Source: Candidatus Levyibacteriota bacterium
GTDB taxonomy: Bacteria; Patescibacteriota; Microgenomatia; Levybacterales; UBA12049
Length of the DNA: 53,412 bases
Direction of reading: 5' to 3'
Assembly (NCBI GenBank): GCA_017991775.1
Contig: JAGOPV010000005.1
Span: 1 to 53,412 of the forward strand
This document shows positions 1-53,412 of this stretch, piece by piece. Below the pieces are notes generated by a model. The model was not told the DNA's origin, did no database searches, and saw only the letters and a list, made by a program, of their open reading frames with translations. The translations under genes and the position numbers were made by a program. Positions within the stretch are counted from its first letter, which is position 1. Every line of letters begins with the position of its first letter.

Positions 1-1370
1 AGTGCCCCTGCCCCAAAGTCGACCCGCTTGCCCCTACCATAAATGTAGCCTAGGATCACGCAATCAATTGTATCCTGCAACTCGCCGGATGAGTGTCTCT
101 TTAACTTTACCCAGTTAAAATTGCGACCCCCCGCTTCATACAAAGAATCAGGTCTTTTTACTACCACTCCTTCAAGCCCTTTTGAGATTGCATCATCCAG
201 CATCAGCTGTAGCTTTTCAGGCTCTTCCAGAATAACGCCTGGAGATGGGATAAGAACCTCATCACCACTAATTATCTTTTTCATGACCTCTACTCTCTCC
301 ATAAGTGGCGTATCCATAAGAGACTTTCCCTCCGCATAGAGAATATCGAAGACAAATGCTTTTAAAGGCAGGGTCTTTGCGACCTCATCGATATTGTGCT
401 TGCGACGCCTCTTTGTCGTCTCTTGAAATGGCAAGAATTCTTCAGAGTCTGGTTGATACGCAAGTGCTTCGGTATCAAGCACTGCAGTCTTTGCCTTGAT
501 CTGCTCGAGAGTCGCCTTGGTAAGCTCTGGGAACATGTGTGTCATCTCCTCAAGATTGCGTGAGTACATCGTGACCTTATCACCATTCTTGTGGATCTGA
601 ACTCTAAACCCATCATATTTATATGTCGCATGGATTTTATCCCCCATCTTCTCAAATACTTTGACAGGATTTGGTATTCTCTCGCACAACTCAGATCGTA
701 TTGGCCTCCCAACACTCACCGTAAGTTTGGAGACTGCTTCCAATCCATCTCTTGCCAGTGTATTACCAATTAGACCAAGATCTGAGGTCTCGTTGTATGC
801 TTTCTCCAATACTTTTCGCTTTGATTTATCGCCAAGATACGCGATCGCAAGTCCATCAAGAACTGTCGGGTCGCCTACTCCAAGTCGAGTACTGCCTAGC
901 GGCACACGTACCAGGTGTCGACTTTCTGAGGGATCAGCATGCTCTAGCAGTGCTGCTAATAGTGAAATCTTCATTTCAACTGACCCCTCCCCATTTGTCT
1001 GGGCAATCTCAAGTAGGCCATTAAAGACATCGTCTATTGAGAGATCTTCTTTCTTGGCTTTAGTCTTCGCTTTGGTACGAAGTTCATATGCGACGATCCC
1101 AAGATCCCCTGCTTTATCTGACCTTTCTAGGACGTCTTCTTTCGAGAGATCAAAAGCGAGAGCGATAGCTTGAGCGACCATCTTGTCTGCCATACCAATC
1201 TCAATTGGCGCATAAAAAGGTGCAACTCGACCTTGAGTGAGATAGATCACTTTGTCTAGCTCGTCCTTAGAAACTTTAGAAAACATCTCAGAAAGAATAT
1301 CTATGAGTGCCAGTCGAGACGATGTCTCCTCCAATTTATCTAGATATGATGCAAATTCTTTATAAAGCAT
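1..1370 (-). CDS. lig: ATP-dependent DNA ligase, C-terminus cut by window edge
   Basis: Seals nicks in duplex DNA by an enzyme-adenylate mechanism. Reading the minus strand from ATG at 1370 gives 456 residues before the window ends. An alpha-helical N-terminal DNA-binding region covers roughly residues 1-210. The nucleotidyltransferase motif I K-Y-D-G-F-R follows, with the lysine that becomes adenylated at about residue 251. Motif IV (EGVVVKR) and motif V (NWVKLKR) lie near the visible end. The order and the long N-terminal domain match archaeal-type LigB/Lig1 enzymes of about 550-600 residues, so roughly 100 C-terminal residues are missing. ATP-dependent ligases of this type are known in Patescibacteria, in place of or beside NAD-dependent LigA. 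The start lies 6 bases after the Fic gene stop, so the two may be co-transcribed. Confidence 0.93.
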   Translation of the reverse strand, partial: MLYKEFASYLDKLEETSSRLALIDILSEMFSKVSKDELDKVIYLTQGRVAPFYAPIEIGMADKMVAQAIALAFDLSKEDVLERSDKAGDLGIVAYELRTKAKTKAKKEDLSIDDVFNGLLEIAQTNGEGSVEMKISLLAALLEHADPSESRHLVRVPLGSTRLGVGDPTVLDGLAIAYLGDKSKRKVLEKAYNETSDLGLIGNTLARDGLEAVSKLTVSVGRPIRSELCERIPNPVKVFEKMGDKIHATYKYDGFRVQIHKNGDKVTMYSRNLEEMTHMFPELTKATLEQIKAKTAVLDTEALAYQPDSEEFLPFQETTKRRRKHNIDEVAKTLPLKAFVFDILYAEGKSLMDTPLMERVEVMKKIISGDEVLIPSPGVILEEPEKLQLMLDDAISKGLEGVVVKRPDSLYEAGGRNFNWVKLKRHSSGELQDTIDCVILGYIYGRGKRVDFGAGA

Positions 1371-1375
1371 TTGTT

Positions 1376-2428
1376 TCAAGCCATTATATATCTAGCCGCC
1401 TTCGTTTTGCCAACCTTTTTGATGATCTTTGAGGCAATAAGGCTCTTTAATTCATTGAGCACTGTGTCCTCTGAGACTTGAGGGAAAAGTTGTTTAAAGC
1501 CACTGTTTTGCAGATGACCAGTTTGCTGGATATATTCGATTACTTTTAATTGACGCTCGGAAAGCATCAATGGCGCACCCCCCAATTTCTGCTTGATCTT
1601 GCCATCAATTGAGATCCTCTCTACTTTCTCTTTGATTCGTGTTAGCTCGACTGCTAGACCTTCCAAGAAATACTCAAGCCACTCAGTTAGATCTCCCCCG
1701 TTTTTTTCAACAGATTGAAGTGCTGCATAATAATCAGCTGCATGATGATCAAAATATTCTTCCAGTGAAAAGAACTTTCTTATATCATACCCCTGCTCAT
1801 AAAGAATAAGTGTTGAGAGACATCGTCCGACTCTGCCGTTACCGTCTACAAAGGGGTGGATTCGGACGAATTCATAATGAACAACTCCTGACTTCAATAC
1901 TGGATGAATATCATCATCTGTCGAGGTATTGATAAATGACAGTAAATGATTAATTTGCACAGGAACTGCGACAGCTTCAGGCGGCCTAAATGAGACTTCG
2001 CCGGTAAAGCTATTTCGTATCACAACTTGAGTTTGACGAAAAACCCCCTTCTTCTCATCTGGCAAAACCCGCTCAACAGTAAGTGAATGGAGTTTAAAAA
2101 TGTCATCTGTTGAGAGCTCCCACTTGTCATTCTTTTTCTCAAGTGCGCCTATATACTCCATCGCTTTTCGGTAGTTAATAACCTCCTGCACATCCCGCTC
2201 TCTACCCATAATCGTCTCGCCTTGTAGCACCTTCTCGGCTTGAGAAAGATTGAGCTCATTACCTTCTATGTGAGTTCCATAGTGTACAGCCCGCACCATC
2301 GCATCATCTCTAAATTTCTTTTCGTAATATGGGAGAAGTGGCGCGTGATCGATGAATTGTTTTGAGGCTTCAATTGCCCCTATGAGGCGAAGCATTTTGG
2401 TCGTAATACGATAATTAGGTTGATACAT
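1376..2428 (-). CDS. Fic domain protein (probable AMP transferase) with C-terminal winged helix
   Basis: 350 residues. Fic enzymes usually transfer AMP from ATP to hydroxyl side chains of target proteins. The catalytic loop HPFVDGNGRVGR is complete, with the catalytic His at residue 191 and the phosphate-binding Arg residues at 199 and 202. A THIEGN segment near residues 52-57 resembles the inhibitory helix of class II Fic proteins, but the Ser/Thr is one position closer to the Glu than in the usual motif. Residues about 280-350 look like a winged-helix DNA-binding domain, a common arrangement in chromosomal Fic proteins. It lies directly upstream of the DNA ligase gene. No antitoxin partner gene is seen. 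The target is unknown. Confidence 0.92.
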   Translation of the reverse strand: MYQPNYRITTKMLRLIGAIEASKQFIDHAPLLPYYEKKFRDDAMVRAVHYGTHIEGNELNLSQAEKVLQGETIMGRERDVQEVINYRKAMEYIGALEKKNDKWELSTDDIFKLHSLTVERVLPDEKKGVFRQTQVVIRNSFTGEVSFRPPEAVAVPVQINHLLSFINTSTDDDIHPVLKSGVVHYEFVRIHPFVDGNGRVGRCLSTLILYEQGYDIRKFFSLEEYFDHHAADYYAALQSVEKNGGDLTEWLEYFLEGLAVELTRIKEKVERISIDGKIKQKLGGAPLMLSERQLKVIEYIQQTGHLQNSGFKQLFPQVSEDTVLNELKSLIASKIIKKVGKTKAARYIMA

Positions 2429-2451
2429 ATAAGTTAATCAGCAACCTGCAA

Positions 2452-2847
2452 TCAGGCGCTCTTTTTTTGTGAAATATACATTCCCCAGATCAATCTTCCA
2501 CATTCATCCTTTAGGCTGATAAGATTTTCGTAATCTTCTTTTTTAATTAGTCCTTCCTCTAGTGAAAATAAAAGAAGATACTCAGCTTCAGAAAGCGACC
2601 CGTAGGAAATTGTGAGGAAATGTCTAAATTCGTTTTTACTTAACCTAGAATATCCTTCAACAATATTGGTTGGAACGGATAGCGCAGCTCTTCTCAGCTG
2701 AGACGTGAGTCCAAATATTTCTGATTTAGGAAAAAGTTTTGTTTCTTTATAAACTAGATGGGCAAATGAATCAGTCTTTTGCCAAACAATTAGATCTCTA
2801 TACGTGTTAATCTTTGTACTTTTTGCTGATTGCTGAGTACTGTTCAC
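2452..2847 (-). CDS. Four-helix bundle protein (S23 / 23S rRNA intervening-sequence protein family)
   Basis: The core runs from YRDLIVWQK through FGLTSQLRRAALSVPTNI and EGYSR to the C-terminal helix, which is the family signature. Members form small four-helix bundles, often pentamers. The family was first noticed inside 23S rRNA intervening sequences, and its role is unknown. No ATG precedes the core. I chose the GTG at 2847, because the extended -10-like sequence TGCGAGAAT ends 7 nt before it, in the pattern seen at many genes in this window. A TTG at 2883 would add 12 residues. The first codons consist of heptanucleotide-like units (2824-2844). The gene stands alone and is not within an rRNA gene here. 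Confidence 0.85.
   Translation of the reverse strand: MNSTQQSAKSTKINTYRDLIVWQKTDSFAHLVYKETKLFPKSEIFGLTSQLRRAALSVPTNIVEGYSRLSKNEFRHFLTISYGSLSEAEYLLLFSLEEGLIKKEDYENLISLKDECGRLIWGMYISQKKSA
2824..2844. repeat. Short heptanucleotide repeat at the N-terminus of the four-helix-bundle gene
   Basis: Three consecutive 7-mers read TGCTGAT, TGCTGAG and TACTGTT. They are related to the TGATTGC-type units in mutM and ruvC. They encode a Gln/Ser/Ala-rich start of the protein that is not part of the conserved fold. Confidence 0.45.
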
Positions 2848-2893
2848 TGCATGAATTCTCGCACAATTCCCGAGGTAAAACAAGCCTATCTAT

Positions 2894-2929
2894 AGGTAGA
2901 TTTATATGACGAACTATAGATATCTACCT
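2894..2929. promoter_or_regulatory. Inverted repeat in the divergent promoter region
   Basis: AGGTAGAT (2894-2901) and ATCTACCT (2922-2929) form a perfect 8-bp inverted repeat with a 20-bp spacer. It lies between the divergent four-helix-bundle gene and the Tat-signal gene. It could be an operator or an RNA hairpin; nothing further can be said from sequence. Confidence 0.35.
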
Positions 2930-2967
2930 CCCCTTTCTTTACAAGATTGATCAAAAGGTGTATAGAT

Positions 2968-3384
2968 ATGGAGATAATGTCTGAGTTGAGAAAACCAGAA
3001 CCTCAGGAAGAAAAAAAACGAACTCTTTCCAGGAGAGATTTCTTGGGCGTCTCGGCTGCAGCCACGATTGTTGGGGGAATTGGCCTTATCGGATATACGG
3101 ATTATGAGAAGGATGCTCTAGAGCCACAAATAGCACCATCGAGGACGATTGAAGGTCAAAGCCCGAGCGTTATGGGCTCTACCTCTAGAATACAATCAGA
3201 GGTCTACGACGAGCATCATATCCCACTTCAAGAAAACATTAGTAACGGACTGATTGGACTAGGAGGACTTGCTATGGCCGCGTATCTTGTCGATAAGTAT
3301 ATCGTAGAGCCAATCAAGGTAGAGAGGGCACTGTATGAGAATCCTAAAGTTACACCAGATTCTACAAATACTGATAATAGCTGA
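2968..3384 (+). CDS. Small protein with a twin-arginine (Tat) signal
   Basis: 138 residues from ATG 2968, which has AAAAGGTG 7 bases upstream. Residues about 19-45 read as a Tat signal: a basic stretch, then SRRDFLG, then a hydrophobic helix (VSAAATIVGGIGLIGY). The middle is polar. A second hydrophobic helix (LIGLGGLAMAAYLVD) lies near the C-terminus, so the product may be anchored rather than released. I recognise no enzymatic domain. It converges on recF with no gap (stop at 3382-3384, recF stop at 3385). No Tat translocase genes are in the window. The function is unknown. Confidence 0.7.
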   Translation: MEIMSELRKPEPQEEKKRTLSRRDFLGVSAAATIVGGIGLIGYTDYEKDALEPQIAPSRTIEGQSPSVMGSTSRIQSEVYDEHHIPLQENISNGLIGLGGLAMAAYLVDKYIVEPIKVERALYENPKVTPDSTNTDNS

Positions 3385-4443
3385 TCACTTCATCAACTGA
3401 ATCACTGTCGCCTCTTTTACTTTGCTTTTAATGAATTCCTGATGTGTTGTCGTAAGGATGGTCTGCTGCATACCCACGATATCCAAAACATCTTTGATAT
3501 GCCCTTCATCCAACTCTGAAAAAATATCATCCAGCAACAGTAGTGGCCTTTGACCCATGACATTCTCAATGTAAGTCAGTTGCAATAATTTTAGCTGCAA
3601 AACTACAAGGCGCTGCTGACCACGCGAGCCATATTGTTTCACATTTCTTCGCTCTTCTTTGTCCTGGAACTCTACAAAGAAATCATCCCTATGAGGGCCT
3701 ACAAGAGTCACTTTCGCCCCAATCTCAGCTCCCCGGTACTGTTCAAGCCTTTCTTCTGAAATAATGCTGTGATCATAGGTCACGAAAAGATTAAAAAGCG
3801 ACTTTTCCTCAGTATTAAAAAAGTCGATCAACTCCTGTCTTTTCTGTGTGAGATAGCTCCCATTTTTTATAACAATTTCGTCCCAGTATCTGAATTGCTC
3901 ATCATTACGTATCCCTGTCTCTGCCACAACATCAAGAAGTGCATTTCTCTGACGAAGAGCTTTCTCATAGGCTGTGGATGATAGTCTATACTGGCGATCT
4001 ACAAGATCTAGAACGTCATCCAAAAATGACCTCCTGTGTGAGGGTGAAGAGATAATGATATCCAGATCTGATGGGACAAAAAGAAGTGCTGGAAGTCGTC
4101 CCGCAAAGTCGACTCGCCTCTTAGGAACGCCATTGACCAAGAATCGTTTTGCAAAAGATCGGCTCATCCCAACAGAGTCAGTCACTATCGCCTCCAATGT
4201 GTCTTTCTCCCCATTCTCCTCTATCTGGCCTTTAACACGGGCTAGGTGCTGATTGGATGCGATCATCTGGACGTCTTTTTCAGCTCGAAAACTCTTACCA
4301 GATGACAAAAGAAAAATGGCCTCGAGGAGATTGCTTTTCCCTGCAGTATTTGGACCAACGATGATCGTTGTCTGTGGAGAAAAAAGGTAAGTAGCTGATT
4401 CGTAGCTTCTAAAATGTTGTAGAGAGACCCCAGTAAAAATCAT
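3385..4443 (-). CDS. recF: DNA replication and repair protein RecF
   Basis: 352 residues, the normal RecF length. RecF is an SMC-like ATPase that helps load RecA at single-strand gaps. The start (SLQHFRSYE) is typical. Walker A is GPNTAGKS at residues 30-37, the ABC signature region is RGSRGQQRLVVLQLK, and Walker B is LLLLDDIFSELD near the C-terminus. Its start overlaps the end of the upstream kinase gene by four bases (ATGA), so translation is probably coupled. In many bacteria recF follows dnaN; here it lies about 40 kb from dnaN. Confidence 0.95.
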   Translation of the reverse strand: MIFTGVSLQHFRSYESATYLFSPQTTIIVGPNTAGKSNLLEAIFLLSSGKSFRAEKDVQMIASNQHLARVKGQIEENGEKDTLEAIVTDSVGMSRSFAKRFLVNGVPKRRVDFAGRLPALLFVPSDLDIIISSPSHRRSFLDDVLDLVDRQYRLSSTAYEKALRQRNALLDVVAETGIRNDEQFRYWDEIVIKNGSYLTQKRQELIDFFNTEEKSLFNLFVTYDHSIISEERLEQYRGAEIGAKVTLVGPHRDDFFVEFQDKEERRNVKQYGSRGQQRLVVLQLKLLQLTYIENVMGQRPLLLLDDIFSELDEGHIKDVLDIVGMQQTILTTTHQEFIKSKVKEATVIQLMK

Positions 4444-5147
4444 TCAATGACTGTACCAACAAACGCTTTGCCAGTAAAGTAGTTCTCAATATTTTCAAAG
4501 TCCTCTCCATGCATAACGACAACTTTTGCACCCAATTCTTGAGCCTTTTTAGCGGCAATCGGATCAAATGGCGCGTTAAGACCTGGCTCCCACTCATCCC
4601 CTACTATCTTTCTGAATTCTTTCCAGGTCGTTTTATTTATTGGCTTAGCATTTTTAAATTTCTTGGGATCTTTGTCATAGACCTGGGCGATGTTACTTAA
4701 ATTAATCACTGACTTTACATCATAGTCCTCACAAAGAAGGAGAGCACAATAATCTGTTGACCAACCAGGCTTCCATCCGGCTGCCACCACGACTGGCTCG
4801 CTTGCTTTCCTAATGATCTCGTAATGCTTGAGGATATATGGGTGTGCTACATCGCGAAAGATAGTTCTAATAAGATGTGCATTAAGTTTGGTCGCGTGGA
4901 TCCCAAGATAATCAAGATCGTCTCGAGTCAACTCGTGTCCTACGACAGATCTACCTGCATCTCGATAGCGCCTGGCAATAGTGCCGCCACCAGAAACGAG
5001 AAAGAACTGACGATGAGGATGTGACTTAAGTTGTGCGCGAATAAATTTATTAAGATTGGAAAGAAATGTGGTATTTACTCCGCCTTCTGGAGCAACAAGC
5101 GACCCGCCGATAGACATTACGATTTTTTCAGTATAGGTACTGGTCAT
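4440..5147 (-). CDS. pyrH: Amino-acid-kinase family protein, probable UMP kinase (archaeal-like PyrH)
   Basis: 235 residues from ATG 5147. The family phosphorylates small substrates; UMP kinase makes UDP for pyrimidine nucleotide synthesis. Visible marks are the N-terminal SIGGSLVAPEGG, FLVSGGGTIARRYRD, VVAAGWKPGWSTD and the nucleotide-binding region INLSNIAQVYDKDP. The length and GWKPGWSTD segment fit the archaeal-type UMP kinase better than the bacterial hexameric form. Two in-frame upstream starts exist: an ATG at 5180, whose first nine bases repeat those at 5147, and a codon at 5210. None has a clear ribosome site. It overlaps recF by four bases. Confidence 0.82.
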   Translation of the reverse strand: MTSTYTEKIVMSIGGSLVAPEGGVNTTFLSNLNKFIRAQLKSHPHRQFFLVSGGGTIARRYRDAGRSVVGHELTRDDLDYLGIHATKLNAHLIRTIFRDVAHPYILKHYEIIRKASEPVVVAAGWKPGWSTDYCALLLCEDYDVKSVINLSNIAQVYDKDPKKFKNAKPINKTTWKEFRKIVGDEWEPGLNAPFDPIAAKKAQELGAKVVVMHGEDFENIENYFTGKAFVGTVIE

Positions 5148-5230
5148 AGGAGCATACCGAGGATGGCATGCACTGGTCATAGTAACACAAAGATTTTGGG
5201 CTAACAACAAACAAGATCTTACTAAGAATT

Positions 5231-5300
5231 TTATTCTTCGAGCAATGCGAGAAGTATCTCAACGGCTCAAGCTCTCGGCTTTCAGACTCGAACAGTAATA
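5231..5300. repeat. Intergenic copy of the dispersed palindromic repeat
   Basis: TTATTCTTCGAG at 5231-5242 and CTCGAACAGTAATA at 5287-5300 form imperfect inverted arms. The inner GAGAAGT-TCTCA segment matches the copies inside mutM, the glycosyltransferase and the mutY-like gene. This copy is in the opposite orientation. It lies just downstream of the mutM stop and could also act as an RNA hairpin at the end of the mutM transcript. Confidence 0.65.
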
Positions 5301-5326
5301 TTTTCACTTCACCCTGGACACCGCAG

Positions 5327-6307
5327 TTAACCTTGGCAGACGGGACAATAAAATGTCCCTCTTCCACCAACTACAATTCTCTCAATGAGAGTGCCACAAA
5401 TCGTACAATTCTCACCTGCTTTTCCATAGACCTCAAAGTGGTTTTGATACTCACCTTTCCCACCATCAACCTGGATAAAATTTACTTCACTTGCTCCGCC
5501 ATGTGCTAGACCTTTCTCCAAGACGTCAATCAAACTTCGGTAAAGTAGCGCTATCTCATCTTTTTCCAAAGAATTCGCTTTTCTTCGTGGATCAATCTTG
5601 GATAGAAAGAGTGCATCATTTGCATAGATATTGCCGACTCCTGCAATTTTTCGCTGATCCATAGTGAGCGTTTTGATAGGGGCACCTGATGACGAAACTA
5701 TTTCTCCAAATTCCTCTAGTGAAAGTGTCCCCAAAAGATCTTTCAGCGGCAACTCTTTGCCTAGTGATTTGAAGAAAGAAAGGGTATGAACATCCTCTGT
5801 CCTGACAATCTTTATCCAGCCAAATTTACGAATGTCATTGAAATACAGCATCGATGCATCACTTATTGTTCGAGGAGACGAAGTCCTCTGAGAACTTCTC
5901 TCTTGCCTCGCTAAATCAAGGCGGGCTTCGTTCGAAGCATAAGATTTACTATTCTGCAACGTGAAAATGACATGCGTGTGCTTATGTGGTAGTTCCTCTG
6001 GGAGAGATAGTCTTGGGTGAAAACTCTTTGATAGCCCATTCTGATTGCTGCCATCTGATTGCTGATTGCTCTGATAGATGAACTGTCCAGTCATTTTGAC
6101 ATGTGCCACCAAGCTTAAGCCATTTGCAAAATCGATCACAAGTCCTTTTCCAAATCGCCTCACCCCTTCTATCTCACTGTCTAGTATGTCCTTTGGCTCG
6201 CCATTAAAAATCCGCGCGAAGCGAATCTCAATAGCTGCGATACTTTTCCCAACAAGATATTTTTCAAGTCCTCTTCTTATTGTCTCTACTTCAGGTAGTT
6301 CTGGCAT
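5327..6307 (-). CDS. mutM: Formamidopyrimidine-DNA glycosylase (MutM/Fpg)
   Basis: 326 residues. It removes oxidised purines such as 8-oxoguanine and cuts the abasic site. The N-terminus is MPELPEVETIRRGL, with the catalytic Pro2 and Glu3. The helix-two-turn-helix (KIAGVGNIYANDALF) and the C-terminal zinc finger (CTICGTLIE ... GTFYCPVCQG) are intact. It is about 55 residues longer than the usual 270. The excess comes from a Ser/Gln/Asn-rich stretch encoded by heptanucleotide repeats (6042-6069) and an insert of nearly 30 residues containing ERSSQRTSSPRTI, encoded by the palindromic repeat at 5863-5943. Both fall in loops outside the catalytic motifs, so the enzyme is probably active. Confidence 0.96.
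   Translation of the reverse strand: MPELPEVETIRRGLEKYLVGKSIAAIEIRFARIFNGEPKDILDSEIEGVRRFGKGLVIDFANGLSLVAHVKMTGQFIYQSNQQSDGSNQNGLSKSFHPRLSLPEELPHKHTHVIFTLQNSKSYASNEARLDLARQERSSQRTSSPRTISDASMLYFNDIRKFGWIKIVRTEDVHTLSFFKSLGKELPLKDLLGTLSLEEFGEIVSSSGAPIKTLTMDQRKIAGVGNIYANDALFLSKIDPRRKANSLEKDEIALLYRSLIDVLEKGLAHGGASEVNFIQVDGGKGEYQNHFEVYGKAGENCTICGTLIERIVVGGRGTFYCPVCQG
5863..5943. repeat. Palindromic repeat inserted in frame in mutM
   Basis: Outer arms are TTATTGTTCGAG (from 5863) and GTTCGAAGCATAA. The inner hairpin is GAAGTCCTCTGAGAACTTC. This copy carries an extra internal segment of about 20 bp (GCCTCGCTAAATCAAGGC), itself hairpin-like. It is open in the mutM frame and encodes ERSSQRTSSPRTI. Confidence 0.8.
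6042..6069. repeat. Heptanucleotide tandem repeat inside mutM
   Basis: Four consecutive 7-mers read TGATTGC, TGCCATC, TGATTGC and TGATTGC. They encode the QSNQQSDGSNQ stretch. A change of one unit would shift the mutM frame; a change of three would add or remove seven residues. Confidence 0.7.
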
Positions 6308-6313
6308 GTCAGG

Positions 6314-6322
6314 ATTTTAGCA
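6314..6322 (-). promoter_or_regulatory. Extended -10 promoter of mutM (predicted leaderless)
   Basis: The minus strand reads TGCTAAAAT, followed by six bases and the mutM ATG at 6307. Transcription starting about 7 bases after the -10 box would begin at or next to the start codon. No clear -35 box is seen. Confidence 0.6.
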
Positions 6323-6354
6323 CAGTGGCCATTCTGGATTAGAAAGAATAACTT

Positions 6355-6363
6355 TGCTAGAAT
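6355..6363 (+). promoter_or_regulatory. Extended -10 promoter for the small-gene pair at 6435
   Basis: TGCTAGAAT on the plus strand, about 70 bases upstream of the first small gene. The leader contains the palindromes TTCATGAA and ATTGGCCAAT. No good -35 box is visible. Confidence 0.4.
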
Positions 6364-6434
6364 ACTCGATAACTTCATGAAGATTGGCCAATGCCGGCTA
6401 CATCATTCAAGAAGACCATTCAAAGGAGACGATC

Positions 6435-6536
6435 ATGGTTTGGTCGATCACCCATGTCAGGCGCTGGTGTGCAGCAATAGTCGCTCTGTTTCGACTTTGC
6501 AAAGCAGATGAGGCTGCCATGAAGGATATGCCATGA
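6435..6536 (+). CDS. Small unknown protein (33 aa), SD-led
   Basis: ATG 6435 is preceded by the strong Shine-Dalgarno AAAGGAGA (6422-6429) at good spacing. The 33-residue product begins MVWSITHVRRWCAAIVALF and ends in a charged tail. It has a short hydrophobic stretch, and I recognise no domain. The stop overlaps the next ATG by four bases (ATGA), the usual sign of translational coupling. It could be a leader peptide for the next gene. Confidence 0.55.
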   Translation: MVWSITHVRRWCAAIVALFRLCKADEAAMKDMP

Positions 6537-6673
6537 ACTATCATTTTCTATCCCTTGGAGAACTCACAGGCGACTGGGGAGATCCTAGTCCCACCAAATG
6601 GGTCTTTTGCCTCGCAGGCATAGCCATTTGGATTATTGTGGTCATAATCGCCTTCCCTAAAAAGAAGGACTAA
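6533..6673 (+). CDS. Small single-span membrane protein (46 aa)
   Basis: Starts inside the ATGA overlap with the preceding small gene; AAGGAT sits just upstream. The N-terminal half is polar (LGELTGDWGDPSPTKW). It is followed by one strong membrane helix (VFCLAGIAIWIIVVIIAF) and a positive tail (PKKKD), which suggests an outward N-terminus. A strong terminator follows 20 bases after the stop, so the pair forms a complete small transcription unit. The function is unknown. Confidence 0.65.
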   Translation: MNYHFLSLGELTGDWGDPSPTKWVFCLAGIAIWIIVVIIAFPKKKD

Positions 6674-6693
6674 TTTGACCACTACACCTCCAC

Positions 6694-6729
6694 CCTCCTC
6701 CTGTAGGTGACTATGGGAGGAGGATTTTT
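6694..6729 (+). terminator. Rho-independent terminator of the small-gene pair
   Basis: A perfect 8-bp stem, CCTCCTCC (6694-6701) and GGAGGAGG (6716-6723), is followed by ATTTTT. Confidence 0.85.
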
Positions 6730-6775
6730 CCAGCCTCAATCTAGCCTCATAATTTCTATTATATATCTTATAGTA

Positions 6776-6803
6776 TTGACATCTTGCATAGGAGTGCTAT
6801 AAT
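6776..6803 (+). promoter_or_regulatory. Consensus sigma-70 promoter of the structured leader
   Basis: TTGACA (6776-6781), a 16-bp spacer and TATAAT (6798-6803), with an extended TGC before the -10. This is one of the best promoters in the window. Transcription should start near 6810. Confidence 0.85.
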
Positions 6804-6833
6804 CCGATTTAAGGTAGTAATTACTATGAAAAT

Positions 6834-6857
6834 AGCCTCATATAGCAGGCTTTTTTT
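6834..6857 (+). terminator. Early terminator within the leader
   Basis: AGCCT (6834-6838) pairs with AGGCT (6847-6851) and is followed by a run of seven T. It lies about 25-45 bases after the predicted transcription start, so many transcripts may stop here. An open frame of 21 codons (6826-6891) runs through it and could be a leader peptide. Confidence 0.6.
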
Positions 6858-6910
6858 CGTTTTAGACACTACTCGTTCTTTAAAAGACTAGTTGCGTAAA
6901 TTTTGTAATT

Positions 6911-7040
6911 CCACATTTTAACTGTGGCCTTTTTGGTAGGAGCTACTCCCCTCTTCCTACCCAATATGCCACAGTTAATGCATGATCTTTTCACTATACC
7001 CTTATCATCTGGAAGATGATAAGAAGTGTGAAAAGACGAT
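6911..7040 (+). ncRNA. Structured leader RNA with two nested hairpins and an alternative terminator-like hairpin
   Basis: Element one has an 11-bp outer stem, TTAACTGTGGC (6918-6928) with GCCACAGTTAA (6968-6978), enclosing a 7-bp stem GGTAGGA/TCCTACC (6935-6941, 6955-6961). Element two has an outer stem TCTTTTCAC/GTGAAAAGA (6986-6994, 7028-7036) enclosing TTATCATCT/AGATGATAA with a three-base loop (7002-7022). A competing hairpin CCACA/TGTGG (6911-6915, 6923-6927) followed by CCTTTTT would block the first long stem. The arrangement resembles a transcription-attenuation leader or riboswitch-like element upstream of the zinc-ribbon gene. No known class is recognised. Confidence 0.65.
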
Positions 7041-7076
7041 CTTGTGGTAAACGATTAAGTATCCCTTGGAGGGGAG

Positions 7077-7256
7077 ATGACAGACATAACGAGTGTAGAA
7101 TTCTGTGGCAAATGTAAGAAGTACGTAGTGCTACACCTTGGTGTATGCCCTGAGTGCTTCAAAAAGCCCGAAAACAAAAATCGTCGAAAGTCGCGGACCG
7201 CCGCTAAAAAGCGGCGATCGTCCTCACGCAAGTTCCATGGAGGAAATCGTCGATGA
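7077..7256 (+). CDS. Small zinc-ribbon protein with basic tail (59 aa)
   Basis: ATG 7077 follows the strong Shine-Dalgarno GGAGGGGAG with little spacing. Two CxxC pairs, CGKC and CPEC, are separated by ten residues and make a probable zinc ribbon. The C-terminal half is very rich in Arg and Lys (NRRKSRTAAKKRRSSSRKF), suggesting nucleic-acid or ribosome binding. The stop overlaps the next ATG (ATGA). It lies behind the structured leader, so it is the likely target of that regulation. The base composition is visibly richer in G+C than the neighbouring operons. No family name is assigned. Confidence 0.7.
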   Translation: MTDITSVEFCGKCKKYVVLHLGVCPECFKKPENKNRRKSRTAAKKRRSSSRKFHGGNRR

Positions 7257-7669
7257 ACACATTGATGCTGGTCGATCTAGGAGTCGACCCAGCTGCCCTG
7301 GCAGCTGAGGAGGACGTTCTCTTCCGAGACATCATGGTCGGGCAAGGGCTCGATCCCGAAGATGAAGTCCCCATATTCCTGGCCCCCCTTCAAGTCGAAG
7401 GTGTGCTGATGGAGTTCGGCGCTGAAGACGGGTTCACAATCTGTCCCAAGCTCGTACAGCCATGCAGGCTGAAGGATTTCAGCGTTCGGACAATCAGGTT
7501 CTTCCGCCTTGCGAAGCAGGTCGGGCTTTTACAGCCAGCGATCAAGCTCTGGCTCTTTCTCGGCACGCCACAGGCATGTCGACGTTCAAAGGCGTGGAAA
7601 CGCCTTTCAATGTGGTTCACACGTCAAACGGCACGAAAAAATCAGCTCGCCCTGTCGGCGATGATCTGA
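7253..7669 (+). CDS. Hypothetical protein (138 aa) coupled to the zinc-ribbon gene
   Basis: Starts in an ATGA overlap with the zinc-ribbon gene and has GGAGG upstream (within 7238-7245). The N-terminal half is acidic (DPAALAAEEDVLF, GLDPEDEVPIF). The C-terminal half is basic and aromatic (IRFFRLAKQ, IKLWLFLG, KAWKRLSMWF). No domain is recognised. An overlapping frame at 7462-7794 is also open, but it lacks a ribosome site and has a less protein-like composition. Composition is G+C-rich like the preceding gene, hinting at shared, perhaps foreign, origin. Confidence 0.55.
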   Translation: MNTLMLVDLGVDPAALAAEEDVLFRDIMVGQGLDPEDEVPIFLAPLQVEGVLMEFGAEDGFTICPKLVQPCRLKDFSVRTIRFFRLAKQVGLLQPAIKLWLFLGTPQACRRSKAWKRLSMWFTRQTARKNQLALSAMI

Positions 7670-7681
7670 AAGGAACATCAA

Positions 7682-7828
7682 GTGCTAGAAGGCAACACCA
7701 CTCAGGACATCGCGAGCATCAGCTTGGCATTCTTTGCCGTAGTGTCCCTCATGATTATCGCGTATTGTGTGGCCAGCCAACGCGGCGATGGTAGCCTTTA
7801 CGGGCATCTCGACGGCGGACCGTACTGA
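7682..7828 (+). CDS. Small single-span membrane protein (48 aa), GTG start
   Basis: GTG 7682 has AAAGGAA upstream at good spacing. The product has a short polar N-terminus, one membrane helix (SISLAFFAVVSLMIIAYCVA) and a short Gly-rich tail. Its build resembles the 46-residue protein at 6533, although the sequences differ. A strong terminator follows shortly afterwards, so it is probably the last gene of the zinc-ribbon operon. Confidence 0.6.
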   Translation: MLEGNTTQDIASISLAFFAVVSLMIIAYCVASQRGDGSLYGHLDGGPY

Positions 7829-7853
7829 ACTGGACGCACTAGTCAATTTATCG

Positions 7854-7895
7854 CTTCCGTCCTGCGCAACTGCGCGGGGCGGAAGTCTTTCTTTT
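7854..7895 (+). terminator. Strong rho-independent terminator of the zinc-ribbon operon
   Basis: CTTCCG (7854-7859) pairs with CGGAAG (7880-7885). The stem continues inward through CC/GG and GCGC/GCGC with two G-U pairs and a four-base loop, and TCTTTCTTTT follows. The T run overlaps the stop of the convergent glycosyltransferase gene. Confidence 0.9.
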
Positions 7896-9072
7896 AAGAG
7901 GATTTCACCAAAGAGGAGATCTTTTTCTTAAATACATCTTCACTGAATTCTTTTGCTCTCTTCACACTTTCTTCCTTAGTCCACTTTTTCTTTTCAAATT
8001 CTTTTATCGTCTTTTTAAGACTTTCTACAGTTAATTCCTTAAAGAACATCCCTGTCTTTCCCTCAACTACAGTCTCTTTTACCCCACCAGAGTTATATGC
8101 GATAACTGGGAGACCCTGTCCCATTGCCTCAACTGGCGTGATACCAAAGTCCTCATCCTCTGATGCAAAAAGAAATGCCTTTGCCCCCTTCATTAATGCC
8201 AGCTTCTCTTCATCATTCACTTCCCCCACAAATTCAATATTGTTTATTGTTCGAGGAGACGAAGTGCTCTGAGAACTTCTCTCTTCGCTCGAAGAATAAC
8301 TACTGCCATTTGCCATTTCTCGCAGCTCTTCTCCATACCCTCCAAAGCCTTTTCCAAAAACCTTAAGTTGGATCTTGAGCTCTGAGCATGCTTTCACAAT
8401 AATATCCACATGTTTGGCACGTGCCAATCTACCCCCTGTCAAATAATAATCTCCGGATTTGCCATTTGCCATTTGCCATTTGCCATTTGCCAAACTGACA
8501 GGCGGATAGATCACGACGGCATTTTTACGATAAAACTTCTGAATTCTTCCTCTCACTTCTTCAGAATTAGCGATATATTGATCGACATTTTTAGATGCAT
8601 CAAAATCAACAATGCGCAGAAAATGATTTATGACTTCACCCACAACTCTTAAGGCTTTATTATTCTTCCACTCTCTGGCTGTCGCGTATCCATAAAGATA
8701 TCGAGGAGGTGTATGACAATAGCAATAGAGCTTGGCTGACTTTTTATTGATCATGTTGGGAAAATATGCTCCAGAAGCAGAGGAGATGATGACATCGTAT
8801 GAAGAGAAATCAAACTGCTTAAAAGCTAGGGGTGATAAAAGTCTGAGTGGACTAATGAGTTTTGCTTTAAAAGGAATCCACTGCAGGAATGAAGTGTGAA
8901 TCTTCCATCCGCCAGCTGGCGGATTAAAACGATCCCTATGTGGACCAAGATATGAAGGAAGATAAACGCTGGTATAGACATCAGCCTTAGGGTAGATATC
9001 ATGGAGCGCTTCAAGTACCCTCTCTGCTCCCCCATACTCTTTTATATAGTCATGAACTATTGCTACTTTCAT
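7894..9072 (-). CDS. Glycosyltransferase family 4 (group 1)
   Basis: 392 residues. It transfers a sugar from a nucleotide-sugar donor, probably to a lipid or surface glycan at the inner face of the membrane. The N-terminal Rossmann start is MKVAIVHDYIKEYGGAERV. The donor-binding C-terminal half has YYLTGGRLARAKHV and the E-x7-E motif region EDEDFGITPVEAMGQGLPVIAY. Three repeat-derived stretches interrupt it: a palindrome giving NPPAGGW (8907-8924), a heptanucleotide array giving ANGKWQMANGK (8461-8491), and a palindromic-repeat insert giving EERSSQSTSSPRTI (8244-8299). The exact sugar is unknown. Confidence 0.93.
   Translation of the reverse strand: MKVAIVHDYIKEYGGAERVLEALHDIYPKADVYTSVYLPSYLGPHRDRFNPPAGGWKIHTSFLQWIPFKAKLISPLRLLSPLAFKQFDFSSYDVIISSASGAYFPNMINKKSAKLYCYCHTPPRYLYGYATAREWKNNKALRVVGEVINHFLRIVDFDASKNVDQYIANSEEVRGRIQKFYRKNAVVIYPPVSLANGKWQMANGKSGDYYLTGGRLARAKHVDIIVKACSELKIQLKVFGKGFGGYGEELREMANGSSYSSSEERSSQSTSSPRTINNIEFVGEVNDEEKLALMKGAKAFLFASEDEDFGITPVEAMGQGLPVIAYNSGGVKETVVEGKTGMFFKELTVESLKKTIKEFEKKKWTKEESVKRAKEFSEDVFKKKISSLVKSS
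8244..8299. repeat. Palindromic repeat inserted in frame in the glycosyltransferase
   Basis: The best-preserved copy, 56 bp. Outer arms are TTATTGTTCGAG and CTCGAAGAATAA, with one mismatch. The inner hairpin is GAAGTGCTCTGAGAACTTC. It is read in the same frame as the mutM and mutY-like copies. Confidence 0.85.
8461..8491. repeat. Heptanucleotide array (GCCATTT) inside the glycosyltransferase
   Basis: Four perfect tandem GCCATTT units plus a partial fifth. A shorter run of two units lies at about 8316-8329 in the same gene. Seven is not a multiple of three, so a change of one unit would shift the frame. Confidence 0.85.
8907..8924. repeat. Perfect 18-bp palindrome inside the glycosyltransferase
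   Basis: ATCCGCCAG is followed directly by its reverse complement CTGGCGGAT. It encodes NPPAGGW in the acceptor-binding half. Confidence 0.7.
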
Positions 9073-9148
9073 AGTGTGAATTTGAATAATGATGTATGAA
9101 TAAAGAATGGCGAGCTTGAGACCTTATTCATTCTTCTTTCGACTTTAT

Positions 9149-10099
9149 TTATAACAACCCAAGCTGCTCTTCGTCTTTATCCTTTTTAACTTCAATTTTT
9201 ACTTCTTCAACTGGTGGTGGATTTTTGGCGTCAAGGCGAATAATGAGACTCTTGAATTGATGTGCCTCAAAACCTTTTCGAACTGAGACAAAATCAAGAT
9301 CCTCTATCCTGCATGTATCCAATTTCAAATGCACTGGTGCATCAAGAATAATTGCTGCTAACTTCTTAGCGAGTGCTCCTTGCTCTGCATCAGTTGCCAG
9401 CTTTAACGCAGTACCCTCGGGAAGCTGATCTAATTTCATAAAAATATTTTCAAACGTGCCAAACTTTTGCAGGAGAGATGCCGCAGTTTTTGGACCAATC
9501 CCTGTGATACCAGGATATCCATCAGACTGATCACCAATAAGAGCTTTATAATCAATAAATTGCGCTGGAGTAACGCCGTATTTCTCCTCCACCATTGTGG
9601 CATCAAAGAGTGCAGTCTTTGTCATGCCAGTTATCGTCATCAAGATCTTGGTCTTGTCATTTACCAACTGCAAAAGATCTCTATCCCCTGTCACGATGAT
9701 GACCTGATCAATTCCCTCCTCAACAGCTTGCCGCGCATATGTCCCAATCACATCATCGCCCTCATAGCCATCAGCTGAGGCGACGTGGACTTTCATTACT
9801 TCAAGGAGTTCATCTATTAATTTAAATTGATCAGATAAATCACTTTCCATTTTGGGTCGATGTGCGTGATAGCCCGCAAACATACTCTGTCTGACCGTAG
9901 GCTTGGTGCGATCAAAACATATGACAAGATGAGTTGGCTTTTGCTCTGTTAGAACTGTCAATAGCATTGAGAAGAAGCCGTAGACTGCATTGACTACTTG
10001 CCCACTAGAGTTCGTGAGGCCTGGCATCGCATGATAGGCTCTATGCAAAAGGGCTGAGCCGTCAATCAAAAGGAGTTTCGTAGAAGGGGTTTCTGACAT
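9149..10099 (-). CDS. Stand-alone 5'-3' exonuclease (DNA polymerase I N-terminal domain type)
   Basis: 316 residues. A flap endonuclease / 5'-3' exonuclease that removes RNA primers and 5' flaps. The PIN-like fold motifs are LLLIDGSALLHRAYHA, VICFDRTKPTVR, DGYEGDDVIGTYA, IIVTGDRDLLQLV and DYKALIGDQSDG. The helix-hairpin-helix GITGIGPKTAASLLQKFG is also present. It stops after this domain; the last 30 residues are charged and probably disordered. No polymerase domain follows. Such separate exonucleases are common in Patescibacteria. It starts six bases after an extended -10. Confidence 0.92.
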   Translation of the reverse strand: MSETPSTKLLLIDGSALLHRAYHAMPGLTNSSGQVVNAVYGFFSMLLTVLTEQKPTHLVICFDRTKPTVRQSMFAGYHAHRPKMESDLSDQFKLIDELLEVMKVHVASADGYEGDDVIGTYARQAVEEGIDQVIIVTGDRDLLQLVNDKTKILMTITGMTKTALFDATMVEEKYGVTPAQFIDYKALIGDQSDGYPGITGIGPKTAASLLQKFGTFENIFMKLDQLPEGTALKLATDAEQGALAKKLAAIILDAPVHLKLDTCRIEDLDFVSVRKGFEAHQFKSLIIRLDAKNPPPVEEVKIEVKKDKDEEQLGLL

Positions 10100-10105
10100 A
10101 GCGTC

Positions 10106-10114
10106 ATTGTAACA
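10106..10114 (-). promoter_or_regulatory. Extended -10 promoter of the exonuclease gene (predicted leaderless)
   Basis: The minus strand reads TGTTACAAT, then six bases, then ATG at 10099. Confidence 0.6.
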
Positions 10115-10133
10115 TGTTTATGGAGAATTTCTT

Positions 10134-12005
10134 TTAGGCTTTCTTAGCAATTGCAGGAATCACTTTAGGACCCATCAGCCTGACAAAGTCATCGGCATCA
10201 AGTGTCTCTTTTTTGATGAGCTCTTCTGCGATCTTATCAAGGCGCTTTCGAAGCTTTTTCATAACACTTTCTGCTGTCTTATATCCAGCTTCGATAATTC
10301 TTCCAACTTCAACATCGATCTTGGCAGACATCGCATCTGAGATATCTTTCTGCTCATACATCGAGCGCTGATCACTATCAAGATTGAGAGGTCCGAGATC
10401 ACTCATTCCAAACTGCACTACCATAGCACGCGCAACTCTCGTTGCCTTCTCGATATCATCTGATGCTCCTGTCGTGATCTCGCCAAAGACGATCTCCTCT
10501 GCTGCTCGACCTCCAAGCATGACTGCAATCTGCTCGATAAGGCGAGTCTTTGTCTCATGAACTCGCTCTATCGGCTCCATCATAGTGTGTCCCAGACTCA
10601 TACCACGAGAAACAATAGATATCCTATGGATTGGATCCATATGAGGCATATGCCATGAAACAAGTGCGTGTCCTGCCTCATGATATGCAGTCATTCTCTT
10701 GTCCTCATCAGACTGAAGCCGCTTTTTCTCAGGACCTAACTTAACCTTTGTCGCAGCTTCCTCGAGATCTACCATATCAATTTCTTTCTTCTCAAGGCGC
10801 GCTGCGAGAATAGCTGCCTCATTGAGCATATTTTCAAGATCAGCCCCTGAGAAGCCAACGGTTCTCTTTGCTATCTTTTCCCAATCAACATTTTTTTCAA
10901 ATGGCTTGCCTTTGGCATGGATACCTAATATTTCTTTACGACCCTTAACATCTGGTAGCTCAAGCGCAACTCTTCTGTCAAAACGACCTGGGCGCACAAG
11001 AGCTGGATCTAGGACATCAGGTCTATTCGTAGCTGCCATGACTACGATCTGCTCATTTTGTGTAAATCCATCCATCTCCACCAAGATCTGATTCAAGGTC
11101 TGTTCACGCTCATCATGGCCACCCATAGGACCAATGCCCCGCTGTCTTCCGATAGCATCGACTTCGTCGATGAAGATAATCGCTGGTTGTGCTTTTTTAG
11201 CAGTATTAAAAAGATCTCTCACGCGAGATGCGCCAACTCCCACAAGCATTTCCATAAATTCAGATCCTGCCATAGAGAAGAAAGCTACATTTGCCTCACC
11301 TGCTGTTGCTCTAGCCAAGAGTGTTTTACCAGTTCCTGCAGGTCCGATCATCAAAACACCTTTTGGAGTACGCGCTCCGAGTGCTTTGTATTTCTGTGGA
11401 TTCTTCAAGAAGTCTACGATCTCAGTGAGCTCTTGCTTTGCCTCATCCACCCCAGCAACATCTGCAAATGTAGTCTTTGGCGTATCTTTGTTAAATAACT
11501 TTGCTTTTGATTGTCCAAAAGAGAAGATACTCTCCTGGGATCCCCTAGCCTGCTTAAAGATCACATAGAAAAATCCGATCATAAGAAGTGCTGGAAGGAA
11601 AATACCCAAGACACTGAGCCATCCATTCATGCCTGAGTTGTCCTTAATCCCAACTTTAAGATTCTTGTCTTTCAAAGATACTCCTGCGTCATTGAAGAGG
11701 GAGTAAACGTCTGCTGATGGCTCTTTAAAAGCGACTACTTTCTCGCCATTTTTTCTGAGGACTTGGAGCTTCTCATCATTCACAACGATCTCTTTAACAT
11801 TTCCAGCCTTAACATCAGAGATAACTTGAGAAAGAGGGACTGTTTGGCCTGCATCTCCTGCCCCACTAAATGAGCCAATAAGCATCACAAAAAGGAGGAG
11901 CAAGAAACCATAAAGAAGGAGATTTTTCCAAGAGGCTTTGACCTTCAATTTAACTATTTTATTCTTTTTGTCCCGAGAGGGAACTTTGCGGGATTGCACA
12001 GCCAT
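10134..12005 (-). CDS. ftsH: ATP-dependent zinc metalloprotease FtsH
   Basis: 623 residues from ATG 12005 ([12 protein letters not shown]). A membrane-bound AAA+ protease that degrades misfolded and short-lived membrane proteins. There are two membrane helices (about residues 28-45 and 130-150) with the extracytoplasmic domain between. Walker A is GPAGTGKT at 221-228, Walker B is [11 protein letters not shown], and the second region of homology contains [20 protein letters not shown]. The zinc site HEAGH has its first His at about residue 442. The N-terminus carries an extra basic cytoplasmic stretch. A longer start at 12047 would add 14 residues unlike the family. Confidence 0.97.
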
Positions 12006-12048
12006 AACGTAGGTGTGAGTATAACAAATACAAATTCCAATTACCACC

Positions 12049-12894
12049 CTACTCTCTCATCGAGATGGCATTATCCTCATAATCTACTAGGCCGTCTTTG
12101 GCAAGTTTGGACAAGATCGTCTCAAGTCTTTCTCCATCGATTGGATTTTTATCTGCAAAATAATCCAAGAGACCTGAAAATGAGATCCTTTTAATTTCCA
12201 ACAACAATTTGACAGTCTGACCACGATACCACCTATCTGAGGACTTAAAGTGAGATTGTTTGGCGATTGGAATTTTAATTGTTTTGAGGACAAGCGATGA
12301 GTAGTCCATAAGGGCTTGGTTCCACTCAGATGCACGCCCTTTAGGCAGTATTTCTCGCGCTATATCTGCAATTATCTTCTCATCTGGTAACTGTCCTTGA
12401 AAAAACTCCACCGCAATCACTTTGCGAATATTGGTATCTATGACAGGTATCTGTGCATCGAAGGCAAAACAGGCCACGGCTGAGGCTGTATATTGCCCTA
12501 TTCCAGGTAATTTTGTAAGTTCTCTTGTTGTTTTTGGCCATTTTATTGTTCGAGGCAAACGCTGAGAACTTCTCTCATCGTTTAAAGAAGATTGTTTTGC
12601 GAGTATCTTTGCAGCTCTTTGTAGATTGAGTGCTCTCCTGTTGTAACCCAGACCTGACCAATAGATTAAGACCTCTGACACCGGTGCTGTTGCAAGACTT
12701 TGGACATCAGGGAATTTTTGCAGCCATGCCTCATATTTCGGGATGACACGTGAGATTTGCGTCTGCTGAGACATGATCTCAGAGACCAATATCTTGTAGG
12801 GGTCTTTAGTAGATCGCCATGGAAGATCACGCTTATTTTCTATGTACCAAGAAAGAATTTTCTCTTGAAATTTAACAATTTCTTCCTGTGTCAT
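12049..12894 (-). CDS. mutY: MutY-like A/G-specific adenine glycosylase lacking the Fe-S cluster
   Basis: About 281 residues from ATG 12894. MutY removes adenine mispaired with 8-oxoguanine, complementing MutM. The helix-hairpin-helix core is present: RDLPWRSTKDPYKILVSEIM, QQTQISRVIPKYEAW, KLPGIGQYTASAVACFAF and the catalytic Asp in PVIDTNIRKV. The four cysteines of the usual C-terminal [4Fe-4S] motif are absent; where the first would fall the sequence reads YSSLVLKTIKIPIAKQSHF. The MutT-like C-terminal domain is also missing. A palindromic-repeat insert (12543-12592) adds ERSSQRLPRTI between core helices. It may be a cluster-free MutY or a related HhH-GPD glycosylase. Confidence 0.85.
   Translation of the reverse strand: MTQEEIVKFQEKILSWYIENKRDLPWRSTKDPYKILVSEIMSQQTQISRVIPKYEAWLQKFPDVQSLATAPVSEVLIYWSGLGYNRRALNLQRAAKILAKQSSLNDERSSQRLPRTIKWPKTTRELTKLPGIGQYTASAVACFAFDAQIPVIDTNIRKVIAVEFFQGQLPDEKIIADIAREILPKGRASEWNQALMDYSSLVLKTIKIPIAKQSHFKSSDRWYRGQTVKLLLEIKRISFSGLLDYFADKNPIDGERLETILSKLAKDGLVDYEDNAISMRE
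12543..12592. repeat. Palindromic repeat inserted in frame in the mutY-like gene
   Basis: A shorter, degraded copy: TTATTGTTCGAGG, then GCTGAGAACTTCTCTCATCG. The right arm has decayed. It is read in the same frame as the other two coding copies (ERSSQ...PRTI). Confidence 0.75.
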
Positions 12895-12904
12895 GAGGTA
12901 GATC

Positions 12905-13240
12905 TTAGTACATTTTGGAACCAAGTGGTGAGTCTTTATCTGGACGAACGAGCACTACGTTGTCCTGACTATCATTTACTCCAAGAGTAAGTACTTCAGA
13001 AATATATGGGCCAATTTGTTTGGGTGCAAAGTTAACAACACAAAGGACAAGAGAGCCTACTAATTCTTGAGATGAATAATTCTGAGTGATTTGCGCACTA
13101 GAATTCTTTACTCCTATTTGTGGACCGAGATCGATCTTTAATTTATATGCAGGTTTTCTGGCTTCAAGAAAGTCACTTACTTCAAGGATTTTTCCCACTC
13201 TGATATCTACCTTTTCAAAATCACTATATGAGATATCCAT
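12905..13240 (-). CDS. csaA: tRNA-binding-domain protein, CsaA-like
   Basis: 111 residues from ATG 13240. The whole protein is one OB-fold of the EMAP/CsaA type: DISYSDFEKVDIRVGKILEV, then PAYKLKIDLGPQIGVKNSSAQIT, and the C-terminal NFAPKQIGPYISEVLTLGV and VVLVRPD. CsaA was described as an export-related chaperone; the fold binds tRNA in synthetases. The length matches stand-alone CsaA. Its ATG shares a base with the trpS stop (TAATG), so the two are translationally coupled, and it may assist tRNA handling by TrpRS. Confidence 0.88.
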   Translation of the reverse strand: MDISYSDFEKVDIRVGKILEVSDFLEARKPAYKLKIDLGPQIGVKNSSAQITQNYSSQELVGSLVLCVVNFAPKQIGPYISEVLTLGVNDSQDNVVLVRPDKDSPLGSKMY

Positions 13241-14229
13241 TACTTTAGCGTGATAAAGCCCATCTTTTTCTTCACTTCTCCAACTGTCGCCTGAGCTATG
13301 CCACGACACCTTGCAGTATGTTCTCTCAAAATTTCATCGACGATCTGTGGGTTTTCTTCAAAATACTTTCTCTTTTCTTGGAATGGTGCAAGCTCTGCAG
13401 ATATAGCGCCAGCAACATCTGTTTTCATGTCAGAATATCTGATAACTTTGTTCTTATAGTCCTGAACATATTTCTGGTGCAATTCTGCTCCTCCGAATAG
13501 ATATGCAAGGATAAATAGATTTGCAACACCACCCTCTTGTGGGATAGATCCGCCTTTTTTACCGTCATCTGTAGGGACTTTTGCAAGTCTCGCCTTTACC
13601 GTCTCGGCGTCATCTGTCATGTTGATAAAGCTGCCATCGACTGACTTACTCATCTTGCCATCCCCCATAAGTGATGGGACATACTCCCCTTTTGTCTTGA
13701 ATCTTTTTGGCTCTGGAAAAGTATCACCGTATGTAGCGTTAAATTTACGAGCTATCTCACGAGTCACTTCAAGATGTGGCTCCTGATCAATACCAACTGG
13801 CACGAGTTCTCCTTTATACAGCATGATATCTGCAGCCATGAGTATTGGATAATACAGTAAGCCCATATTTACATACTGAGGATGCTGAGCTTTTTTATCC
13901 TTGTATGTTGGCAGATCTTCAAGTCGGGAGACTTGATAGATGGTACCAAGAAGGTACGCCAGCTCCATATGCTCTGGGACGAGTGACTGGATCTCTAAAA
14001 GACATTTTTCAGGATCGAGTCCTGCGGCAAGGTAATCAAGAATAATACTTCGAGTAGACTCAGCAAGGGTTTCTTTATCATAAGGTGTAGTAATCGCATG
14101 AAGATCGACAACGGAAAATACTGCGTCATACTCCTCTTGCAGCTCCAGCATGCCTTTAACAGCCCCCATATAGTTGCCTAGATGAAGTCTGCCTGTTGCT
14201 CGTATACCAGAATAAACTCTCTTTTTCAT
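13240..14229 (-). CDS. trpS: Tryptophanyl-tRNA synthetase
   Basis: 329 residues, the normal length for this class I synthetase. It charges tRNA-Trp. The HIGH-type motif is HLGN at residues 16-19, and KMSKS is at 192-196 (GDGKMSKSVDGS). Other family marks are YSGIRATGRLHLGNY and PVGIDQEPHLEVTREIA. It has its own extended -10 six bases before ATG. It lies downstream of a TrpR-family regulator and two isonitrile-synthase-like genes, but a hairpin separates it from them. Confidence 0.97.
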   Translation of the reverse strand: MKKRVYSGIRATGRLHLGNYMGAVKGMLELQEEYDAVFSVVDLHAITTPYDKETLAESTRSIILDYLAAGLDPEKCLLEIQSLVPEHMELAYLLGTIYQVSRLEDLPTYKDKKAQHPQYVNMGLLYYPILMAADIMLYKGELVPVGIDQEPHLEVTREIARKFNATYGDTFPEPKRFKTKGEYVPSLMGDGKMSKSVDGSFINMTDDAETVKARLAKVPTDDGKKGGSIPQEGGVANLFILAYLFGGAELHQKYVQDYKNKVIRYSDMKTDVAGAISAELAPFQEKRKYFEENPQIVDEILREHTARCRGIAQATVGEVKKKMGFITLK

Positions 14230-14235
14230 ATCTGT

Positions 14236-14244
14236 ATTGTATCA
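14236..14244 (-). promoter_or_regulatory. Extended -10 promoter of trpS (predicted leaderless)
   Basis: The minus strand reads TGATACAAT, then six bases, then ATG at 14229. Confidence 0.6.
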
Positions 14245-14259
14245 TGGACTAACTGTTTC

Positions 14260-14295
14260 GCACCGATCTGGAAGGGATCCACTTCCAGAAGGTGC
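14260..14295 (-). terminator. Hairpin between the 87-aa gene and trpS
   Basis: The minus strand forms GCACC...GGTGC enclosing a perfect 7-bp stem CTGGAAG/CTTCCAG with a seven-base loop. No T run follows, so termination is uncertain; it may stabilise or process the upstream mRNA. Confidence 0.45.
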
Positions 14296-14299
14296 CGAC

Positions 14300-14563
14300 C
14301 TACCACTTAATCACTGGGTATGGGCGATCGCATGCCTCTTTGTGCTCTTCATAATATACCTCTTCTTCACAGGGAGGATTGGCAAAATCATGCACAATAT
14401 CTTTTCCTGCATCATAAAGAGTTCGCCCCACATCTTTCACGCCTTCTCCGCTCCTTAGTCCCGCATCAGCGCCTATTGCTGCATTCGCAACAAGAGATGC
14501 GCCAAGTGCAATTCTAAGGGAGTTCTTTTTGACCAGTTCTTTTGCATATATTAACGATTCCAT
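14300..14563 (-). CDS. Small hypothetical protein (87 aa), last gene of the TrpR-led operon
   Basis: ATG 14563 has the near-perfect Shine-Dalgarno AAAGGAGGTG (14580-14571), which overlaps the stop of the preceding gene. Residues about 14-36 are hydrophobic and small (LRIALGASLVANAAIGADAG), possibly a membrane or signal segment. The rest is charged, with two Cys (PPCEEEVYYEEHKEACD). It resembles the small SD-led genes on the plus strand in its unknown nature. Its place right after the two isonitrile-synthase-like genes suggests a linked role. No domain is recognised. Confidence 0.7.
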   Translation of the reverse strand: MESLIYAKELVKKNSLRIALGASLVANAAIGADAGLRSGEGVKDVGRTLYDAGKDIVHDFANPPCEEEVYYEEHKEACDRPYPVIKW

Positions 14564-14578
14564 CTTTTTTCACCTCCT

Positions 14579-15682
14579 TTACAACTTTTGCTCAAAATAG
14601 AGAAAGTTGCCATCAGGATCACAAATCTTTGTCGGATCTTTAACTGTCGATTCTTTTAGGAAATCTACAAAGTACTTGATCTCAAAAGACTTTTGGCCAT
14701 TTTTAATAGATACAATTGGTACTCCATGATGTGGAAGAATATTGCTTGTAGATGGGGTTGCTCGTATGCCAAATTTTTTCTGACTTCCATGGAGACTGAG
14801 CTTTAGCTGCGATTTCAGCACAGAGTCTTCTATGCCCTTATTTACAACCTCTAAATAGGAAAGATACCCTACTGCTGTCGAGAAAAGAGTCGGATAGTCA
14901 TCCTCAGAGATTGTCTCTTTTGAAAAAAGTTCTAAAAGAAAATCCCTCTGATCTTCAAGCCTAAATTTATCTAACTGTAGGCTGAGGGCAATTGTTGGGA
15001 TTACAGCCTGGAGACTAGGCCTGAACTGCTCTATATTCTCTTTCATTTGCTCAATCTGCAGACCAAGATCTTTCAGGTAATTATCTTTTGTTCCAGATAC
15101 AATTTCTGCTAGTGATCTAATTTTAACCCCCTCATTTCCATCAATTTTTTCCAAAATTCTATGAAGCGAACTTTTGAACTCATCCGAATGATTCTTAGTT
15201 ACTTTAAAAACAGACCTCAAGGCATCAGTCTCTTCAAGAAGAGTAATATGTAGTGTCAGAGGCGTGTGCATCGACACTAGCTTTGTAACCTTGCTTAACC
15301 TGAATAAGAAAAGTATTTCCCCGAGATTTGGCAACGTCTCAAATCCAGTTTTCAGAGGCACTGGGCACTTAAACGGGAGACAGAGAAGAAATGCTGAGAT
15401 TGTATGTCCTGGAGTTTCCTTCAAGTATTTACTGACTTCTTTCCCTACGGCGTCTTTATTGCCAATCGAAATTTCATCTTCCTGCAAGAAGGATACTAGA
15501 GAGCTATGATCATATTTTATTGGAGTCAGCTCTTCGCATAATGAAATAACTTCTTTGAATTCTATTCTCCGCTCTGGGAATAAAACTTCTGGAATTTCTT
15601 CGTCCAATGGATACTTAAATGGAATAGCACTAGAGATCCTTTGCCCTGTTACTTTTTGTGCAAATGTAATTGAATAACTCAT
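14579..15682 (-). CDS. Divergent DIT1/PvcA (isonitrile synthase)-like protein, second of a tandem pair
   Basis: 367 residues. I compare it with the DIT1/PvcA family, which converts Tyr or Trp to vinyl isonitriles or related isocyanides. Seen: PGHTISAFLLCLPFKCPVPL, then TLPNLGEILFLFRLSKVTKLV, aligning with the family pattern 'fPxKsPn...lPDxgExxaLxxL'. A late LPHHGVPIVSIKNG recalls the PWHG-type motif. It is more diverged than its neighbour and may have lost or changed activity. The start is preceded by AAAGAGGAGAG within the end of the upstream gene and overlaps it by four bases. No alpha-ketoglutarate oxygenase partner (PvcB) is nearby. Confidence 0.55.
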   Translation of the reverse strand: MSYSITFAQKVTGQRISSAIPFKYPLDEEIPEVLFPERRIEFKEVISLCEELTPIKYDHSSLVSFLQEDEISIGNKDAVGKEVSKYLKETPGHTISAFLLCLPFKCPVPLKTGFETLPNLGEILFLFRLSKVTKLVSMHTPLTLHITLLEETDALRSVFKVTKNHSDEFKSSLHRILEKIDGNEGVKIRSLAEIVSGTKDNYLKDLGLQIEQMKENIEQFRPSLQAVIPTIALSLQLDKFRLEDQRDFLLELFSKETISEDDYPTLFSTAVGYLSYLEVVNKGIEDSVLKSQLKLSLHGSQKKFGIRATPSTSNILPHHGVPIVSIKNGQKSFEIKYFVDFLKESTVKDPTKICDPDGNFLYFEQKL

Positions 15683-16653
15683 ACTCTCCTCTTTCCTTGA
15701 TTGATATATCCAAATGGCTCTTGCCCCAATTCATTTATGATAATTTGATGAACATGAGTTGACCTAGCCTGATCCTCTACTGCCTCGTACGGAACAACAT
15801 CAATTCGAGAGGTGCCCCCTAACAATACTCCTCTGCCATGCTGTGGCGGCGGATTCGTTGCAGGAGTTCTATAAGGATCAATAGACAATGTGTCCATTTT
15901 CCCTGAAGCATTAAGGGAGCAGTAGATATATCCATTAGCTCCATATTCTTCATCTAGAAATGCTTGTACACTACTTCTCCCTGAACCATCAAGTTTTTGA
16001 TGTTTGGCATTTCTTATCGCAACATAGGATTTTGCCATATCTTCTGGAGCCACCCCTTCATCAATCTGCCTTTTAGACATCGCTCTTTGCATTACTCCGA
16101 TAAACGGCTCGTAATCTTGTGCCTCGATCTTCGCCTTCTCATATACGACATTACGGCCAAAGTCTTCGTCTCGATCAATAATAGATTTCAGTGGAACAAA
16201 CCTAAAGCCATCAGGGTTAACAGCATTTGCAAGAGAAGCAACACCGTCTTCATACTCCTGAATCTCCTCATCACTTACATCAAAAAGATCAAACGATTTA
16301 AAGAACTGTCCTTCTGTTAAAAAGGTGAATCTAGCACCAGGAGGATAAAAGCTCTGAACTCCATAAATGATGTCATTAAGGTGAAGAAGAAAACCAAGCT
16401 CTGCAAGATCTGGTGATGTACGGCCTGCATTTGCAACCTCAGATGGACTCTTATGTGCGACGGCTGTGAGAACAAAGTCTATTGGCTTCCCAATCCCCAC
16501 CTGACCATCTAACGACGCCTTCACTGATGGTAGGACTGGACGCGAGCCTCCGCCTCTGGCACTTTGCACTTCTTTGAAAAGAAAATCTGAGAGATTATTA
16601 GACTTGGGAACAAGACGATCGCGAGACAGCTTGGCATCCATAAACTCATTCAC
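15679..16653 (-). CDS. DIT1/PvcA (isonitrile synthase)-like protein, first of a tandem pair
   Basis: 324 residues, close to the usual size of PvcA/IsnA. Residues about 50-155 follow the family pattern well: GKPIDFVLTAVAHKSPSE, RTSPDLAELGFLLHLNDI, SFYPPGARFTFLTEGQFF, then FDVSDEEIQEYEDGVASL and RFVPLKSI. The C-terminal part has DTLSIDPYR and PPQHGRGVLLGG. Family members use Trp or Tyr with ribulose-5-phosphate to make an isonitrile. A GTG at 16653 is used; ATG 16641 is an alternative. It sits downstream of a TrpR-family gene and overlaps its paralogue by ATGA. The assignment rests on remembered motif patterns, not a search. Confidence 0.65.
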   Translation of the reverse strand: MNEFMDAKLSRDRLVPKSNNLSDFLFKEVQSARGGGSRPVLPSVKASLDGQVGIGKPIDFVLTAVAHKSPSEVANAGRTSPDLAELGFLLHLNDIIYGVQSFYPPGARFTFLTEGQFFKSFDLFDVSDEEIQEYEDGVASLANAVNPDGFRFVPLKSIIDRDEDFGRNVVYEKAKIEAQDYEPFIGVMQRAMSKRQIDEGVAPEDMAKSYVAIRNAKHQKLDGSGRSSVQAFLDEEYGANGYIYCSLNASGKMDTLSIDPYRTPATNPPPQHGRGVLLGGTSRIDVVPYEAVEDQARSTHVHQIIINELGQEPFGYINQGKRRV

Positions 16654-16693
16654 AGTGTCAAAATAAACCTCTTTTGTAAAAAGCGATTCGCTA

Positions 16694-16777
16694 TCAGCCG
16701 AGCCAAACTAACCCCTGGCCATCAAGTTGGCGAGGGGTGTCCTCAAATACCATAGTGCGTCGTTGTTCTATGCTCAT
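16694..16777 (-). CDS. Possible 27-aa leader peptide with hairpin
   Basis: An ATG at 16777 opens a 27-codon frame ending LDGQGLVWLG, with one Trp codon three residues before the stop. An RNA hairpin ACCCCT/AGGGGT (16738-16733 and 16716-16711) with an inner CCA/TGG forms inside the frame. A weaker AGCGAATCGCT followed by TTTTT comes next. It lies between the TrpR-like gene and the first isonitrile-synthase-like gene, where an attenuator might be expected. A single Trp codon is weak evidence. Confidence 0.3.
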   Translation of the reverse strand: MSIEQRRTMVFEDTPRQLDGQGLVWLG

Positions 16778-16785
16778 AATATCTT

Positions 16786-17037
16786 TTATATTGAACTAAA
16801 TCTTCCTCTCTGAATTTCTTTTGATCCTCTTGTCACTGTTGCAACTCCAATGCCCAACTCTTGTGCAATCTTACTTTGTGGAATGCCCTTTTTAAGCATC
16901 TTCACAATCTGAAGTCTAGTTGGTATCTCCTCCAACTCTTTTGGAGTAAGTATCCCCTCTAAAAGATTTGTTAGTTCTTTTTTATCCTTACAAGCAAGAA
17001 TCACATTAAGTAATTCATCAAAAGATTTATTCTTCAT
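16786..17037 (-). CDS. TrpR/YerC-family transcriptional regulator
   Basis: 83 residues from ATG 17037. Helix-turn-helix protein of the Trp-repressor superfamily. The conserved LLEGILTPKELEEIPTRLQI and the recognition unit IPQSKIAQELGIGVATVTRG are clear; in TrpR the equivalent segment binds CTAG-containing operators with tryptophan as co-repressor. Some family members (YerC) do not bind Trp. Its own promoter carries a 12-bp palindrome centred on ACTAGT, so self-regulation is likely. It heads a cluster of two isonitrile-synthase-like genes, a small protein and, after a hairpin, trpS. Confidence 0.88.
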   Translation of the reverse strand: MKNKSFDELLNVILACKDKKELTNLLEGILTPKELEEIPTRLQIVKMLKKGIPQSKIAQELGIGVATVTRGSKEIQRGRFSSI

Positions 17038-17044
17038 ACATACT

Positions 17045-17073
17045 ATCATACTAGTATGTTGATATATTGTCAA
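17045..17073 (-). promoter_or_regulatory. Promoter of the TrpR-like gene with overlapping CTAG-centred operator
   Basis: On the minus strand TTGACA (17073-17068), a 17-bp spacer and TATGAT (17050-17045). The perfect 12-bp palindrome CATACTAGTATG (17047-17058) covers the spacer end and most of the -10. Start codon ATG 17037 falls about 7 bases after the -10, so the mRNA is probably leaderless. The ACTAGT core is shared with known trp operators. Confidence 0.75.
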
Positions 17074-17078
17074 GAGGC

Positions 17079-17705
17079 TTATGCAGCTTTTCTGGAGAAG
17101 ATATTCCGTGCAAATCTACTCAATTTTCCACGGGTTGATTCTTGAGAAGTGCGATTAGATGCAGGGATGGCAGTATCTCCCCGACTATAATCATTTTCTG
17201 CAAAATTTGATCGTGATGTTGGGAACCGAGAAATATTATTTGGAATATCTTTCTCAGATTTTAAGACCTCTAACTTTCTACCAGCATCAGATCGAGAAGG
17301 GCTCTGTTCTACTACAATTGGGGCTCTCGGTACAGATACCCCTCCCTTGAATTCTCCACTCGCAACTGTATCGCCAATCATCAGATCCATTTCAGCTAGA
17401 GCTTTGTCCCTTTTGGGAGCAGCAACGACCTCTGCCTGCATTGCGGCCCTCGTGATAGCAAGCTGCTCTTCTCTCTGCCGCTGCAGATCTGCTTTCATTT
17501 TCTCTTTTACTTGAGAATGTGCCAAGGAAATGTTTTCTTTAGGGACTGGAGGTGTCGTGATATCTGTCGTATCCTGCTTCAGTCGATCAAATTTCTGATT
17601 TGCAGTCTCTGTCTGTGGTGTTGGAGAAGTTCGATATCTATCTAAGAAATTCCATCTAGATTTCTTCCTTGGGGCTCCTTGATTCTCATTTGTTGTCTCA
17701 TCCAT
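17079..17705 (-). CDS. Hypothetical, largely disordered protein (208 aa)
   Basis: Starts at ATG 17705, six bases after the -10-like TGGTACTAT. The sequence is rich in Ser, Thr, Arg, Lys and Pro (MDETTNENQGAPRKKSRWNF, then many polar repeats). A probable helix with coiled-coil character lies around VKEKMKADLQRQREEQLAI. A basic C-terminus (RGKLSRFARNIFSRKAA) could bind membrane or nucleic acid. It has no signal peptide or membrane helix and no recognised family. It ends just before the promoter of the TrpR-like gene. Confidence 0.65.
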   Translation of the reverse strand: MDETTNENQGAPRKKSRWNFLDRYRTSPTPQTETANQKFDRLKQDTTDITTPPVPKENISLAHSQVKEKMKADLQRQREEQLAITRAAMQAEVVAAPKRDKALAEMDLMIGDTVASGEFKGGVSVPRAPIVVEQSPSRSDAGRKLEVLKSEKDIPNNISRFPTSRSNFAENDYSRGDTAIPASNRTSQESTRGKLSRFARNIFSRKAA

Positions 17706-17711
17706 GCATCT

Positions 17712-17720
17712 ATAGTACCA
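17712..17720 (-). promoter_or_regulatory. Extended -10 promoter of the hypothetical gene at 17705
   Basis: The minus strand reads TGGTACTAT, then six bases, then ATG at 17705. Same spacing as at mutM and trpS. Confidence 0.5.
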
Positions 17721-17733
17721 ACTGGATTTAAAA

Positions 17734-19069
<1,336 letters not shown>

Positions 19070-19092
19070 ATTCTCTCCTATTGTACTTAGAA

Positions 19093-20496
19093 TTATAATT
19101 TTCGAACTTCTTCTTTAAACTGCAGGCCTCGATCTTTGTAACTCTTGAACATATCAAAGCTTGCGCACCCAGGTGAGAGAATAACGACATCCCCAGGTAA
19201 TGCAACTTTTGATGCTGCCATCACAATTGTAGCCATATCTTTAGCTCCCTCTAGATACACAGCTTTAGGTTTCTCGCTAGGATTCTGCTGAATAGCTGCC
19301 TCAATTGCTTCGCGAATTCTTGGCCATTCTTCACCAATGCCAATGATGGTTGTAATATTTAAAGCCTTTGCGATCACTTCCCCTAGATACGTAAAATCAC
19401 TGCTCTTTGATGATCCTCCTAGGATCAAGACCTCTGGCTGTGTAAATGCCTGAACTGCAGCTGCTGCTGTCTCAGGAGTGGTCGAGAACGAATCATTGAA
19501 GTACTTCACGCCATTCACCTCAGCTACTTCTTCAAGTCGATGCTCAAGTCCTTTAAATGTCGCAAGGACGCTATAGAGATCTTCTTTTGAGGCTCCTGCC
19601 AATGTTGAAGCCATGCATGCCGCCATCACATTCTCAAGATTATGATGACCTAAAAGCGCAATTTTATCAGCATCGATGATCTTCCATTCAGCTCCTTTTA
19701 CTCGAAGCCACACTGCACCTTCTCTAAAGAAACTTCCCTCCTCTGTACTAGGCCTTTCAAGACTGACATAGAAGACTTTACCATCTGTATGGATATCTGA
19801 TTCATGACTTGCGACATAATCTCGATTGATGACTGCAAAACACTCTGGCTTCTGGAAACGTAAAATATTTCTCTTTGCATCTATGTATTCCTCAACTGTG
19901 GCGTGATAATCTAGATGCTCACTCGTCATCATTAAGACCACTGCGATATCAGGACTCACAGTGAGATCTTGGAGCTGGAAGCTTGAAAGCTCCAATACCA
20001 CGCGGGATGTCTCATCAAGAAGATGGAGAAAGCCTAATGGGGGTGTGCCGATATTGCCACCAAGATATGTCTCAAAGTCTGCTTTTTTGAGCATTTTTGC
20101 GATAAGCGAGGAGGTAGTCCCTTTTCCTTTTGTCCCTGTCACTCCAATGACAAGACACGGGCATAGCTCTAGAAAGATCTGGGTTTGAGAGGTGATCTTA
20201 GCTCCGTTTTTTTCAGCCTCCCCAATTTCAGGAAGTGATCGTTTAATACCTGGACTTCGAACAATCAGATCAAATCCCTTTAGATGAGAAAAGGCATCCT
20301 TGCCAAGAACCACCTCTCCAAGCTTGTCTACTTGTACTTTTACACCCTCATCAAGAGATTCTTTCTGATCAAAGAACGTGATGTGACTGCCATATTCCTT
20401 TAGGAATTCTGCGCTCGATAACCCTTCAACTCCAACACCCAGTATTGCTACTTTCTTATCTTTAAATGCTGCTGCCTGATCAACTGTGAGCTTCAT
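19093..20496 (-). CDS. murD: UDP-N-acetylmuramoylalanine--D-glutamate ligase
   Basis: 467 residues from ATG 20496. It adds D-Glu to UDP-MurNAc-L-Ala in cytoplasmic peptidoglycan synthesis. The N-terminal Rossmann motif is KKVAILGVGVEGLSSAEFL. The ATP loop is IGVTGTKGKGTTSS, followed by the central LDYHATVEEYIDAKRNI. The C-terminal domain has YFNDSFSTTPETAAAA and LSPGCASFDMFKSYKDRG. A start at 20544 is excluded because the extended -10 TGGTACAAT sits 7 bases before ATG 20496. No other mur genes are adjacent. Confidence 0.96.
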   Translation of the reverse strand: MKLTVDQAAAFKDKKVAILGVGVEGLSSAEFLKEYGSHITFFDQKESLDEGVKVQVDKLGEVVLGKDAFSHLKGFDLIVRSPGIKRSLPEIGEAEKNGAKITSQTQIFLELCPCLVIGVTGTKGKGTTSSLIAKMLKKADFETYLGGNIGTPPLGFLHLLDETSRVVLELSSFQLQDLTVSPDIAVVLMMTSEHLDYHATVEEYIDAKRNILRFQKPECFAVINRDYVASHESDIHTDGKVFYVSLERPSTEEGSFFREGAVWLRVKGAEWKIIDADKIALLGHHNLENVMAACMASTLAGASKEDLYSVLATFKGLEHRLEEVAEVNGVKYFNDSFSTTPETAAAAVQAFTQPEVLILGGSSKSSDFTYLGEVIAKALNITTIIGIGEEWPRIREAIEAAIQQNPSEKPKAVYLEGAKDMATIVMAASKVALPGDVVILSPGCASFDMFKSYKDRGLQFKEEVRKL

Positions 20497-20503
20497 ACCC
20501 AGT

Positions 20504-20512
20504 ATTGTACCA
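20504..20512 (-). promoter_or_regulatory. Extended -10 promoter of murD (predicted leaderless)
   Basis: The minus strand reads TGGTACAAT, then seven bases, then ATG at 20496. Confidence 0.6.
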
Positions 20513-20561
20513 AAATGTGCGTACAAAAGGCTATTTAAACCCACTTATTTAGTCTTATAGT

Positions 20562-20591
20562 TTGACTGGAGAGGTATAAAAATGATATATT
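20562..20591 (+). promoter_or_regulatory. Promoter of the 105-aa small gene
   Basis: TTGACT (20562-20567), an 18-bp spacer and TATATT (20586-20591). The roughly 65-base leader can form a hairpin TTGCGTT/AACGCAA (from about 20600 to 20633) and ends in AAGGAGG. Confidence 0.6.
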
Positions 20592-20665
20592 CCCAACTAT
20601 TGCGTTGATCAGGTTGGTCGATTCAAACGCAAGGCGGCGTTCTAGGATATTTAAGGAGGATCCCA

Positions 20666-20983
20666 ATGGTCCATCAAATTCCGGATGGTGAAATTCGAAA
20701 GATTGCCAGCGTGCATGATCGATTTATATATGAGGATCGAGAAATCCTCCAGAAATTTCTCGATGAGCAAGCAACGGCGGGCTACCATCTCGTAAGCGTA
20801 GTGCTTAGCTCATCGATAGCACGGTACATTTTCTGGCTACTCCCAACACCAGAAGATTCTGACGCGAGCATTCTCGCCTACTTCGCGCGAAGGCCGAAGG
20901 GTATTGATGCGACCAGTCCCGACCAAGATCCATGCACAAGCGAAGCGGAACTGGAAATCAACGACGATCTCAGCTGCCCATAG
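20666..20983 (+). CDS. Hypothetical protein (105 aa), SD-led single-gene unit
   Basis: ATG 20666 follows a perfect AAGGAGG. The product starts MVHQIPDGEIRKIASVHD and has a compact middle, EQATAGYHLVSVVLSSSIARYIFW. The 'GYxLVSV ... yi' pattern loosely recalls small DUF4177-like domains, but I do not assign it. The tail is acidic with two Cys. It has its own promoter, leader hairpin and strong terminator. Like the 6.4-7.9 kb island it is a short unknown gene with a strong ribosome site among mostly leaderless housekeeping genes. Confidence 0.75.
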   Translation: MVHQIPDGEIRKIASVHDRFIYEDREILQKFLDEQATAGYHLVSVVLSSSIARYIFWLLPTPEDSDASILAYFARRPKGIDATSPDQDPCTSEAELEINDDLSCP

Positions 20984-21000
20984 AAACCAAACTCATCTGT

Positions 21001-21037
21001 GGACAGGGTGTGCATTTTGCACCCCTGTCCTTTTTTT
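21001..21037 (+). terminator. Rho-independent terminator after the 105-aa gene
   Basis: GGACAGGG and CCCTGTCC plus inner GTGCA/TGCAC form a long stem with one small bulge, followed by seven T. It lies about 20 bases after the stop. Confidence 0.9.
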
Positions 21038-21066
21038 CTCCTCTGTATTTTCATTAAGCTCATCTA

Positions 21067-21072
21067 TATGAT
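21067..21072 (+). promoter_or_regulatory. -10 box of comM (predicted leaderless)
   Basis: TATGAT ends six bases before ATG 21079. There is no Shine-Dalgarno. Confidence 0.5.
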
Positions 21073-21078
21073 GGATGT

Positions 21079-22593
21079 ATGCTCGCAAAAGTGTACTCAG
21101 CAGCAGTTGTTGGATTAGATGCTATTCCAATTGAGGTTGAAGTGGATATAGCCTCTCAAGGCTTACCCAACTTCACCATAGTAGGGCTACCTGACAAGGC
21201 AGTTGAGGAAGCAAAAGAGCGAGTCCGCTCTGCCATCAAGAACAGTGGCGCTGACTTTCCAGCCAGACGCATTACTGTCAATCTCGCACCAGCCGATCTT
21301 CCAAAAGAAGGACCTTCTTATGACCTTCCTATCGCTATCGGGATACTACTCGCCTCAGGGCAAATCAATGCTGATGTCTCCAATCTTCTTTTCTCCGGTG
21401 AACTAGCACTTGATGGTAGACTTCGTCCAGTACTAGGCATTCTTCCTCAAGTTCTCCTCGCTCAACTGCAAGGTTGGCAGGGATTTTTTGTACCAGAGGA
21501 GAATGCTCGAGAAGCGGCTATCATCGATTCTGTTCATATCTACCCCACTCCCACACTACTCTCACTCTTCCATCATCTTACTAAGCAAAAAATAATTGAG
21601 CCACAAGTACCAACGATATTTGAAAATGAGTCTTCACAATTTGAATTCGACATGAAAGACATAAAGGGTCAGCATCTTGCAAAAAGGGCTCTTGAAATTG
21701 CTGCTGCAGGAGGACACAATGTGCTCATGAAAGGCCCACCTGGTGCTGGCAAAACACTTTTAGCCCGGACCCTGCCCTCAATCTTGCCTAATCTCACCTT
21801 TAGCGAGGCAATTGATGTCACCAAGATCTATAGCATTGCTGGCAATGCTATACAAAAAGGGCTTGCCAAAACTCGACCTTTCCGCTCCCCACATCACTCA
21901 ACTTCACTTGTTGGATTAATTGGAGGAGGCACTACTCCTAAACCTGGCGAAATAACACTCGCTCATCGAGGTATACTCTTTCTGGATGAACTTCCAGAAT
22001 TCCCTCGCAACGTCCTGGAAACGCTTCGCCAACCAATCGAGGATGGCATCGTCCATATCTCTCGAGCCAACAACAAGATTTCTTTTCCAGCTAAATGCAT
22101 GCTGATCGCAGCCCAAAACCCGTGTCCATGTGGATACTTTGGCGACCCTACCAAAGAGTGTAGCTGCGCCCCATCACTGATTAGTCGATATCAAAAGAAA
22201 GTCTCTGGTCCAATCTTGGACAGAATAGATATTCATCTGAGTGTTCCTGCTGTTAAAACAGAAAAGCTTACTGAGGCCACTGATGACAATGAGTCCTCGA
22301 CTGACATTCAAAAGCGAGTACAAGCTGCTCGAGATATCCAGACTACACGCTTCCAAAACACGCCACTAAAAAGTAACGCTGACCTTGGCACGAAATCACT
22401 CAAGGAGTACGCACCGCTAAGTGAAGATGTTGCAACACTTCTCAAAAAAGCTGTTGTAGCACTTAACTTATCTGGGCGGGGCTACCATCGCACACTCAAA
22501 GTCGCTCGCACGATTGCAGATCTTGCAGGTTCAGCTGAGATAAAAACAGAACATGTCGCTGAGGCGCTACAGTATCGACCAGCTAAGCAGTAG
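21079..22593 (+). CDS. comM: YifB/ComM family magnesium-chelatase-like AAA+ helicase
   Basis: 504 residues, the normal length. ComM promotes branch migration during integration of transforming DNA. The N-terminal domain runs from MLAKVYSAAVVGLDAIPIEV to NLAPADLPKEGPSYDLPIA. Walker A is MKGPPGAGKTLLA, Walker B is GILFLDELPEF, and a zinc-binding-like Cys cluster PCPCGYFGDPTKECSC follows. The C-terminal helical domain is LSGRGYHRTLKVARTIADL. The protein fits a natural-competence role, which is often inferred for Patescibacteria. Confidence 0.95.
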   Translation: MLAKVYSAAVVGLDAIPIEVEVDIASQGLPNFTIVGLPDKAVEEAKERVRSAIKNSGADFPARRITVNLAPADLPKEGPSYDLPIAIGILLASGQINADVSNLLFSGELALDGRLRPVLGILPQVLLAQLQGWQGFFVPEENAREAAIIDSVHIYPTPTLLSLFHHLTKQKIIEPQVPTIFENESSQFEFDMKDIKGQHLAKRALEIAAAGGHNVLMKGPPGAGKTLLARTLPSILPNLTFSEAIDVTKIYSIAGNAIQKGLAKTRPFRSPHHSTSLVGLIGGGTTPKPGEITLAHRGILFLDELPEFPRNVLETLRQPIEDGIVHISRANNKISFPAKCMLIAAQNPCPCGYFGDPTKECSCAPSLISRYQKKVSGPILDRIDIHLSVPAVKTEKLTEATDDNESSTDIQKRVQAARDIQTTRFQNTPLKSNADLGTKSLKEYAPLSEDVATLLKKAVVALNLSGRGYHRTLKVARTIADLAGSAEIKTEHVAEALQYRPAKQ

Positions 22594-22643
22594 TTCTCAG
22601 TTTTCGGTTATCTGCACTCTGTCCCCCAGGAATATAACTCTAA

Positions 22644-23555
22644 ATGGACCGAAAACCGAGGACAGACAACCGACAACTATACTATAATGATCTTGTGCGA
22701 AAGCTTCTTACGGTCATCATCTATACTTTCATCATCCTACTGATTGGTCGCAATCTCTCTTTTCTACCACGCTTCCAACTACTCTCCAATCCGAATACTT
22801 ACGCTACTGAGCTTGAACGACAAACAAAAGACACAGTGGCAAAGAAAAAAGGTAGCTACGGCGTGTCATACTTTGATCTCACATCCAAAAAGGGCTATGG
22901 CATCAATCAAGACGAGATGTTCACTGCCGCCTCCATCAACAAACTGCCTATCATTGCAGCACTTTACTATCTTGAGAATAGGGGCAAGATCGATTTTGAC
23001 GAGCAGATCACGCTTTCTGAAAATGATATCCAAGACTATGGTACAGGCAGCCTGCGTTATGCTGAATTAGGAACTACATATACCCTAAAAACTTTAGCTA
23101 AACTTTCATTGAAACAATCAGACAATACAGCTGCCCACATCTTGGCCAATAAGATAGGAGTTGCGACCATCCAATCTACCATTGAGAAATTTGGCCTCGT
23201 CCAAACAGATATAGATAACAATCAGACTTCCCCATCCGACATGACCCTTCTTCTGCAAAAGATTTGGGAGAATCAAATAACTACTCCAGCCAAGACTAAA
23301 GAGCTTTTAAGCTTTATGAACGATACCGATATCGAAGATAGGATACCTGCTGACCTCCCGTCTGGGACTGTTGTGTATCACAAGACTGGGGATGCAGTTG
23401 GCAACCTTCACGACGTTGGGATCATCAAAAATGGGGATGATATCTTTATTCTCTCAATCCTCACCTCTGATATAGGGACTGATGAAAAGGCTACAAAAGA
23501 GACTATCTCAAAAATTGCTAAAGATACGCTCACTTTTTATCAGAAACATCGATAA
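22644..23555 (+). CDS. Membrane-anchored class A beta-lactamase-fold serine hydrolase
   Basis: 303 residues. The penicillin-binding fold active-site motifs are complete: S97-I-N-K100 (FTAASINKLP), SDN at 159-161 and KTG at 247-249. An N-terminal membrane helix (LTVIIYTFIILLIG, about residues 22-36) anchors it outside the cell. The usual class A E166 loop is not clear, so it may be a peptidoglycan carboxypeptidase or hydrolase rather than a resistance enzyme. The first 17 residues are repeat-derived; a GTG inside could be the true start. TATAAC lies five bases before ATG 22644. Confidence 0.85.
   Translation: MDRKPRTDNRQLYYNDLVRKLLTVIIYTFIILLIGRNLSFLPRFQLLSNPNTYATELERQTKDTVAKKKGSYGVSYFDLTSKKGYGINQDEMFTAASINKLPIIAALYYLENRGKIDFDEQITLSENDIQDYGTGSLRYAELGTTYTLKTLAKLSLKQSDNTAAHILANKIGVATIQSTIEKFGLVQTDIDNNQTSPSDMTLLLQKIWENQITTPAKTKELLSFMNDTDIEDRIPADLPSGTVVYHKTGDAVGNLHDVGIIKNGDDIFILSILTSDIGTDEKATKETISKIAKDTLTFYQKHR
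22648..22675. repeat. Heptanucleotide repeat at the start of the serine-hydrolase gene
   Basis: Four 7-mers read ACCGAAA, ACCGAGG, ACAGACA and ACCGACA. They encode the DRKPRTDNRQ stretch. An inverted copy of the same unit lies upstream: GTTTTCGGT at 22600-22608 is the exact reverse complement of ACCGAAAAC at 22648-22656. Confidence 0.65.
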
Positions 23556-23558
23556 TAC

Positions 23559-25265
23559 ATGAGTCGAACACAAATCTTCACTACCCTCATTGGATGCTTC
23601 CTTCTAACCATCCTCTTTTTTCATCCAATTCAAGCCTTTAACCAAGATCTTGGCCGACATATACTTATTGGCAACATCATTGTCTCAACCAAATCTATTC
23701 CAGACACCAATCTCCTCTCATATACCTATCCTACTTTTCCATTTATAAATCACCACTACTTTGCAGAGATAGTCTATTCAGTAGCCAACAACCTTGGTGG
23801 CCCAACATTACTTTTCCTCATAACACTCGCCTCAATCCTTACGACATTTCTTCTCCTTGTTCTTCACCATAAGACAAATACGCTTAGCCTTCTCGTAGCT
23901 ACACTTTTCTTTCTAGGAATTCTGGGCGACAGGATCGAGATTCGCCCTGAGATTTTTAGCTACCTATTTCTGAGCATATTTATCACTATTCTTTTTAAAA
24001 ATAGAGGCAAGCCAACAAAGCTCCTCTACTTGCTTCCACTCGTTCAAATCATCTGGGCAAATACTCATATCTACTTCCCACTTGGACTTGCCACAATTGG
24101 ACTTTTCTTTCTAGATAGCTTATTCAGTCACAGAAAAAATCTTTTAGACAAAAAGCTCTTAGGCATCGCATTCATAACAGCTCTCTGTGCGCTTGTCATG
24201 ATGATTAACCCACACGGAATAAAAGGCGCTCTCTATCCATTCTCAATAATGAATAGCTATGGCTACTCGATTGAAGAGAATCAAACACCCTTTCTCCTGA
24301 TGTCCCTAGGCATGCAGAAAGCTTCCTTGCCATACCTATTTATACTTCAGACTATTATCCTTCTTGGACTTTTTATTCAAAGAAAAAAGGCTCGACTGAT
24401 CGACTATCTTCTCCTCATTTTTTTCACCTATCTTAGCTTTAGCGCTGTTCGCAACATTCCACTTTTTGGAATAGCATTACTACCAACATCTCTCTACCTC
24501 TTCAATCAATTCTTCAACCGAGATGTCTTCACGAAAAAGATGTCAAATGTCTTTGCGATATGCCTAATCGTCGCACTCTTATTCCAGATGTATTCCTTCA
24601 TCCACAAAAATAGTTTTGGACTAGAAGTTCCTGAGACTAGCAAAAAGGCAGCTGACTTTTTTATCTCACAACATATTAAAGGTCCTATTTTTAATAATTT
24701 TGATATTGGCAGCTATCTCGCCTATCGCTTCTATCCAAATGAAAAAGTCTTTATTGATGGTAGGCCTGAAGCATATCCCGCTGACTTCATTCAAAAAACG
24801 TATATCCCTATGCAGCAAGACCCATCACTTTTCCAAAAAATATCGGATCGCTATCGTTTCAACGCCATCTTTTTTACTCACACAGATCAGACTCCTTGGG
24901 GCAGAGCCTTTGTCGCTTCAATTATGCAGGACAAAAACTTTATCCCAATTTATCTTGATCAAGATAATCTTGTTCTTATAAAAGATGTGCCCTCTAACAA
25001 AGAGATTATTAAGAGGTATGGCCTGTCGCAAACAACAACTCCCCTCTCGTATTCTCGTGCGCCAAGCGAGGAAGACCTTAAAAAGGCCGCGAATTTTTAT
25101 GGCATTGTGAATCAACAAGCTGGTCTGATTGATACACTCACAACGCTCGTGAACAGATACCCAAATAACTGTGAGTATCTTCGATATCTTCTCCCTGTCC
25201 TTGCGCAAAATCAAAGCCCAACAATGGCACTTTACCAGGATCGCTACCAGACACAGTGCCAATAA
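23559..25265 (+). CDS. Polytopic membrane protein, possible GT-C-type glycosyltransferase
   Basis: 568 residues starting just after the serine hydrolase stop. About ten hydrophobic helices fill residues 5-345, and a soluble extracytoplasmic domain of about 200 residues follows. An early loop reads NQDLGRHILIGNIIVSTKSI then PDTNLLSYTYP, resembling the acidic first loop of GT-C sugar transferases that use lipid-linked donors. The soluble part has IFNNFDIGSYLAYRFYP and VFIDGRPEAYP, seen in related large membrane proteins of unknown function. The substrate is unknown. Close spacing suggests co-transcription with the serine hydrolase. Confidence 0.75.
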   Translation: MSRTQIFTTLIGCFLLTILFFHPIQAFNQDLGRHILIGNIIVSTKSIPDTNLLSYTYPTFPFINHHYFAEIVYSVANNLGGPTLLFLITLASILTTFLLLVLHHKTNTLSLLVATLFFLGILGDRIEIRPEIFSYLFLSIFITILFKNRGKPTKLLYLLPLVQIIWANTHIYFPLGLATIGLFFLDSLFSHRKNLLDKKLLGIAFITALCALVMMINPHGIKGALYPFSIMNSYGYSIEENQTPFLLMSLGMQKASLPYLFILQTIILLGLFIQRKKARLIDYLLLIFFTYLSFSAVRNIPLFGIALLPTSLYLFNQFFNRDVFTKKMSNVFAICLIVALLFQMYSFIHKNSFGLEVPETSKKAADFFISQHIKGPIFNNFDIGSYLAYRFYPNEKVFIDGRPEAYPADFIQKTYIPMQQDPSLFQKISDRYRFNAIFFTHTDQTPWGRAFVASIMQDKNFIPIYLDQDNLVLIKDVPSNKEIIKRYGLSQTTTPLSYSRAPSEEDLKKAANFYGIVNQQAGLIDTLTTLVNRYPNNCEYLRYLLPVLAQNQSPTMALYQDRYQTQCQ

Positions 25266-25285
25266 ATTTGCTAAGATAGATATCT

Positions 25286-27631
25286 ATGGAATATTCAGGA
25301 CTTAGTAGTGAAAAAGCTCGACAACTTTTACACGAGAATGGCCCGAATGAGATAGATGCCTCTGAAAAACGGAGCCCCATTACCCTCTTTCTCTCGCAGT
25401 TCCCCACTTTTCTTAATGGAATTCTAGCAATCGCAGCACTCCTTTCACTCTTTCTCACTCATTTTATTGATGGTATCTTTATCGCTGGCACAATCCTACT
25501 TAATGGACTCCTAGGGTTTTTACAGGAATACAAAGCAGAAAAATCTCTCGAGAAACTTAAAGAATATACTGACACGCTCATCAGGGTGAGACGGGATGGA
25601 AAAGTTCAAGAAATTTCCCCTGCTCTGCTTGTGCCTGGCGATATTGTCATTCTATCTGAAGGTGATCGAGTTCCAGCGGACGGGACCCTTCATGAAGTAA
25701 CTTCGCTTGAAATTGACGAGGCAATACTGACAGGAGAATCAATGCCACTGCGAAAAAACTCAAAGGACCTTTGCTTTGCAGGCACACTTGTCATAAAAGG
25801 ACGAGGCATTATGGAGATAGTGACGACTGGTAACAAGACTCGCTTTGGCAATATTGCAACTACGCTTGCCTCCCTCAAACAAGAGAAGACACCATTGCAA
25901 AAACAGCTTGCGACACTTGGCAAATATCTTTCATTTATGGCAATTGGCGTCGCTCTCCTACTAATCCCGATTGGTATCTTTCAAAAATTTGAGCTAACAG
26001 AGATTCTCCTGATCACTGCAAGCATTGCAATTGCTGCAGTTCCTGAAGGGCTACCAGCTGTTGTGACTATCGCACTTGCAATCGGGACGAACCGCCTCGC
26101 TAGAAGAAGAGCAATTGTGCGACAAATGCCAGCAGTTGAGTCTTTAGGATCTGTCCAGTATATTCTTGTCGACAAGACTGGCACACTCACACAAAACAGC
26201 ATGGAGGTCAAAGCCTCCTCATATAAAAAGGAGGATTTGGCACATCTCCTTCAGTCCTGCATCCTTGGAAATACGGCAACATTGATAGATAAAGAGCAAG
26301 GTGTGCCAGAGATCGTTGGTGATAAAACAGACGGAGCGCTTCTCCTTTGGGCAAAGTCTCAGAAGCAGCCTGCGCTAGTAGGAAAGGTTATCGATGAATT
26401 TGTCTTTGATTCAGATAGCAAGACTGTCACAACAGTTTGGGATGACGGCAAAACTCAGCATGTTTTTGTCAGAGGTGCTCCTGAGTCAATTTTGGCAAAA
26501 AGCACACTATCTAAAACTCAGCAAGCTGCTGTTGAAGAAGAATTCGCATCATTTGCCAGAAAAGGTCTGCGCGTCATCGCATTTGCACACAAAACCACTG
26601 GCAAAACGAAAATCACACGTGAGGAACAAGAAAAAGACCTCACTTTCCTAGGCTTTGTTGGACTTTATGACCCTCCCCGCACCGAAGTCGCCCAAGCTAT
26701 AAAAGATGCTCACAGCGCAGGTATCACCACCATCATGGTTACGGGTGACAATAAAGTAACCGCCCTTGCGATCGCTAAAGAAATTGGCCTGCTTGAGAAT
26801 GATGAGGGAGTGATCACGGGAGACGAACTAGCAAAACTATCTGATGAAGAACTCCTTTCTGCTCTTGGGAAGATACGTATCTTTGCTCGCTCAGAGCCGC
26901 AGGACAAGCTTCGCATTACTACAATTCTTCAAAAGGCTGGGATGGTCGTAGGAGTAACTGGTGATGGCGTTAATGATGCGCTCGCTCTTAAAAAGGCTAG
27001 CGTTGGAGTTGCGATGGGCAAAATGGGGACAGATGTGGCTAAAGAAGCAAGCGATATTGTACTTACTGATGACAACTTCTCTACTCTTATAAAAGCTATT
27101 GATGAAGGTCGAGCTATCTACCACAACATTGTGAACTCAATTGTCTACCTACTTACAAGCAACCTCTCAGAGATCATGCTCGTGCTCCTCTCTACCCTCT
27201 TTGGTCTACCTAGTGTTCTTCTACCGACTCAGATTCTCTGGATTAATCTTGTCACAGATACTTTCCCTGCAATCGCGCTTGCAACAGACACATCTATGAA
27301 GGGAATGCTGAAGAAGAAACCTCGCAATCCAAATGAACCAATACTCACAGGCAGAAGAATTCTTTTTGTCCTCGCAGTTGGCGCTGGGATCGCTGGAGCA
27401 CTTACTGGGCTTTACCATATCCTACTTGGGACAACTACGCCCACTATAGCAAGGACAATCATCTTTACAGGCTTAGTTATCTCACACATGGCTCTAGCCG
27501 TCATTATGAGAGGACAATCAGTCTTCACCATGAAAAAATTCTTCCTTGGGACAATTGTGATCAGCATCGCTATCCAAGTGGGAATTTCTTTTGTCCCATT
27601 CTTCCAAGATCTCTTTAGGATTGGCTTCTAG
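25286..27631 (+). CDS. P-type cation-transporting ATPase, calcium-pump type
   Basis: 781 residues, short for a type II pump. It exports a cation, probably Ca2+, using ATP. The N-terminal cation ATPase domain is followed by the actuator motif LTGESMPL. The phosphorylation site is DKTGTLTQN, the M4 site PEGLPAVVT contains the ion-binding Glu, and the hinge is [12 protein letters not shown]. In M5 TSNLSEIM and in M6 [15 protein letters not shown] the Asn, Glu and Asp ligands of calcium pumps are kept. The start follows the extended -10 TGCTAAGAT by eight bases. Confidence 0.94.
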
Positions 27632-28662
27632 ACGAGCTCTACCTGTTCTGCATGAGGATTATGAACTCCAAGATGCGAATATGCATGAGGCGTCACCACT
27701 CTTCCCCGAGAGGATCTCTTTATAAAGCCAATCTGAAGCAGGTATGGCTCAACCATGTCTTCCAATGTACCTATATCCTCAGAAATAGTTGAGGCAATCG
27801 TCTCAATTCCAACAGGCCCTCCTCCATGCTTCTCCATTATTGCCAGCAAATACTTCTTATCAAGTGGGTCAAGACCTTTATCGTCAATCTCCAAAAGGCT
27901 GAGAGCGCTATCAGTGATATCTTTGGTGATCTTGCCATCTGTGTGAACCTGGGCATAATCACGTACTCTTTTTAAGAGCTTGAGTGAAATACGCGGAGTA
28001 CCTCGAGCACGCAGAGCGATCTCCCTCACACTCTCGTCGTCAATAACAACCGAGAGCTTCTCCGCAGCCTTTCTGATGATGACACCTAGTTCATCATGAT
28101 CATAAAAATTAAGGCGGTGAATAACTCCAAAGCGATCTCGAAGTGGAGCAGACAAAAGCCCAGCTCTCGTCGTAGCACCAACGATTGTGAATTGCGGGAG
28201 CTCTAGTCGCATCGTGCGCGCGGATGGACCCTTGCCCAAGATGATATCGAGGGCATAGTCTTCCATTGCAGGATAGAGAGTCTCTTCAACATGTTTATTC
28301 AGTCTATGGATTTCATCAATAAAGAGGATATCTCCTGCCTCAAGATTAGTAAGGATCGAGGCCAAGTCTCCAGCGCGCTCAATAGCTGGGCCTGAGGTAA
28401 CCCTGATATTACTCCCCATCTCACGAGCAATGATATGGGAGAGTGTTGTCTTCCCAAGTCCAGGAGGACCGTAAAGCAAGACGTGCTCAAGCGCCTCTGA
28501 TCTTTTCTTTGCAGCAGATATAGCAATCTTTATCGACTTCTTAATGGAGACCTGTCCTTCAAACTCTGACCAGTTAGCTGCGCGAAGTGACACGAGCACA
28601 TGCTCTTCTTCTTGCGTTAACTCTTCCTCTTTTATGACGGTCTTTTCTCCTTTTTTTGTCAT
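27628..28662 (-). CDS. ruvB: Holliday junction branch migration ATPase RuvB
   Basis: 344 residues. Hexameric AAA+ motor that drives RuvA-bound Holliday junctions. Walker A is [15 protein letters not shown], Walker B is [11 protein letters not shown], sensor 1 is [21 protein letters not shown], and the winged-helix end contains [19 protein letters not shown]. Its start overlaps the ruvA stop by four bases. It converges with the P-type ATPase, sharing four bases. Confidence 0.97.
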
Positions 28663-29240
28663 GATTTTTTACCCATTTGTTTAAGCGCCAATCGCACGAT
28701 CTCCTCAGTGCTCATCCCTTCTTTTGCAGTTGACGATACTGCCTGCTCTGCCTCACGTAATGTAAGCCCAACGCTCTCAAGCGCACTGATCGCATCCTTC
28801 TCTTGACTTGTCTGTGAATCCGTAAGGTCTAAGTCCTCTACGCCGCCCAATTTGTTCTTTAGCTCAATGATTATCTTCTGACCATTCTTCTTGCCAAGTC
28901 TTGGAACGGATGTAAAAAAAGATACATCTCCAGTCACAACTGCATTTACGATCTGCGATCGAGAACCTACTGAAAAAACACCCAGAGCTGACTTGCATCC
29001 AACACCTGAGACGCTAATGAGCAGTTCAAAGAGTCGAAGATCTTCAGCCTCCTTAAAGCCGTAGAGATCTAGAGCATCTTCTCGAACATAGGTATGAATG
29101 TAAAGGCGAATGTCTTCCTGGAGCGTCAGCCTTTCAAATGAACGAGAGTCGACTAGGACTTTATATCCTACCCCATTAACTTCCACAATAATTGAGGGGA
29201 GAAGTTTTGCGGTAACAGTACCATGAAGCGTGCCTATCAT
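28659..29240 (-). CDS. ruvA: Holliday junction DNA-binding protein RuvA
   Basis: 193 residues. A tetramer that holds the junction and loads RuvB. The N-terminal OB-fold reads [20 protein letters not shown] and [16 protein letters not shown]. Two helix-hairpin-helix units follow: [17 protein letters not shown] and [18 protein letters not shown]. The C-terminal RuvB-binding domain is [20 protein letters not shown]. It lies between ruvC and ruvB in one minus-strand cluster; a TATAAT-like box 13 bases upstream may give it its own promoter. Confidence 0.96.
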
Positions 29241-29291
29241 AGAGGTATGACCGATTATACGAATCCTAATTCAGTATTGCAAACTCACTTA

Positions 29292-29771
29292 TTACTTCGT
29301 AGCTCTGTGGGTAAATGAGTGCGTTAAGGCGATTGCTAAGGCATCAGTTGTGTCGTCTAGTCGTGGAATCTCACTCAATTTCAAGATGGCTTTGACCATC
29401 TGACCAATTTGATTCTTATCTGCCTTTCCATACCCAGTCACTGCGACCTTTATCTCGCCTGGATTGTACTCAAATACAGGAATCTGTGACTGAGCGGCCA
29501 ATAAAAGCACCACTCCCCTCGCCTGACCCACCATAAATGCAGTTGTGACGTTACGACCAAAAAAGAGCTGTTCAACAGCAAGTGCCTCAGGTCTAAGCTC
29601 ATCTATAACAGCCTTAAGTTGAGAGTACACTTCTTCTATCCTTTTTTCCTCCGGCGTATCTTTATCAGTCTCAATGCACCCATATCTGATTGCTATTTGC
29701 CGATTACTGACAGACTGCACCACTCCCCACCCCAGTCTTCCCAAACCTGGATCTATTCCAATAATACGCAT
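29292..29771 (-). CDS. ruvC: Holliday junction resolvase RuvC
   Basis: 159 residues from ATG 29771, a normal length. It cuts Holliday junctions. The catalytic acids are in GIDPGLGRLGWG, LAVEQLFFG and DDTTDALAIALTH. The segment VSNRQIAIR near residue 20 is encoded by degenerate heptanucleotide units (29687-29714), although it replaces a normal strand of the fold. TATACT lies nine bases before the start. Confidence 0.96.
   Translation of the reverse strand: MRIIGIDPGLGRLGWGVVQSVSNRQIAIRYGCIETDKDTPEEKRIEEVYSQLKAVIDELRPEALAVEQLFFGRNVTTAFMVGQARGVVLLLAAQSQIPVFEYNPGEIKVAVTGYGKADKNQIGQMVKAILKLSEIPRLDDTTDALAIALTHSFTHRATK
29687..29714. repeat. Degenerate heptanucleotide units inside ruvC
   Basis: TGATTGC, TATTTGC, CGATTAC and TGACAGA in series. 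The first matches the mutM unit, and the second is a permuted form of the glycosyltransferase GCCATTT unit with one change. Confidence 0.4.
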
Positions 29772-29809
29772 GTTCAATCTAGTATACCGCATGAGAAAGA
29801 TCCTATAGT

Positions 29810-29838
29810 TTGACTAGACTTGCAAAATATGATAGAGT
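29810..29838 (+). promoter_or_regulatory. Promoter of rplY
   Basis: TTGACT (29810-29815), a 17-bp spacer and TAGAGT (29833-29838). It leaves an untranslated leader of about 28 bases before ATG 29874. Confidence 0.6.
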
Positions 29839-29873
29839 AGCATATTATGGAGTCCTAAGAGACTCGATACGTT

Positions 29874-30572
29874 ATGAAACACCCTATTTTAAATGCAACT
29901 AAGAGAGAAGTTCTCGGAAAGAAAGTAAAAAAACTCCGCAAAGAAGGCATTTTACCAGGCAATGTCTATGGTAAAGAGCTCTCCTCTACTGCGCTTCAAG
30001 TAAGCATGAAAGAATTCACAGATCTCTACAAAGAGGTTGGTGGAAGTGGACTTGTTGACCTCACCATCGATGGTAAGACTAGCCCAGTCCTCATTAAGAG
30101 TGTTCAATTTGAATTCCGCAATCATACTCCTGTTCACGCTGATTTTTTCCAGGTAAATCTTAAAGAGAAGGTCAAAACCATGGTCCCACTTGTTCTCGTT
30201 GGCGAAGCTGTAGCTGTAACAAACAATGTTGGTACACTTCTCCAAACGCTCAATGAAGTCGAGGTAGAAGCGCTTCCAGAGGCATTGCCAGAAAATATTG
30301 AGGTCAATATTGAAGGACTTGCAGAGGTGAATGATCAAATCATGATCAGCGACCTCAAAGCCCCTGAAGGTGTAGCACTTACGACAGATGAATCACAAGT
30401 TGTTGTAAAGATCGCAGAGATCGTAGTTGAGCCAGATCCAGAGCCAGAGGTGACTGAGGGTGAAGAGGGTGCAGCAGCTGAAGGCGAAGCGGGATCTACT
30501 GAAGAATCCGGTGAGGCAAAAGAAGAATCTGATCAGCCAAAGGCTGATGAACAAGAAGCAAAGTCCGAATAA
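29874..30572 (+). CDS. rplY: Large ribosomal subunit protein bL25 (CTC form)
   Basis: 232 residues. Binds 5S rRNA in the large subunit. The N-terminal L25 domain has TKREVLGKKVKKLRKEGILP and GNVYGKELSS. The CTC-type C-terminal beta domain follows (VPLVLVGEAVAVTNNVGTLL, VEVEALPEALPENI). The last 50 residues are an unusually long, very acidic tail of Glu, Ala and Ser, probably disordered. It has its own promoter. It converges with the small membrane-protein gene, with only three bases between stops. Confidence 0.95.
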   Translation: MKHPILNATKREVLGKKVKKLRKEGILPGNVYGKELSSTALQVSMKEFTDLYKEVGGSGLVDLTIDGKTSPVLIKSVQFEFRNHTPVHADFFQVNLKEKVKTMVPLVLVGEAVAVTNNVGTLLQTLNEVEVEALPEALPENIEVNIEGLAEVNDQIMISDLKAPEGVALTTDESQVVVKIAEIVVEPDPEPEVTEGEEGAAAEGEAGSTEESGEAKEESDQPKADEQEAKSE

Positions 30573-30575
30573 CCC

Positions 30576-30947
30576 CTACTTTCCGCTCGGTATTCTAAAT
30601 CCTGGATCGATTCTCAAAAGTTCTCCCATGTATTTCTGGGCTTTGTCAGTCTCTGACAATTTTGCAGCAAGAAGATATGCCCTAAAATAGGCATCTCTAT
30701 AGCCAGGAAATCTTTCAATAACCCCTTCCCAGTACCCCAACTGTTCTTTACTAGCCTCCTTTTGGATACTAGCAACGCGTAATACATACATACTCCTTCC
30801 AAGCTCAAACAGTCTCAGAACTATAAGTATTGAGAGAATGAAACTTATACTTATGATCAATGCATATGCCCATCGCTTTACTGACAATTCGGTAATAAAT
30901 CGTGAAATACTCGGTAATTTAAGATTTGTGTGGAGCGAAAACTTCAT
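30576..30947 (-). CDS. Small membrane protein with TPR-like tail
   Basis: 123 residues from ATG 30947. One membrane helix (WAYALIISISFILSILIVL) sits at about residues 25-45. The C-terminal half (QLGYWEGVIERFPGYRDAYF, LAAKLSETDKAQKYMGELLR) reads like one or two tetratricopeptide-type helical hairpins. It probably faces the outside and may bind another envelope protein. It lies immediately downstream of valS on the same strand. No specific function is recognised. Confidence 0.7.
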   Translation of the reverse strand: MKFSLHTNLKLPSISRFITELSVKRWAYALIISISFILSILIVLRLFELGRSMYVLRVASIQKEASKEQLGYWEGVIERFPGYRDAYFRAYLLAAKLSETDKAQKYMGELLRIDPGFRIPSGK

Positions 30948-30984
30948 TGTTCTATTATACTTCTTTTCAAAATGAGGATGAGGC

Positions 30985-33222
30985 TCAAGAAATTGCGACT
31001 GGCCAGGGCTCAATCATGATCGACTCATGTGCCCCAGGCATCTTAAGATAGATTTCCTCAGTTACAAATGGCATAAATGGATGAAGCAGCGTTAAGAGTG
31101 AAGCTAATATAGACTGTATAACGCTAAGGGAATTCTCGTCTGCCCTTCCCTTCACCTCTTCGATATATTTGTCCGCAAATTCATGCCATATGAACTCGTA
31201 GAGTCGTTCAGCTGCCAAATTGAACTGATAACTATCAATATAGCTTGTGATTTGCTCTGAGACCTCTCTGGTCTTTTTCACCCACTCTTTATCTGCCTGA
31301 TGATCAGCAAATGTCTCAAGATCACCTAACTGTACCAACTGTCCATCTACCCCAAGCTCGCTTCTCTTCATCTCCAAAAATCTAGCCATGTTCCATAATT
31401 TATTTGTGAATTTACGCGCAGCTTCGAGCTTTGGATATGACATCGCCTGATCATTACCAAGACCAGTTCCATATATAAGCGCAAATCGAACCGCATCAGC
31501 CCCATATTCATCGGCAACTTCAAGAGGATTAACAACGTTACCCTTACTCTTACTCATTTTCTTACCCAAAGGATCATTCACGATTCCATGCAAAATCACA
31601 TCTTTGAAAGGAATCAGTTCTTCTTTATAGAGTCCCATCATTATCATACGAGATACCCAGAAAAAGAGGATGTCTCGACCAGTCTCCATAACGCTTGTTG
31701 GATAGAACTTATCAAAATCGCTTTTTTGAGCAGTCTGAAGCGTAACATAGGGCCACTGAGCAGATGAGAACCATGTATCAAAAGTGTCGGTCTCTGGCAA
31801 ATAGCTCCTGCCCTCAGCCTTATCTTCTTCAAAGACGGCCTTAGCACTGATATCTGCTACAACTCTTTGCAAGCCTGCAGTAATTTCTGCCTGAGAGATA
31901 CCCTTCTCTAGAAGATTTGAGAGCCTACCACTCTGTAGCCCATTAGAAGAATCAATAAACGTTACGGTAAACAAGCTTGGATCTTCAACCTCGTACCAAA
32001 CTGGAATCTGAATACCCCAGACATTCTGTCTTGAGATGTTCCAATCACGAAGATTGTTGTACCAACTCTCCAAAACTGGAGTAAAGTTCTTGGGATAGAT
32101 CTCTATCTCTTTCTCAGAAATCGCTTTGAGTCCTTTTTCAGCTAATGGCTTGATCTTAAGATACCACTGCTCAAGGGGCAATGGCTCAAGCACAGTCTTA
32201 CACTTATAGCAAAGACCGACTCTATGCATGTATGTCTCGTCGATCTTTTCAATCAACCCCTTCTCTTGCATCTCCTCAACAACTGCCTTTCGAGCCTGCT
32301 TTACATAGAGACCTGCAAATTTACCTGCGTGCTCATTCATCTTCCCATCAAATCCAATAACTTGCTTAAGTGGCAGATTATGCCTCTTTGAGACTTCAAA
32401 ATCATTAAAGTCATGAGCTGGCGTGATCTTGACTACTCCAGTTCCAAACTCTGGATCTACCATGTCATCTCCAACAACTGTGATCTTGGCTGGACCCAGA
32501 ACTGTCTCAATATCTAAAGTTTTACCAATGTATTGAGCATAGCGTGAATCATTTGGATTAACAGCAACACCTGTATCACCAAATTTCGTTTCAGGTCGAG
32601 TGGTAGCAAGAACGAGTGGACCATACTTTATATAATAAAGTGGGTCCTGGCGCTCTTCATGAAGCACTTCAAGATCTGAAAAGGATGTGCCATCTCTTGT
32701 GCAGTAATTCACGAGACGATAGTCTCTATATGCTAGCCCATCCTTATAGAGCTTTTTAAACGTTTGGTTCACAATCTCAACAACATCGCTATCTAGTGTA
32801 AATTTCTCACGAGACCAATCAAGCGAAAAGCCAAGTCTCTTAAGTTGCCCCTGAATGCCTCCCCTATTTTGCTGAACATAGTCCCAGATCCTTTGATATA
32901 GCTCTGCTCTCGTAAAATCAAAACGTGATTTGCCTTCTTCTTGAAGTTTTTTCTCGTATACAAACTGTGTTTCGGTACCCGCATGGTCAGTGCCAGGCAG
33001 CCAAAGCGCTGCATCCCCTTTCATGCGATGATATCTGATCAAAATATCTTCAATGACAAACATTGCATGACCAAAGTGAAGTGAGCCATTAGCATTTGGT
33101 GGCGGAAGAATGATCGTGAATGGCCTACCATCTGGATGAATCTCGGGCTTAAAGTATCCACTATCCTCCCATCTTTGATAGTGTTTTGCCTCGGCTGTCT
33201 TGTGATCGTATACTTTGTCCAT
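30985..33222 (-). CDS. valS: Valyl-tRNA synthetase
   Basis: 745 residues, about 200 shorter than the E. coli enzyme. It charges tRNA-Val and edits mischarged Thr. HIGH is HFGH at residues 49-52 (PPPNANGSLHFGHAMF), and KMSKS is near residue 557 (KKMSKSKGNVVNP). The editing domain (LATTRPETKFGDTGVAVNP) and ITPAHDFNDFEV are kept. The C-terminal coiled-coil arm of larger ValRS enzymes is missing, as in other small genomes. It starts seven bases after an extended -10. Confidence 0.97.
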   Translation of the reverse strand: MDKVYDHKTAEAKHYQRWEDSGYFKPEIHPDGRPFTIILPPPNANGSLHFGHAMFVIEDILIRYHRMKGDAALWLPGTDHAGTETQFVYEKKLQEEGKSRFDFTRAELYQRIWDYVQQNRGGIQGQLKRLGFSLDWSREKFTLDSDVVEIVNQTFKKLYKDGLAYRDYRLVNYCTRDGTSFSDLEVLHEERQDPLYYIKYGPLVLATTRPETKFGDTGVAVNPNDSRYAQYIGKTLDIETVLGPAKITVVGDDMVDPEFGTGVVKITPAHDFNDFEVSKRHNLPLKQVIGFDGKMNEHAGKFAGLYVKQARKAVVEEMQEKGLIEKIDETYMHRVGLCYKCKTVLEPLPLEQWYLKIKPLAEKGLKAISEKEIEIYPKNFTPVLESWYNNLRDWNISRQNVWGIQIPVWYEVEDPSLFTVTFIDSSNGLQSGRLSNLLEKGISQAEITAGLQRVVADISAKAVFEEDKAEGRSYLPETDTFDTWFSSAQWPYVTLQTAQKSDFDKFYPTSVMETGRDILFFWVSRMIMMGLYKEELIPFKDVILHGIVNDPLGKKMSKSKGNVVNPLEVADEYGADAVRFALIYGTGLGNDQAMSYPKLEAARKFTNKLWNMARFLEMKRSELGVDGQLVQLGDLETFADHQADKEWVKKTREVSEQITSYIDSYQFNLAAERLYEFIWHEFADKYIEEVKGRADENSLSVIQSILASLLTLLHPFMPFVTEEIYLKMPGAHESIMIEPWPVAIS

Positions 33223-33229
33223 TGAGTTG

Positions 33230-33238
33230 ATTCTACCA
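33230..33238 (-). promoter_or_regulatory. Extended -10 promoter of valS (predicted leaderless)
   Basis: The minus strand reads TGGTAGAAT, then seven bases, then ATG at 33222. Confidence 0.6.
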
Positions 33239-33308
33239 TAGCCTCAAATTTACTACAATTCGGGATATACGCGTCAATTCCTCGGGAAATAATCTGGATA
33301 CATAGCCA

Positions 33309-33317
33309 TGCTATACT
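33309..33317 (+). promoter_or_regulatory. Extended -10 promoter of the aldolase gene (predicted leaderless)
   Basis: TGCTATACT, then seven bases, then ATG 33325. No Shine-Dalgarno is present. Confidence 0.6.
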
Positions 33318-33324
33318 TGAAAGT

Positions 33325-34629
33325 ATGCTGACGCTTGAAGAACTCAATCATGAAATAGATGGCGTTCTCTCACTCTCCCCAACCAAAATTCTTGATCAAG
33401 AAAAGCTTCAATCTAGACTCATCGATATCCTCATTTATCAAGCACACCTAGCTGAGGAAGATGTTGCCACCATCTCTCTTGACCTTATCTTTGAGTTAGC
33501 ACGACTTACAGATGTAGTGCCATCCTCCATCAGACCACTTTATCAAGCAATTGCCAGAGATGAAATTAACGGATTCTGTGTTCCAGCCTTCAACATTCGC
33601 ACTCTGACCTATGACACTGCCCAAGTCGCATTTAGACTCATGATGAAACATGACATCTTGCCTGTAGTCTTTGAATTGGCACGATCTGAGATGAAATATA
33701 CTGATCAGCCACCAAGACTCTATAGCGCGACGATCCTCGCTGCTGCGATCAAACAAGGCTACAAAGGCCCAGTCTTTATTCAGGGAGATCACTTCCAAGT
33801 AAATGCAGAAGAATTTACTTCTGACAAAGAGGCTGAGATTGAAAGTCTTAAGAACCTGATCAAAGACTCCCTTGATTCACAGATTCTCAATATTGATATA
33901 GACGCATCAACTTTGGTCGATCTTTCAAAAACAAATCTTTCAGAGCAACAACGAGAGAACGCATCTGTAACGAATGAACTTACTATGTATATTCGTTCAC
34001 TTCCAAATGGAGACAGAGTCTCTATTGGAGCTGAAATTGGGCATATAGGGGATAGAAATAGCACTACAGACGATCTCAGAGCGTTTGTGGGACAACTGGA
34101 GAATGTCCAGGAGCTCTCAAAGATCAGTGTTCAGACAGGTACCTCCCATGGTGGAACAGTACTTCCAGATGGTTCGCTCAAAGAAGTGTCTGTAGATTTT
34201 ACTGTCCTTGAAAAAGTAGGCAAACTTGCCCGAGATGCATATGGGCTTGGCGGGGCTGTTCAGCATGGAGCCTCAACACTTCCTACCAAGCTCCTGTCTC
34301 GATTTGTAGAGGCAAGAACGCTTGAGATTCACCTTGCCACCCATACTCAGACAATTATTTTTGATCATCTCCCAGAGAATGTTCTTCAAAAAATTGAGGC
34401 GTGGATATCTGAGAATGTACGTGACAAAAGAAAGCCAAATGAGACTGATGAACAATTTCTCTACAAGAACAGAAAGTACGCTCTCAAACATTTCAAAAAG
34501 ACTATCTGGGACCTCAATGGGCCAGAGAAAGATATCATCACTCAAGCTCTCGAAAGTTATTTTAACGAGATCTTCACTGACCTCTCCCTACTAGGAACCC
34601 GAGATCAGACACTTCCCTACTTTTCATAG
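33325..34629 (+). CDS. fba: Class II (zinc-dependent) fructose-bisphosphate aldolase family protein
   Basis: 434 residues, longer than the usual 290-360. It cleaves or forms fructose-1,6-bisphosphate in glycolysis or gluconeogenesis. An extra N-terminal helical region (about residues 1-75) precedes the barrel. Barrel marks are GFCVPAFNIRT, the zinc His in FIQGDHFQVNAEEF, SIGAEIGHIGD, VQTGTSHGGTVLPDG and GGAVQHGASTLP. The longer form might act on tagatose- or another ketose-bisphosphate. It is followed on the same strand by pgk, supporting a glycolytic role. Confidence 0.88.
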   Translation: MLTLEELNHEIDGVLSLSPTKILDQEKLQSRLIDILIYQAHLAEEDVATISLDLIFELARLTDVVPSSIRPLYQAIARDEINGFCVPAFNIRTLTYDTAQVAFRLMMKHDILPVVFELARSEMKYTDQPPRLYSATILAAAIKQGYKGPVFIQGDHFQVNAEEFTSDKEAEIESLKNLIKDSLDSQILNIDIDASTLVDLSKTNLSEQQRENASVTNELTMYIRSLPNGDRVSIGAEIGHIGDRNSTTDDLRAFVGQLENVQELSKISVQTGTSHGGTVLPDGSLKEVSVDFTVLEKVGKLARDAYGLGGAVQHGASTLPTKLLSRFVEARTLEIHLATHTQTIIFDHLPENVLQKIEAWISENVRDKRKPNETDEQFLYKNRKYALKHFKKTIWDLNGPEKDIITQALESYFNEIFTDLSLLGTRDQTLPYFS

Positions 34630-34653
34630 CTTTGTGATCTGAGAATTCTCATC

Positions 34654-34659
34654 TACAAT
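34654..34659 (+). promoter_or_regulatory. -10 box of pgk (predicted leaderless)
   Basis: TACAAT ends six bases before ATG 34666. A weak TTTGTG lies 17 bp upstream of it. Confidence 0.5.
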
Positions 34660-34665
34660 AAAAAT

Positions 34666-35826
34666 ATGCATAGCATTGACCAGGAAAACATTACGAATAA
34701 AAGGGTTCTTCTGCGGGTCGACTACAATGTATCGCTCCTTCCAAACCATCATATTGCAGATGATCTTCGGATCAGACAGTCTCTGCCAACTATTGAATAC
34801 CTTCTTAAGAAAAAGAATGCCATCATCTTGATCTCCCACCTCGGCAGACCACATGGAGTTGAAGAGAAATACTCTTTAGAGCCAGTACTTCAGAGACTCA
34901 AAGCATATCTCCCCGATGTAAAAATTCGTTTTGCAAGAACAATCAAAGAGCTACAAGACATGACAGCTGAAAAGCCTGCTGATATCACACTCCTTGAAAA
35001 CATACGCTTCTACGAGGGTGAGGATAGAAATAGCGCTAAGTTTGCCCAAGAGCTCGCAGTTCTCGGCGATGTGTATGTTAACGATGCGTTCGGAGTATCT
35101 CATAGAGCATGTGCCACTATCACAAAGCTTCCCACTCTCCTCCCCTCTTATGCGGGGCTTCTTCTAGCACATGAGGTTAATACCATCAATGAAATTATGA
35201 ATAAATCCTCAAAGCCATTTGTCACAATCCAAGGTGGAGCAAAAATATCTGACAAGATAAAGCTCCTCTCAACACTTATTGAGAAGTCTGACTACCTCCT
35301 CCTAGGTGGCGGAATCGCAAACACGTTTCTGAAAGCACTGGGCAATGAGATAGGTAATAGCTTACATGAGCCATCCGAGCTTGATAGTGCCAAAGCATTA
35401 CTTCGAAAAGCTGAGAGAGAGCGCACTAAAGTACTTCTACCAATCGATGTCATAACAGGATCACTTAATGGTGACCATGAAACACTCAAGGATGTTCACG
35501 CTCTCACCAAGCATGATCGAATTCTTGATATTGGACCTGCTACTCAGGCTGTCTTCGCCCAAGCAATACTTCAAGCGAAGACTATCATCTGGAATGGACC
35601 TGTTGGATTGCACGAAATTCCAGCCTATGCAAAAGGAACTGATTTTATATTTTATGCTATTTCCGCGAATACTGAGGCGATGTCTATTGTGGGAGGCGGA
35701 GATACACTAGCGGCACTTAAGAACCTCGAGCATTTAGACAAAATTACCCACCTTTCAACTGGAGGCGGTGCACTTCTCTCTTTCATCGAAAACGGGACCC
35801 TGCCAGGAATCGATGCGCTGAAATAA
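34666..35826 (+). CDS. pgk: Phosphoglycerate kinase
   Basis: 386 residues, the normal length. It converts 1,3-bisphosphoglycerate and ADP to 3-phosphoglycerate and ATP. Seen: RVLLRVDYNVSLL, LISHLGRPHGVEEKYSL, VYVNDAFGVSHRACAT, TIQGGAKISDKI, LLGGGIANTFLKA, WNGPVGLHEIPAYAKGT and IVGGGDTLAAL. All substrate-binding regions are intact. It lies directly after the aldolase but has its own start signal. Confidence 0.97.
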   Translation: MHSIDQENITNKRVLLRVDYNVSLLPNHHIADDLRIRQSLPTIEYLLKKKNAIILISHLGRPHGVEEKYSLEPVLQRLKAYLPDVKIRFARTIKELQDMTAEKPADITLLENIRFYEGEDRNSAKFAQELAVLGDVYVNDAFGVSHRACATITKLPTLLPSYAGLLLAHEVNTINEIMNKSSKPFVTIQGGAKISDKIKLLSTLIEKSDYLLLGGGIANTFLKALGNEIGNSLHEPSELDSAKALLRKAERERTKVLLPIDVITGSLNGDHETLKDVHALTKHDRILDIGPATQAVFAQAILQAKTIIWNGPVGLHEIPAYAKGTDFIFYAISANTEAMSIVGGGDTLAALKNLEHLDKITHLSTGGGALLSFIENGTLPGIDALK

Positions 35827-35832
35827 TTGGGC

Positions 35833-35861
35833 TAGACATACAAATTCTCGCCGCTTATAAT
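35833..35861 (+). promoter_or_regulatory. Promoter of the dedA-family gene
   Basis: TAGACA (35833-35838), a 17-bp spacer and TATAAT (35856-35861). ATG 35871 is only ten bases after the -10, so little or no leader is expected. Confidence 0.7.
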
Positions 35862-35870
35862 GAGAACGTA

Positions 35871-36524
35871 ATGCCAGACATACTCCACCTTATTGAGACA
35901 CTAGTAACTGGATCGGGAGAATTCATCGCCCTAGCTGGCCTCTTTGCCGTCATCTTTGCTGAGACAGGACTCCTCATTGGATTTTTTCTTCCAGGCGATA
36001 GCCTCCTCTTTACAGCAGGCATTCTCTCATCGCAAGGCTTCCTTCATCTTGGATATCTCTGTATTACACTTTTTGCAGCTGCAGTGATTGGAGACAGTGT
36101 TGGGTATGCATTTGGAAATAAAGTGGGCAAAAGACTGTTTCACAAAAAAGATTCCCTCCTTTTCCATAAAGATCATCTTATGAAGGCAAATGCCTTCTAT
36201 AACAAGCATGGAGGCAAGACTATTATCCTTGCTCGTTTCATGCCAGTTGTTAGAACATTTGCTCCAGTCGTTGCAGGTGTTGGAGATATGCCCTACTCCA
36301 AATTCCTTGCATATAATGTTGTTGGTGGAGCAATTTGGGCAGTTGGACTTCCACTTGCAGGCTTCTTTTTAGGAAAAGTTATTCCAGATGTAGATAAATA
36401 CCTCCTCCCAGTTATTGGATTTGTTGTTCTTGCATCAATCGCACCAGGAATCTATGAGATTGTAAAGACAAAGGAACAGAGAGCGACACTTAAGAAAACT
36501 CTGATGAAATTACTCAAGCGTTAA
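35871..36524 (+). CDS. DedA / SNARE-associated family membrane protein
   Basis: 217 residues with four to five membrane helices. DedA proteins act in membrane homeostasis, some as lipid-carrier flippases. Family marks are IFAETGLLIGFFLPGDSLLF, GDSVGYAFGNKVGKRLF and ARFMPVVRTFAPVVAGVGDM, the last holding the conserved Arg residues, then AYNVVGGAIWAVGLPLAGF. It converges with the DUF4012 gene, overlapping by four bases. Confidence 0.94.
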   Translation: MPDILHLIETLVTGSGEFIALAGLFAVIFAETGLLIGFFLPGDSLLFTAGILSSQGFLHLGYLCITLFAAAVIGDSVGYAFGNKVGKRLFHKKDSLLFHKDHLMKANAFYNKHGGKTIILARFMPVVRTFAPVVAGVGDMPYSKFLAYNVVGGAIWAVGLPLAGFFLGKVIPDVDKYLLPVIGFVVLASIAPGIYEIVKTKEQRATLKKTLMKLLKR

Positions 36525-39202
36525 CGCTTGGAGAATGTGAAGATATATTCTTTATCTGTATTCAATACCGTCTCCCCTAAGATCTTTCCCCCTACATCAT
36601 TGACCGACTGATTACTTTTAAATAACTTAATTGCCATCGGATATGAAAGTGTTAACTTGTATGGATCCTGCAGAGTCCCTGGCTGCTTGAAGATAAGGAG
36701 ATTGAAGTCAAAAACTGATAAATCAACGGGGGCCTTCTGGGAAAGCGTGTATGCAAAGCTTAGCTTTTTTGAAGAACTCTTTGGCACCACAAGATATACT
36801 CCATAGACTTTTCTCCCACTTTCAACTCTCTCCTCCACCTCAAGACCAGCTGGGGCTCTAAAAGAGCGTGCCACAAATACTCGCGGATTTGTCACAGTTG
36901 GAACAATTTGCTGGGTTATATTGTCGACCAATACTTCTTTCAATGCAGTATCTAATGGGGTAATAAGTCGGACATAAGCCTCGTAGTCTCCCCCATACTC
37001 GGTCTTTGCTTCACTAATATTTTTATATGTAACATCGAAGCGCTCTGTAACTGTACCTTCACCATCTATACTTACCTTTTGTTCAAGAGTGCGTTTAAGA
37101 AAACGATTTGCCTTATTCTCTCCCAAATTCTCCTCGCTCAGTCCGATAAAGTCTAGGTAGCTAGAATCCACTGCCTTTCTCCTCTCAACAATTGATGATG
37201 AAGCATTATTAAGAGTGAACAACTTTTGGACTGATGACTCTGGAAAAGCAAAGAGGAGATGCTTCTCTTCTGTCATTTTTGTCGCCAAGAGAAGTAGCTT
37301 TTGTTCTGGAATTCCCCCATTTTCAAACTTTGCCATGAGACTTTCCTGAACTGAGCGCAAAAAATCTTTTTTCTTTGTTGAGCCAGGAAAAAAATCTTTC
37401 TGTGCATATGCCTGCGTCTTTGTATAAAAATTGTCCTTTGTGAGCACCTCATTATAATCAGGCACGGTTAGTGATCCAGTTATACCAATCAATTCACTTA
37501 AAAATGTGTTGTCTATTGAGATTACTCCATCTACCTTCTCCCCTATCTCAAGATTTAGCATTCGAGCAACTTCAGATGCTCCAGTTGGAAAATCGATAGA
37601 ATAATTACTATCTCTCATAAAAAGGTTGGTTGAACCAAGATATCGCGCAAACTCAAATGGTGGATCAAGAGGTGTTTTTAACTGACCATCAGCATCATAG
37701 ACATCATAGATTTTAATACCTGATAATTTTGCCTTGTCTAGATTTACAAGAGCAAATGATCCTATAAATCCCCCGCCAGCTCGAAGCTCTGCGTTGTTTT
37801 GGAATAAGATAATATATTTCTTTTTCCCATCAAATCCAAGCAGTTTTGGATAAGTTTCTAGTGTATTGAGGACAAACGTAATCGATTTTTGATATGTATC
37901 TAATTTCCCAGCAACTTGAGAAGGAAGTTTATTCTCGGCCTGAAGCCCTTGAATAATAGTGAAGGATGACTTTAGCTTATCGGATGCCACCAGAAATGCC
38001 TTCTTTGGATCATTCTCCTCACCTTTGAAGACTTTCTGCAATAAGAGGCCCGCATTCAGCCCGTCATAAAAAGCTTGAGACATTTGACTGCCCGTATGAA
38101 TAGTGTCTTGAAAGCCTACAACCCCCTTCTCTACCCCTGCCACCCCGAGCGCTGCGCTTATTATGCCCACTGAGGCATCTGCTAGCAAAAAAAGGTCGTT
38201 GGATGTCTTCGCGCTTAATGATGCAGCTTGTAGCCCCTTCCCCGCCAGTTCGTCTTGCGCTCTTAGAAGATAGACTCCTCCCGCAAATGCCAGTCCAATA
38301 CTGGTCAAGATTGGTAATAGCACAATAAACAAAATGATGAGAGCTGGAAGAAAAATCTTCTGTAGCCTTGGGAACTTTACCGGAGAAAATGCAGGTTTTG
38401 AAATAAGTACTTGAGTAGACTGCGCAAGCTTTGTGTGAGAGAGGTCTATCTCTGAAAGCCTTTGAGCGAGCGGATATGAATTCGAAAAAAGATGTGTTCC
38501 ACTAGTTGGTAGTTTATATCGAACTGCCTGCCTCTTTTGCTGAGTGAAGTCTATTTGTAAAAGCGGATATTTCTTCTGCAGGTCGCGAGCAACAGATAGC
38601 TCCGTAACAGGATGAGGGGGATACAAGAGATACTCCTGAGAGCCATCTGATGTCCTAAAAACACATGCGATAATTCCCTCAACTACATCAGAGAGAGCGA
38701 CAGGGTGGAGGAGATCTAATCCACTGTTGAAGAGTCGCAGCCTACCATGAGCCTTCGCAGTTGATAAGAGGTGATTTATTGGCGACCCATTTTCGAGAGT
38801 GGGGGAGAAGATATCGCCAAGCACAAGAATATCTACTTTCTCATACTGTTTTTCCAGACCCTTGAGCAACCCTTCCTTGTAATTGAATAGGTCTGTGATA
38901 AAGACGAGTCTACCTCCTCCCTCTCTAGCTTTTCGTATAAAGCTAGGAAGCGCCTTAAGTAACTCTTTCTCCCCTCTATAGACAATGAATATATGCGAGA
39001 AGGTATTGTCTGGGATTTGTGGTATCTTTTTGCGAAAGGGGACGAGGATTACATTGTTTATTTCATTCAAACTATGCGAGGATACAAGCATGACGAGCTG
39101 GGACTTAGCGATCTCCTGAACAAGCGGGACGCCGATAGTTCCTTCCCTATCAACAATTAAGATGGGGGAGGTGTAATTTGATTGGGTAACCTTAAATGAC
39201 AT
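36521..39202 (-). CDS. DUF4012 membrane protein with degenerate epimerase-like N-terminal domain
   Basis: 893 residues from ATG 39202. Residues about 1-245 read as an NAD-dependent epimerase/SDR-like fold (ILIVDREGTIGVPLVQEI, GRLVFITDLFNYKEG, LHPVALSDVVEGII), with no clear catalytic YxxxK and a degraded glycine loop. A membrane helix follows (LPALIILFIVLLPILTSIGL). The extracytoplasmic part is DUF4012: KKYIILFQNNAELRAGGGFI, then GEKVDGVISIDNTFLSELI. DUF4012 proteins are frequent in Patescibacteria and Actinobacteria and are often near polysaccharide genes; their role is unknown. The O-antigen-ligase-like gene lies next upstream. Confidence 0.88.
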   Translation of the reverse strand: MSFKVTQSNYTSPILIVDREGTIGVPLVQEIAKSQLVMLVSSHSLNEINNVILVPFRKKIPQIPDNTFSHIFIVYRGEKELLKALPSFIRKAREGGGRLVFITDLFNYKEGLLKGLEKQYEKVDILVLGDIFSPTLENGSPINHLLSTAKAHGRLRLFNSGLDLLHPVALSDVVEGIIACVFRTSDGSQEYLLYPPHPVTELSVARDLQKKYPLLQIDFTQQKRQAVRYKLPTSGTHLFSNSYPLAQRLSEIDLSHTKLAQSTQVLISKPAFSPVKFPRLQKIFLPALIILFIVLLPILTSIGLAFAGGVYLLRAQDELAGKGLQAASLSAKTSNDLFLLADASVGIISAALGVAGVEKGVVGFQDTIHTGSQMSQAFYDGLNAGLLLQKVFKGEENDPKKAFLVASDKLKSSFTIIQGLQAENKLPSQVAGKLDTYQKSITFVLNTLETYPKLLGFDGKKKYIILFQNNAELRAGGGFIGSFALVNLDKAKLSGIKIYDVYDADGQLKTPLDPPFEFARYLGSTNLFMRDSNYSIDFPTGASEVARMLNLEIGEKVDGVISIDNTFLSELIGITGSLTVPDYNEVLTKDNFYTKTQAYAQKDFFPGSTKKKDFLRSVQESLMAKFENGGIPEQKLLLLATKMTEEKHLLFAFPESSVQKLFTLNNASSSIVERRKAVDSSYLDFIGLSEENLGENKANRFLKRTLEQKVSIDGEGTVTERFDVTYKNISEAKTEYGGDYEAYVRLITPLDTALKEVLVDNITQQIVPTVTNPRVFVARSFRAPAGLEVEERVESGRKVYGVYLVVPKSSSKKLSFAYTLSQKAPVDLSVFDFNLLIFKQPGTLQDPYKLTLSYPMAIKLFKSNQSVNDVGGKILGETVLNTDKEYIFTFSKR

Positions 39203-39310
39203 GGCAGTACATCTATTGTACATCAAGGCTTGCTGCCTTTGCCATTTCGAGGAATTTTCAAAATACACTGAGCCATCAGCCTTTCTGCACACCAACTATT
39301 CTTATATTTT

Positions 39311-40636
39311 TCACTTTACGCTGGGGGAACTTGGCATTTTCACAAGGAGAAATCCTAGTACTAGACCCAAAAGAACTCGGCCCTGTTGAAGTGAGTAAAA
39401 ATAATGATCCAGACTTCCAATTATAATTATTGCTACGAGAACGAGAACTTTCTCTCTCCTAAACATCCAGCTCATAAAATATGTCTTAACTCCGTAGATC
39501 CATCCTAGGACTACAACGGCAATTCCAGGCAGTCCTAGCTCGGTGATAAAAAGCAGCACAGAATTATGGACTGGCTGAAGCATGCTAAATTTTGGCGACA
39601 GCTCTCTCTGCAGTGCCGGCAAGAACTCGCCAAGTCCTACTCCAAAAATCAAATGAGATTTTAAAAGTGTAACTGCGTCGTGAAATAAAGTTATCCTCGT
39701 GCTCAAAGCAGAATCTTCCGACGAAAAATACATGAAACGGCTTGCTAGTACGGGATTAACGAGCACCCCACCTATTAGAGCGAGAATACTTATCAACATT
39801 ATTTTTACCCCAATTTTTTCACGGTTTTGAATTGCAAGCATAATGATAAGTCCACCAGCGGCACCGACTGCTGACCGACTCATCGTCAGAAATAGCGAAC
39901 AGATTGACAGTAAGATAATGCCAAGGAAGAACACCAATTCTTTTTTGGAAACTAGTTGATCCTTAAGAAACGTAATGAGATAAAAAAGAAATATCACAAT
40001 AAATCCACCCAAGACATTTGGGTGAGGAAATGTAGCATAGGGACGAAGGATAAGGTTTCCCAACAATGAAGCATTGGCAATACCTGGTGTTGACCCATTG
40101 AACGTTCTCTCTCCCAACAGATACCAAAGGCCTCCGATAGATCCATGATGTATCCACTGCATGAAAGTTAAGATGCCCACAACCAAGAGAGAGATGGCTA
40201 TCGTGAACGAAAGACTTTTATAATACCTTCTTTCTGAGAAGAAGCTGCTAGCAAGCCAGGCAATATAAACAACTTGAATAATTCTAAAGAGGAAATATGC
40301 CCCAAGAAGTATTGAGTCTTGAAAAAAGCATCGAATAAGTAACAGAGCAGTGATAGCGATGATAGACTTAGCAGCAATAGATCGAAAGGATCTTGATAGG
40401 TCTTTAAATCTAACTAAAAATAATGCAATGAATATAAAATCTGAAAAATAAAGAGTGGGGGAGAGATAGTCGGATCTTATTCCATCGATGAATGCAAACT
40501 CTGGCCAAAAATGAATTCCAAATTGGGAGATAGTGAAAAAAAGATAGAGGAGGAAAAGGAAGAAGGCTGATTTATTCTCGAGGCTTGATGACGAGAACCC
40601 TGTCTTTGCCTTCGCCCATTGATTCAGAAATAACAT
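39311..40636 (-). CDS. O-antigen ligase / Wzy-like polytopic membrane protein
   Basis: 441 residues with about twelve hydrophobic helices. Family members join or polymerise surface polysaccharides from lipid carriers. The Wzy_C-type core is visible: CSLFLTMSRSAVGAAGGLII, a large extracytoplasmic loop ending near MLQPVHNSVLLFITELG, then LPGIAVVVLGWIYG. The start at 40636 overlaps the jag gene by 65 bases; no other good start is near, so the N-terminus is uncertain. Together with the DUF4012 protein it suggests a surface-glycan unit. Confidence 0.85.
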   Translation of the reverse strand: MLFLNQWAKAKTGFSSSSLENKSAFFLFLLYLFFTISQFGIHFWPEFAFIDGIRSDYLSPTLYFSDFIFIALFLVRFKDLSRSFRSIAAKSIIAITALLLIRCFFQDSILLGAYFLFRIIQVVYIAWLASSFFSERRYYKSLSFTIAISLLVVGILTFMQWIHHGSIGGLWYLLGERTFNGSTPGIANASLLGNLILRPYATFPHPNVLGGFIVIFLFYLITFLKDQLVSKKELVFFLGIILLSICSLFLTMSRSAVGAAGGLIIMLAIQNREKIGVKIMLISILALIGGVLVNPVLASRFMYFSSEDSALSTRITLFHDAVTLLKSHLIFGVGLGEFLPALQRELSPKFSMLQPVHNSVLLFITELGLPGIAVVVLGWIYGVKTYFMSWMFRREKVLVLVAIIIIGSLDHYFYSLQQGRVLLGLVLGFLLVKMPSSPSVK

Positions 40637-41048
40637 CTTGATCGTCTTGAAGGATCATGTGAACAACTCTTCTCTCCCAAGACTTAAGGGATGATAGCGT
40701 ATGTGGCCTTCCTTCTTCAAGGACTTTCTCTTTCGTTTGCTGAGCGAGGCTTTCAAGATACTCACTTCTATTCTTCTTGTAATCACCAACTTCAACAGAA
40801 AGTCTCATAAAATGTCCTGCTTTTCTTGAAACCATCAATGAGAGAAGGAGCTGGAAGGCTTCAAGAACCTCGCCATGATACCCGATAATAATGCCACTCT
40901 CTTCAGTTTTTAAAATAACTTCAGCAGTTGTCTCATGAGAGACTACTTCTACTTCTGCTTGCAACTCAAGAGTCTTGATCAACTCTTCTGCAGTTGCTGT
41001 GATAATAGTGATGTCCTCAGCTGTAATTGGTGTTAATTCGTTATTCAT
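40572..41048 (-). CDS. jag: KH and R3H domain RNA-binding protein (Jag/KhpB)
   Basis: 158 residues. RNA-binding protein linked to cell elongation and division in other bacteria. The KH domain spans about residues 40-85 (TEESGIIIGYHGEVLEAFQL). The R3H domain is at the C-terminus (RPHTLSSLKSWERRVVHMIL). The N-terminal Jag_N domain is short or absent. It follows yidC by one base, the conserved order rpmH-rnpA-yidD-yidC-jag. Confidence 0.93.
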   Translation of the reverse strand: MNNELTPITAEDITIITATAEELIKTLELQAEVEVVSHETTAEVILKTEESGIIIGYHGEVLEAFQLLLSLMVSRKAGHFMRLSVEVGDYKKNRSEYLESLAQQTKEKVLEEGRPHTLSSLKSWERRVVHMILQDDQDVISESMGEGKDRVLVIKPRE

Positions 41049-41049
41049 A

Positions 41050-41943
41050 TTATTTTGATTTAGTTTTCTTCTTTGGTGTCTTGACTATAACTGCATCTAC
41101 AGATTTAGCCTTCTTAGTCTTTGATTTCTTTGTCGAAGCAGTGATAGCTGGCTCTGTTACTGGAGCGAATTGCTTCTCTTTCTGCATCAAATACTGCTGT
41201 ATGATACCAAAAACCGTGAACGTAATCCAGTAGAGAGATAATCCAACTGGAAATGTGAAGGAGAAGAAGCCAATCATAAAAGGGAAGATGTAGAGAGATT
41301 GAGTCTGAAACGCAGTTGCAAAGTCTGGCTGACCAGCTGTCTTTTTATCAGAATCGTTCTTCGGAGCTGGCTTTGGCGTAGTCATCTTTGTCTGAATAAA
41401 TTGAGATACTCCAGTGAGAATTGGGATCAAAAGAATCCCAACCCCAACCGTAGCAATAAGCTTCCCTGGGGTCTGACCGAGTGGAAGGCCAAAGAATTGA
41501 GTGTCCCACATCTTTGAAAGCTTCAGAGACTCTGAATAAACAAGGTGATTCACATCTGCAAGCTTTGTTTGAGATACTGCATGCTGCAGTACTGAGTAAA
41601 GACCCCAGATCAAAGGAAGTTGAACAATGAGCGGTAAGCACCCAGCTGCTGGATTAATACCATGCTCTTTATAAAGAAGCATTGTTTCAGCCTGAAGTCT
41701 TTGTGGATTCTTTTTATAAAGTGTCTTAAGCTCTGCAAGCTTAGGATTAAGAAGCTGCATCTTCTTCATAGAGCGAAGTTGAGCCCCCATAAGTGGGTAG
41801 AGAAGAAGTCGGATGACAACTGTGAGAAGAATTATGGAGAAGCCAAGCGCATAGGGGACATGCAGATAGATAAGTCCTTGATAGATTGCGACAAGAACAT
41901 TAGTAATAGGTTGGACCAAAAGTAGTGTAAATATATCTCCCAT
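41050..41943 (-). CDS. yidC: Membrane protein insertase YidC
   Basis: 297 residues, the short Gram-positive/CPR form without the large periplasmic domain. It inserts membrane proteins alone or with SecYEG. The helices and cytoplasmic hairpin are typical: GFSIILLTVVIRLLLYPLMG, containing the conserved Arg, MKKMQLLNPKLAELKTLYK, NPAAGCLPLIVQLPLIWGLY and GLSLYWITFTVFGIIQQYL. The C-terminal tail is very basic (TKKSKTKKAKS, KTPKKKTKSK), fitting ribosome contact. Confidence 0.96.
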   Translation of the reverse strand: MGDIFTLLLVQPITNVLVAIYQGLIYLHVPYALGFSIILLTVVIRLLLYPLMGAQLRSMKKMQLLNPKLAELKTLYKKNPQRLQAETMLLYKEHGINPAAGCLPLIVQLPLIWGLYSVLQHAVSQTKLADVNHLVYSESLKLSKMWDTQFFGLPLGQTPGKLIATVGVGILLIPILTGVSQFIQTKMTTPKPAPKNDSDKKTAGQPDFATAFQTQSLYIFPFMIGFFSFTFPVGLSLYWITFTVFGIIQQYLMQKEKQFAPVTEPAITASTKKSKTKKAKSVDAVIVKTPKKKTKSK

Positions 41944-41949
41944 AGGTAT

Positions 41950-42159
41950 CTATTTTGCGAAGGGATGACAAGAGGCAAGTCGCTTCATACTCAAACGCAG
42001 TCCACATAGTATACCATACTCCTCTATGACTCTTCCGGCATAGCGTGAACAGGTCTCAGAATATCGACATCCCACACTTACTCCGAGCAGTTGATGAAGA
42101 AAAGTGGAGAGTACAGTTGTGTAGATCTTTATACTAAAGATCAGAAGCTTTTTCACCAA
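41950..42159 (-). CDS. yidD: Membrane protein insertion efficiency factor YidD
   Basis: 69 residues. It assists YidC-dependent insertion. The family core is CRYSETCSRYAGRVIEEYGI and GLRLSMKRLASCHPF with conserved Cys residues. An amphipathic N-terminal helix precedes it. It overlaps the 3' end of rnpA by 26 bases and lies six bases before yidC. Confidence 0.92.
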   Translation of the reverse strand: MVKKLLIFSIKIYTTVLSTFLHQLLGVSVGCRYSETCSRYAGRVIEEYGILCGLRLSMKRLASCHPFAK

Positions 42160-42478
42160 AGACTCCTTTACTCTTGAGGGACGCTACCAATTCTTCTTTT
42201 TCTTCGGAAGATATGACTGAAAATGATTTCTGTACGATAACTATCATATCTATAGGCGACATAAGCAGATCCCAATTATCTTGCATGAAAGTCGAGACCA
42301 ATCTCCTCATGCGATTTCGCGCAACAGCACTTTTATCTACCTTTTTAGAAATGACAATAGCAAGTCTACTTTCATCGCCCTCTGTTTTAGAGAAACGCAA
42401 GATAAAATTGGGGGAGGAAAGTGTTGAGGGTTGTGTGAGTCTAACGGTAGATGGTAGACGATTCTTTCTACGTAACAT
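42134..42478 (-). CDS. rnpA: Ribonuclease P protein component
   Basis: 114 residues. It binds RNase P RNA and helps recognise pre-tRNA leaders. It begins MLRRKNRLPS and contains RLAIVISKKVDKSAVARNRM followed by RRLVSTFMQ, the RNR motif of the family. It starts three bases after rpmH. The RNase P RNA gene itself is not in the window. Confidence 0.94.
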   Translation of the reverse strand: MLRRKNRLPSTVRLTQPSTLSSPNFILRFSKTEGDESRLAIVISKKVDKSAVARNRMRRLVSTFMQDNWDLLMSPIDMIVIVQKSFSVISSEEKEELVASLKSKGVFGEKASDL

Positions 42479-42481
42479 TTC

Positions 42482-42616
42482 CTAGATCGACAAGGAGGCT
42501 CGTCCTTTGTCGCGACGACGCTTCAGTCTTTTTCGACCGTCATGAGTTCGCATAAGACCGAGAAAGCCATGCTTTCTTTGGCGCTTAACCTTTTTCATTG
42601 TAACGAATTTTTCCAT
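42482..42616 (-). CDS. rpmH: Large ribosomal subunit protein bL34
   Basis: 44 residues from ATG 42616 (MEKFVTMKKVKRQRKHGFLG); the normal size is 44-50. The core KRQRKHGFLGLMRTHDGRKR and the basic tail are typical. A longer frame reaching 42727 is open but runs through DnaA boxes and is unlike L34. An internal ATG at 42598 would give 38 residues. It is transcribed away from dnaA, as in many bacteria. Confidence 0.94.
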   Translation of the reverse strand: MEKFVTMKKVKRQRKHGFLGLMRTHDGRKRLKRRRDKGRASLSI

Positions 42617-42761
42617 TGATGAAGAGTATATCAGATTTGTATCAGTTTTACTACCTTGACATGAGTTATCCACATGGATAGACTTCATGGTACTCGCACT
42701 GCCTTTAGATTTGAGAAAGCCCTTCACGCATCTATAAATCGCCTAGTTATCAACAATTTCT
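42617..42761. other. rpmH-dnaA intergenic region with DnaA boxes
   Basis: A perfect DnaA box TTATCCACA lies at 42666-42674 and a one-mismatch box TTATCAACA at 42747-42755, just before dnaA. Divergent promoters for rpmH and dnaA must lie here. The boxes could serve dnaA autoregulation or be part of the origin. Confidence 0.7.
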
Positions 42762-44132
42762 ATGACCAATAAAGAACTCTGGCAAGACGTCCTTGTCGAC
42801 ATGAAAAAACAGCTCTCTTTAGCTAACTTCCTCACGCTCTTCAAACCAACCACTCTTCTCGCACTTGATGACAATATTGCAACTATCGCCGCGCCATCAA
42901 CCATGATCACTACGATGCTTGAGAAAAGATTTTCTCACGACATTAAGGCCGCACTTGATCAGAAGACAGGAAAAAACAACGACCTCCTCTTTATCACCCA
43001 GGTGATAGCACAGGAAGATACTGGCGAAAAAGCGGGACCACTTTTTGCAGAGACGGATATCAAAGTGGCTGATAAGCCTGTGGCCACCACCAACCAGCCC
43101 ACAATGATCGGTCACCTTCCAAGGGTGAGGGCAGAGTACACCTTTGCCACTTTTGCAGTCTCAGGGAGTAACCAGCTTGCATTCACGGCCGCCTCAACTG
43201 TAGCCAAAAATATTGGCACCTTTTATAACCCTCTCTTTCTCTATGGACCAGTTGGGGTAGGGAAGACTCATCTCATGCACGCGATTGCCAACGAGGTATA
43301 TCAGAAAGATCCGAATAAGAAGATTATCTACATAACAAGCGAGGAGTTCACCAATGAGGTAGTCGATGCGATCAGAACTAACTCAACTGCGCAGATGAAG
43401 AGGAGGTTTCGCGGAGCCACATTACTCCTAATAGATGATATCCAATTTGTCGAAGGCAAGGAGCGTGTGCAGGAAGAGCTATTCCACACATTTAACATTC
43501 TCATTGATAATAGTGCCCAAATCTGTCTTTCGTCAGACAGACCACCTCATGAGATTAAGAAGTTGGAAAAAAGGCTTTCGTCTCGATTTGCAGGTGGACT
43601 CACTGTCGATATTGAGCAGCCAGACACTGAACTCAAGACTGCAATACTACAAATGAAGGCGCAGAAATATCTCCAGAATCTCCCGCCAGATGTTGCAGCA
43701 CTTATCGCAGATAGAGTTGAAGATACACGTACACTTGAGGGCCTACTTCTTAGAGTCATTACTGAGGCAACAACGAATAATACTCAAATCACGCTTGAAA
43801 TTGCAGAGCAAGCGCTCGGTATGGCAAAACGGGAAGAGCGTGCGAATCTTCATGCTGAGGATGTCATCCGAGAAGTAGGGGAGTTCTATGGCGTCAAGAA
43901 GACACAGCTAACTGGACCCAAAAGGGATGCCTCTCTTGTTAAGGCGCGTCAAATAGTCATGTATCTTCTCAAGACAGAGCTTTCACTCACTCATGTTGAG
44001 ATCGGCAACATTCTCGGAGGTAGAGATCATACAACAGTTATGCATGGTGTGGATAAAATCACACAACTTGTGGAAAAGAAGACTGGAGTTGATCTTGAAA
44101 TCTCGGGGATAACAAAGGGCCTAAGGGGGTAA
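42762..44132 (+). CDS. dnaA: Chromosomal replication initiator protein DnaA
   Basis: 456 residues, the normal length. It binds DnaA boxes and melts the origin. The N-terminal domain I is LWQDVLVDMKKQLSLANFLT. AAA+ Walker A is LYGPVGVGKTHLMHAIA, Walker B is LLLIDDIQFVEGKE, and the arginine finger region is KRLSSRFAGGLTVDI. The C-terminal DNA-binding signature is LTHVEIGNILGGRDHTTVMH. It is flanked on both sides by DnaA boxes. Confidence 0.97.
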   Translation: MTNKELWQDVLVDMKKQLSLANFLTLFKPTTLLALDDNIATIAAPSTMITTMLEKRFSHDIKAALDQKTGKNNDLLFITQVIAQEDTGEKAGPLFAETDIKVADKPVATTNQPTMIGHLPRVRAEYTFATFAVSGSNQLAFTAASTVAKNIGTFYNPLFLYGPVGVGKTHLMHAIANEVYQKDPNKKIIYITSEEFTNEVVDAIRTNSTAQMKRRFRGATLLLIDDIQFVEGKERVQEELFHTFNILIDNSAQICLSSDRPPHEIKKLEKRLSSRFAGGLTVDIEQPDTELKTAILQMKAQKYLQNLPPDVAALIADRVEDTRTLEGLLLRVITEATTNNTQITLEIAEQALGMAKREERANLHAEDVIREVGEFYGVKKTQLTGPKRDASLVKARQIVMYLLKTELSLTHVEIGNILGGRDHTTVMHGVDKITQLVEKKTGVDLEISGITKGLRG

Positions 44133-44384
44133 AACTAGTGGATAAGAAAAAGGGGGCAGTTATCCACATGATATCCCCAAAATTATACACACGTTTTACA
44201 CAATCACTTGTGCCTAGATCTAAATTAAAAAACAACTATTATGAAAAGGTTGCACATAGAATCGAAATTGGATTTAGCTCGTGAATATAATCCTTTTTGA
44301 GAAAATACCGCTTATTATGAGACGTTTTTATATTGCATTTTTCCACTTATCCATATACACTACTACGACAACAAATAAAGATAT
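44133..44384. other. Probable origin of replication (oriC) between dnaA and dnaN
   Basis: Perfect TTATCCACA at 44160-44168. TTATACACA, which fits TTATNCACA, lies at 44183-44191. TTATCCACT is in reverse at 44137-44145, and weaker boxes are TTTTACACA (44194-44202) and TTATCCATA (44347-44355). A strongly A+T-rich stretch at about 44220-44345 could be the unwinding element. The position between dnaA and dnaN fits. Confidence 0.85.
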
Positions 44385-45494
44385 ATGAAGGTAACCTTAC
44401 TAGCTGAAAATCTCCAGAAAAAACTCACTTTTGTAAATCACGCTATCTCTTCACGTAACGATCTCCCTATATTAATGAATATTCTTTTGGTTGCAGATAA
44501 GGATACGTTAACGCTTTCTAGTACTGATCTTGAAATAGGAATACAGGCCGGAATGCCAGCTGAAGTTGAGGAAGCAGGATCGATTACTGTTCCTGCGAAG
44601 ACATTTATAGAACTCGTAAACTCACTTCCAAACGAGAAGATCACGCTAACACTTCAAGAGAACACCCTTAGAGTCGAGAGCAAGAAGACGAAGAGTTCTT
44701 TTCAGACTATTTCCGCAAGCGAGTTCCCAAAACTTTATGAGGAGAAGGGAGATCTTCTTGCAACTGTAAAGCTGAGCGAACTTCGAAAAGATGTCGCTCT
44801 CGTAGTCTTTTCTGCTAGCACAGATACAGTGAGACCAGCTCTCTCGGGTATCTTGATGAAGTCTGAGGGAGAGGGTTTTTTGTTCGTTGGCACTGATGGG
44901 TATAGATTGTCTTTAAAGCATCACGCTGGTGCTACTGGATCAGCCACAGTAGATCAAGAGCTCTTGATACCGGCTAGAGTCTTTAGAGAGGTCTTGTCTT
45001 TGAAAGACGTCGAGGAAGATCTCCAGCTGTATGTAGCAAAAAATAGTAATCAGGTGATCTTCGAGCAAAAGGACTTAATTTTAGTGGGGAGACTTATTCA
45101 GGGGGACTTTCCTAAATATGAAAAGATTATCCCTACAGATCATGGCTCACAGCTCACATTTGATCGCGAAGAATTGTTGAAGGCAGTGAAGATATGCTCT
45201 ATTTTTGCTAGAGAATCAGCAAATATTGTAAAGCTTACTCTCATGAAAGAAAAAATCATTGTATCTTCGCAGACTCAATCAATGGGGGACAATACGGTTG
45301 ATGTCGAGGCGACCCTAACTGGGGAGGAGAATGAGATTGCATTCAATGCCAAATATCTTCTCGATGCGCTCTCGCATATTGATCGAACTGAGCTGATGTT
45401 TGAGATGACAGGCCCATTGAATCCAGGAGTATTTAAGATCAAAGATGATGCCTCATTCCTCCACTTGATCATGCCGATCAGGGTTCAGAACTAG
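44385..45494 (+). CDS. dnaN: DNA polymerase III beta subunit (sliding clamp)
   Basis: 369 residues, the normal length. A homodimeric ring that tethers the polymerase to DNA. Three repeated clamp domains are seen: MKVTLLAENLQKKLTFVNHA with LPILMNILL; then VFSASTDTVRPALSGILM and LFVGTDGYRLSLKHH; then FNAKYLLDALSHI. The C-terminal LIMPIRVQN is the usual LMPMR-type end. No Shine-Dalgarno is present. It ends in a four-base overlap with the convergent gene. Confidence 0.97.
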   Translation: MKVTLLAENLQKKLTFVNHAISSRNDLPILMNILLVADKDTLTLSSTDLEIGIQAGMPAEVEEAGSITVPAKTFIELVNSLPNEKITLTLQENTLRVESKKTKSSFQTISASEFPKLYEEKGDLLATVKLSELRKDVALVVFSASTDTVRPALSGILMKSEGEGFLFVGTDGYRLSLKHHAGATGSATVDQELLIPARVFREVLSLKDVEEDLQLYVAKNSNQVIFEQKDLILVGRLIQGDFPKYEKIIPTDHGSQLTFDREELLKAVKICSIFARESANIVKLTLMKEKIIVSSQTQSMGDNTVDVEATLTGEENEIAFNAKYLLDALSHIDRTELMFEMTGPLNPGVFKIKDDASFLHLIMPIRVQN

Positions 45495-46117
45495 TTAAAT
45501 GTTTCTTTTACACCCTCGGCAGGCTTTAAGAATTCCCCATAGGTTGTTTCATACTGGGTGACTGTCATCGGTGTGAATCGCTGGACGTAATAGACGGTGT
45601 TCGTATATCTGTTAGCAAAGAACATAAAGCCTTTTGAAGGGTAGAGATGTGCGTCTGTGTAGAATCCTTGTCCCACGCTTGGAATTATTTTTTCTGCCTT
45701 GCCGTATTTTTGCTCAAGAGTCGCGATTTTAGAGGGCGCAGGTTCTGCAATTTGAGTATTGATAGACTCAAATATAACTATGCCATTTTGCGTGCGAATC
45801 TGATCCGTGGACCCAGGGATTTGTGAATTGACCTCATAGATAGTAGTGTCTCCGTCTTGCTTCTGTGATGCTATGGTGAAAGCACTCTTTATCTGCGTAT
45901 CAGTCGTAGTTCCAACTGTAGTTTTTTCAAGTGGGGAGATAAGATATTCTTTTTGCTGATCACCTGAGCCTGTATTGATGGGAGTAGGAGTTCCAGCGAT
46001 CGTTGTTGGAGGCGGTTGGGATTTTGGTGCAATTGAGTAGACGGCCACAATAATTCCAAGTAGAACTGCTATCGCGAGAACAATGAGGAGAATGATGGTT
46101 GATTTATTTGTTGTCAT
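45491..46117 (-). CDS. Hypothetical membrane-anchored extracellular protein (208 aa)
   Basis: An N-terminal membrane helix at residues 7-28 (IILLIVLAIAVLLGIIVAVY) is followed by a Pro/Thr linker and a beta-rich extracytoplasmic domain (IYEVNSQIPGSTDQIRTQNG, FANRYTNTVYYVQRFTPMT). No family is recognised. Its start overlaps the stop of the HExxH protein gene by four bases. It lies at the 3' end of the VirB4-containing cluster and shares the anchored layout of its neighbours. Confidence 0.75.
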   Translation of the reverse strand: MTTNKSTIILLIVLAIAVLLGIIVAVYSIAPKSQPPPTTIAGTPTPINTGSGDQQKEYLISPLEKTTVGTTTDTQIKSAFTIASQKQDGDTTIYEVNSQIPGSTDQIRTQNGIVIFESINTQIAEPAPSKIATLEQKYGKAEKIIPSVGQGFYTDAHLYPSKGFMFFANRYTNTVYYVQRFTPMTVTQYETTYGEFLKPAEGVKETFN

Positions 46118-46872
46118 TTGCCTACATAGGTATCTGCCATATTATAGTGTAGTCTAAACCGTCCGCCAGTATATGGATTCGGAGCTCCACCACCGCAGGT
46201 AAGCTCTCCAACTGTCGGATTAAGGAAGAGTGCAATTGAGTCCGCATGATCTTCATTTACAAGACTGACACCAAAACCACAGCCGGTTCGAGAGTAGTTT
46301 GTGATCCCACCCTCACGACTCATAATACTTGGAATTTCTAGTCTGCTAGCTTCGCCTCGTGTACTGCACCATTGCCAGACATGGGTGAGTTCATGGAGAA
46401 GGAGCGCTTTTACCCAGTCGCCTCCATGGTGGGCGCCAACCATGACGCTTGGCTGACTTTTATCTTGAGGGCAGGCGAATTGTTGTGAATAGTTGTACCC
46501 CCAGCTTCGCATGGAAGCACCCTTGATGTCCTGGAGTATGCCAACGCATCCAATTTCATGAAACTCCTCCCACGCATACTGCATTTGGTCAAGCGTTAAA
46601 GATAGGTCGAGTCCAAACTTCGTAAGAATCGCTTGTCTATACTGCTCGACTGTTGTGAAGTTGACCTGTGGTGCCACGGCGCATGCTGTTACAGGTCCGC
46701 CACCTCCACCTGTTGCTGCAGTGCATCCGGGTTGCTGATTGTTGGGCAGCTCTCCCTTTCCTACGATGGAGTTGCAGGTGTTGCTTGAGACGGGTGCTAA
46801 CGCAAGAGTGGGTGTAGCGCCCGTTGCTAGGACAATTAGGATAGGCATAAGTAATAAAAGTAACTTTTTCAT
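46114..46872 (-). CDS. Secreted putative metalloprotease (HExxH)
   Basis: 252 residues from ATG 46872. A Sec signal peptide (MKKLLLLLMPILIVLATGA, with cleavage near ALA) is followed by a short Cys-containing linker. The helical domain carries the zinc motif H160-E161-L-T-H164 (ALLLHELTHVWQW). A downstream NEDHADSIALF could provide the third zinc ligand. Eight or more Cys suggest disulphides outside the cell. It may remodel envelope proteins or serve the secretion cluster. The substrate is unknown. Confidence 0.75.
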   Translation of the reverse strand: MKKLLLLLMPILIVLATGATPTLALAPVSSNTCNSIVGKGELPNNQQPGCTAATGGGGGPVTACAVAPQVNFTTVEQYRQAILTKFGLDLSLTLDQMQYAWEEFHEIGCVGILQDIKGASMRSWGYNYSQQFACPQDKSQPSVMVGAHHGGDWVKALLLHELTHVWQWCSTRGEASRLEIPSIMSREGGITNYSRTGCGFGVSLVNEDHADSIALFLNPTVGELTCGGGAPNPYTGGRFRLHYNMADTYVGK

Positions 46873-46876
46873 ATGA

Positions 46877-47389
46877 TTAGCAGCTTGGTGCCAATGGATT
46901 AAATGCTGGGCTATTTTCTGGAAGCGATCTTCGAGCCTGAGCACTTAGATAGAAGACGAGGGGGAGGTGGCAAATTGCATCAGGGCTTAATCCGACGCTG
47001 TTCAGGTATGAAACTGCCTCGTTTTTTGCAGTGTCAATTTCTGGGGTCAATATTTCAGCCATAAATTGATCAGGAGAGCTGAGGTACTCTATCCTAACAT
47101 TGGATGAGGTATAAATAATGGAATTTGACTCAGCTCTAAGGGCAAGTTCTTCTCGAAGAGCTGCATCTTTGCTGCCAAACGGAGTTCTTGTATTTACCAT
47201 CTCGAGCATTTTTTCACTTGCAGAAGGATCATATGTGATTGGCTTAACCTCTGAGGAAGTTGGAGTTGGAATTGTTTGTGTGACAGAAGTCTTCTCAAGT
47301 GGTCGGAAAAAAGAGAAGAGAGCCATCGTAAAAACAAAAAGTGCCAGGAGCGCTGCGATTGCTACTAAAATGTATTGTGATTTATTCAT
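46877..47389 (-). CDS. Hypothetical membrane-anchored protein (170 aa)
   Basis: An N-terminal membrane helix (YILVAIAALLALFVFTMALF) is followed by a Pro/Thr linker and a helical extracytoplasmic domain ending in NPLAPSC. Its build matches the 208-residue protein two genes downstream: short cytoplasmic start, one helix, outer domain. It lies five bases before the secreted HExxH gene and 12 bases after the large membrane protein, so all are probably one operon. No domain is recognised. Confidence 0.72.
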   Translation of the reverse strand: MNKSQYILVAIAALLALFVFTMALFSFFRPLEKTSVTQTIPTPTSSEVKPITYDPSASEKMLEMVNTRTPFGSKDAALREELALRAESNSIIYTSSNVRIEYLSSPDQFMAEILTPEIDTAKNEAVSYLNSVGLSPDAICHLPLVFYLSAQARRSLPENSPAFNPLAPSC

Positions 47390-47401
47390 AACGTGATTTA
47401 A

Positions 47402-50335
47402 TTATCTCGCACACTGCCAGTACGCACCAAGTGGCAAGCCGTTTGGAACTAGATACTTCTTATTAAAATTAACTGCGTTACTTGTCTGGAGTTCCCAGTT
47501 AACGTCTCCTCGATCTTCTGGTCTCGTAGGATTATTGGTACTACCCCTTGTTAAGTTGATGAAGGGCCCATCTGCTCCTCTTCCCATCTGATAAAGCCCC
47601 CATGCGCCATATGGATCGGGGGTATCCCCAGCTGCGCCGGAGCGATAGAACTCATTTGGATTATAAGCGCTCTCACAAGGGATGATCTTATTGAACCATA
47701 AATTTGCATTTGCAGGATCGAGCTTTTTAAGAAGGTCAAAGAGTTTATTTTTATCATAATTACAGGTCGGGTCTCCATAATTCTTGCCTGCAGGATTGCT
47801 TGAGAGTGAGTATGTATTGCACGTGTTCGTTGATGGGGGAACGTGTCCACTATTGATCGTGTTGGAAGTAGATCCAGATTCGGATGAAGTCTGGGTGTTG
47901 GTAGTGCTGCCAGGTACTTCATCAACAGTGATCGTGGCACTTCCACTCTCAAGGACGTCGTCTTTTACTATTGGAAGGAGTGTCACTGTAAAAGACTTGC
48001 TTCCAAAGATCGTGCCCGCAGTTCCACCACCCCCATTTCCAACCCCGGAATACTTGTCAGCAATTGCTTTAGCGCGATTTGAGAAGTTTTGCATGTTGCT
48101 ACCATAATATGCTCCCCAGCCTCTCATCGTCTGAGCCCAGTTATTTCCGGCGCTGATATCAGCAGCCACTTCAAGGGCAATCGCAGTGGCTCCAAGTTTT
48201 TGATCCATGAGAAGGATAGCAATTGCCTGTTGGGCTGCTTGATTGCCCGAGTCGGCCTTATTTACGAGTGAGGGTATTGTGTCACTTGGGAAGATTGCAG
48301 GATTTCTGATCTTTCCACCAGAGTTAGAGATCACGGCTTGACCAACTCGTTGCACCTCTATCGGATTTGTAGATTTCCCTGTTCCATAAATTGAGTCAAA
48401 GTCTGCTGCTAAATGTCCACCAACTTGAGCGACTTGGATGCCATAACCTACCTGCCACCCTCCTGAGTAATATCCGCCAGCACAACCTGCATTGATGTCT
48501 TTACTCACGTCCTTACAGTTCCAAAAGTAGGGCTGATCACCGATTCCCTCAATTGCTCCAACCCAAATAACAGAGAGAAAAGGGTCCACATACTGACTTG
48601 AGAATTTCGATTTGAGATAGGTACTGTTTTGTGCAACTGCACCCCCTAGTCTGTTAAGTGCATCAATTGTCGTTTGATTGTACGTGACATCTGAGAGACC
48701 TTGCGGTTGAGGGAGAGAATAGGGGGATTGGGTGTATCTAGCATAAGATATCCCCGTGTCAGAAACTGTATTTATAGTTTTGGCGGAAGGGGAAGAGCCG
48801 CTATTTTGGCTAAAGAGCCATGTGACACTTGTTGTTTTTGGCAATCCAGTCGTTTTGTCAGTGCCTTTTTGCTCTGTGAATATGCCTGATGCGCTAATAA
48901 AACGAGCCTTTTCGGGGATTGGATAGACTATTTTAATTTCATATGCAGGGCCATTATAGGTTCCAGTTATTGTGTATGTTACAAGCGATTTTTGATATTT
49001 TTCGGCGAACTCTCTGATTCTATCAGCCGTGTCATCAAGGAGGTCCTTGAGATTGTCGACCAAACCCAAGACTGCCTTGTTATTTGCTGATGAAGTAGCA
49101 ACGCCTAGAACTTTGTCCTCGGGGTTTTCAACAGTTGTATCGCCAGTACTAATATCGACTGTGGGTGGATCATATGCTAGGTCTTGAGACGAGTCAGGAT
49201 TAGTGACAATAATAATAATGAACAAAATCAGAATTGTTGCTGCGATCCCTACCCAACCCCAAAGGCTAATAAATCCAACAAGTCGAACTATCTTAGTGAC
49301 ATTGCCAAGACCGCCTGAGATTTTGCGGAGCATTCCCCGTCCTGGAGCTCTTTTTCTGCCGGGCTGTCTTCTTGGCGGAGTCGGTCGGTTGCCCCTTTCG
49401 CCTTCATCATCTTCATCCTGAGGCATTCTGTCAGGCTCAGAAGTGGGCATAGGCATGTTATATTCAGGCGGAGATTCGTAAGACGAGGCGCCAACAGCAG
49501 AGCTGTTTGATCGTGGTGCCTGATTTTGCTCAGGAAGAGTATTATCGTCTGATCTTTCATCCGTGCGTGCATCAGGCAGGTCGAAGTCTTTAAAGAAATT
49601 TCCCACGAATGGTTTGATGGACTGATTTGTTGGCACTGCTGATCGTGAATTTGCTAATACTGGCCCAGTATAGGTAGTGCTATTTGTACTCGGTATGATC
49701 GGTCCTATTGGAGATGGTTGGGTTTTGCTTGTGACGATCTCACCTGAATACGCAGCTGCTTTAGCCTGGATTGGAGTTATAATCCCTTGAGGTGCCGTTT
49801 CTCGTGTGCGAAGATCTGCTAGTATTTTGCTGACTGGCGCTCTTGCTTGAGTAACTAGAGTGATTGGAGGCTGAGAAGGAATAGCTGGCTGAGTGGCAAA
49901 GGGAGTTGAAGATGATGTAGCTAAATCAGCTTCGCTATCTATCCCTGGTCTTTTTTGGAGGTCCTCTGTTGGCTGATCAATCTCGGGGTGAAAAGAGCTA
50001 TAGTCCTGATCTTCTTCTTTAGGCTTACGATCTTTTTTTATCGGCTCTGGTGCAATCTGCGATATGATTTTCTGTATTGCTGGATCTTGAGATATTGGAC
50101 CATTAAGCCAGAGAAGTGGATCGTCAAAGGGCTTCTCTGTAAATTGCTTCCGGACCTTCTCAGGAATAGTAGAATAGAAGTCATCCCATTGCTGCTGAGA
50201 TAGTATTTTTTTGAACTGAACTTTGGGATAAAGCTTAAGCAGTTGCTTCCATGTCCTATCTACAGCAGCTGCTCTTTTAGGAAATTGGATAAGATCAGAC
50301 CTGAGTGTTTGGGCTAAAGATAATTTTGGATCCAT
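47402..50335 (-). CDS. Large membrane protein with two lysozyme-like regions, secretion-cluster component
   Basis: 977 residues from ATG 50335; ATG 50362 is an alternative, but a -10-like TGGTATGAT ends two bases before it. The cytoplasmic N-terminal 350 residues are polar and largely disordered. One membrane helix follows (WVGIAATILILFIIIIV). Outside there is a lysozyme/transglycosylase-like region (FLSVIWVGAIEGIGDQ, GGYYSGGWQVGYGIQ). A second one closes the C-terminus: NKIIPCESAYNPNEF, then DPYGAWGLYQMG and WELQTSNAVNF. These recall VirB1-type wall-cutting enzymes. It lies next to virB4. Confidence 0.75.
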   Translation of the reverse strand: MDPKLSLAQTLRSDLIQFPKRAAAVDRTWKQLLKLYPKVQFKKILSQQQWDDFYSTIPEKVRKQFTEKPFDDPLLWLNGPISQDPAIQKIISQIAPEPIKKDRKPKEEDQDYSSFHPEIDQPTEDLQKRPGIDSEADLATSSSTPFATQPAIPSQPPITLVTQARAPVSKILADLRTRETAPQGIITPIQAKAAAYSGEIVTSKTQPSPIGPIIPSTNSTTYTGPVLANSRSAVPTNQSIKPFVGNFFKDFDLPDARTDERSDDNTLPEQNQAPRSNSSAVGASSYESPPEYNMPMPTSEPDRMPQDEDDEGERGNRPTPPRRQPGRKRAPGRGMLRKISGGLGNVTKIVRLVGFISLWGWVGIAATILILFIIIIVTNPDSSQDLAYDPPTVDISTGDTTVENPEDKVLGVATSSANNKAVLGLVDNLKDLLDDTADRIREFAEKYQKSLVTYTITGTYNGPAYEIKIVYPIPEKARFISASGIFTEQKGTDKTTGLPKTTSVTWLFSQNSGSSPSAKTINTVSDTGISYARYTQSPYSLPQPQGLSDVTYNQTTIDALNRLGGAVAQNSTYLKSKFSSQYVDPFLSVIWVGAIEGIGDQPYFWNCKDVSKDINAGCAGGYYSGGWQVGYGIQVAQVGGHLAADFDSIYGTGKSTNPIEVQRVGQAVISNSGGKIRNPAIFPSDTIPSLVNKADSGNQAAQQAIAILLMDQKLGATAIALEVAADISAGNNWAQTMRGWGAYYGSNMQNFSNRAKAIADKYSGVGNGGGGTAGTIFGSKSFTVTLLPIVKDDVLESGSATITVDEVPGSTTNTQTSSESGSTSNTINSGHVPPSTNTCNTYSLSSNPAGKNYGDPTCNYDKNKLFDLLKKLDPANANLWFNKIIPCESAYNPNEFYRSGAAGDTPDPYGAWGLYQMGRGADGPFINLTRGSTNNPTRPEDRGDVNWELQTSNAVNFNKKYLVPNGLPLGAYWQCAR

Positions 50336-50389
50336 AATTAGAGTCGTATACGGCTTGCCCATTAATCATACCAGAATATCGAGGCTATT

Positions 50390-52264
50390 CTATGAAGAAA
50401 TCTCAGTCGCTGGTGTAGGAATTGGCGCTGGGGAAGTTGTGGCCTGCTGCACCTGTTGCTCTTGAAGTGTCTTTGCAGCAGCATCTTGCTGCTGATGAAG
50501 TATCTCCTCTGGATTTGAGGTAATGAGATCATGTTCAAATGGTGCTGATAGGACCTTCATTGCCACATGATTCTGGCCGGCGAAGAATAATCCTTCCCCG
50601 ATATCAGATGACAAGAGAAGCTCACGCTCACCCTCCGATAGATAAAAGGTTTGACTTACCAGATCAACCTCAGCGGTGCCCTGCTTGAGAAGTACCTGGA
50701 TTGATGAGTTAGTCAGGACTGCCTTACCATAATCAGTTCTTAAAAAGTCCTCAACATCCTGTGTTGCAGTTGTGAGGCCAAGGTAGTATTTTCGAGCCCG
50801 CTTTGCGATAGAGTAGACGAAAGATGCTGAGTCTTCATACTTCATCATGTACCACGCTTCATCCAAAATAAGCAGGCGCTTTTTTAGCGTTTTCTTTACT
50901 CTTGTCCAAACAAAATCAAGGATGATATGCATCGCAATTGGTCTTAGCGCTTCTTCGAGGTGGCGAAGTGAAAAGACTGTGAGAGCATTAGTAATATTAA
51001 AGTTGGAAGGCTGATTGAATACCCCAGCTGCACTTCCTTGAATAAATCGCTCAAGCTGATATGACATGTCCTTTGCAGCTTTTGTTTCCATGCCAAGAAG
51101 TGTTTTGTAAAGATCTTCAAGAATAGGGGGTGGTCTCTTTTGTGTCTCAGGGTCGGTCGTAATACCTTTTTGTCGGTAGGTCTCTACAAGTGCGCGATCA
51201 AGGATAGCATCGTGTTCTGCGTCTAAGTCTCCCATAATCAATTTGAGAAGACCATGAAGAGAGAGTATTTTAAGGCCAAGTTCATTTTCTCCAGGCTCGT
51301 AGAGCTCTGATAGGTCAAATGGATTTATCTTGATAGGTGAGGCTGAGGTGAAGTCAATGACCTCGCCCCCAAGCGTGTTAGCAAGAGTGGTGTATTCGCC
51401 CTCTGGATCAACAACAATGACTTCAGTTCCAAACATGAAATGTCTCATAAGCTCAAGCTTGATGAGGTATGACTTACCAGAGCCTGATTTTCCTAAGACG
51501 ACCTCATTTGCGTTTTCAAGCGAAAAGCGATCAAAAATAATAAGCGAGCCATTTTGCTGGTTGATACCATACATCACACCTCGATTCTGCGTTAAGACAG
51601 CTGAGGTAAAAGGGAAGGTTGAAGCAAGGGATGTCGTATCCATGTTGCGTGTAATGTAAAGCCTGTCCTGGGCCATTGGCATGCTTGATTTAAAGCCCTC
51701 TTCCATCTGGAGTGTTGCAGACTTAGCAGAGAGAAGGAGGGAAGCTAGCGTCGTTTTAAGCTGCTTTGTTGCATCAGTAAGCTCGACAAGTGTATCCGCT
51801 GAAAGAGTTATATAAAAGCTAAATTGAAAGAATCGCTCAACTCCCTTTGCAAGTTCTTCCTGCAATCCGAGTGCATCTTCAAGAGCTGCCTCGACCTGTG
51901 GGTCTGCTGGTCTCCCATTCTCATTTTCTGAAGCAATAGTCGCTTGCATCTCTGCAATCTTTCGACGAAGATCTGACAAAACATCTGCCGAGGCTGTTGG
52001 ATAGCAAAACATTGAGATGTCTAGGGTATGGTCATAATCAATGATTGGCTGAAGCCAGTTGGGTGAGACAAAGCGTGGATACCCCACGACAAAGAGGGTG
52101 CTAAAGAAGCGTTCTCCAACTCTAATATAGCGAAAATCTACCTCAACTGAAGATGGTGCGATAAGATCGACCATCGATAGCATTCCTTTCTCAAGAGTAG
52201 CAACTCCTGCGGGTGGTGGAGCTATCTGTTGTGCTGGTTTTTTATTTTTATTGAACATACTCAT
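50390..52264 (-). CDS. virB4: VirB4/TraC-type ATPase
   Basis: 624 residues. A cytoplasmic ATPase that powers type IV secretion or related machines. Walker A is VVLGKSGSGKSYLIKLELM, followed by EVIVVDPEGEYTTLANTLGG and INPFDL. Walker B is KRLLILDEAWYMMKYED, and the late ATQDVEDFLRTDYGKAVL matches VirB4/TraC. The N-terminal domain is reduced compared with 800-residue VirB4, and a separate 221-residue protein upstream may supply the missing part. The C-terminal tail is Gln/Pro-rich. Confidence 0.93.
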   Translation of the reverse strand: MSMFNKNKKPAQQIAPPPAGVATLEKGMLSMVDLIAPSSVEVDFRYIRVGERFFSTLFVVGYPRFVSPNWLQPIIDYDHTLDISMFCYPTASADVLSDLRRKIAEMQATIASENENGRPADPQVEAALEDALGLQEELAKGVERFFQFSFYITLSADTLVELTDATKQLKTTLASLLLSAKSATLQMEEGFKSSMPMAQDRLYITRNMDTTSLASTFPFTSAVLTQNRGVMYGINQQNGSLIIFDRFSLENANEVVLGKSGSGKSYLIKLELMRHFMFGTEVIVVDPEGEYTTLANTLGGEVIDFTSASPIKINPFDLSELYEPGENELGLKILSLHGLLKLIMGDLDAEHDAILDRALVETYRQKGITTDPETQKRPPPILEDLYKTLLGMETKAAKDMSYQLERFIQGSAAGVFNQPSNFNITNALTVFSLRHLEEALRPIAMHIILDFVWTRVKKTLKKRLLILDEAWYMMKYEDSASFVYSIAKRARKYYLGLTTATQDVEDFLRTDYGKAVLTNSSIQVLLKQGTAEVDLVSQTFYLSEGERELLLSSDIGEGLFFAGQNHVAMKVLSAPFEHDLITSNPEEILHQQQDAAAKTLQEQQVQQATTSPAPIPTPATEISS

Positions 52265-52267
52265 ATT

Positions 52268-52933
52268 CTAGGCAGCCTTTACAATTGGCGCATTGACGTC
52301 AGATTCAGCTTGGCCACCCTGGATTGTGATGCCATTAAAAATATCATAGAAAAGTTTGACGAGCTCTTCCTTTTCAAGCACTTTAGCTTGGACAGCGAGC
52401 TTGGAGAGTTGAGATAAGACCGACTGACCTTTCCCCTCTAATGTCTTCTCTGCGGCCTGGATAAAAGCTTGACGAGAGGCATCACTTTTTGTGCCCTTAT
52501 TATTGCCAATTGATACTCCAGCGATACCTGCCTCAAGGGAGGAGAAAGGGATGCTAATATAAAATGCTTTATTAAGCACAACATTTACTCGAATCATATC
52601 TGCGATAAATTCCTTGTAGAGTTGAATATGCTTTTTGAGCAACTCATTTTTTGTTGCAAGTTGTTGTGCTTCAAGCTCTTTAAGGTAGGAGGAGATATCT
52701 ATTCGTTTATTGCGGATAAGGATCTGAATTGGAAATGTAAGTGAATTAAGTAGTGATGCGTATGCATATATTCTCGCGCTCTGCTCTTGTTCTGAAAGAA
52801 GGGCAAAGTTGCTTGCAGTTATTTCAATGATCATGCATGCACTGCCGCCTTGAAGCAGGACAATGTTATCGAAGATATCAATTACTTCAGTAAATGACTG
52901 GGTAGAGGTATGTTTTTGGGCAGAGTTAGCCAT
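52268..52933 (-). CDS. VirB4/TraC N-terminal-domain-like protein
   Basis: 221 residues, ending three bases before the virB4 start. The sequence TQSFTEVIDIFDNIVLLQGG, then ITASNFALLSEQEQSARIYA and LNSLTFPIQILIRNKRIDIS, resembles the N-terminal domain of TraC/VirB4 proteins, where it contacts other secretion parts. Split N-terminal and ATPase domains are plausible here because virB4 downstream is short. No membrane helix is seen. The name is by pattern only. Confidence 0.65.
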   Translation of the reverse strand: MANSAQKHTSTQSFTEVIDIFDNIVLLQGGSACMIIEITASNFALLSEQEQSARIYAYASLLNSLTFPIQILIRNKRIDISSYLKELEAQQLATKNELLKKHIQLYKEFIADMIRVNVVLNKAFYISIPFSSLEAGIAGVSIGNNKGTKSDASRQAFIQAAEKTLEGKGQSVLSQLSKLAVQAKVLEKEELVKLFYDIFNGITIQGGQAESDVNAPIVKAA

Positions 52934-52935
52934 AA

Positions 52936-53397
52936 TCAGGTAAACAACTCCTTTCTCAATTCTTCACGTGCATCGACAGAGATAATTTCAAGTGGGAGCA
53001 TGATGGTGTTATTTGCGGTGATCGAGATGGTGTCAAATTTGTGCTTACCCTTTGGATCTTCAAAATGAATCGAGTACTCACCATCTGCAAGTTTGGTAGC
53101 TGAGGCGAATTGTCCAAGTCCGTTTGTTTTAAATGCTCTGACAGGATTGTCTTCTCGATCCTTAATTTCAACCAAGATATTTGGCAAGACATTGCCTCTG
53201 GAGTCCTTGATGATGCCGATAATAATATTTGGGACATCGGGAACGTTTGGTAGCCCAATAAGTGTCGCTTGATCAATTGGGATAGCATGGACATTCATCG
53301 TGCCAGTTGGGGGTGGAGGAGCGAGCACTTTCTTGATGTCCTTTGCCTTCTCTTGTGTCTCGAGGATTTCTTGTTCAAGCTGTTCTTTTTGAGTCAT
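52936..53397 (-). CDS. Protein with carboxypeptidase-regulatory-like beta-sandwich
   Basis: 153 residues. The N-terminal 30 residues are a charged helix and a Pro-rich linker (VLAPPPPTGT). Residues about 60-135 have the pattern GIIKDSRGNVLPNILVEIKD, TNGLGQFASATKLADGEYSI, typical of CarboxypepD_reg/CNA-B-like domains. There is no signal peptide. It stops two bases before the next gene and has GGAG upstream of ATG 53397. Probably the most upstream visible gene of the VirB4 cluster, which continues beyond the window. Confidence 0.7.
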   Translation of the reverse strand: MTQKEQLEQEILETQEKAKDIKKVLAPPPPTGTMNVHAIPIDQATLIGLPNVPDVPNIIIGIIKDSRGNVLPNILVEIKDREDNPVRAFKTNGLGQFASATKLADGEYSIHFEDPKGKHKFDTISITANNTIMLPLEIISVDAREELRKELFT

Positions 53398-53412
53398 GAT
53401 ATCTCCAAGCTC

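Follow-up and report, generated by a model that had tools for sequence, protein, structure and literature searches.

In a Candidatus Levyibacteriota bacterium, a minus-strand operon on contig JAGOPV010000005.1 carries a short leader between a TrpR-like regulator gene and the gene of a PvcA-like protein (protein A), and the layout of this leader suggests that protein A is made through a programmed +1 frameshift at a 'hungry' tryptophan codon that would serve as a tryptophan-shortage switch. We assign this explanation a probability of roughly 0.7, taken together with the view that the locus would be an operon responding to tryptophan shortage and controlled at two levels, transcription and translation. 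It is carried by the architecture of the locus, the constant +1 phase, recurrence in 10 genomes, covariation within a hairpin, linkage to trpS and low tryptophan content; from these we infer the frameshifting itself, its dependence on tryptophan and the roles of the regulators (TrpR and a T-box-like leader). With slightly less confidence, we favour the broader idea of a natural, modular recoding switch of small-genome bacteria, in which a hungry Trp codon within a prfB-like cassette would turn on a variety of starvation proteins, most of them free of Trp, next to trpS, and TrpR or a T box would act as the second sensor.

The locus, its leader and the putative frameshift site

The window, i.e. 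the whole stretch of 53,412 nucleotides that was analysed, holds between positions 13240 and 20544 the order murD, TGT, a 220-aa ORF, the TrpR/YerC-like gene, A, B, an 87-aa ORF and trpS (Table 1), followed farther downstream by what we take, from sequence, to be a mutY-like gene and ftsH. The draft genome (labelled G000) comprises 0.81 Mb in 30 contigs; those of its relatives mostly measure 0.5–1.6 Mb. An earlier note on this DNA had described the run from the regulator through two DIT1/PvcA-like proteins and a small Shine-Dalgarno (SD)-led protein to trpS, and this order was recovered as described. The regulator also keeps the identity proposed for it, passing both PF01371 (75.1 bits; cut-off 27) and TIGR02531 yerC (43.8 bits; cut-off 42.2), while the 87-aa protein has no match in Pfam or NCBIfam. 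Across the family, the ancestral order reads murD-TGT-[TrpR]-[variable genes]-trpS-ftsH, with a TrpR-like gene near trpS, and in G047 genes that read by eye as trp biosynthesis genes precede trpS, which places the variable genes in a tryptophan-related operon. Together with the Trp codon in the leader, this bears out the link to tryptophan drawn in the earlier note, whose operon reading thus stands for the genes and falls short on translational control: the putative frameshift site in the leader had been missed, and with it the translational control, which tells more about the locus than any other feature.

Table 1. Features of the locus, listed in the direction of transcription (positions in the window)
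Feature	Position	Strand	Details
murD	19093-20544	-	
TGT	17734-19029	-	
220-aa ORF	between TGT and the TrpR/YerC-like gene	-	no assigned family
Sigma-70-like promoter	17045..17073	-	TTGACA-17-TATGAT; 11/12 consensus matches
Palindrome CATACTAGTATG	about 17047-17058	-	TrpR-box-like, overlaps the -10; putative operator, read from sequence
TrpR/YerC-like regulator	16786..17037	-	likely ATG 17037 (ORF list: TTG 17073, span 16786-17073); PF01371 4.7e-21
Leader ORF	16694..16777	-	27 codons, zero frame; MSIEQRRTMVFEDTPRQLDGQGLV-W-LG-stop (end: GQGLV-W-LG-stop); leader of this type also in 9 further genomes
Hairpin ACCCCT...AGGGGT	16711..16738	-	inner stem GCC/GGC; 3' arm is the internal SD-like AGGGGT; folds at -17.7 kcal/mol
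Putative +1 frameshift site GGGGT TA GTT TGG	16703..16715	-	prfB-like spacing; sequence pattern
P-site GTT	16706-16708	-	
A-site Trp codon TGG	16703-16705	-	
Protein A	15679..16704	-	341 aa in the +1 frame from GGC 16704; no Trp; PF05141; alternative start GTG 16653
Protein B	14579..15682	-	367 aa; no Trp; PF05141; overlaps the end of A by ATGA; SD of its own, AGGAGAG
87-aa protein	14300..14563	-	SD AGGAGGTG; sole Trp is the C-terminal residue
trpS (tryptophanyl-tRNA synthetase)	13240..14229	-	zero Trp residues; PF00579 3.9e-58

The TrpR-like repressor probably controls transcription by acting on its own promoter, and an mRNA starting there would be nearly leaderless. Among the ten genomes with the cassette described below, a TrpR-like gene directly precedes it in five; in G028, G681 and G757 a T-box-like leader takes the place of that gene, joined in G757 by a tRNA-Trp(CCA) gene before the cassette. 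Both GGTGGCACAGC and a terminator, CCCTTGTAAG...TTTGCAAGGG-T7, are conserved between G028 and G681. Rfam recognised neither leader nor hairpin nor the T-box-like region, the last of these scanned in G028 and G681.

Downstream of trpR, the zero frame of the leader closes soon after its Trp codon, and the frame of protein A is +1 to it, opening at TTT-GGC. The span listed earlier for protein A, 15679-16653, lies within this frame, yet there is no neat start at GTG 16653 and the frame opens upstream, at the site itself. The pattern GGGGT TA GTT TGG occurs once in the window (0.02 expected by chance), and its geometry, GGGGT-NN-[G/C]TT-TGG, reproduces the +1 frameshift site of prfB, except that the Trp codon UGG stands where prfB has its UGA stop; G005 even carries AGGGGTATCTTTGG, the exact prfB site with TGG replacing TGA. 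The internal SD-like sequence lies 2 nt from an NUU_U slippery codon, as in prfB-type sites, whereas UGG instead of UGA occupies the A site and the gene is not prfB. GUU fills the P site in nine of the ten copies and CUU only that of G005. Compared with the CUU of prfB, GUU slips less readily and should re-pair less well. The prfB genes of the five genomes checked (G000, G028, G005, G473, G050) have no frameshift, so there is no other sign that these ribosomes use such sites.

Upstream of A, G000 and G028 share a short ORF with the GQGLVW end and an identical 19-nt block, CAGGGGTTAGTTTGGCTCG, although A itself is just 45% identical. The inner stem of the ACCCCT/AGGGGT hairpin varies with compensatory changes: over seven genomes, covariation reached 0.419 against a shuffle mean of 0.229, a value attained in none of 500 shuffles, and sliding controls gave at most 0.186. 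Kinship can inflate such a shuffle control; the seven sequences represent seven genera and mostly unrelated downstream genes.

Under the frameshift model, ribosomes would translate the leader up to ...GGG TTA GTT, where the SD-like AGGGGT, or the refolded hairpin containing it, would strain them as in prfB. With plentiful Trp-tRNA(Trp), UGG would be decoded and leader translation would stop at UGA two codons on. With scarce Trp-tRNA(Trp), the empty A site would permit a +1 slip from GUU to UUU, with GGN (Gly) as the next codon, whereupon protein A would be made and B translated via the ATGA overlap. The TrpR-like repressor, or the T-box-like leader in G028, G681 and G757, would supply the transcriptional layer.

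Recurrence of the cassette and the genes behind it

The cassette is present in 10 genomes of two families, 6/73 in this family and 4/50 in the family of G681 (G000, G028, G005, G050, G473, G025, G681, G701, G757 and G657). A gapped DNA pattern run over the 73 family genomes returned five true copies and two chance matches, in G057 and on contig C29 of G000, whose +1 frames of 1–2 codons close at once; the reversed-pattern control gave one match. A class-wide search with a first covariance model, built from the five copies, added G025 and G681. A second, built from seven, matched 6/82 genomes of the order with nothing further at E<=0.01, and added G701, G757 and G657 in the family of G681. These five model-derived copies were afterwards checked by context, the model scores of G681 and G657 being weak taken alone. 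Individual inspection of weak class-wide matches covered G666, G650, G461, G504 and G089, which were rejected as having neither leader nor +1 ORF, and, among the matches below E=0.01, G657; a match in G276 from the phylum was set aside, being a simple GC hairpin that precedes other genes.

The leader, a GGGG[T/A]-NN-NTT-TGG site and a +1 ORF come together in all ten copies. In 10/10 it is the +1 frame that the site opens, the downstream ORFs span 53–470 codons (53 in G657), and the chance of a stop-free +1 stretch across all ten is about 10^-4.5. In seven of the ten, a +1-frame TAG stands just ahead of TTT GG, so the frame change has to happen at that point. Two observations weaken the frameshift model: G473 has an in-frame ATG within its leader, and homology between the extensions at the N-terminus of A from G000 and from G028 is only modest (P=0.01), without significance once the comparison is confined to the residues that precede every start codon (P=0.28). 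Eight of the ten cassettes have trpS downstream, including that of G757, and the remaining two lie on contigs that end before trpS.

The genes behind the cassette are of several types: PvcA-like, DUF3182, four types without a Pfam family and a small zinc ribbon. PvcA-like proteins follow it in G000, G028 and G681, the last scoring 85.2 bits against PF05141 (cut-off 26.4) and preceding a gene that reads by eye as a YbaK-TrpRS-like fusion. G701 encodes DUF3182 (1.9e-49) and then an aspartoacylase-like protein, G005 a protein without a Pfam family followed by hydrolase and methyltransferase genes, and G657 a 53-aa zinc-ribbon-like ORF immediately ahead of trpS. Proteins without a Pfam family stand behind the cassettes of G050 and G757, and a related pair of them behind those of G473 and G025, with a SET-domain gene next in G473; the gene common to these two had been considered as a PvcA relative and was rejected, showing no relation to the PvcA profile. 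Most of the +1 proteins lack tryptophan altogether; taken together, 6 of their 3215 residues are Trp (0.19%), compared with 0.66% for the genes of the window (P=1e-4). Proteins meant for Trp-poor conditions should avoid this residue, so the low content fits the frameshift model; since TrpRS itself often has few Trp, we count it as no more than supporting evidence.

Proteins A and B and the weighing of other explanations

The assignment of both proteins to the DIT1/PvcA family in the earlier note is upheld by PF05141 (A 56.5 bits, B 39.3 bits; cut-off 26.4), and a profile comparison relates A to B at E=1.6e-4. By phmmer, A matches the solved PvcA-type isonitrile synthases 9dh4 (2.7e-13) and 3e59 (3.4e-9), while B has no PDB match by sequence; against NF045653, the PvcA-type isonitrile synthase equivalog (>600 bits), the two fall below with 49.2 and 11.2 bits. 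They are the only PF05141 matches in the 0.81-Mb genome, and few genomes of the lineage encode this family (5/100 relatives and 10/380 genomes of the phylum at E<=1e-3). G028, from the same family, has the order murD - NTase - A - B - trpS with identities of 45% for A and 34% for B, and the recurrence of A-B-trpS there argues against chance. The pair is found in 2/73 family genomes, and A is absent from the same-genus genome; the idea that A and B are tied to trpS through ancient synteny was dropped on account of this 2/73. Nucleotide-pattern searches for A and for B among viral contigs yielded zero relatives, and a sequence search of genome contigs for related loci gave one short match, judged spurious. 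An AlphaFold model of A from a two-row alignment reached a pLDDT of 35.6, too low to be of use.

An alignment of the motifs of PvcA (3e59), 9dh4, relatives from the phylum, A, B and the G681 protein shows the Lys of KSP/KCP and the Glu of PD-x-x-E conserved in A and B as in all others, so that putative catalytic residues are kept in both. A has YPPGA and TEG and has lost the C-terminal RLSxHP, while B has a K-L-S-L-H-like stretch and PHHGVP and has lost YPPGA and the DG/TEG motif; the D of its PDxxE is replaced by N in this genome. The single protein of G681 has both the N- and the C-terminal motifs, and neither A nor B holds the complete PvcA-type set in one chain. This split leads us to view A and B as divided duplicates that may pair on a small molecule. 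They are divergent PvcA-type proteins that most likely cooperate in this way during starvation. That they perform a putative isonitrile or N-formyl-type chemistry is a tentative suggestion that we hold at somewhat short of even odds, and since a Trp-consuming reaction would be odd during Trp starvation, another substrate such as Tyr is more likely.

It is rather improbable that the locus is an ordinary isonitrile cluster in which A and B make a Trp or Tyr isonitrile from ribulose-5-phosphate and the proximity of trpS is incidental. Membership of both proteins in PF05141, the resemblance of A to 9dh4 and 3e59 by sequence, and an ancestral murD-TGT-trpS-ftsH neighbourhood in which an insertion beside trpS could be chance would all suit such a cluster, yet no PvcB/IsnB-like oxygenase gene is adjacent (as the earlier note had observed), the motifs are divided over two proteins, and the same cassette fronts unrelated genes in other genomes, which links it to Trp control and not to isonitrile chemistry. 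The same recurrence speaks against a sequencing or assembly error, or a decaying gene for protein A, as the origin of the frame break. The genomes are draft assemblies, but site, phase and surrounding hairpin are alike in 10 genomes of two families, ahead of several unrelated downstream genes, and the ORFs behind the site are intact and otherwise conserved; an assembly error is rejected because the cassette recurs, and we regard this whole explanation as having next to no weight.

An attenuator or coupling ORF that works through its Trp codon without any frameshift is an unlikely account. The hairpin would then hide an ordinary Shine-Dalgarno sequence and the downstream gene would use its own start (in the window GTG 16653), reached by reinitiation or by leader translation opening the hairpin. 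Trp-codon leader peptides are known, and B. subtilis anti-TRAP is induced via a T box by uncharged tRNA-Trp (PMC11255114); moreover, G681, G757 and G657 have an ATG or GTG just one codon beyond the site, at a distance of about 10 nt from AGGGG, which could therefore be an ordinary SD in these three. In G000, G028, G005 and G050, by contrast, the +1 frame runs for 17–40 codons before its first ATG, GTG or TTG, no SD is seen at the later starts, and the frame is nonetheless open and always in the +1 phase. A ribosome stalled on UGG would, furthermore, mask AGGGG and not expose it.

Comparison with known systems

The rtpA (anti-TRAP) operon of B. subtilis also has a Trp-codon leader peptide. It senses uncharged tRNA-Trp via a T box (PMC11255114), as the operons with a T-box-like leader might, and differs in using no frameshift and in having a regulator of trp genes as its product; the small zinc ribbon behind the G657 cassette is at most a candidate anti-TRAP. 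With PvcA/IsnA and DIT1 (PF05141), A and B share the profile match, the KSP and PDxxE motifs and PxHG, and they depart from these as a tandem divergent pair with the motifs shared out, no adjacent PvcB and expression apparently via a frameshift.

The leader is closely paralleled by prfB, which encodes RF2: each begins with a small zero-frame ORF, has its (here putative) shift codon some 21–38 codons in (codon 26 in E. coli prfB) and an internal SD-like GGGGT at 2-nt spacing, and would share an NUU_U slip in the +1 direction and a product that lies mostly in the +1 frame. In vitro, internal SDs and upstream hairpins boost +1 shifting at CUUUGA, and the same work also tested a hungry sense codon replacing UGA in the A site (PMC6321510). 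Unlike prfB, the cassette has a sense UGG codon in the A site and usually GUU in the P site, places the SD inside a hairpin, precedes genes other than prfB and would sense Trp-tRNA as opposed to RF2.

Starved codons have been recognised for decades as places of erroneous frameshifting. As in the hungry-codon frameshifting of Gallant (reviewed in PMC5009743), the shift proposed here from sequence would occur where the cognate charged tRNA is scarce, but that phenomenon has been studied as an error or with artificial constructs, and the Atkins 2016 review knew of no trans-frame proteins made by hungry-codon shifting for starvation conditions (PMC5009743). Productive hungry-codon frameshifting is reported in none of the later papers covered by a literature search that excluded most subscription journals. 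Its presence makes the proteins behind the cassette, two divergent PvcA-like ones among them, likely products of tryptophan starvation in bacteria with a physiology that is hard to study. If the frameshift model is true, the cassette would be the natural case of productive hungry-codon frameshifting that has so far been missing: an amino-acid sensor built on the logic of prfB, portable among genes and possibly searchable for other amino acids.

Leaders upstream of the proposed frameshift cassette and behind the TrpR-like gene

In three loci from related genomes (L019, L156 and L163), sequence motifs mark a T-box-like leader upstream of the frameshift cassette (Table), namely AACA-GGTGGCACAGC, a terminator of the form CCCTTGTAAG...TTTGCAAGGG-T7 and a TGG within an upstream loop; an Rfam scan of the L019 and L156 leaders returned no match. 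Many family members carry a conserved leader between TrpR and the next gene, in which two hairpins are accompanied by a terminator (ACCTCC...GGAGGTTTTTT); this leader looks like a second Trp-linked attenuator.

Table. Features in loci (L) of related genomes.
Feature	Locus	Position	Strand	Basis
T-box-like leader before cassette	L019	3740-4080	(-)	sequence motifs
T-box-like leader before cassette	L156	8150-8575	(-)	sequence motifs
T-box-like leader before cassette	L163	upstream of tRNA-Trp gene		sequence motifs
Two-hairpin leader with terminator	L094, L095, L096, L097, L098, L104, L107, L108	downstream of TrpR-like gene		
PF05141 protein, 593 aa	L029	742-2523	(-)	near full-length profile match, ~1e-32
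PF05141 protein, 593 aa	L030	5875-7656	(-)	near full-length profile match, ~1e-32
Operon-like run with B-like PF05141 protein	L024	4499-9147	(-)	
Additional PvcA-like ORF	L024	9294-10358		PF05141, 75.9 bits
YbaK-like deacylase domain fused to TrpRS	L156	5384-6883	(-)	domains assigned by eye
trp biosynthesis-like genes directly upstream of trpS (genome G047)	L110	5058-10499	(-)	judged by appearance
Cassette preceding zinc-ribbon-like ORF	L143	about 650-860	(-)	

PF05141 proteins elsewhere in the phylum

Both 593-aa proteins combine a helix-turn-helix-like N-terminal region (HPNTLR.WE) with a C-terminal extension, and in genome G424 the gene adjoins a methyltransferase-like one. A separate PvcA-like family of ~340 aa, with the motifs PFGGYK...PEVDWAE and FW.G.G, is scattered across the phylum (L020, L021, L023, L026, L027, L028). 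In the L024 run, the companions of the B-like protein read as a kinase of the ROK family, an M20-type peptidase and a pair of HAD phosphatases.

Genes linked to trpS

The YbaK-TrpRS-like fusion protein contains no Trp residue. At L143, the zinc-ribbon-like ORF (53 aa) sits immediately before trpS. It weakly matches both Lar and the CXXCXGXG domain of DnaJ, and is reminiscent of anti-TRAP.
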